Assembly (NCBI GenBank): GCA_945863205.1
Contig: CAMAZK010000017.1
Coordinates: 1 to 36,830 of the forward strand
Source: Akkermansia muciniphila
Lineage (GTDB): Bacteria > Verrucomicrobiota > Verrucomicrobiia > Verrucomicrobiales > Verrucomicrobiaceae
DNA length: 36,830 bases
Reading direction: 5' to 3'
The notes under the pieces: generated by a model
What the model saw: only the letters and a program-made list of their open reading frames with translations
Database searches by the model: none
What the model was told of the DNA's origin: nothing
Part shown: positions 1 to 36,830 of the stretch, piece by piece
Layout: the number at the start of each line of letters is the position of its first letter
Numbering within the stretch: position 1 is the stretch's first letter
Program-made: the position numbers and the translations under genes

Positions 1-169
1 GATCCGACAAGGTCGAAAAATCCGGCCTCTGACCATCACATTCCAGATGAGTCAGGACACGCAGGCTTTCAATGTTGGCGGCCACCATAACCATCCGCTG
101 CTGTTGATCGTGAATGTATTTTTCGAGGTTGGCGATTTTCGCCTGAATAGGAAGATTTTCGTTTTCCAT
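1..169 (-). CDS. Small coiled-coil-like hypothetical protein, truncated at window edge
   Basis: Reverse-strand reading from ATG at 169: MENENLPIQAKIANLEKYIHDQQQRMVMVAANIESLRVLTHLECDGQRPDFSTLSD..., open to the window edge; follows the coupling-protein gene on the same strand. Absent from the ORF track because it has no stop in the window. Confidence 0.6.
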   Translation of the reverse strand, partial: MENENLPIQAKIANLEKYIHDQQQRMVMVAANIESLRVLTHLECDGQRPDFSTLSD

Positions 170-227
170 CGCGAGGAAGTTTGGATTGAAGGGTTATTGG
201 CGGGTGGTTGCGAGTGCCCAAGGGGCT

Positions 228-1733
228 TCACTTCCACCAGTCCGGGATCTTCCCGGCGCCATCCATGGCGGGGATGCGCATTTTGATTTTGTTCTTCGAC
301 GGGTGGACGATCCAGGCGGTGGCGTCCGGCATTTTCATGAGCTCGCCGGGCTGCACTTCGTAGTCCCACTCCTTGTTCACGGTGGTGCTGCTGTTGGCCC
401 CCATGAAGCCGGAGGACTTGGATTTCTTCGTCTTCTCGACTTTGGCGATGAACTCGGCCACGGCCTGGGCACCTTCAGGGTCGGGCTGGCGGAAGGCGAT
501 GCGGGAGCGGCAGTTTAGGGTGAGCACCTGGGCGGTTTCTTTGCCGAGCACGGGGAACAAGGAAGCATCACTCTGCATGCCGAGGATAAGGCAGCAGTTC
601 GCGGCACGCAGGCGGTCGATGACGTTGTGGTCGGAAATGCCGTCCTCGCTGGCGGTGGCCAGGGCCTGAAACTCATCCATGAGGGCGATGAGCAGGTTTT
701 CTCCCTTGCGCTCGGACTTCGGCTTGTCGAAGCGCATCATCGCGTGCGTGTAGAAGAGCAGCTTGATGTAGGTGTTGATGTAGCGGCGCTCGGTCTGGAA
801 AGTCTGCGGCAGCGCGGTACAGAAGATGCGGCCTTTGTCAACGTCGGCGATGTCAATGGTGTTGGGCTCGTCCGAGCAGAAGACCTCGGCAATGTCCGGA
901 TGCGTGAAGAAGCCGAGCATGACCTTCAGCGTGCCGACGAGGCCTTCCTTCTGCTCGGCCGCCTTGGCGCTGAGGAAGGTCTGGTCAAAGTACTTTGCCA
1001 GCTTGATGCGCTCGGGCGTGCTGTCGGCATCCAGCAGTTCTTCAAAGATGGATTCCATCGCCGAGCTGTCCGTGAGGATCTCGTAGGCGCGCAGAACGTT
1101 CACCGGACGGCCCAGCGTCTCCAGCAGCTCAAAAGCACTGGTGAGCGCCTGTTGGGCGGCGGGTTTGAAGAAAGAGGACTGCTCCCCTTCGGTGAGGGAT
1201 GCGCCGGTATCGACCAGGTTCTTCGCATGCGTGGTGTAGGGGAGGCGGGGATCGGAAACGAGGTTGTAGCGCTCCTTCGGCTGCCACTTGCGGTCCAGCC
1301 GGTCCGGGCGCACCGCCAGCACGCAGATGGCCTCGGGCCGCCCATGCCCGGCGGCATGCTCCATGGCAAAGAAATGCTCGTCCCCCTTGGCACCGAGAAT
1401 CAGGCCGCCCCAGTTCGGACGCGAGACGGAGATCTGATGCAGCAGCGGATTGAAGCCCGAGGTCGTCTTGCCCACGCCGGTGTCTCCCGTGATCAGCCAG
1501 TGGCGCGTGAATTCCCCGGGCAGCCATTTGAGGTTCTTGTACTGCACGATGTAGTCCTTCTTGGAGAAATCCGGCTGCCACTTCAGCAGCACAAAAGCCC
1601 CCAGCACGCAGATAAAAGCCACCCCGCCGGTGACTTCGTTGATGCTGTCGTATTGAAACACATACCAAACGCCAAAGGTGGCGAGTCCGACGGCGAAGAG
1701 AAATTTGAGGAAGGAGAACATGACAGAAGACAT
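228..1733 (-). CDS. VirD4/TraD/TraG-like type IV coupling ATPase (TraM-recognition-type)
   Basis: N-terminal hydrophobic segments, Walker A ITGDTGVGKTTSG, Walker B-like LLIALMDEFQAL, RAANCCLILGMQSDASLFPVLGKETAQVLTLNCRSRIAFRQ typical of conjugative coupling proteins. Start chosen at MSSVMFSF (1733) or MFSFLKF (1721) rather than the ORF-track start at 1859. Confidence 0.75.
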   Translation of the reverse strand: MSSVMFSFLKFLFAVGLATFGVWYVFQYDSINEVTGGVAFICVLGAFVLLKWQPDFSKKDYIVQYKNLKWLPGEFTRHWLITGDTGVGKTTSGFNPLLHQISVSRPNWGGLILGAKGDEHFFAMEHAAGHGRPEAICVLAVRPDRLDRKWQPKERYNLVSDPRLPYTTHAKNLVDTGASLTEGEQSSFFKPAAQQALTSAFELLETLGRPVNVLRAYEILTDSSAMESIFEELLDADSTPERIKLAKYFDQTFLSAKAAEQKEGLVGTLKVMLGFFTHPDIAEVFCSDEPNTIDIADVDKGRIFCTALPQTFQTERRYINTYIKLLFYTHAMMRFDKPKSERKGENLLIALMDEFQALATASEDGISDHNVIDRLRAANCCLILGMQSDASLFPVLGKETAQVLTLNCRSRIAFRQPDPEGAQAVAEFIAKVEKTKKSKSSGFMGANSSTTVNKEWDYEVQPGELMKMPDATAWIVHPSKNKIKMRIPAMDGAGKIPDWWK

Positions 1734-1846
1734 CCCTGAGCGGAGGTGAGGAGTGATAGCCCGAATGTGCTCCGCTGTGACACATGTTCGATTGTTCGCG
1801 TCACACTGGGATCGTCCCTGGCTAGTTCCAGGTGAACTCTCACCCC

Positions 1847-4800
1847 ATGCCCCGCTCACTCACCTCCCAGCAACAAGGCAGCATCAGCCTGACAGAACTC
1901 GCTCAGACCATCAGCGACGACACCGGCGGCTTTCAGAACCATCTGGACAGGTCATTACGCCTGCCAGAGCGCAACGGGGGCACTGTGGAACTCAAGGTGC
2001 ATACTGAGCTCTTCAACAACCCGCTGACCGCAAAGGAAAACAGCCAGAACGCGGTTCAACTGGTCTATGACGCCCTCCATCGCGAGGTGGGGCAGCATGC
2101 CACCGAAGTGCTGTGGAACAGGAATCAGATGGAAAATGGGCGTGTGACAGTGGGACAAATCAAAGAGCTCCACAATTCGGTGCAGAATTTTCATCAAGCG
2201 CAGGCCGTGATTCGCGGACAGAGGAATGATTGGGACCAGCGTCGGCAGCAGAATGCCATGCCCCTGGCTGCACCCAGTCTGGATGCCCTGACGGCTGCCC
2301 CTGTGGCCCAGTTGAAAATATCAGATCAGGGGTCAGGCGGTGCCATCCTGACGCCGAGCGGAGTCGCCAAGGTGGAGCATTCCGCCATGGGCCGGGGAGC
2401 CTACGAGACAGCGCAGGTTGCCGCCGAGGCATTTGGCATGAACTCGCCCGACTGCCCGCTGCAGTTCACCCCCGTTGCGCTTTATACGGACCCCGCTTCC
2501 ATGCAGGCTGCGCATCAGGCGCTCACAAACTTCAAGGCCACTCCAGCAGGAGCGGGCAACGCATTGGTTGACCGGCATCTGGAAACCTTGGACCCTACCA
2601 GCCCGAACGCAGGTGACGCTGGCGTCAGCGTGGCCGCCCGGGTGGATGGACGCCCGCTGAACCGCCTGAAAATCGAAGAGAAGATCGCCCTTTTCCAAGG
2701 CGGGCAACTGGCAGCGGACATTGGCAAGGCCTCGGTGCTCTGCCCTGTGCTGGGTTTGAATGATCATGTAGGTCCCAATGCCAACGGAAAACTCGGCCCT
2801 GGATCCTTCGTGGGGGGGCAGCAGAACATTTCCAACCTGATGCTGGACAACCAGACCGGGCGCTTGGTGGCGATCGACTACGCCCCGACACCGAAGGGAG
2901 ACATCACTGCGCAGGGCATGTCCAATGGCTATGGTTCGGCCGGACCTGACAACGCTGTGGCGTCCCTGGCCTCCTTCGTCACCCGGGCGGCGGAGTCTCC
3001 CGAGGCCTACGAAAAAGCGGTGAATCAAATGCTGGCCAGGAACGGAAGCGTTTGTCCCCTGGCTGGCACGATGACGGCCTTTCTGATACCCGATGATGCC
3101 GATGGGGACCGCTATCTTTCGCATGAGGAAAAGCGGGCCTTTGATCTTCATGTCACTCCCGAGCAGCAGCGCGCGTTCGCAAAACAAATACTCAATGGAG
3201 CTGTCGAGGGGCTCTCGTATCTTCAGGAGCACCAGCAGGAACTGGCACATGCGGTAGAGAACAGTTCCCAGCGCTGCGGCATGACCGAGGGCTACCGGCG
3301 GAACTTCATCCAACCACAGGAGATGGCGAACCTGCATGTGGGTCTGGAGGGCATGAACTTCCCGCACCTGCGCGCCAACCTCGCGGCGGTGTCTCAGGGG
3401 CAAGTGGCCCCCAACGCATTACAGGTGCCGTCCTTTAAAGCGCCCAGTCTTTACTCTCTTGAGGTGTTGGCCGAGCAGGCGATGGAAGGAGCAGGCCTGA
3501 AGCCGCATCTGGATGGGTTCAATGCTGGCAACGGCTATGGACTGCACATCACTCCGGAGCAGATGATCACACGGGAGCTGAAGGCGAAGATTGAAGGCAA
3601 GGTGAAAAAGTCTTTGGATGAAGGCAGGACGGCGGACGCCTGCACCGAGGCGCGCGCCATGCTGGATGAGGCGATGAGGGGCAAGCTCGCCGTTGTGGAA
3701 AAAATCAACGCTCGTGCCGATGTCGGCGTTAACCGACCCTTCGCTCTCGAAGCCGCCCTCAAAAACGACTACGCCAGTCCCGAGGCCTTTGAGCGCTCCT
3801 ATTTCCGTGGCGCGGCGCCTGCGGAGGCGAAGGTGGAAAATGCTGTCGTCCAGCAGGTGGCCGCTGCTAACCCACCCATCGAAGCACGCGTTCCGCTGCA
3901 AAATCTGCCGCCGCCGTTGGATGGGGCGCCTTCCAAGGTGGCGAAGACAAACATTCCCGCCAAAACCGACGAAACCGGAGTGGCCTCTCAGCCCCCTGAG
4001 GTCACTCCGGCGGCACCACAGCTTCCACAGACGGCGATTGATCAGGCTGGGCCTGGCGTCCCCCCCCTGGCGGTGCAGGCCCTCGAAAATGATATCCGAA
4101 ATACCGAGGCTGCTCTGGCGATCATCGAAGCCCAGATCAAAGATCCCTCCAAGCGGTCCTACTCCAGCAATCAGTCTCCAGATGCGGACAACCTGCCGGA
4201 ACTCCAGCAGCGCCATGCCGAAAAGCAGCAGCAACTGCAAGCGCTGAGAACACAACTCGCGCAGCAGACTGTGGCCCCGACGCCGGAAGTGACGCCTGCT
4301 TCGATCCCAGTTTCCAGTTCCGGCTCGCTCTCTGCTCCAGCGCAGGATGCCGATCTCTCCGCGCCGCTGCCAGTGGATGAGGGGCCGGACCTTTCTGCCG
4401 CCAGTGACATGCGGTTTCCCTCGCCGCCAACCGACCCACCGCCCCCGCCACCGGACGACCAAGACGTGGCAGATCTGAACCAGGGCGCCGGTCTGTCTGT
4501 GCCGGCAGCGGCATCCCCGAGCCGTGTCACTCTCACGACTGACGCCATTGATCAAATGATCAAACAGGACTTCATGAAGCCTTCTGCCTGGTCCCCAGAG
4601 ACGGCGCAAAAACGCAACGCTCCTAACTACACGGAATCAGACAGTTACTCCAACACCAGCTCTGAGCGCCAAGAGTTCTCCAAACTCGACCGCCGTGCTG
4701 TGGAAATGCGCATGATCGAGACGCTGGAGATTCAGCCCCGTCAGGAGCACATCACCAAACTTGAGCAGCAGCTCGACGACTTGCATCAGACTTATGGGGC

Positions 4801-6664
4801 CGGTTCCACCCGGCCTGAGATCGCAGCCCTCAATGAAGAACTCGATCAGCTCTACGAAGAAGTGGATGTGTATGAGACTCGGGTGGCCGCCTTGCAGGAG
4901 TCTTTCAAGACCGACCTGCCTAAAGATCGCCTCGCCGCCATCAACCAAAAGCAGCAGGCCCTCAATGCATCGGTCGAACAAAAAATGAAGCAACCGGGCA
5001 TCCAGTTCGGCGGGGACGTGAAAACCAACGATGGAAACCCACGCCAGGAGCATGAACTGACCGTGAGTGCCGGGGCTGCGGCGAAAAGCTTCGTTGGCAA
5101 TGTGCCCGCAGGGGGTATCGCACCCGACAAACTGGCCGAGCAGATCAAGGAATCTTACAAGAAAGCTTACCAGTACGATGGGCCCGCCAGACTCGATGAT
5201 GATGGCAGGCAGCAGCGGGTGAAAGGGGCGAATGAGCGCAGGATTAGTCCTCAGGAGATAGACCGCGTCGCTGCTGAGATGAAGCCGACGATCGATCAGG
5301 TCAACGCTCTCCAACAGGAAATCCGTGTGCTTGAGACCAAGAGCCTTGATGACATTCAGCAGGAAATCGAGGCAGATCCCAGCCTCATCCCTGATGCGCA
5401 GACACGACAAAACCTCCAGCAGGCGCAGGCCAAGCTTCAGGCAGCCGAAACCACGCTCGGTGAATGCGAGGCGCAGCTCCAAGTGCTCAACACGCCCATT
5501 CCGGCGAAAGATCTCCTAGATCCCTCCCTGGAGGTTTTGGCCGCAGCCAACCAGGTGGAACAGGCCGTGCAAAAACATGGCAGTCTTGAACAGGCTCGGC
5601 AGCATTTTGGCAACGAAGCGGACAAGGCCAGGACCATGATGTTCGTGGCGGATGAGGCAAAAAACGTTCTTTTGGGAGAACGAGCCGTAGCCATCCAGCA
5701 ACAAAACCAAGCCGCTGTCGCTGATCTGAAGGCCCAGCAGGCCAAGCTCCTGCAGGACTTCCACGATCAAAAGCAGGCGCAGGCAGCCGCTATCAAGCCA
5801 GACCGTGCCCAGGGCGCATCCGTCGAGCTTGCGCAAGACAAGTTGGCGAAGGACCTCAGGCCTCTCGATGCGCAGATCGCCGCGCTCGACGCGGCCGAAA
5901 CAAAATTGCAGTCAGACGTGGCGGCCCTCGAAAAGCAGCACGCCGATCTGAAAAGTGCCAAAGTCAAAGAACTCGCTGAAAACCCGGATCTCATCGCCAA
6001 CGACGATCAGCTTCGCACACGCGAGGAGCTGGATCGTGCGCAAGCCAAGCAGGAGGCCGCCACCGCGCGGCTCGGTCATTGTGAAGATCAGCTAAAGAAA
6101 CTCGGATCCCCTGGTGTGGGGGACCGCATCAAAGCCGTGGCCCAGCATGGCGGCCTGCGGCAGGCCCGCGAGCACTACCAGAACGAAATCCAAAAGGCGG
6201 AGCAGGGCAAAGCGCTCGCTGGTCAGGAGATCGACCAGCTCCTCAGTCCGGTCGCTGACCGTGCGCTCGCGAATGACCCCGCCGCTGTCAAATTAGGCCA
6301 GGACATCCAGGTGCTCCGGCAGCAGGAGGCCCAGTTGCGCCTGCAAAACCTGTTTCCGCGGCAAGCCTTGGAGCAGCAGCGCACGGGCATCGAAGACAAG
6401 GCGCTTGCAGAAAACAAGGTGCGGACCCGGGACATGCTCAATCGTGAGCCTAGCAAAAGCGCCCTGTCGCAGGACCCGAAGAAAAACCAAGTCAATGCGG
6501 GAACCCAGCAAAACCAGGAGGAGCGTCAGGAACGCGATGAGCGCCTCAAAACAGTGGCCCCCAAGAAAGACACCGAAGGCCCTGGCAGCAATGCCCTCCG
6601 CAACACTTGGAAACGCACCGCCCCCAGCGTGTCGCAGGGCGGCGGCGTCAAGGTGCCTCAGTAA
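1847..6664 (+). CDS. Giant (~1605 aa) multidomain protein: atypical-kinase-like N-terminal region, EF-hand-like loop, Pro-rich linker, long coiled-coil C-terminus
   Basis: Single long ORF (1832 or 1847 start). GSGGAILTPSGVAKVEH, then LGLNDHVG...NISNLMLDNQTGRLVAIDYA; DADGDRYLSHEE; PPTDPPPPPPDD; extended Glu/Gln/Ala/Leu-rich heptad-like regions. Confidence 0.7.
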   Translation: MPRSLTSQQQGSISLTELAQTISDDTGGFQNHLDRSLRLPERNGGTVELKVHTELFNNPLTAKENSQNAVQLVYDALHREVGQHATEVLWNRNQMENGRVTVGQIKELHNSVQNFHQAQAVIRGQRNDWDQRRQQNAMPLAAPSLDALTAAPVAQLKISDQGSGGAILTPSGVAKVEHSAMGRGAYETAQVAAEAFGMNSPDCPLQFTPVALYTDPASMQAAHQALTNFKATPAGAGNALVDRHLETLDPTSPNAGDAGVSVAARVDGRPLNRLKIEEKIALFQGGQLAADIGKASVLCPVLGLNDHVGPNANGKLGPGSFVGGQQNISNLMLDNQTGRLVAIDYAPTPKGDITAQGMSNGYGSAGPDNAVASLASFVTRAAESPEAYEKAVNQMLARNGSVCPLAGTMTAFLIPDDADGDRYLSHEEKRAFDLHVTPEQQRAFAKQILNGAVEGLSYLQEHQQELAHAVENSSQRCGMTEGYRRNFIQPQEMANLHVGLEGMNFPHLRANLAAVSQGQVAPNALQVPSFKAPSLYSLEVLAEQAMEGAGLKPHLDGFNAGNGYGLHITPEQMITRELKAKIEGKVKKSLDEGRTADACTEARAMLDEAMRGKLAVVEKINARADVGVNRPFALEAALKNDYASPEAFERSYFRGAAPAEAKVENAVVQQVAAANPPIEARVPLQNLPPPLDGAPSKVAKTNIPAKTDETGVASQPPEVTPAAPQLPQTAIDQAGPGVPPLAVQALENDIRNTEAALAIIEAQIKDPSKRSYSSNQSPDADNLPELQQRHAEKQQQLQALRTQLAQQTVAPTPEVTPASIPVSSSGSLSAPAQDADLSAPLPVDEGPDLSAASDMRFPSPPTDPPPPPPDDQDVADLNQGAGLSVPAAASPSRVTLTTDAIDQMIKQDFMKPSAWSPETAQKRNAPNYTESDSYSNTSSERQEFSKLDRRAVEMRMIETLEIQPRQEHITKLEQQLDDLHQTYGAGSTRPEIAALNEELDQLYEEVDVYETRVAALQESFKTDLPKDRLAAINQKQQALNASVEQKMKQPGIQFGGDVKTNDGNPRQEHELTVSAGAAAKSFVGNVPAGGIAPDKLAEQIKESYKKAYQYDGPARLDDDGRQQRVKGANERRISPQEIDRVAAEMKPTIDQVNALQQEIRVLETKSLDDIQQEIEADPSLIPDAQTRQNLQQAQAKLQAAETTLGECEAQLQVLNTPIPAKDLLDPSLEVLAAANQVEQAVQKHGSLEQARQHFGNEADKARTMMFVADEAKNVLLGERAVAIQQQNQAAVADLKAQQAKLLQDFHDQKQAQAAAIKPDRAQGASVELAQDKLAKDLRPLDAQIAALDAAETKLQSDVAALEKQHADLKSAKVKELAENPDLIANDDQLRTREELDRAQAKQEAATARLGHCEDQLKKLGSPGVGDRIKAVAQHGGLRQAREHYQNEIQKAEQGKALAGQEIDQLLSPVADRALANDPAAVKLGQDIQVLRQQEAQLRLQNLFPRQALEQQRTGIEDKALAENKVRTRDMLNREPSKSALSQDPKKNQVNAGTQQNQEERQERDERLKTVAPKKDTEGPGSNALRNTWKRTAPSVSQGGGVKVPQ

Positions 6665-6738
6665 TCAATGGAATGAAAGTGACACCGTTCCGCCTCGCCG
6701 GTAAATTGTTCCGCCTCTGATCCTCCTTCGCCGTCACC

Positions 6739-8592
6739 ATGGACACCACACCTTCTCTTCATCCTGCAGATGATTTTGACCAAACGATCAAAGTGCGCAC
6801 CCCCCAGGCCGGGGCGATGTACTTCAATCGCTACAAGCTCACGCGCATCCTCGGACGCGGCGGCATGGGGGTCGTCTGGCTCGCGGATGACTTGAAGCTG
6901 GAGCGGCCCGTGGCGCTGAAGTTTCTGCCAAGCCTGATCGGACTCGATCCCTCGGCGGTCAAGGAACTCAAGACGGAGACGCGCCGCGGACTGGAGCTTT
7001 CGCATCCCAACATCGTCCGCATTTATGACTTCGTGGACGACGAGGATGTGGCGGCCATCTCGATGGAGTTTGTCAATGCGCGGACTCTCTCCGAACTGAA
7101 GACGGAAACCGAGACCGGCGTCTTTACCGCCGACCAGGTGGCCAAATGGCTGCCGGGCGTCTGCGAGGCGCTCGATTACGCGCATTTCCAATGCAAGGTC
7201 GTCCACCGCGACCTGAAGCCCTCGAACATCATGGCCAACCTCGGCGATGACAAAGCGAAGATCGCCGACTTCGGCATCGCCCGCAGCATCTCGGACACAA
7301 TGAGCCGCCTGTCGGTCTCGCAGCTCGGCGTCAGTGGCACCCTGCCCTACATGAGCCCCCAGCAGGCGATGGGGGAGAAGCCCGCGCCCACGGATGACGT
7401 GTACTCCCTCGGGGCCACCATTTACGAGCTGCTCTCCGGCAAACCGCCTTTTTTCCGTGGAGACATCCCCTCCCAGATCACTTCGAAGATCCCGCCCAGC
7501 ATGTTCGAGCGGCGGGAGGAGCTGGAGATCAAGGCGGAGGACTCCATTCCGAAGGAGTGGGAGGCCGTCATCGCCGCCTGCCTGCAAAAGGATCCAACGC
7601 TGCGGCCGCCAAGCGCCGGCAAGCTGCTGGAGCTGCTCGGCCTGAAGGGCGGCACCAGCGCCTACACCAAGACCTTCGTCATGCCGGGCGCCGCCGCCCC
7701 GCCCGCCGCCAAGAGCGAAGCCAGGAGCCGGATGCCGATCTACGCGGCGGCGGCGGTCGCCGTCGTTGCCGCAGGCTCGGCTTTTTACTTCAAATCGACC
7801 ACACCCGCACCGACCGCTGCGGTGCCGCCCTCCGGCGCTGCGCCGGTGGTCGCCGTGCCGACGGAGGTCGTCACCGCTCCTGCCCCGACCCCGGCGACAC
7901 CAGAGCCTGCTGCAGCAGCGCCCGTTTTGATGCCCGCCGCGACCGGCGGGGAAGCGCCACCGGCCACGGTGACTGCGGCGGCACCTGAATCCGTTCCGAC
8001 ACCGGCTGCACCGGTGCCTGCTCCCGTCATGGTCGCCGCCGCGCCCCCGGAAGCGTTGCCCACACCCGCGATCCCGACGACCGGTGCCATGCCGCTCACC
8101 TTGGAAGGAGCGGCACTTACACAGCCCCCGCCCGCTTCCGCTGATGCGCCGCTGGTTGGCGGCCTTCCCCCGGCGGCCATGATCCAGCCTCCAGTTTCAG
8201 AGCCTCCGAATGGTCACTGGCCCATCGCCATGCTCTTTCCCACCCCGCCGCACGCCTCGTACTCGGAAAACGGCCGCCGCCGCCTGCTTTATGAGGTCCA
8301 GGGCCTGCTGAAGAAACAGAGCCTCTACACCTCGACCCAGGACGGCAAGGAGGGAAAGGGCACTCACAACGCGATCATCCTCTTCCAGGCCAAAAACGGC
8401 CTGGTACCCAACGGTCTGCTCGACGGTCCGACGCTCACGGCCATGTCCCTCGCCACAGAAACCGACGTTGCCGATTGGAGGTCCCCCGCCGCAGCGGGGG
8501 CGTACTCCGGCAGGAGGGCGGTGATCAAGGAAGAACCCAACATGCTTCAGCGTGCTGGCCAGTCCATCGGGCGCCTTTTCAAACGGGACTGA
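6739..8592 (+). CDS. Ser/Thr protein kinase with single TM segment, Pro/Ala-rich linker and C-terminal peptidoglycan-binding-like domain
   Basis: GRGGMGVVWLADDLKLERPVALKFL, HRDLKPSNIM, DFGIARS, PYMSPQQ; TM-like YAAAAVAVVAAGSAFYF; C-term LLYEVQGLLKKQSLYT...GTHNAIILFQAKNGLVPNGLLDGPTLTAM resembles PG_binding_1. Confidence 0.9.
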   Translation: MDTTPSLHPADDFDQTIKVRTPQAGAMYFNRYKLTRILGRGGMGVVWLADDLKLERPVALKFLPSLIGLDPSAVKELKTETRRGLELSHPNIVRIYDFVDDEDVAAISMEFVNARTLSELKTETETGVFTADQVAKWLPGVCEALDYAHFQCKVVHRDLKPSNIMANLGDDKAKIADFGIARSISDTMSRLSVSQLGVSGTLPYMSPQQAMGEKPAPTDDVYSLGATIYELLSGKPPFFRGDIPSQITSKIPPSMFERREELEIKAEDSIPKEWEAVIAACLQKDPTLRPPSAGKLLELLGLKGGTSAYTKTFVMPGAAAPPAAKSEARSRMPIYAAAAVAVVAAGSAFYFKSTTPAPTAAVPPSGAAPVVAVPTEVVTAPAPTPATPEPAAAAPVLMPAATGGEAPPATVTAAAPESVPTPAAPVPAPVMVAAAPPEALPTPAIPTTGAMPLTLEGAALTQPPPASADAPLVGGLPPAAMIQPPVSEPPNGHWPIAMLFPTPPHASYSENGRRRLLYEVQGLLKKQSLYTSTQDGKEGKGTHNAIILFQAKNGLVPNGLLDGPTLTAMSLATETDVADWRSPAAAGAYSGRRAVIKEEPNMLQRAGQSIGRLFKRD

Positions 8593-8678
8593 GAGAGGAG
8601 AAAACGGCTGCCGTGCGGCGGTTCCCAGCCTCATTTGCAGAGCAGGAAGCCCGGCCGGACACACACGTCACCTGCCTG

Positions 8679-10079
8679 TCACTGGGCGGAAGGCGTCACG
8701 CTCAAGCGCATGAAGCGCTGCCCGTTGCCGCCAGCGGGCACGCATGCCTTCACGACCTGGACGGTGCCATCGTCACTCAGCACCTGCTCGGTCACGCCTT
8801 CGCTGCTCCAAGCGGAAGCTCCGAGCGTGTCAGCCCATTCCACGGTGAAGACGTCTCCGTCAGCCAAGGCCTGCAGGCTGCGCGTGTAGGTGTACTCCAG
8901 GCAGTCTCCGCGATGCGCCGCAGCCACGGGCAGATGATTCCCGGCTGCCGGGTCCAGATTGAAGGCTTTCTCCAGCAAGTTCGGGATGCCATCACCGTCA
9001 AAGTCCGCCTCATCCGCCGTCATCCCTGTGTTTTCCGACGTTTCGAAATGCCGGTGACGCCAGGCCTGGACGCGGGACAAGGCCGTCAGGGTGACGTCAT
9101 TGCCGTCTCCGCCAGCGTAGCTGATTTTGAAATCGTTCCCGTTCACGTTCACGACACTTCCTTCAGGGAGTCCGGTGAAGGCCCCGCTCACCGCACCGGA
9201 GGTGGTCTTTTCCACAATGGTCAAAACAGCTCCCGAAGTGATCCTCGATTCCACATCGATGAGCAGGTCGCCACTGAGCACGACGTTTCCATCGACGGTG
9301 AGTTTTCCATACCCGGCACCCGCAGCGCTGTTCACGCGCAGTCTCAGAAGAGCATCCCCGCTGAGATTCAGCCCATCAATGCCCGACACCAGACGATCAA
9401 CGGCGAGCGTTCCACCAGCGACGGTCAAAGTTCCTCCGGCGACGCTTACAGCGGGGCGACTGGCCACGCTGAGATTCAAGACCGAACTGCTAGTCCAAGG
9501 AACCGAACTTACGACCATGTTGGTGGTCGTGATCGAGCTCACAGAACCGCTTGGTGCGATGCCGCCACCGATCGAGGCTCCACTGCCCGCCAACAATCCG
9601 CCGGCGGAGTTGATCTGCAACGTAGAGCCCGTTGCAGGAAGCGAACTCGTCGTGAGCCCCAAATCGGAGGCCCCGGCATTCGAGATCGACAATGTCGGTG
9701 ACTGATTGATGGCCAGGCTCCCCAGGGTGATCGCTCCCGAAGATGAAGTCGGATTCACCGCCGCAGTGGTGATCGTTGGAGTCGTGGTCTCAACCACCCA
9801 CGGAGTCTGGCTAGAAGCTGGCACGATGTTCCCGATGGTGATGACTCCCGTCGAGAGCTGCGTGTTTTGATCGTAGAGCACAACAGTTCCCGTTTTCACC
9901 AAAGACAAAGGGTTTGCTATCAGCGTGCTCGTCGAATTGAGGAGCAATGTTGAGCCTGAAACGGAAGCCCCCGTCGAATCAGTCCCGCTTTCCACATCGC
10001 TCGTCTGCGCGGCAAGACCATGAATCATCCATCCGCACAACAGTGCGGCTGCCCGGAGAACTTGGCGGATTAAATTCAT
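8679..10079 (-). CDS. Secreted autotransporter-associated-repeat-like protein
   Basis: Signal peptide-like MNLIRQVLRAAALLCGWMIHGLAAQ, Ser/Thr/Gly-rich beta-repeat segments, DADFDGDGIPNLLEKAFNLDP calcium-binding-like motif near C-terminus. Confidence 0.7.
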   Translation of the reverse strand: MNLIRQVLRAAALLCGWMIHGLAAQTSDVESGTDSTGASVSGSTLLLNSTSTLIANPLSLVKTGTVVLYDQNTQLSTGVITIGNIVPASSQTPWVVETTTPTITTAAVNPTSSSGAITLGSLAINQSPTLSISNAGASDLGLTTSSLPATGSTLQINSAGGLLAGSGASIGGGIAPSGSVSSITTTNMVVSSVPWTSSSVLNLSVASRPAVSVAGGTLTVAGGTLAVDRLVSGIDGLNLSGDALLRLRVNSAAGAGYGKLTVDGNVVLSGDLLIDVESRITSGAVLTIVEKTTSGAVSGAFTGLPEGSVVNVNGNDFKISYAGGDGNDVTLTALSRVQAWRHRHFETSENTGMTADEADFDGDGIPNLLEKAFNLDPAAGNHLPVAAAHRGDCLEYTYTRSLQALADGDVFTVEWADTLGASAWSSEGVTEQVLSDDGTVQVVKACVPAGGNGQRFMRLSVTPSAQ

Positions 10080-10216
10080 GAGCGGTGGTTTTATCAAAAG
10101 GCAGGTCGTCGATCAAACATTTTTTCAGCGGCATTTGCGTAACCTAACGCATCCTTCTGCCTTGCGTCCTAGGAATGGCACGGAGAGCATATGGCGGGAT
10201 CGAACGATCATCGGCT

Positions 10217-13123
10217 CTATGGACGCCGTCGGATCTGTAGCGCCCGGGCTGCCTGCCGGAACTCATCGAGGGCACCAGAGGTGCCGTACCTTCCGTTCGC
10301 ATAAAGCGCCGCCAGACGCTCGACGGGGCCTGAGAGGTCGGGACGTGCCGCCGCGACACGCCCGGCATATGCCAGCGGTCCTTCGCTGGCTGCGCGTGCA
10401 GGCGCACCGGCCCGTTCGAGTCGTTGGCAGATCCGCTGCCAGACACGCATCCACGGATCGGATGGACGTGCCGGGCGACGCAGCCACCAACCGACCGCCA
10501 AGGCCACGATTCCGACGGCCAGAGCACTGGCGGCGAGGAGCACCGCGCGGCTCCGAAACAGGCCGAAACGTTCCAGCAGACTCCGCTGCGACTCCTGATC
10601 GAAGTCGATGACTTCATCCTGCCAGGCGTAGCTGAGGCTGTCCCAGAGCAGGCGGACACGCTGCGTCGTGCGCCCCCAGAGGCTGCGCCGCTGACGCTCC
10701 GCAGCCTCCGCACCGCCGGCCAGCCAGGCGCGCAGGTCGATGTTCACGCGATCCGGCGCCAGCGCCGCCGTGGGGTCGATCCGCTGCCATCCGTAGCGCT
10801 CCAGCCAGACCTCCGTCCATGCATGCACGTCACTCTGTTTGACGATGAGATAGCCGCCGTTGTGGTCCGAGTACTCGCCGCCCAGATAACCGACGATGAC
10901 CCGGGACGGAACGCCAGCCATCCGCAGCAGCGTGGCAAAGCCGGCGCTGAAGTGCTCGCAAAAACCGGTGCGGCGATCGAGCAGGAACTCGTCCAGCCCG
11001 TTGCCGCCCGCATACTCGCCCGGATCCAGGGTGTAGGTGAAGCCCTGGCTGCGGAAGTAGTCGATCACGAGTTGAACGATCTGCTCGTCACTCTTGGCGG
11101 CGGCCCGCCAGCCGTCCGCGAGTTCCGTCAGACGCGGACTGATGCCCTCCGGCACCTGCAGGGCGGCCTCCCGGTGATGCGCCGGCAGTTCCCGCAGCGG
11201 CGGCAGTTCCAGGCGCGACAGCACCTCGATGCGCTCCGCATTTCTGACCTGCACGGGGGAGGTGATGGAATCGTCAAAGTCCGGCAGCAGCAGGATCCGG
11301 CGCGCCATCGCCCGCAGCGGCCTGTCCAGTGCCGGCACCCAGTTTTTTCCGTGCGGTTCCAGGTCGATGATCTGCCGTACATCCCGGCCGGGCTCAGGAC
11401 GCTGCGGGATGAGGACGTGTCCCAGCCGTTGCCCGCGCCGCCACCGCAGGCCTTCGCAGTCCCACAGCGTGAGACAGCGCCAGTAGCGCTGCTCCACCGG
11501 CGGCGGCGGCCCGTCCGGGAAACGGACGCGGAAGGCCACGCCGGAAGTCAGCGCCAGCGTGGCGATACGGCCGGGGTCGAGCGTGGCGTCGATGCCTGTC
11601 TCTCCGAACCGGCTGCGGCCCAGCGCCCCGCCGAGATTCATCAGCCCGCGGGGAAACACAAAGAACAGCATCAGCGCCAGTGGCACCGCCTGCACAAACA
11701 GAATGGCCGTGGTCCGCAGCGGCTCACGCGCGCCGGGAGTGCTCCGCCGGAAACGCGCCATGCAGCCCGCGATGAGGAGGAAAACACCGGTCACCCACAC
11801 CGCCCGGGAGAGCTGATTGTCCAGCAGCAGCAGGCAGAAGGCCAGAAACCAGCCGATCAAGGCCATGATCTGAAAATCACGCGGCGTCCGGCTCTCGAGC
11901 ATCTTCGCCCCGGCCAGCACGAGCAGCATCGCGATGCCCGGCTCCATGCCCTGCAGCCCGTCATACTCACGCCAAACGGCCGCCGTTCCGGCGATGATCA
12001 TGCCGAGGCGCACTGCGGCGTGCGGCACGCCCATGCGCAGCACACCACGCCAGATCAATCCCGCCGCGCAAAGCACGATCGCAGCCGTGGCGATGTGACC
12101 GTGCAGCGGCCAGATCGCCAACAGCAGCGCAAGACTCAACAAAAGCAGCGGCCGCCCCGGCAGATGCGCCTGATGCTCAAAGCCGTCCTCTCCGCGCCCG
12201 GTGCCTTCCCGCAGATCACCCGCAGCGGACGCACCGCCGTCGGCGCTCGTTTGCAGCGCCAGGGCGTCCAGACAGCGCCGCCGGTGAGCCGGCCCCAGCC
12301 CCGCACGGATCGTGGCCTGCGGAAGACGCAGTTCATACGGGCGCGCCTCGCCTTCACAGTGCGCCATCCAGCGGGCGAGTTGTGAGGCGCGGACCTCAGG
12401 CTCCAGTCCCACCGCATCCCAATCCAGCACGACGACTCCGTTCTGACCCGAGCTCCAGGTCTTGGCCATGAGCGGACCGCCACGCGCAGCCGCCCGCCAG
12501 TCGATGTGCCGTGGAGAATCGCCCGGCCGCCACTCCCGCAGCCCGGCAAAGTCATCACCACCGGCGGCTCCCGACCTCATCCCCGCGACGCTGGCGGCGT
12601 CTCCCTGCAGCGTGAGATCCGGCGCTGGCAGCGGCAGATCACCCGCCGGTTTCGGATGCACGCGCCGGACCCAGGCCGTCTGCAGCACGGATTCGGCGGT
12701 GAACAGGCCCAGAGGATAAACACTGCGCACGACGATCCGCAGAGCATCACCGGACAGGCCCTTCGGCGGCGGCAGGTCCACCCGCACCACGCCATCGACC
12801 GGCACTCGTTCCACAAAGATGGATTTCTCAGCACCCGCCGCCTGGATTTCCAGTCCGCAAGGAGCCACCGGACCGGCGGTCCGCAGCTCCACGGCGATGC
12901 AGCGCGATTCATCCTGCGCCGCCGCCCGGGTGCCCGCCAAGCGCAGGCTCAAGCCCCGCAGATTCGCGCGTGCATGCAGCCAGGACAGAGCACCCATCGC
13001 CCCGGCGAGCAGAGCCACGAGATGCGCCGCGCCATTCGATTGTGCTTCAGCCGCATACCACATGCCGAAGACGATCGCGGCGAGTGCCAGCGTGTGGCGG
13101 TTCCAGCGGACGCGCGTTTTCAT
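10217..13123 (-). CDS. DUF58 - TgpA (DUF3488) - transglutaminase-like fusion protein
   Basis: DUF58 motif LREWRPGDSPRHIDWRAAARGGPLMAKTW in N-terminal third; multi-TM middle; transglutaminase motifs RTGFCEHFSAGFATLLRMAGVPSRVIVGYLGG, SDVHAWTEVWLERYGW, RIDPTAA. Confidence 0.9.
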   Translation of the reverse strand: MKTRVRWNRHTLALAAIVFGMWYAAEAQSNGAAHLVALLAGAMGALSWLHARANLRGLSLRLAGTRAAAQDESRCIAVELRTAGPVAPCGLEIQAAGAEKSIFVERVPVDGVVRVDLPPPKGLSGDALRIVVRSVYPLGLFTAESVLQTAWVRRVHPKPAGDLPLPAPDLTLQGDAASVAGMRSGAAGGDDFAGLREWRPGDSPRHIDWRAAARGGPLMAKTWSSGQNGVVVLDWDAVGLEPEVRASQLARWMAHCEGEARPYELRLPQATIRAGLGPAHRRRCLDALALQTSADGGASAAGDLREGTGRGEDGFEHQAHLPGRPLLLLSLALLLAIWPLHGHIATAAIVLCAAGLIWRGVLRMGVPHAAVRLGMIIAGTAAVWREYDGLQGMEPGIAMLLVLAGAKMLESRTPRDFQIMALIGWFLAFCLLLLDNQLSRAVWVTGVFLLIAGCMARFRRSTPGAREPLRTTAILFVQAVPLALMLFFVFPRGLMNLGGALGRSRFGETGIDATLDPGRIATLALTSGVAFRVRFPDGPPPPVEQRYWRCLTLWDCEGLRWRRGQRLGHVLIPQRPEPGRDVRQIIDLEPHGKNWVPALDRPLRAMARRILLLPDFDDSITSPVQVRNAERIEVLSRLELPPLRELPAHHREAALQVPEGISPRLTELADGWRAAAKSDEQIVQLVIDYFRSQGFTYTLDPGEYAGGNGLDEFLLDRRTGFCEHFSAGFATLLRMAGVPSRVIVGYLGGEYSDHNGGYLIVKQSDVHAWTEVWLERYGWQRIDPTAALAPDRVNIDLRAWLAGGAEAAERQRRSLWGRTTQRVRLLWDSLSYAWQDEVIDFDQESQRSLLERFGLFRSRAVLLAASALAVGIVALAVGWWLRRPARPSDPWMRVWQRICQRLERAGAPARAASEGPLAYAGRVAAARPDLSGPVERLAALYANGRYGTSGALDEFRQAARALQIRRRP

Positions 13124-13127
13124 ACCA

Positions 13128-14096
13128 TCACGGCAGCGGCGTCTCGGCGATCAGTTGCTTGGCGAAATCCACTCCCGGGGTGCCATCCAGCGCATGGTCC
13201 AGGCGGTGGCCCATGACCGGAACCGCCACGGCTTGAAGATCCTCCGGCAGCACCATCGCACGGCCATTCAAAAGCGCCCAAGCGCGTGCCGCAGCCAGCA
13301 CGGCGAGGCCCGCGCGGGGCGAGAGCCCCATGCCCTGCGCACGGCTGGCGGCCAGCAGATCCTGCAGATAGTCCAGCAGCGCGGGCGCTGCGTGCACGGC
13401 GCGAGTCCAGTCCTGCATCTGCTGAAGTTCGATCACGGACAGCGCGGGCTCCATCGTCCGCAGCAGCTCCCGCCGCTCCTGGCCTTCCAGCAGGGCGCGT
13501 TCCGCGTGGCGATCCGGCACGCCGAGCGCCAGACGCATCAGGAACCGGTCCAACTGCGACTCCGGCAGCATGAAGGTGCCGATCTGGGTGGAGGGATTCT
13601 GCGTGGCGATGACGAAGAACGGCACCGGGAGCGGATGCGTGGCGCCATCTGCCGTCACCCGGCCCTCCTCCATCGCCTCCAGCAGCGCGGACTGCGTCTT
13701 CGGCGTGGCGCGGTTGATTTCATCCGCCAGCAGGACCTGCGTGAAAACCGGGCCGCGATGAAAGTGAAACGCCCCGCTGTCGCGATCATAAACCGACGCG
13801 CCCAGGATGTCCGCAGGCAGCAGGTCGCTGGTGAACTGCACGCGCCGGAAGCCGAGCCCCAGCGCCTGGGCGAGCGCCTGGGAGAGCATCGTCTTCCCGA
13901 CACCCGGCTGATCCTCCAGCAGCAGATGCCCGCGGGCCAGCAGACAGGTCACCGCGAGGCGGACGATCTCTTCCTTGCCAAGAATGATCTCCGAGACGCG
14001 CCGGATGATCGTTTCGATCTTTTCCGCCGCCGACTTGGCGGTGGCCGCAGGCAGCATGGCATCAGTGGGGGAATGGGAGGCGCGTGAAGACATCAA
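13128..14096 (-). CDS. MoxR-family AAA+ ATPase
   Basis: GHLLLEDQPGVGKTMLSQALA (Walker A), VLLADEINRATPKTQSALLEAMEE, FFVIATQNPSTQIGTFMLPESQLDRFLMR. Confidence 0.95.
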   Translation of the reverse strand: MMSSRASHSPTDAMLPAATAKSAAEKIETIIRRVSEIILGKEEIVRLAVTCLLARGHLLLEDQPGVGKTMLSQALAQALGLGFRRVQFTSDLLPADILGASVYDRDSGAFHFHRGPVFTQVLLADEINRATPKTQSALLEAMEEGRVTADGATHPLPVPFFVIATQNPSTQIGTFMLPESQLDRFLMRLALGVPDRHAERALLEGQERRELLRTMEPALSVIELQQMQDWTRAVHAAPALLDYLQDLLAASRAQGMGLSPRAGLAVLAAARAWALLNGRAMVLPEDLQAVAVPVMGHRLDHALDGTPGVDFAKQLIAETPLP

Positions 14097-14169
14097 GATG
14101 CGACAATGTCACCGAACACCAGGGCCGAAAGCAAGCCTGCAATGGCCCAACGGAGTAAAAACGACAGCG

Positions 14170-14415
14170 TCAGATCTGCTGCAGCTTGTTGCGCTCGTTC
14201 GGCGTGCGGCAGACCGGACAGATCGTCACCTCGATCTTGCGTTTCGGCTCGCAGGCGTAGGCGGTGCCGCAGATCCGGCATTGAATGGCGATGCGGCGGC
14301 GATACACCTCGCGCTTGCGATCACGCCAGAAACTGGCGAACCACAGGGCGCAGACCATCGTGACCCCCAGGGCCATGAAAAGAATGATCAGACTGCCGAG
14401 CGGGATGGAGATCAT
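14170..14415 (-). CDS. Small membrane-anchored zinc-ribbon-like protein
   Basis: MISIPLGSLIILFMALGVTMVCALWFASFW TM segment then CRICGTAYAC...ICPVC; ATGA overlap with upstream gene stop. Confidence 0.65.
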   Translation of the reverse strand: MISIPLGSLIILFMALGVTMVCALWFASFWRDRKREVYRRRIAIQCRICGTAYACEPKRKIEVTICPVCRTPNERNKLQQI

Positions 14416-15152
14416 CGCGCCTCCGCCACCTCCCAGCGGAACGAGATTTCTCCCCACTCGACCCGCGTCACCTCGGACGGATCGAAGCGCAGCCCTTTGA
14501 TCGCAGCCTGGAGTTTCTCCATCACCGCGGGATCTTCCGTGCCGCCCAGCGGCAGCGCCGTGATGATCTGCCCGGCGGATCCGATCGCCACTCGGAACTG
14601 CAGCCGCGCCGGCTCGGACAGCGCGATGCCTTGCGGCATTTCCACACTCACGGGTCCGCGTTTTGCCAGATTGGGACTCATCACCGCAGCCAGCCTCGCC
14701 TCCGGCAGTGGCGGGAGCTCGCCCGCCTCCCGGCGCGGCACTGGTGGCAGCACTCCCACGCCCGGCGTGAAGGACAGCGGCGGCACCACCTCCGTCACGG
14801 CAGAGTCGATCTCCCGCAGCCGGAGCTGGTGGCCCTCAAACGACGGGCGGAAGGCCAGCAGGCCGGTGTCCAGCGATCGCGCGGCGTCCGCATCCACGAG
14901 CACCGCGAAACTGCGATCCTGCGCTCGATTGATCAGCGCCAGCGCGGCGGGATCACGCGGATCGAGGGAAATCACATGCTGCGGGGTCGTCGGCGTGCGG
15001 TGCGTGACCGGATGCACGATGCGGAAGACAAAGAAGAACCCCGCCATGACCGCCGTCAGCAGCAGCAGCGCCGCCAGCAAGTACCACGTCGAATGATCAC
15101 GCGCATGCCATGCGAAGATCAGCTGCTCCTGGGAATGCGGCTTGGCGGACAT
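14412..15152 (-). CDS. TonB-like protein (single TM, periplasmic, TonB_C-like C-terminus)
   Basis: TM STWYLLAALLLLTAVMAGFFFVF; C-terminal LQFRVAIGSAGQIITALPLGGTEDPAVMEKLQAAIKGLRFDPSEVTRVEWGEISFRWEV resembles TonB_C pattern; directly follows ExbD-like gene. Confidence 0.5.
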   Translation of the reverse strand: MSAKPHSQEQLIFAWHARDHSTWYLLAALLLLTAVMAGFFFVFRIVHPVTHRTPTTPQHVISLDPRDPAALALINRAQDRSFAVLVDADAARSLDTGLLAFRPSFEGHQLRLREIDSAVTEVVPPLSFTPGVGVLPPVPRREAGELPPLPEARLAAVMSPNLAKRGPVSVEMPQGIALSEPARLQFRVAIGSAGQIITALPLGGTEDPAVMEKLQAAIKGLRFDPSEVTRVEWGEISFRWEVAEAR

Positions 15153-15165
15153 CAGGTTGGCGGGG

Positions 15166-15570
15166 TCACGACTTTGGCGGAACGGTGGAATGCGCCACCT
15201 CGTAGCCGAGATCGAGCGCCAGGTTGCCGATCTCGATCACCCGGCCGTATGGCGCCTGCTTGTCCGCGTGGATGATGGCGCGGCGTTCACCCTCGCGGTG
15301 CGCCTTGAGCTTTTCACGCAGTTCCGCCGTCGTCGTGCGCACACCATCGAAGTAGAGCGAATTCTCCAGACCGGCAGCGATGGTGATGATGTGGGCGCGG
15401 TCGAACCCGGTCAGGCGGGAGTTCGACTGCGGATTCTCCACCTTGATGCCGGAGCGCTGCGCGAAACCGCTGCTGAAGAGGAAATACACCAGCAGCAGGA
15501 GAATGGTGTTCAGCAGAGGCGCCGTGTAGAGCCACGGGCTTTGCTTGGGCAGGTTGCTTTCGAGCTTCAT
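15166..15570 (-). CDS. ExbD/TolR-like biopolymer transport protein
   Basis: N-terminal TM PWLYTAPLLNTILLLLVYFLFSSGF followed by short periplasmic domain with ALDLGYEVA-type end; downstream of a TolQ-like gene. Confidence 0.75.
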   Translation of the reverse strand: MKLESNLPKQSPWLYTAPLLNTILLLLVYFLFSSGFAQRSGIKVENPQSNSRLTGFDRAHIITIAAGLENSLYFDGVRTTTAELREKLKAHREGERRAIIHADKQAPYGRVIEIGNLALDLGYEVAHSTVPPKS

Positions 15571-15666
15571 GGTCGGCAGCTCACAGACGGGCAGTTTGGG
15601 GTTCTCGGCAAGCGGGCTTCAGAGAATCTCGGACGGCTGGCCTCCGGCTCCCGCGTGCGCACGTTC

Positions 15667-16356
15667 TTATCCTTTCAATCCGCGCAGGCGTTTGCCCGCC
15701 TTCGGCATTTCGGACTCGGCCGGGCGGAACTCCACAATGTTGTCGGAACCCTTCGCGTCCTCGATCAGGTTCACGATCTCGATGCCCGCCCGCTCCAGAT
15801 CATGCATCAGCGAGCGGGCCCGGGCGCTGAGAAAAGCGAAGGAGAGATAAGCAGGGATCGCCACCACGAGTCCGAGCGCCGCCGTGATCAGGCTCTGATA
15901 AACGCCACGCGCCACATCCGCCGGCGTCGCCACCCCGTTGGCGGAGGCCAGCCCGGTGAAACTGTCCAGCAGCCCGATCACCGTGCCCAGCAGGCCGATG
16001 AGCGGCGCCGCATGCGCGATGGCGTTCAAAATGCCGAGAAAGCGCTCCAGCCGGGGCACTTCGAGCTGCCCGGCTTCCTGGACGATCTCCTTCAACTGCT
16101 CACGGGGTGCGTGATGACGCAGCAAGGCGGCGTGAATCACCCGTCCTGCCGGCACCCGCGTTGCCACACACTCCTGCAGCGCTTCAGCAAAGTTCCTGCG
16201 CCGAATCAGACTCGCCAGACCGGCCAGAAACTCGCCGATGTTCATGCTCGCCCGGTGAAAGTAGGCCAGCCGCTCCATAAAAATCGCCCCAGCGAAACAC
16301 AGGCACCCGATGAGAAGCCAGACAAGCGGTCCGCCTTTGGAGATGAGATCAATCAT
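15667..16356 (-). CDS. MotA/TolQ/ExbB proton channel family protein
   Basis: MIDLISKGGPLVWLLIGCLCFAGAIFMERL; APLIGLLGTVIGLLDSF; ITAALGLVVAIPAYLSFAFL. Confidence 0.92.
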   Translation of the reverse strand: MIDLISKGGPLVWLLIGCLCFAGAIFMERLAYFHRASMNIGEFLAGLASLIRRRNFAEALQECVATRVPAGRVIHAALLRHHAPREQLKEIVQEAGQLEVPRLERFLGILNAIAHAAPLIGLLGTVIGLLDSFTGLASANGVATPADVARGVYQSLITAALGLVVAIPAYLSFAFLSARARSLMHDLERAGIEIVNLIEDAKGSDNIVEFRPAESEMPKAGKRLRGLKG

Positions 16357-16627
16357 GGGCCGGGGTCAAAAGGGAGAGTGAAAAATGCCAGCACGAAGCC
16401 GCATTTCGGAAGTTGCCTCGTACAACGCAAGTTTTATGCCGAGTGCGACGGCTTGTAAACATTGGAAATGAACGGGATACCCGGGACGGCTGCAACCAGG
16501 GATTCCACTCCCGCCCCGGCGGCATCCGTTCGAAGCAGGCGAGCGAACAGCCAGACGTGACATTCATACCAAAACCCGGCACCGCCGGGCCTTGCTTCCT
16601 TCCGGCAAAACCGCTCCAATTCCTGCC

Positions 16628-17536
16628 ATGAAACCCTTCGATCTCCAAGTCAATGGCTACGCTGGCACCGACTTCAACGGTGACAACCTCACCGCCGAAG
16701 CCCTCCACAGCGCCTGCGCGGCCCTCGTCGAAGACGGCTGCGATTCCATCCTCGCCACCTTCATCACCGATGAAATCCCCACGCTGGAGCGCCGCATCGG
16801 TAAATTGGTCGAATTGCGCGAAAAAGACGAGCTCGCCCGCCGGATGATCACCGGCATCCACATCGAGGGCCCCTTCATCAATCCCGTCAAAGGCTACGTC
16901 GGCGCCCACCCGCCCCACGCCGTGAAACCGGCCAACATCGACGACGCCAAGCGCCTGCTCGCCGCTGCCGGAGGCCTCGCGAAGCTGGTCACCCTCGCCC
17001 CCGAACACGACGAAGGCTCGAAAACGACCGCCTTCCTCGCCTCCCAAGGCATCACTGTCTCGGCCGGTCATTGCGATCCCTCCCTCGACCAGCTCAATGC
17101 CGCCTGCGACGCCGGATTGACCATGTTCACTCACCTCGGCAACGGCTGCCCCGTGCAGATGCACCGTCATGACAACATCATCCAGCGCGCCCTCAGCCTC
17201 CATGATCGCCTCTGGCTCTGCTTCATCCCGGACGGCGTGCATGTGCCCTTCTTCGTGCTGAAAAACTGGCTCGCCAGCATCGGCCTCGACCGCACCATCT
17301 TCGTCACCGACGCCATCTCCGCCGCCCGCCTCGGCCCCGGCCGCTACACCCTCGCCGGCTGGGACATCCTCATCGGCGACGACCTCGTCGCCCGCTCCCC
17401 CGACGCCACCCACTTCGTCGGCAGCACCGTCACCGTGCCACGCATCAAAGCGAACGCGTATGAGCAGCTCGGCATGAGCGAGGAGCAGTTGAAGCAGGTG
17501 CTGGATGTGAATCCGCGGAAGGCGACCAAGAGCTAG
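16628..17536 (+). CDS. N-acetylglucosamine-6-phosphate deacetylase-like amidohydrolase (short)
   Basis: DLQVNGYAGTDFNGD, GIHIEGPFINPVKGYVGAHP, SAGHCDPSLDQL, FTHLGNGCP, FIPDGVHVP, VTDAISAARLGPGRYTLAG. Confidence 0.8.
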   Translation: MKPFDLQVNGYAGTDFNGDNLTAEALHSACAALVEDGCDSILATFITDEIPTLERRIGKLVELREKDELARRMITGIHIEGPFINPVKGYVGAHPPHAVKPANIDDAKRLLAAAGGLAKLVTLAPEHDEGSKTTAFLASQGITVSAGHCDPSLDQLNAACDAGLTMFTHLGNGCPVQMHRHDNIIQRALSLHDRLWLCFIPDGVHVPFFVLKNWLASIGLDRTIFVTDAISAARLGPGRYTLAGWDILIGDDLVARSPDATHFVGSTVTVPRIKANAYEQLGMSEEQLKQVLDVNPRKATKS

Positions 17537-17573
17537 ACTCCGCGTCATGGGGTCTTGTGAACCTGGACAGAGG

Positions 17574-17760
17574 AATCAAAGCTCTTTGGCGCTCATCAAG
17601 CGCGGCATCTATGGCTCATTTCACACGTCAGCAAAAAGCACCTACCGCGTTATCTGGCGGAGTTAGTTTTCCGCTGGAACGAGCGGGATGCTGCGGACGG
17701 CGAACGCACAGTTTCAGCCTTGCACATGGTGAAAGGGAAGCGTTTAATGCATCCGTACTC
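17574..17760 (+). pseudogene. Decayed, frameshifted C-terminal fragment of an IS1595/ISXO2-like transposase
   Basis: Frame 1 (17574-17640): NQSSLALIKRGIYGSFHTSAKS; frame 2 (17639 on): HLPRYLAELVFRWNERDAADGERTVSALHMVKGKRLMHP. Together match the C-terminal pattern ...LLKRGIxGxxHxxSxKHLxRYxxExxFRxNxR... of IS1595-type transposases. Confidence 0.75.
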
Positions 17761-17910
17761 ATCCGGGACCGACCTTCCAAGCAGTGACGCAGCGTTATGG
17801 CTGCAACGCTCGCCGGGCCAGCCCATTCCCAAGCGTTTATGAAGAAGACAGACACATCACAACTGAGCTGCAAGAAGTTGGGAAGCGCTTTGTCCGTAGA
17901 GTGACCAGCC

Positions 17911-18831
17911 ATGCCCCCACAACCAGAACAAAAGAAGCCTGTATGGCAGAAGGCGTGGGAAGCCATCGTCCCAAGGCTAGAGTGGTTACAGCAACACCCA
18001 CTGAAAGGGTCAATAATTGCGGCAGGAGCGGGCCTTGCTTCTCTCTTCCTTGCCCCGTTGGCGCTTGAGTTGACCCAGAAGTCTGACGCTTACACCGCGT
18101 TCGCAGAGACCAAGCCAGTGGATAGACTCTTGGGATTTCTAGGATGGTTAGTAGCAGGAACAATATCAATCCCTGTGCTGGTGATATGGGTATTTGGTCT
18201 GGCTGTATGGATCTGGTTTAACAGACAAAAGGCGCGTCCATCTGGTGAGAAATCTCCGCAGATGATCAATCCTGAAATTGAAGACTTGAAACGTCAGCTT
18301 GAGCAGGAGAGAAAAAAGCGCCCTGAGACGCCTGCGAAAGAGGCTAACGCGAAGGAATTTTCCAACGTCCTTGCGAATCAACCTGACCATCGGTCGGTTG
18401 TTAGCTTCCTTTTCAAATTCAAGGATGGAACCTTTATCGATGTTTCCAGAGAGGTTTCTATCTCGCAGGCCGCTGCCCAAAAGATTCTGAAAGAACTGGA
18501 ACTTGATAATCACCTAATTGACCGAATCGGACAAACGCCCCAAGGACACGTCATTTACGCGCTCAATGTCAACGGTGCCAGATATGCGACGGCCCAAGGC
18601 ATGACGCCTGGCAATCAGAACATGGGCGATGTTCGAGCCAGTGAGGCTGAGAAGGAGCTTTTCACTCTTCGGCAGGAGTTTCAGAAGGTTTGCCATGAAG
18701 CGGCGGAACTCCGCATGGAGAAGGTTGAGTCCGCCCGGGGTTTGGAACGGTTGAATCGGCAGCTTGACGAAGCATTGAAGCCAAGAAGCGCGGCAGCCCC
18801 GCTGAGCGGTGGGTGTGCCACTATTCAGTAG
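17911..18831 (+). CDS. Hypothetical membrane protein with two TM segments and cytoplasmic coiled-coil/winged-helix-like region
   Basis: TM-like GSIIAAGAGLASLFLAPLAL and LGWLVAGTISIPVLVIWVFGLAVWIWF; SVVSFLFKFKDGTFIDVSREVSISQAAAQKILKELELDNHLIDRIG. Confidence 0.6.
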   Translation: MPPQPEQKKPVWQKAWEAIVPRLEWLQQHPLKGSIIAAGAGLASLFLAPLALELTQKSDAYTAFAETKPVDRLLGFLGWLVAGTISIPVLVIWVFGLAVWIWFNRQKARPSGEKSPQMINPEIEDLKRQLEQERKKRPETPAKEANAKEFSNVLANQPDHRSVVSFLFKFKDGTFIDVSREVSISQAAAQKILKELELDNHLIDRIGQTPQGHVIYALNVNGARYATAQGMTPGNQNMGDVRASEAEKELFTLRQEFQKVCHEAAELRMEKVESARGLERLNRQLDEALKPRSAAAPLSGGCATIQ

Positions 18832-19262
18832 TGAAGTGAACTCACTCATCCACACTCCTCCCGTGGTGTGACAAGTGCATAAATCCTCATAATTTGCCTC
18901 CGACCATGGACAACGCTGCTTTTAGTGATCTTTGCAGGCCCAATCACCAAGGAACAGCAGCTTTGGCAGACCAAACGGCAGATGAAAACCATTCAAACGC
19001 CCCCTGAAACGGAAGAAATTGCATCTCTTTCGGCTGTCGGCGTGCTTCTGGGCAACGGCAACCATTGTGATTTATTTTCTGGAGGTATTATCGATCCTTA
19101 GCCAGTAGCCGCGATGCTAAATTCTCACTCCTGGCTCGAAACCCAACGTGGGCGCTACAGCGTTGTCCGCTGGCTATTTCCTCGCCTGCTGGCGGGCGAG
19201 AACGGCCACCTTCGCCCTTGCCACCCTTAACGCCACCCGTTACTATCGGCACACCACGATGC

Positions 19263-19544
19263 ATGATCCGTTCCTTTGCCTGCGACGACACCGCCCGGCT
19301 GTTCCGGCGGGAGAAAGTCCGTGCGTTTCCGCCGGACATTCAGCGCACCGCCCTGCGCAAGCTCGCCCAGCTTCATGCGGTGACGGAACTGGCGCAGCTC
19401 CGCGTGCCGCCGGGCAACCGGCTGGAAGCCCTCAAGGGAGACCGCAAAGGACAGTTCTCCATCCGCATCAACGACCAGTGGCGCGTCTGCTTCCGCTGGA
19501 AGTCCGATGGGCCGCATGATGTCGAGATCGTGGACTACCATTAA
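19263..19544 (+). CDS. higB: HigB/RelE-ParE-family toxin
   Basis: MIRSFACDDTARLFRREKVRAFPPDIQRTALRKLAQLHAV...LEALKGDRKGQFSIRINDQWRVCFRW; immediately upstream of HigA-like gene. Confidence 0.92.
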   Translation: MIRSFACDDTARLFRREKVRAFPPDIQRTALRKLAQLHAVTELAQLRVPPGNRLEALKGDRKGQFSIRINDQWRVCFRWKSDGPHDVEIVDYH

Positions 19545-19556
19545 CCTGCCAACGCC

Positions 19557-19853
19557 ATGAAAAAACACGCCCCCGTTCATCCCGGTGAAGTCCTGCGCGA
19601 GGACTTCCTGCTACCGCTGGGCCTGTCGGAATACCGGCTGGCCCAGGACATCGGTGTGCCGCCACGGCGCATCAATGAGATCGTGAAAGGCAAACGTGCC
19701 ATCACCGCCGACACGGCCCTGCGTCTGGCCCGCTACTTCGCATGGCCGGCGGAAGTTTGGATGAATCTGCAATCCCACTACGAGCAGCAGTTGGCCGAGG
19801 ATGAAATCCGCCCCGTGCTGGACCGGATCAAGCCCTGCGCTCTGGCGGCGTGA
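19557..19853 (+). CDS. higA: HigA-family XRE antitoxin
   Basis: HPGEVLREDFLLPLGLSEYRLAQDIGVPPRRINEIVKGKRAITADTALRLARYF. Confidence 0.94.
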   Translation: MKKHAPVHPGEVLREDFLLPLGLSEYRLAQDIGVPPRRINEIVKGKRAITADTALRLARYFAWPAEVWMNLQSHYEQQLAEDEIRPVLDRIKPCALAA

Positions 19854-19912
19854 TAGACCGACTGATGCAGTGCGGCGCGTAGAGCAAAGATCGCATTTCT
19901 CCGGGAAAAGGC

Positions 19913-19943
19913 GAAGGCGCCGGGGTTTTCCCCCGACGCCTTC
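19913..19943 (-). terminator. Stem-loop consistent with intrinsic terminator of rnpB
   Basis: Minus strand GAAGGCGTCGGGG-GAAAA-CCCCGGCGCCTTC (13-bp stem with one G.U) followed by GCCTTTTCCC, just beyond the rnpB 3' end. Confidence 0.6.
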
Positions 19944-19947
19944 ATGT

Positions 19948-20366
19948 GGATCGGTCCTCATAAGCCGGATTCTGTGTCCCCGACGCCCTTCGGTGCCTGG
20001 CTGTGATCATTTATCTGTCAGGCTGAACGATCAGCCCGCCCCCGCTCGCGCGGTGGTGCGACTATTACCCGGAGCTATCCATCCCTTGCGGGACTTGCGG
20101 CCAGGCGGGCCGTTTCTCCTGTTCTGTCTTGCACCGCATGAGGTTTGTCGTGCCCCCTTCCTCGCGGTCGGGGCGGTGGGCTCTTACCCCGCCGTTTCAC
20201 CCTTACCCTGCCGAAGCGGGGCGGTTTGTTTTCTGTGACACTGTCTGTGACCGCGGCTTGCACCGCAGCCCCCACGCTTTCACGTGGCATGCTGCCCTGT
20301 GGTGTCCGGACTTTCCTCTGGCGCCCCGTCTTGCGACGAACCACCAGCGATCACTCCGACCGACCC
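19948..20366 (-). ncRNA. rnpB: RNase P RNA, bacterial class A-like
   Basis: Minus strand contains GAGGAAAGTCCGGACACCACAGGGCAGCATGCC, GGGTAAGGGTGAAACGGCGGGGTAAGAGCCCACCG, GATAAATGATCACAG, ACAGAATCCGGCTTATGAGG. Ends GGGUCGGUC / GACCGAUCC form a 9-bp P1 helix. Confidence 0.96.
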
Positions 20367-20427
20367 GCCGCCAGCCTTACGAAGGCGGACGGAAAGGGCA
20401 AGTTGGGATTCGTGTGAGCGGCGCAGA

Positions 20428-23256
<2,829 letters not shown>

Positions 23257-23290
23257 TGAATCGCAGAAACTAACCCGCCATGCCCGGCTG

Positions 23291-24115
23291 TCACTTCCCA
23301 AACAGGTCCCAGAACTTTTTCTCGGACGCCTTCTGCTTCCCCTTCGCTTCACGGAGGAACGGCGCCAGCGCGGCGAGGTTCATGATCCAGTGGTTGATGA
23401 GGTTGAAAGGAAAGCGCAGCGGACGGGCGAAATCGACAAAGAGCACCACACGGTAGCCATCCGTGTCATTCCAGACTTCATGATTGTAGGTGTCGTCAAA
23501 GACCACCGCCCTGCCCTCCTGCCAGGCATGAACCTGGTCGGCGATGCGAATGCGGCACTGATGGGCGGGCTCGGGCACCATGAGGCCGAGATGCAAGCGC
23601 AGCACCCCGGCCCAGGGACCGCGATGCTCGGGGATGTGCTTGCGCGGCGAGAGGATGGAGAAGAAGCCCGTGGTGCAGCCCGGGATCATGTCGAGCACCT
23701 TCATCGTCTCCGGACAGTGCCGGGCGTTCTCCGTGCAGTCCATGCCGACGCCTTTGAGGAAAAAGGTCTTCCACTGGTCGTCCCCCTGGATCATCCCAAC
23801 TTCCTTCACGATGTCTTGAAAGCTGGGCATCGCGTCCCGGTATTTCATCACCGCGTCCAGCTCCGCCCGCACCTTCCGCCAGTCGGCCTCCACCTTCTTC
23901 ACCCAAGGGAAATGTCGCGAGTCGTAGATCGGCGGATCGCCGTGAATCGAACAGCGGGCGATGACCGCTTCGATGATGTTTTGCAGGCTGTTGACCACCC
24001 TGTCGATCACGCCCTTCGGCGGGAAGGTGCGGTGGCGGCGATGGTAGGCATCGACCGGTTTCAATTCAAAACCTGCGGGCACTGTTGCGACGGAAGAATC
24101 AGCTTCTGAGGGCAT
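23291..24115 (-). CDS. Aspartyl/asparaginyl beta-hydroxylase-like (LpxO-like) dioxygenase
   Basis: [23 protein letters not shown]...[45 protein letters not shown]: HxGxxxxxLRxHLGL and FDDxxxHxVWN motifs of this family. Confidence 0.88.
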
Positions 24116-24220
24116 GGGACTGTTACGCGACGAGTAACGAATCCGTCACAATTTGCAGCCAAAAAAATGCCTCAAAGCCGGGCACCCATAGGCCCGATCT
24201 TGTCGCCTCCGCCCTGAGCC

Positions 24221-24601
24221 TCAGCCGATGTGCTTGCGGTAAGCTTCGGCGTCCATCAAGGCGTCGGTTTCAGCCGGGTTTGCGGCTTTGATCTTGAAGA
24301 TCCAGCCGGCGGCGTAGGGATCGGTATTCAGCAGCCCGGGCTCGCCGCCGAGCGCGCCGTTCACCTCCACGATCTCTCCAGAAACCGGCGCGTAGATGTC
24401 ACTGGCCGCCTTTACGGACTCGATCACGCAGACCTGCTGCCCGGCGCTGACCTGGGCGCCGACTTTTGGCGGATCGACAAAGACCACGTCGGTCAGTTCA
24501 GCCTGCGCATGATCGGTGATGCCGACGGGTGAAGGCGTTTGCGTCGGGTCGATCCATTCGTGGGATTCGCGGTAGCGGAGGTTTTCAGGGACGTTGCTCA
24601 T
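24221..24601 (-). CDS. gcvH: Glycine cleavage system H protein
   Basis: [12 protein letters not shown], lipoyl-lysine region [23 protein letters not shown]. Confidence 0.97.
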
Positions 24602-24619
24602 GATGATGTGGGGAGAAAG

Positions 24620-25735
24620 TCAGGCGGCTGGTTTGCGGTAAAACGGCTTCTTCACGATTTCCGCCGGAAAACGGCGCCCGCGAATTTCAATTTCGATCGT
24701 GTTGCCTGGCTTCACCGCGTCCGTCGGCAGATAGGCCATGCCGATGCCGCCGCCGAGACTCGGAGCCTGCGAGCCGCTGCACACCTCACCGACGATCTCG
24801 CCGCCAAACGCCACGGGATAATGCGGGCGTGGCGGCGGCGCGGCGCCCGTCATGCGGAAGACGGCCAGTTTGTCCGGCAGTCCGGCGGCTTTTTGCGCCA
24901 CCAGGGCCTCGCGACCGACGAAACCGCTCTTCTCCAAATCCACGAAAAAACCGAGCCCGGCCTGCAGCGGCGTGCGCTCTTCGGAGAGGTCGTTGCCATT
25001 GAGCGGATAGCCCATTTCGAGGCGCAGCGTGTCGCGGGCGCCGAGTCCGCAGGGCATCCCGCCCGCAGCTTTCACCGCTTCAACAATTTTTCTGAACCAG
25101 GACACGGCGGTCTCGGCGGGCATGAAGAACTCGAAGCCCTCTTCCCCCGTGTAACCGGTGCCGCACAGCCACATCGGCCCGTTTTCAGTCATGGTGACGA
25201 GGATTGCATTGTGCGCCGGATAGGAGTCCTCGCCGCCGAAGACGGCTGCGGCCACTTCACGCGCTTTCGGCCCCTGAATCGCCAGTCCGGCCGTAAAGTC
25301 GCTCGCGTTGGCCATCAGCACGTCATCGTCTTCGGTGAGCTGGGACTCGATCTGCGCCCAGTCGGCGTCGATTCGCGATGCATTGACGACGAGGAAGAAT
25401 TCACGCTCGCTGGTGCGATAGGCGATCAAATCGTCGATCACCCCGCCCCGCTCGTTCAGCAGCATCGTGTACTGGCCTTCACCCGGCTGGAGTTTGGCGA
25501 TGTTGTTGGTGAGAACTCGGTTCAGGAAGGCCTCCGCCCCCTTCCCGCCCACGATGATCTGTCCCATGTGGGAAATGTCGAACACTCCCACCGTCTGCCG
25601 CACCGTCTTGTGCTCCTCGACGATGCCCGAATACTGAACCGGCATCTCCCACCCGGCAAAGGGCACCATGCGTCCTCCGAGTTCGAGATGCACCTCATGG
25701 AGCGGCGTTCGGCGGAGATGAGCGGGGGCGGTCAC
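24620..25735 (-). CDS. gcvT: Aminomethyltransferase (glycine cleavage T protein)
   Basis: RRTPLHEVHLELGGRMVPFAGWEMPVQYSGIVEEHKTVRQTVGVFDISHMGQI; GLGARDTLRLEMGYPLNGNDL. Confidence 0.98.
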   Translation of the reverse strand: MTAPAHLRRTPLHEVHLELGGRMVPFAGWEMPVQYSGIVEEHKTVRQTVGVFDISHMGQIIVGGKGAEAFLNRVLTNNIAKLQPGEGQYTMLLNERGGVIDDLIAYRTSEREFFLVVNASRIDADWAQIESQLTEDDDVLMANASDFTAGLAIQGPKAREVAAAVFGGEDSYPAHNAILVTMTENGPMWLCGTGYTGEEGFEFFMPAETAVSWFRKIVEAVKAAGGMPCGLGARDTLRLEMGYPLNGNDLSEERTPLQAGLGFFVDLEKSGFVGREALVAQKAAGLPDKLAVFRMTGAAPPPRPHYPVAFGGEIVGEVCSGSQAPSLGGGIGMAYLPTDAVKPGNTIEIEIRGRRFPAEIVKKPFYRKPAA

Positions 25736-25804
25736 GGCGGCATGGTGGGAAGCGCAGAATGCTTGTCAACGCGGCGCCACGCCCCTGATCGGACATCCGC
25801 CGGC

Positions 25805-26437
25805 TTATTTCAGCTCCTGAATCCGCAGGTTGCGGAACTTGTAGGTCTGCCCCTTTTCGCCGTGATGCTGAATGGCGATGACGCCGCTGGCATCCACGCC
25901 ATCTTCCACGTCGGTCGTCAGCACACCGTTGACGAAAATTTTGAGGCTCTTGCCACGGCACTCGATGCGGTAGGTGTTCCAGTCGTTGCGCTTGAACGCA
26001 TCACCAGCACGGGCGCGGAAGGCGGCTTCGCTCTCCTTGTTGCCTTTGATCGGGCTGGCGAACCACATGCGGCGGCCTTCGTCATACAGACCACCCGACC
26101 ACTTGCGGGTTTCGTCGCCATCGACCTCCGCCTGGTAGCCGAAGACCTTGTTTGGCTCGACATGAGCACGGAACATGAAGCCGCTGTTCGCCTTGCCTTC
26201 CGGCAGCAGGATGTCGCCTTCGAAAATGAAGTCGCCGTAAGTCTTTTCGGTCACGACAAAGAACTTCTTCTCGCCCGTCAGATGAATCTCCCCGTTCACG
26301 ACCTCGATCTGGCCCCAGTCATAGGCGTTTTTCCAGCCGGTCATCGTCTTGCCGTCAAACAAGGGCACCCAGTTTTCAGCAAAGGCGGGAATGGCGAAGG
26401 CAAAGGCAAGAGCGGCGAAGAGAAGCTTGGTTTTCAT
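25805..26437 (-). CDS. DUF1080 (3-keto-disaccharide hydrolase domain) secreted protein
   Basis: Signal peptide MKTKLLFAALAFAFAIPAFA, ENWVPLFDGKTMTGWKN, NSGFMFRAHVEPNKVFGYQAEVDGDETRKWSGGLYDEGRR, NDWNTYRIECRGKSLKIFVNGVLTTD, GVIAIQHHGEKG. Confidence 0.92.
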   Translation of the reverse strand: MKTKLLFAALAFAFAIPAFAENWVPLFDGKTMTGWKNAYDWGQIEVVNGEIHLTGEKKFFVVTEKTYGDFIFEGDILLPEGKANSGFMFRAHVEPNKVFGYQAEVDGDETRKWSGGLYDEGRRMWFASPIKGNKESEAAFRARAGDAFKRNDWNTYRIECRGKSLKIFVNGVLTTDVEDGVDASGVIAIQHHGEKGQTYKFRNLRIQELK

Positions 26438-26521
26438 GGTGGGGAGAAGATCATGGCAAGGATTCAAGACACAGACAAGTTCGGGGTTGCTGTTATAACA
26501 GGCGTGCCTACAGTCCTCCTT

Positions 26522-26743
26522 ATGGAACTCAAACTGCGCAAAATTGGCAACTCTGTCGGTGTCGTCTTTCCGAAGGAGGTCTTGGCTCATCTAAAGGCGG
26601 AAGAAGGCGAATCCATCGCTCTGACCGAAACACCCGACGGTTATCGAATCGTCCAAAGTCAATCAGACTTCGCCAAGACCATGGAAGTGATGAAGAGCCT
26701 CTCTGACCGCTATCGGAACACATTGCGTGAGCTTGCCAAATGA
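26522..26743 (+). CDS. AbrB/MazE-like swapped-hairpin antitoxin
   Basis: MELKLRKIGNSVGVVFPKEVLAHLKAEEGESIALTETPDGYRIV (AbrB/MazE N-terminal pattern); 4-nt ATGA overlap with the Doc gene. Confidence 0.88.
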   Translation: MELKLRKIGNSVGVVFPKEVLAHLKAEEGESIALTETPDGYRIVQSQSDFAKTMEVMKSLSDRYRNTLRELAK

Positions 26744-27129
26744 AGGCACCCTATTGGCTTACACTCGAGGAGTGTCTCGCGCTGCACGAGATGATGGTGG
26801 CGTTTTATGGTGGCACACTGGGTCTGCGTGACGAATCGTTGCTTCAGTCCGCGCTCGCCAAGCCGCAAAATGTTTATGCCTATGGGCAGCCCACCATGGC
26901 TGACCTCGCAGCCAGTTACACTGTGGGAATCGTCAAAAACCACCCGTTTCTCGATGGCAACAAACGGACCGGATTCATGATGGGTGCCGGTTTTCTGGAA
27001 CGAAATGGGTTCACATTTAACGCCACTGAAGCCGATGCCGCGATTCGCACCCTCGCACTCGCAGCCGGGGAAATGACCGAAGCGGCCTACGCCGCATGGC
27101 TGGAGACGAACTCGGAGAAGCGGAAGTAG
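26740..27129 (+). CDS. doc: Doc-family (Fic fold) toxin
   Basis: KNHPFLDGNKRTGFMM matches Doc/Fic active-site motif HxFx(D/N)GNKRT; preceded by antitoxin gene. Confidence 0.93.
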   Translation: MKAPYWLTLEECLALHEMMVAFYGGTLGLRDESLLQSALAKPQNVYAYGQPTMADLAASYTVGIVKNHPFLDGNKRTGFMMGAGFLERNGFTFNATEADAAIRTLALAAGEMTEAAYAAWLETNSEKRK

Positions 27130-27131
27130 CA

Positions 27132-28127
27132 TCACGACGACGCCCGCCACACGCCCTCGGTCATCACGATCTTCGGCGCGGCGGGAATGCCGCGTTCGTT
27201 TTGCTGGTACTGAGTCACCAGCAGATCGACAGCCGCCGCGCCCAGGACATCCGCCTGCTGGTCGATGCCGCCCACCTGCGGGAAATCGGAATGCCACGCC
27301 AGGGTCACCAGCATCGGTCGTTTCGAAGCTGGCAAGGCCGTGAGCCACTCCGCGACCACATGCCCGCCGTCGATCACCACCTCCGGCTTTTCTTTACGCA
27401 CCCACGCCAGGAAGTCCGCACGCGCAGGCGTCTTCCTCAGCGCCAGCAGCTTTTCGGGTCGCGCCAGCGGATGATGCGCCAGAAAGCTCGCCGACCACGC
27501 ACGGAACATCCGCTCATTAATGGTGCTGCCGGAGTAGAAGCCGATTCGCTCGTGCCCCTGCTTCTTGAGCATGCGTAGCGCCGTCATCATGCCAAGGAAG
27601 TGATGATGATGGACGCGGTGAAGTTGCGGTCGTGCATAGCCCAGGCCGATGACGACGCTGCTGAATTTCTCCCACGCCATCGAGACATGCCCGCGACTGC
27701 GTGAGATCAGAGGCGAGAGGATGAAGCCGGGGATGCCCCGCGCCTCAAGAATGCTCGAAAGCCTCCGCCCAGTCATACCCCGGGCCGCGAGATGGAATTC
27801 TTCGAGCTGGAAGCCGAGCTTCTTCGCCTGCTGGTGCGCACCGCGAACGAGTTGCTGCGACCACGACGACTTCGCGATCTCCGCCGCCTCACGTTCGGCC
27901 CAAACGAAGGCCAGCGTCCGCGGCGGCGCCGTCTGACGCGCACGTCGCATGTGCGTCATCAGCTTGGCGATCTCCGGGTCCGGCTGGTAGCCCAGGTTCT
28001 CCGCCACCGCCGCGATCTTTGCCCGCAAGTCCGCGCCCACATGCCGCTCTCCGCGCATGGCGCGGGAGACGGTCATCTTCGAGACACCCAGTGCGCGGGC
28101 GATGTCATTCAGGGTGGGGCGGGACAT
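27132..28127 (-). CDS. LacI-family transcriptional regulator
   Basis: MSRPTLNDIARALGVSKMTVSRAMRGERHVGADLRAKIAAVAENLGYQPDPEIAKLM N-terminal HTH; periplasmic-binding-like C-terminal domain. Confidence 0.95.
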   Translation of the reverse strand: MSRPTLNDIARALGVSKMTVSRAMRGERHVGADLRAKIAAVAENLGYQPDPEIAKLMTHMRRARQTAPPRTLAFVWAEREAAEIAKSSWSQQLVRGAHQQAKKLGFQLEEFHLAARGMTGRRLSSILEARGIPGFILSPLISRSRGHVSMAWEKFSSVVIGLGYARPQLHRVHHHHFLGMMTALRMLKKQGHERIGFYSGSTINERMFRAWSASFLAHHPLARPEKLLALRKTPARADFLAWVRKEKPEVVIDGGHVVAEWLTALPASKRPMLVTLAWHSDFPQVGGIDQQADVLGAAAVDLLVTQYQQNERGIPAAPKIVMTEGVWRASS

Positions 28128-28129
28128 GC

Positions 28130-28144
28130 CTGTTACCGTAACAG
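28130..28144. promoter_or_regulatory. LacI-family operator-like palindrome
   Basis: CTGTTAC-C-GTAACAG, perfect 7-bp inverted repeat around one base, 3 bp from the lacI-family start codon and about 70 bp upstream of the divergent gene. Confidence 0.65.
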
Positions 28145-28212
28145 AACCGAATTGATTGCGCTACCCGCCTGCGTTCGTTTAAAGCTTCCCGTTCCACCCA
28201 ACTCCGCCCACC

Positions 28213-30531
28213 ATGAAAACCGCCCTCTTTGTCTCTCTCATCGCCCTCACGGCTGCCGCGCAGGCACAGCCGAAGTGGATCGAAGCCGAATCCTTTGCCA
28301 ACCACGGCGGCTGGGTTCTCGATACGCAGTTCATCGATTCCATGGGCTCGCCCTACCTGATGGCGCACGGCATGGGGAAGGTGGTGAAGGACGCCAGCAC
28401 GCAAGTGGAACTCCCGGCGGGCGAGTACACACTTTGGGCACGTACCAAGAACTGGGTGGGGCCGTGGGATGCGCCGGGAGCACCAGGGCGCTTCGAGATC
28501 AGCGTCAATGGCGAGAAGCTGAAGCATGAATTCGGCGCCACGGGGAAGGACTGGCAGTGGGAGAAGGCCGGACCGGTGAAAGTTTCCGGCAAGACCAAGA
28601 TCGCGCTACATGACCTCACGGGTTTCGACGGTCGCGTGGACGCCATCGTGCTTAGCGATGACGCGGGCTTCACGCCGACGACGGAGATGCGTAGAAAATT
28701 GCTCGGCCTGCCGGAGCAGGCGCCGGAGACGAGCGAGTACGACCTCGTGGTCGTCGGCGGCGGGTACTCCGGCATGGGCGCGGCGATTTCCGGCGCACGG
28801 CAGGGGCTGAAGGTGGCGTTCGTTCAGAATCGCCCGGTGCTCGGCGGCAATGGATCGAGCGAGATCCAGGTGTGGGCCATGGGTGGCACGCGCCGTGGTT
28901 TGTACCCGCATCTCGGCGAGATCGTGGAGGAGTTCGCGGACCGGGCGAGCAACAGCCCGGCTGCCTCGCCGGATGAATTCAACGACAAGCTCAAGGAAGA
29001 CACGGTGAAGGCGGAGAAGACCATCGAGCTGTTTCTCAACACGCACGTCTATGGCGTCGAGCTGAACGCGGACAAAAAGAATATCCGCAGCGTCATCGGC
29101 CTGGACACGAAGAGCGGCAAGGAAACGCGCTTTGTGGGCAAGCTGTTCGTGGATTGCACCGGCCACGGCACCGTGGGGGCGCTGGCGGGCGCGGAGTTCA
29201 TGATGGAGGAAAAAGGCCGCATGGGCATGAGCAACATGTGGGTCATGCAGAATCTGAAAAAGCCCGTTTCATGGCCGGGCACACCCTGGTCACTACAGAT
29301 GACGCTGGACGACTTCCCGGAGCCGCGTGCGCTGGCGCCCGTCGGCAAGAAGAATGCCGCCAACCAGACGGGTTTCGACCTCGGCTACACGCCGGTGCCG
29401 AATCCTGACGAGTACGTCCACGGTGAGTGGTTCTGGGAGAGCGGCTTCGACAAGCATCCGATCAACGACCTCGAACTCATCCGCGATCACAACTTCCGTG
29501 CGGTCTATGGTGCCGTTTCGGCGCTCAAGACCCTTTCCGCCGAAAAATACGCGAACTACGACCTCACCTGGCTGGCCTACATCGGCGGTCCGCGTGAAAG
29601 CCGCCGCATCGTCGGCGACCTGGTGCTCAACGGCGAAGACATGGTGAACGGCGTCATCCATCCCGACGGCTGCGTGCCGACGACCTGGGACCAGGACCTG
29701 CATTATCCGAAGGAGCAGTATGCAAAGAACTTCCCGGACAATCCCTTCATCAGCCGCGCCGTGTTTGGGAAGCACACGGACCGGAAAAACGGCTATCCGG
29801 TGCCCTACCGCTGCTTCTACTCCAAAGACATCGGGAACCTTTTCATGGCCGGTCGCACGATCAGCGTGGATCGCAACTCGCTGGGCAGCACGCGCGTGAT
29901 GCGCACCTGCGGCATGATGGGGGAGGTCGTGGGCAAGGCGGCCTGGATCTGCGTGCGCCACCACACCACGCCGCGTGGCGTGTATGAGCAGTATCTCGAC
30001 ATTTTGAAGGACCTCATGAACAAGCCCGGCGCGATGCGGCGTGACTCCCTCGAAGGCGATCTCTACCTGCCGGCCAACGCCAAGACTCTGCCGCCGATCG
30101 CCGAGGACGGCATCAATCCAGCGAAGCTCGAAGGCATCGTGATTGATGATGCGGAGGCGGAACTGAAGGGCAAGTGGGCGCACGGCGAGGGCCTGAAGCC
30201 CTTCGTGGGCAAGCACTACAGCTACGGCAGCGACAAGGACGCCAGTGCCCGCTTCGCTTTCAGCGTGAAGCAGACCGGCAGCTATGAAGTGCGCATCTTC
30301 TTCCAACCGCACGAGAACCGCGCGAAGTCAGCTCCTGTCAGTGTGCTGAGCGCGGACGGGGAGAAGACCTTCACAGTCGATCAAAGCAAGCCCGCCCCCC
30401 TCCCCCAGGGCGCCTACAGCCTGGGCACCTTCAAATTCAGCGCTGGCGAGGAGGCAGCCGTGATCTTCCGCACGAAGAACGCGGGCGGGAATGTGCACCT
30501 CGATGCCGTGCAGGTGCTGCCGGCGAAGTAG
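28213..30531 (+). CDS. Secreted FAD-dependent oxidoreductase with carbohydrate-binding-like flanks
   Basis: Signal peptide MKTALFVSLIALTAAAQA; EYDLVVVGGGYSGMGAAISGARQGLKVAFVQNRPVLGGNGSSE; VDCTGHGTVGALAGAEF; GRTISVDRNSLGSTRVMRTCGMMGEVVGKAA. Confidence 0.9.
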   Translation: MKTALFVSLIALTAAAQAQPKWIEAESFANHGGWVLDTQFIDSMGSPYLMAHGMGKVVKDASTQVELPAGEYTLWARTKNWVGPWDAPGAPGRFEISVNGEKLKHEFGATGKDWQWEKAGPVKVSGKTKIALHDLTGFDGRVDAIVLSDDAGFTPTTEMRRKLLGLPEQAPETSEYDLVVVGGGYSGMGAAISGARQGLKVAFVQNRPVLGGNGSSEIQVWAMGGTRRGLYPHLGEIVEEFADRASNSPAASPDEFNDKLKEDTVKAEKTIELFLNTHVYGVELNADKKNIRSVIGLDTKSGKETRFVGKLFVDCTGHGTVGALAGAEFMMEEKGRMGMSNMWVMQNLKKPVSWPGTPWSLQMTLDDFPEPRALAPVGKKNAANQTGFDLGYTPVPNPDEYVHGEWFWESGFDKHPINDLELIRDHNFRAVYGAVSALKTLSAEKYANYDLTWLAYIGGPRESRRIVGDLVLNGEDMVNGVIHPDGCVPTTWDQDLHYPKEQYAKNFPDNPFISRAVFGKHTDRKNGYPVPYRCFYSKDIGNLFMAGRTISVDRNSLGSTRVMRTCGMMGEVVGKAAWICVRHHTTPRGVYEQYLDILKDLMNKPGAMRRDSLEGDLYLPANAKTLPPIAEDGINPAKLEGIVIDDAEAELKGKWAHGEGLKPFVGKHYSYGSDKDASARFAFSVKQTGSYEVRIFFQPHENRAKSAPVSVLSADGEKTFTVDQSKPAPLPQGAYSLGTFKFSAGEEAAVIFRTKNAGGNVHLDAVQVLPAK

Positions 30532-30547
30532 GCATTCAAATCCAGAC

Positions 30548-30571
30548 GCATGCCCCGCCATCGGGGCATGC
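30548..30571. terminator. Perfect hairpin between convergent genes
   Basis: GCATGCCCCG-CCAT-CGGGGCATGC, 10-bp stem, 4-nt loop; no clear U tract. Confidence 0.5.
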
Positions 30572-30595
30572 AGCCGGTTTGGAATCGACCGGCAA

Positions 30596-30862
30596 TCAGG
30601 CCGCTTTCTTTTTCTTCGCGGCCGGGGCGGCGGTTTTGGTCGCCGCCTTGGCGCTCTTGGCGGCAGGCCTCTTGACCACCTTGGGCGCAGGCAGCGGAAT
30701 GATGCTCATCCACTCCTGGCAGGGGAGCCAGGCCTCCGTGCCTTCACTGCGGAGGTAGTCGGAGTCGTTGAGGAGTCCGCGCTTTTGAAAATCCAGGATC
30801 TCCGTTTTGGAGAAGGGGCCGAATTCGACAAATGTGCGGCTGAGATAGACGAGGTCTTTCAT
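30596..30862 (-). CDS. GYF_2-like domain protein with Lys/Ala-rich tail
   Basis: VYLSRTFVEFGPFSKTEILDFQKRGLLNDSDYLRSEGTEAWLPCQEW (GYF_2-like), tail KVVKRPAAKSAKAATKTAAPAAKKKKAA. Confidence 0.7.
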   Translation of the reverse strand: MKDLVYLSRTFVEFGPFSKTEILDFQKRGLLNDSDYLRSEGTEAWLPCQEWMSIIPLPAPKVVKRPAAKSAKAATKTAAPAAKKKKAA

Positions 30863-31040
30863 GGGGTATTGGGTTCAGGTTTGGGGATAGGGTTCGTTAG
30901 TGAGCGCTTACCCCTGCGGCAAGCATCAATCCTGCCACACTGCTTCTAAAAATGTTGTCCAGGCGGTCGTGAGGCCGGTGACCGGTGAGGAATTCGCTCA
31001 CCGTTGGGCTTGCGGGGCTTCACGCGACAATCTAGTTTAT

Positions 31041-32057
31041 ATGACAAGAATGATTATTTGCCTCGAATCCTCCCTCCTCGGCGGGTATCTGACCAATGAA
31101 GTGCCCGGACTGATCACGGGAGTGCTGCATCTGGCAGGCAAAGCGCAGCCGGTGCGGGTGGAGTTGGCAGGGAACTTCCTGCGCGATATCGCCGGCTGCC
31201 GGGTCGATTTTCATAATCCTCTGCCGGAAGCGAACCAGGCGGAGGTGGAGGCCGTTTCATCGCTGCAGCACGGCTACGCCGGGCTCATGACCGCCTCCTA
31301 CCGCGTGGCCAAACTGCCACGACGCCGCACTCAGTCCGGGCTGGCCAAGATTTTGGAGCCGCCGCCAGGCCTGAAGAACCTGCTTTTTTTTGAGTGGTTC
31401 AATCAAGACCACCAGAGAATCCTGATCCAGTCCTGGCACCTCCAACTGCGCGTTTCGGAGTCGCGCTGGCAGTTGACGAAAGATGAGGAAGACGTGCTTT
31501 TACGGCAGAACCGCGCCCGGCGGAAACACTTCCTGCTCGGCGAGAGGGGCCGCAGCAGCAAGGATCGCGACGCTCTTCACAGTCCAGGCCTCGACGACCC
31601 TTTCCAGCCCACCAAGCCTGGATGCGACCCCTTCGGACCGACTCTAACGGCTGAGACCGCCCAGAGGGAGCCGCTGCCGTCGAAGGCAGAAAAGGACCCC
31701 GCGATCCGCGCGGCCGCACTGGCCCAGGAGCTGCGTCGATTTCAGAGCCTGCTGGTTTTCAACGAGGAGGTCAGGACCCGACCGGCCGTCCTGCGCCTGC
31801 TCGCCACGGTCGCCGACCTGGCCGCGCACCTGATTCATGTGCTCAAGCAATTCACCGAGGAGCAAAAACAGCAATGGCGTTTTTTGGTCGTGGACCTGGA
31901 GCAGAGCCTGCCGCTCTTCGCCGCCGCATTGAACGCCACGGACCAGCTAATCCAACAAAATCCCCAGGGGGCCGACATGGATTGGCTGGCGGGTGTTCAG
32001 GCCAGCCTCCTGAACATCGAGCTGCGCATGAGAGAGCTGTTGGGACAGTTGCGCTGA
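31041..32057 (+). CDS. Hypothetical protein
   Basis: MTRMIICLESSLLGGYLTNEVPGLITGVLHLAGKAQPVRVEL...; consistent coding frame; start reassigned from 30900. Confidence 0.6.
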   Translation: MTRMIICLESSLLGGYLTNEVPGLITGVLHLAGKAQPVRVELAGNFLRDIAGCRVDFHNPLPEANQAEVEAVSSLQHGYAGLMTASYRVAKLPRRRTQSGLAKILEPPPGLKNLLFFEWFNQDHQRILIQSWHLQLRVSESRWQLTKDEEDVLLRQNRARRKHFLLGERGRSSKDRDALHSPGLDDPFQPTKPGCDPFGPTLTAETAQREPLPSKAEKDPAIRAAALAQELRRFQSLLVFNEEVRTRPAVLRLLATVADLAAHLIHVLKQFTEEQKQQWRFLVVDLEQSLPLFAAALNATDQLIQQNPQGADMDWLAGVQASLLNIELRMRELLGQLR

Positions 32058-32075
32058 TCGACGGGGCGGATTAGC

Positions 32076-32657
32076 ATGGCCGCCATGCGACTTTCCCACT
32101 TTGCCCTCGCCCTCACGATCATTCTTCTGGCCGTCACCGGGTATCTGGCCTGGGAAGCGCAGCAGGAGGCGCAGGGAGCCCGCCGTGAGCTGGAACTCGT
32201 CCGCAAACAGCAGGCCGCGCAAGAAGCATCCCGTCCCGTAGCGCCTGAGGTGGTCGCTGCCGTCCCGCCGCCTCCGGAACCGCCTCCCGCTCCCGCCAAT
32301 TCCTCCCCACCTCTCGCTGGCAGCGGGCTGATGCCAGGGACTCCGGAAGCATCCTCCACTCCGGCACCCGCGCCCCTGACCGCTTTGCAAAAGCAACTGA
32401 TGGGCATGCCCGCCGTGGCCAAGGTGCTCGACGTCCAGCCGGCGCAGGGATTCGCGGTCATCAATGCCGGAAAGAACAAGCAGCTCGAACCGGGGCTCAA
32501 ATTCGACGTCCGCCGTGCTGACGGACTGGTGGGCCGCGTGATCATCGGAGAAACCATCGACGCTGCGGAGGCAGTGGTGGACATCGACCCCACCGGCGCC
32601 ATCCCAGGGGTCTCCATCGAGGCGGGCGACGAGCTGGTGCTGCCCATTCGCAAGTGA
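32076..32657 (+). CDS. Hypothetical membrane-anchored protein with Pro-rich linker
   Basis: RLSHFALALTIILLAVTGYLAWEA TM, PPPPEPPPAPANSSPP, C-term VLDVQPAQGFAVINAGKNKQLEPGLKFDVRRADGLVGRVIIGE. Confidence 0.65.
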   Translation: MAAMRLSHFALALTIILLAVTGYLAWEAQQEAQGARRELELVRKQQAAQEASRPVAPEVVAAVPPPPEPPPAPANSSPPLAGSGLMPGTPEASSTPAPAPLTALQKQLMGMPAVAKVLDVQPAQGFAVINAGKNKQLEPGLKFDVRRADGLVGRVIIGETIDAAEAVVDIDPTGAIPGVSIEAGDELVLPIRK

Positions 32658-32669
32658 AGCACACGCCCC

Positions 32670-33419
32670 ATGGCTCGTGAACGTCTTGATCTCGTCCTGG
32701 TGAAGCAGGGTCTGGCTCCGTCCCGCGAGCAGGCGAAAAGGCTCATCATGGCCGGGGAAGTCAGCGTTACCGGACGCCGTGTCACCCAGCCCGGCTGGCT
32801 TCTCAAAGAGAGCGATCAAATCGTCGTGCGGACGCCGCCCAAGTTCGTCAGCCGCGGCGGCCTGAAGCTCGAGGGCGCCCTGGAGCACTTCGGCATCGAC
32901 GTCACCGGCATGATCGCTTTGGACGCGGGGGCCTCCACGGGCGGATTCACCGACTGCCTGCTCCAGCGCGGCGCGGTGAAGGTCTTCGCTTTCGACGTGG
33001 GGACGAATCAACTGGTCTGGAAACTGCGCAGCGACCCACGCGTGGTCTCCCGTGAGCAGTTCAATCTGCGCTACATGGTTCCGGAGGATCTCGGTCAGCT
33101 TGTGGACGTCGTCGTCGCCGATCTGTCGTTCATTTCCCTGACGTTGGTGCTGCCCGCCATCTTAAAGGCCCTGCGTCCGGGCGGGCATGCCGTGGTGCTC
33201 ATCAAGCCGCAATTCGAGCTCTCACGCGAAGAAGTCGGCAAAGGCGGGATCATCCGCGAACCGGAGTTGCACGCCAAGGCGTGCCGGCGGATCGAGGACT
33301 TTGTCCGCTCTCAAGACGGTCTCGAATGGCATGGTGTGACGGACTCGTCCATCCAGGGAACCGACGGCAACCGCGAGTTTTTGGCCTGGATTCGCACCGC
33401 CGGGCCTGCCCCGCATTAA
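32670..33419 (+). CDS. tlyA: TlyA-family RNA methyltransferase (S4 + FtsJ-like)
   Basis: RERLDLVLVKQGLAPSREQAKRLIMAGEVSV (S4), SRGGLKLEGALEHFGIDVTGMIALDAGASTGGFTDCLLQRGA, VVADLSFISLTLVLP, LIKPQFE. Confidence 0.96.
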   Translation: MARERLDLVLVKQGLAPSREQAKRLIMAGEVSVTGRRVTQPGWLLKESDQIVVRTPPKFVSRGGLKLEGALEHFGIDVTGMIALDAGASTGGFTDCLLQRGAVKVFAFDVGTNQLVWKLRSDPRVVSREQFNLRYMVPEDLGQLVDVVVADLSFISLTLVLPAILKALRPGGHAVVLIKPQFELSREEVGKGGIIREPELHAKACRRIEDFVRSQDGLEWHGVTDSSIQGTDGNREFLAWIRTAGPAPH

Positions 33420-33676
33420 AATGAAGGTGCGGCAAGAGAGGGGCGGTCGCAGGCACGCTCGCCAAAGATCTTAACGGCAGCCTCAACTCCGCAAAGGGAG
33501 CCCCTCAGGCGGCGAAAATGCCCGGTGGAACGAGGTCCACTTCCAGCAGGAGCTTGGATGGCGGCATTTCAACTGCCCCGCTGACGAGTTTTCAAAAAAC
33601 AGATAGCCTCGCCACAAGAATCTCACATTTGGGCCTCATTCACGCTAATGGCTATATTTTTGATAATTTAGACCTT

Positions 33677-33696
33677 GCAGATCTGCGATAATTATC
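33677..33696. repeat. Two abutting perfect 10-bp palindromes upstream of prepilin-like gene
   Basis: GCAGATCTGC immediately followed by GATAATTATC. Confidence 0.6.
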
Positions 33697-33725
33697 ACAA
33701 AATACAATCATCAATCCATCTCTCC

Positions 33726-34148
33726 ATGAATAACACGCTTCCACGCCCAATCTCGGCCTCGCGCTCCGGCTTTAGCCTTTTTGAGGTGCTGATGTTCATC
33801 GCCGTGATCGGCGTGATGATCGCTATCGTGGTTCCCATGTGGGGGCAGACGGAGTCGATCTACGCAGCACGCGACCGCCGCAATGCCCAGGAACTGGCGG
33901 CGATGAGCCTGATGGCCCACAGCGCCGGGCTGGACTTCATCCAGGAAGGGGATGACGTCGCCGAAACAGCGCGGGCCATCGTCCGCGGCGGCATGCCCTT
34001 GCAGGGCTCGATGAAAGGCCGCCGTTTCATCGTTCCCGGACTGAGTGAAGAGGACATCAAAGGCGCAGCCAAATTTCTCGTCATCAAGGACGGCGAGCTC
34101 ATCTACACCAACGATGAGCGTTTGGAGGACGGCTCGCAGAGCCTCTGA
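33726..34148 (+). CDS. Type IV prepilin/pseudopilin-like protein
   Basis: SRSGFSLFEVLMFIAVIGVMIAIVVPMWG: prepilin peptidase/N-methylation motif G|FSLFE plus hydrophobic helix. Confidence 0.85.
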   Translation: MNNTLPRPISASRSGFSLFEVLMFIAVIGVMIAIVVPMWGQTESIYAARDRRNAQELAAMSLMAHSAGLDFIQEGDDVAETARAIVRGGMPLQGSMKGRRFIVPGLSEEDIKGAAKFLVIKDGELIYTNDERLEDGSQSL

Positions 34149-34252
34149 TTCATCTGCCGCCCGGTGCAAAGGGGACCGCCGGCGCAATCCACGTCCAGGA
34201 AAGTCGTCGTTTTGTCTTGCCTCATGCGGAGCTTTCGTGAGCATGCTCGCCC

Positions 34253-34651
34253 ATGCCCCCCTTCCTCAAAAAGAACTGGTACCTCCTCACCCCGGCACTG
34301 ATCATTCTCATTCCGGGGCTGATCATGCTCTACTGCACCAGCATCTACGGCTACAGCATGGCTGAAGCCGGCCAGGTCGTGCTTCACATCGGCTCGACCG
34401 GCACGCGCTACGGACAGGGCTTCTCCGAGGGAAATTTCCGGCTTGTGCGCAGCGGCATGGATGGAAAAGCTGTCTTCAACATGCTCAAGGCGCCCATGGA
34501 GCGCAACCTGCCCGAAGACACGGAATGGCGCTACAGCCTCCCCGCCAGCGGTGTGCGGTACTACCACGAGCGCACCGTCATCATGGCCCGCGATGCCAAC
34601 GGCATTCCCCGGGTCAAAGAGAAGATCAGCCGTTTTCACACACCTGATTGA
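34253..34651 (+). CDS. Hypothetical membrane protein
   Basis: KNWYLLTPALIILIPGLIMLYCTSIYGY TM; consistent frame. Confidence 0.55.
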   Translation: MPPFLKKNWYLLTPALIILIPGLIMLYCTSIYGYSMAEAGQVVLHIGSTGTRYGQGFSEGNFRLVRSGMDGKAVFNMLKAPMERNLPEDTEWRYSLPASGVRYYHERTVIMARDANGIPRVKEKISRFHTPD

Positions 34652-34687
34652 TTCGGCGCTCAACCCCGCGAAAGTGACGGCCTACCC

Positions 34688-35167
34688 ATGACTCTCATCC
34701 AGCTCCCCACGCTGCGGGTCGCAGCAGCTGCCTGCGCCGTTCTTGTTCTCGCCGCGTGCGAGACCTCTCCGACGATCAAAGGCCTCCCGAAGGAGCTGCC
34801 CGTCATCAAACTTGAAGGCTCGACCTCGACGCCGTCCCACTCCATGGCCCACTCGGACTACCCGTTCGATCCGAATGGCGACTACAACACCAAGTGGGCT
34901 GCGGAAGGCGGCCAGGGCGCGGGCATGGACTACTCGTCATGGCGCACCTCCCATGGCACTTCCCGATCCGGTTCGTCCAAAAAATCCTCGTCCAAGAAAA
35001 CCTCCTCCGGTTCCAAGTCGGCAGGCCGCACCCACACCATCAAAAGCGGTGAAAACCTGGGCGGAATCGCACGGAAATACGGCACCACCGTTTCCAAACT
35101 CAAGGCAGCCAACGGCTTGAAGTCAGACCTCATCCGCGCCGGCAAGACGCTCAAGATCCCCAGGTGA
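34688..35167 (+). CDS. LysM-domain lipoprotein
   Basis: Lipobox VLAAC (AACAVLVLAAC); LysM HTIKSGENLGGIARKYGTTVSKLKAANGLKSDLIRAGKTLKIP. Confidence 0.92.
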   Translation: MTLIQLPTLRVAAAACAVLVLAACETSPTIKGLPKELPVIKLEGSTSTPSHSMAHSDYPFDPNGDYNTKWAAEGGQGAGMDYSSWRTSHGTSRSGSSKKSSSKKTSSGSKSAGRTHTIKSGENLGGIARKYGTTVSKLKAANGLKSDLIRAGKTLKIPR

Positions 35168-35775
35168 CCGTGCGTGCGCTGACCGGCATCGCGATGCTCG
35201 CCCTCACGCTGTGGGCCGCCCCCGCGGCCGAGGCCGCAGCGCTTCGCTTTTCCTCCGTCGTCATCGATGCCGGCCACGGCGGCAAAGACGGCGGGTCCGT
35301 CTGGAACGGCCTGATCGAAAAAAACCTCTGTCTCGACGTCGCCAAACGAGTGGAGACGGGCCTGAAGTCACGAGGCGTCAAAACGGTCATGACACGGCGC
35401 ACCGACGTCTTCGTGGAGCTCGAGCAGCGGGCGCGCATCGCCACGCGCGTGCCTTCCTCCATCTTCGTCAGCATCCATTTCAACGGCAACCGCTCCACGA
35501 TCATCTCCGGCGGAGAAATTTATTACCGAAGCGCGGCGGGCAAAACCCTCGCCACGGCCATCAGCAGCGCCATCAAAAGCCGCGTCACCGGCGGAACCCG
35601 CGGCATTTTTCGCTCCGACTTCAAAGTCCTCAAAGAAACCCGGCAGACCGCCGTCCTCGTCGAGTGCGGCTACATCAGCAACAAACGTGAGGCCGCACGC
35701 TGCGCCACCCCGGCCCACCGCCAAAAAATCGCCGACGCCATCGTCAGCGGCATCCTGGCCGTGCGGGCCAAATGA
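35164..35775 (+). CDS. N-acetylmuramoyl-L-alanine amidase (Amidase_3)
   Basis: VVIDAGHGGKDGG, SSIFVSIHFNGN, VLVECGYISNKREA; GTG start overlapping the LysM gene stop. Confidence 0.95.
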   Translation: MTVRALTGIAMLALTLWAAPAAEAAALRFSSVVIDAGHGGKDGGSVWNGLIEKNLCLDVAKRVETGLKSRGVKTVMTRRTDVFVELEQRARIATRVPSSIFVSIHFNGNRSTIISGGEIYYRSAAGKTLATAISSAIKSRVTGGTRGIFRSDFKVLKETRQTAVLVECGYISNKREAARCATPAHRQKIADAIVSGILAVRAK

Positions 35776-35881
35776 GGGCTCGGTTTTCATTTCTTTTGAA
35801 AACCGCCGTCGCGACCTGCAGGCACCGGAGTTGACGAATGAATCTGCCTGAGTGAATGAAGCGTACCTAGACCAGAGTCCC

Positions 35882-36830
35882 ATGCCCGCAGCCGTCATCA
35901 ACGCAAGCAATCCGGTTTTCCCCTTTCATCTCGTCAGGGCGGACCTGGAACGGGTCGAGGCGGCCATTCTCGACCAGGCACGGGCTTTTGACCCCGGCGT
36001 CGAAGGCTACGTCAGCTACGTCTGCAGGACATCCGGCAAGCGCATCCGCCCCGCCCTCGCCGTGCTCGCAGGCGGTGCCACCGGCGGCACGCATGAGGGC
36101 CACACGCGCCTCTCTGTCATCCTGGAACTCGTCCACATCGCATCCCTCGTCCATGACGACATCATGGACGGTGCGGACATCCGCCGCGCCCAGCCCACCG
36201 CTGTCGCGAAATGGGGCAGCAGCCTCAGCGTCCTGCTCGGAGACAGCCTCTTCGCCTACGCTCTCGAGCTCGCCACCGAATTCGACGACACGCACGTCTG
36301 CCGCACCATCGCCCGGGCCTCGCGCGATGTCTGCTCCGGTGAGATCCTCCAGACGCAGCGCCGTTTCGACCTGAACCTCTCCGTCGCCGATTATCTCAAG
36401 ATGATCGAGATGAAGACCGCCGCGCTCTTCGCCGCCGCCAGCGAGCTAGGCGCCCGCCTCAACGATCAGCCGGAGAAAGTCCAGCACGCCCTGCGCGACT
36501 ACGGCCTCAAAGTCGGCACCGCTTATCAGATCTACGACGACTGCCTCGACATCATCGGCGACGAAAAAACCGTCGGCAAAACGCTCCGCACCGACCTCGC
36601 CCGCGGCAAGCTCACCCTGCCCATCCTATACCTGCTCGAAAGCGCCACCGAGGCGCAAAAGCAAAAGCTCAACCGCATCCTCCTCAAGGGCGAGCCCATG
36701 GACACCACCATCCTCGCCGGAATCGCCGACTACGAAGGCGCCGTCGAACGTGCGGTCAAATTCGCCCAGGATCTCCTCGCCTCCGCGCTCGCCGACCTGA
36801 TCGGTCTGCCCGCCACCACCCACAAGCAGG
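35882..36830 (+). CDS. Polyprenyl (trans-isoprenyl) diphosphate synthase, truncated at window edge
   Basis: GKRIRPAL, LVHDDIMDGADIRR (first DDxxD), GLKVGTAYQIYDDCLDIIGDEKTVGKTLRTDLARGKLTLPILYLLE (second Asp-rich); open to end of window so absent from the ORF track. Confidence 0.95.
   Translation, partial: MPAAVINASNPVFPFHLVRADLERVEAAILDQARAFDPGVEGYVSYVCRTSGKRIRPALAVLAGGATGGTHEGHTRLSVILELVHIASLVHDDIMDGADIRRAQPTAVAKWGSSLSVLLGDSLFAYALELATEFDDTHVCRTIARASRDVCSGEILQTQRRFDLNLSVADYLKMIEMKTAALFAAASELGARLNDQPEKVQHALRDYGLKVGTAYQIYDDCLDIIGDEKTVGKTLRTDLARGKLTLPILYLLESATEAQKQKLNRILLKGEPMDTTILAGIADYEGAVERAVKFAQDLLASALADLIGLPATTHKQ

What the first reader, a model, noticed from the sequence alone, without database searches (positions are those of the whole stretch)
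2324..2884. Atypical kinase-like catalytic signature at the N-terminus of a giant uncharacterised protein
Seen: GSGGAILTPSGVAKVEH (Gly-rich turn then candidate Lys, codon 2369-2371), AYETAQVAAEAFGMNSP, then LGLNDHVG...NISNLMLDNQTGRLVAIDYA. The order resembles actin-fragmin-kinase/PI3-4K/HipA-like folds (Gly turn, Lys, D-x-x-x-x-N loop, ID[FY/x] metal site). Inference: this could be a protein or lipid kinase, AMPylator-like enzyme or pseudokinase. Its adjacency to a type IV coupling ATPase makes a secreted-effector or plasmid/ICE-linked toxin role a testable idea.
Basis: partly seen in the sequence, partly recalled or inferred. Interest (0 to 1): 0.75.

Follow-up and report, generated by a model that had tools for sequence, protein, structure and literature searches.

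The report
Secretion-linked kinase-like giant bacterial protein
A bacterium of the family Verrucomicrobiaceae carries a giant protein whose front end is a previously unclassified kinase-like domain most similar to slime-mould actin-fragmin kinase, and whose gene position and tail suggest it is fed into a type IV secretion machine, probably to act inside another cell.

Summary
The Lys is at codon 2369-2371 (K180), followed by D311-H312, N332/N335 and I348-D349. In an 11-member family, 20-29% identical outside one close ortholog, the Gly pair, Lys, Asp-His, both Asn and Ile-Asp are all invariant.

The kinase interpretation is supported. No Pfam or NCBIfam model recognises the domain. A family profile finds actin-fragmin kinase (1cja) in PDB sequences at E=0.002, with D/N/N/ID aligned. 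Two AlphaFold models, of the window domain and of a homolog, both have 1cja as the clear best Foldseek hit, at E=1.9e-4 and 2.2e-6.

In a close relative the gene lies on the same contig as a VirB/VirD4-like T4SS. Nine of ten carriers have this T4SS, against 15 of 58 non-carriers. A second T4SS-restricted family with a PI3/PI4-kinase signature (20 of 20 carriers T4SS+) shares a C-terminal tail with the close ortholog (E=1e-13). A third unrelated protein has the same tail.

Best reading: a T4SS substrate with an active atypical kinase domain. Activity, translocation and target are untested.

The parts
1847..6664 (+). giant protein gene (1605 aa from ATG 1847; open frame from GTG 1832, 1610 aa)
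   Evidence: open frame; start chosen by 'MP' N-termini of homologs
2270..3370 (+). AFK/PI4K-like kinase domain, residues 147-513
   Evidence: 11-member family alignment; PDB profile hit 1cja E=0.002; Foldseek of two AlphaFold models to 1cja E=1.9e-4 and 2.2e-6
2327..2380 (+). Gly-rich turn and candidate ATP Lys (GSGGAILTPSGVAKVEH; G167, G170, K180 invariant)
   Evidence: K180 lies on a predicted N-lobe strand
2762..2836 (+). catalytic loop: D311-H312 ... N332, N335
   Evidence: invariant in 11 of 11; aligned to the AFK Asp and Asn positions
2873..2878 (+). I348-D349, predicted metal-binding Asp (DFG-Asp equivalent)
   Evidence: invariant; aligned to AFK 'ID'
3371..6360 (+). long Pro/Gln-rich and coiled-coil-like body
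   Evidence: no family match apart from weak coiled-coil-type hits; the C-terminal half aligns to the G026 ortholog at 28%
6420..6661 (+). candidate C-terminal secretion signal (VRTRDML ... SNALRNTWKRTAPSVSQGGGVKVPQ)
   Evidence: the ortholog's tail matches tails of a second T4SS-linked family at E=1e-13 to 3e-9; the window's own tail matches only weakly (E=0.15-1.6) but in register; tails are basic in an otherwise acidic protein set
228..1733 (-). type IV coupling protein (VirD4/TraD-like), divergently transcribed
   Evidence: TrwB_AAD_bind E=1.6e-14, TraG-D_C E=7.5e-8; 92% identical neighbour in G026; start inferred from MSSVMFSFLK
6739..8592 (+). ordinary Hanks-type Ser/Thr kinase with a peptidoglycan-binding domain, conserved neighbour
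   Evidence: Pkinase E=9e-46, PG_binding_1 E=3.8e-8; kinase part 73% identical at the same position in G026

Best explanation
The giant protein is a substrate (effector) of the bacterium's own chromosomal VirB/VirD4-like type IV secretion system. Its N-terminal domain (residues about 147-513) has the atypical protein-kinase-like fold of the actin-fragmin kinase/PI3-4-kinase branch. The Gly-rich turn and K180 hold ATP, D311 is the catalytic Asp, and N335 (with N332) and D349 bind the metal. The basic C-terminal tail is read by the adjacent coupling ATPase, the protein is passed to another cell, and the domain phosphorylates a protein or lipid there, most plausibly in a protist. Supported by computation here: family, fold, active-site conservation, T4SS linkage, shared tail. 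Inferred: catalysis, translocation, substrate, recipient.
For: Invariant G/G/K/DH/N/N/ID in 11 homologs, most at 20-29% identity. PDB profile search: 1cja E=0.002 with catalytic residues aligned. Two AlphaFold models (pTM 0.76 and 0.79): 1cja is the only hit with E<=0.001 in both, and PI4KIIIb is second for the window model. Adjacent coupling ATPase. In relative G026, T4CP, giant gene and Ser/Thr kinase keep the same order, on the same contig as VirB10 and VirB4-like genes. 9/10 carriers have the T4SS versus 15/58 non-carriers, Fisher p=2e-4. A second family with a PI3_PI4_kinase match in 12/12 members occurs in 20 genomes, all T4SS+. The G026 ortholog's C-terminal tail matches four of its members at E=1e-13 to 3e-9, at the extreme C-terminus. 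An unrelated 1239-aa protein carries the same tail. The last 30 residues average +2.4 net charge versus -0.8 for random segments, 0 of 20,000 draws as high.
Against: The window protein's own tail matches the shared tail only weakly (E about 0.15-1.6), although its ortholog (91% identical domain) matches strongly. Several family members have divergent tails, and two short ones (L023, L024) have none. Most homologs are encoded away from the T4SS locus. G008, 90% complete, has two members but no T4SS marker. AlphaFold confidence is moderate (pLDDT 67-72, four-sequence alignments) and Foldseek TM-scores are low (0.37-0.54). Related genomes are not independent in the co-occurrence test. No enzyme activity or secretion was measured.
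Confidence: 0.62

Rival explanations
1. The domain has the kinase-like fold but a different chemistry (AMPylation as in SelO, glutamylation as in SidJ) or is a pseudokinase scaffold, still as a secreted protein.
For: A kinase-like fold does glutamylation in SidJ (PMC6858067, abstract), and SelO has a kinase-like domain (PMC3281104; its AMPylation activity is from my own knowledge); the residue after the catalytic Asp is His, not Arg.
Against: All expected ATP/metal positions are invariant, which argues against a dead scaffold; the closest fold hit is a bona fide protein kinase. SelO and SidJ structures were not among the 50 Foldseek hits listed.
Confidence: 0.2
2. The protein stays inside the bacterium as a regulator or structural partner of the secretion machine; the kinase domain phosphorylates secretion components.
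For: Gene order T4CP-giant-Ser/Thr kinase is conserved in two species; long coiled-coil-like body.
Against: Only 9 of 24 T4SS-bearing genomes have the domain, so the machine does not need it; most homologs lie elsewhere in the genome; the C-terminal tail is shared with proteins of different body.
Confidence: 0.17
3. It is a polyvalent-type protein of a conjugative element or prophage, co-transferred with DNA.
For: Large proteins with kinase domains are described in Verrucomicrobium spinosum polyvalent loci (PMC5512222); a coupling ATPase is adjacent.
Against: No PF03432 relaxase in any carrier genome; no plasmid or viral-contig match; no PHROG match for the domain; no Kinase-PolyVal match in Pfam, and a helical C-lobe is predicted, whereas that family lost its C-lobe. 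Other relaxase families were not searched.
Confidence: 0.08
4. It is a secreted weapon aimed at other bacteria rather than at eukaryotes (an alternative about the recipient only, so it overlaps the best explanation).
For: Some VirB/VirD4 systems kill bacteria (Xanthomonas type; from my own knowledge).
Against: No conserved small immunity-like gene was seen beside the family members, although this was not searched systematically; AFK/PI4K-type kinases act on eukaryotic targets in known cases.
Confidence: 0.3

Closest known systems
Actin-fragmin kinase (AFK, Physarum; 1cja; Pfam PF09192)
   Same: Best fold hit of two models and only credible PDB sequence hit; same D...long loop...N-x-x-N...ID layout and an upstream 'L/VMEx..G..LNKL' stretch.
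   Different: 13-14% identity; below the Pfam cut-off (best single member E=0.17); bacterial; part of a giant protein; no kelch repeats found.
PI3/PI4-kinase catalytic domain (PF00454)
   Same: Same superfamily; PI4KIIIb is the second hit for the window model; D..N..ID logic.
   Different: No PF00454 match for this family; DH with an insert instead of DRHxxN. The neighbouring second family, not this one, matches PF00454.
Legionella T4SS effector PI kinases LepB, AnkK, MavQ and other atypical effector kinases (PMC9758233)
   Same: Atypical kinase-like proteins delivered by a T4SS; functional analogy.
   Different: Different phylum and T4SS type (Dot/Icm); no actin-fragmin-kinase family is named in that survey's main text; delivery is experimental there, inferred here.
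Kinase-PolyVal domains of polyvalent proteins (PMC5512222)
   Same: Kinase domains in very large proteins of Verrucomicrobia.
   Different: Those are truncated Ser/Thr kinases, mainly of (pro)phages, lacking the C-lobe and with an insert between His and Asp; ours keeps a helical C-lobe and gives no such Pfam match.
VirB/VirD4 effectors with C-terminal basic tails (general T4SS knowledge)
   Same: Hydrophilic, basic C-terminal tail shared by unrelated bodies, coupling ATPase next door.
   Different: The tail sequence (SVAEMLKR ... LRASGSWQSAKPSGPKPGG) is not a signal known to me; recognition is untested.

Membership tests
Actin-fragmin kinase (AFK) fold branch | structure match to the AFK catalytic domain | tested here: met
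   Foldseek 1cja rank 1, prob 1.00, E=1.9e-4 and 2.2e-6; TM only 0.37-0.54
Actin-fragmin kinase (AFK) fold branch | catalytic Asp, metal-binding Asn and Asp in register | tested here: met
   HMMER alignment of the family profile with 1cja; invariant in 11 of 11
Actin-fragmin kinase family PF09192 (narrow sense) | score above the Pfam gathering cut-off | tested here: not met
   No PF09192 hit for the window protein; one family member at E=0.17
Actin-fragmin kinase family PF09192 (narrow sense) | phosphorylates actin of the actin-fragmin complex | not testable with these tools
   needs an in vitro kinase assay
PI3/PI4 kinase PF00454 | Pfam match and DRHxxN signature | tested here: not met
   No PF00454 hit in any of 11 members; loop is DH-x(n)-N-x-x-N
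HipA | Pfam HipA match or HipA fold as nearest | tested here: not met
   No HipA hit in Pfam or among the listed Foldseek matches
Kinase-PolyVal (polyvalent proteins) | Pfam match; loss of C-lobe | tested here: not met
   No such match; helical C-lobe predicted
T4SS (VirB/VirD4) effector | gene adjacent to or co-occurring with a T4SS | tested here: met
   T4CP adjacent; T4SS on the same contig in G026; 9/10 vs 15/58
T4SS (VirB/VirD4) effector | C-terminal translocation signal | tested here: inconclusive
   Shared basic tail in the ortholog and second family, weak in the window protein itself
T4SS (VirB/VirD4) effector | T4SS-dependent translocation | not testable with these tools
   needs a reporter assay
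Conjugative element / ICE cargo | relaxase present with the T4SS | tested here: not met
   PF03432 absent in all carriers; other relaxase families not tested

The most novel reading that the evidence does not exclude
Verrucomicrobiaceae carry a previously undescribed, non-conjugative VirB/VirD4-like secretion system whose cargo includes at least two families of actin-fragmin/PI3-4-kinase-like enzymes plus other giant proteins, all marked by a common C-terminal tail, and used against or inside protists.
Probability: 0.4. Interest if true: 0.8.

Novelty: new variant of a known kind. Interest (0 to 1): 0.66.

Why it matters
Actin-fragmin kinase is known essentially from slime mould and a few other eukaryotes (own knowledge). 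A bacterial family with its catalytic layout, tied to a secretion machine, would be a new class of candidate effector kinase and a lead on how environmental Verrucomicrobia deal with other cells. The shared C-terminal tail is a direct handle for finding the rest of this system's cargo, and the invariant residues give simple test mutants.

Tried and rejected
Pfam, NCBIfam, PHROGs and PADLOC gave no match for the kinase domain; the DUF6187, LmuB and phrog_3149 hits fall in the coiled-coil-like body and look like composition matches. A single-sequence PDB search gave only a cobalamin adenosyltransferase at E about 1, chance. Relatives were sought in plasmids and viral contigs: none. Outside the GTDB family none was found in the phylum or order samples (388 and 387 genomes). 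A VirB4 search with PF03135 found nothing, but the P-loop_TraG model identifies the VirB4-like gene. Profile-profile comparison of the two kinase-like families aligns the N...ID part but is weak (prob 53, E=1.4e-4). One family hit, G057/L025, is a Wzc-like exopolysaccharide tyrosine kinase hit by chance and was dropped. The viral fold library gave only weak kinase hits, including an orpheovirus AFK-domain protein at E=0.76. Whether the frame at window 1-169 (-) is the start of the second kinase-like gene could not be settled (E=0.03).

Full report
What is there. Window 1832-6664 (+) encodes a 1610-aa open frame (1605 aa from the likelier ATG at 1847). The candidate lysine is K180, codon 2369-2371, as stated; D311, H312, N332, N335 and D349 follow. 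Neither Pfam nor NCBIfam recognises the domain.

Homologs. A search of 68 genomes of the same GTDB family found ten genomes with the domain, in three genera (repeat it with a profile). G026 has a near ortholog (91% identical domain; protein 2777 aa). The other nine proteins are 416-681 aa, with the domain making up most of the front half. Public records of three of the loci are titled Verrucomicrobiaceae. No member was found outside this GTDB family in samples of 388 phylum and 387 order genomes, in plasmids or in viral contigs. In the alignment only 16 positions are invariant, and they include the residues a kinase needs: G167, G170, K180, D311, H312, N332, N335, I348, D349.

Fold. A profile of the family against PDB sequences returns actin-fragmin kinase 1cja at E=0.002, next hit E=0.14. 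The alignment puts the family's D-H, N..N and I-D on AFK D-R, N..N and I-D, and both have a long loop between D and N, unlike the DRHxxN of PI3/PI4 kinases. AlphaFold models of the window domain (pLDDT 67, pTM 0.76) and of the homolog L030 (pLDDT 72, pTM 0.79) both give 1cja as the only PDB hit at E<=0.001, prob 1.00; PI4KIIIb is second for the window model (prob 0.99). The two models share the same four sequences, so they are not fully independent. TM-scores are low (0.37-0.54), so the claim is 'same fold branch', not 'same enzyme'.

Secretion context. Divergent from the giant gene is a VirD4/TraD-type coupling ATPase. In G026 the same three genes (T4CP, giant, Ser/Thr kinase) keep their order, and the contig also holds VirB10/TrbI and a VirB4-like ATPase, with other membrane-protein and lipoprotein genes of T4SS type between them (by appearance only). 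The VirB4-like gene matches P-loop_TraG in relatives. The window genome has its own VirB10 (G000:C140) and VirB4-like (G000:C9) genes on other contigs. The VirB4-like gene occurs at 76-100% identity in 24 of 68 genomes; 9 of 10 carriers of the kinase-like domain have it versus 15 of 58 others (Fisher p=2e-4; related genomes are not independent). No PF03432 relaxase is in any carrier, and in the single-contig genome G061 no obvious relaxase was seen among the ORFs near its T4SS (partly checked by Pfam), so a conjugative role is not favoured.

A second kinase-like family. Between a cNMP-binding-like gene and the T4CP, G026 encodes a 1415-aa protein with 'QIDRHSGNIFVDPHTGQVSGIDND'. All 12 aligned members match PI3_PI4_kinase (best E=1.5e-8). 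It is found in 20 of 68 genomes and all 20 have the T4SS. The window genome has a member on C140. In G014 one lies about 3 kb from a member of our family.

Shared tail. The last 60 or so residues of the G026 giant match the last 60 or so residues of four second-family proteins at E=1e-13 to 3e-9, although their bodies differ. A profile of the tail finds seven clear matches (E<=1.8e-11), all in T4SS+ genomes; five are the proteins it was built from or their copies, one is a gene fragment in G021 and one is an unrelated 1239-aa protein in G019. Across 33 proteins the last 30 residues are basic (+2.4) in generally acidic proteins (0 of 20,000 random draws as high), and a VRD-x-L/M-like motif is five times denser in tails than in bodies; the motif test is post hoc. 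The window's own tail aligns in register (SNALRNTWKRTAPSVSQGGG) but only at E 0.15-1.6. This is what a shared T4SS C-terminal signal would look like; it is not proof of secretion.

Judgement. Kinase-like fold about 0.9; catalytically active about 0.7; T4SS substrate about 0.7; eukaryotic target about 0.45 (estimates, not computed). The papers searched name no such family: a Legionella pan-kinome survey lists other atypical effector kinases (PMC9758233), the Verrucomicrobia polyvalent kinases (PMC5512222) are a different, truncated type, and no paper on a T4SS of this kind in Verrucomicrobiaceae was found in the held library.

Noticed in passing
L047 8632-12879 (-) in G026; G000:C140 (L049 9605-11323, -): Second giant protein family with a PI3_PI4_kinase signature, found only in T4SS-bearing genomes (20 of 20 carriers); sits beside the coupling ATPase in G026.
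   Followed up: partly
L015 protein residues about 669-2010 versus window about 3840-4350: The G026 ortholog (2777 aa) has over 1000 residues in the middle that the window protein lacks; no Pfam match. Suggests swapping or loss of a central module.
   Followed up: no
L122 5616-9332 (-), G019: 1239-aa protein of unknown fold ending in the same C-terminal tail; no Pfam match; has a GDDTD stretch.
   Followed up: no
L052 7397-8293 (-) and L049 6585-7481 (+): ClpB/AAA_2-like ATPase close beside VirB10 in the T4SS locus (Pfam for L052); no VirB11 was seen.
   Followed up: no
window 6739-8592 (+); L052 3517-5652: Hanks-type Ser/Thr kinase with a peptidoglycan-binding domain next to the giant gene; a kinase with a similar N-terminus lies inside the G014 T4SS locus.
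   Followed up: no
window 1-169 (-): Open frame MENENLPIQAK... running off the window end behind the coupling ATPase; weakly like the N-terminus of the second kinase-like family (E=0.03).
   Followed up: partly
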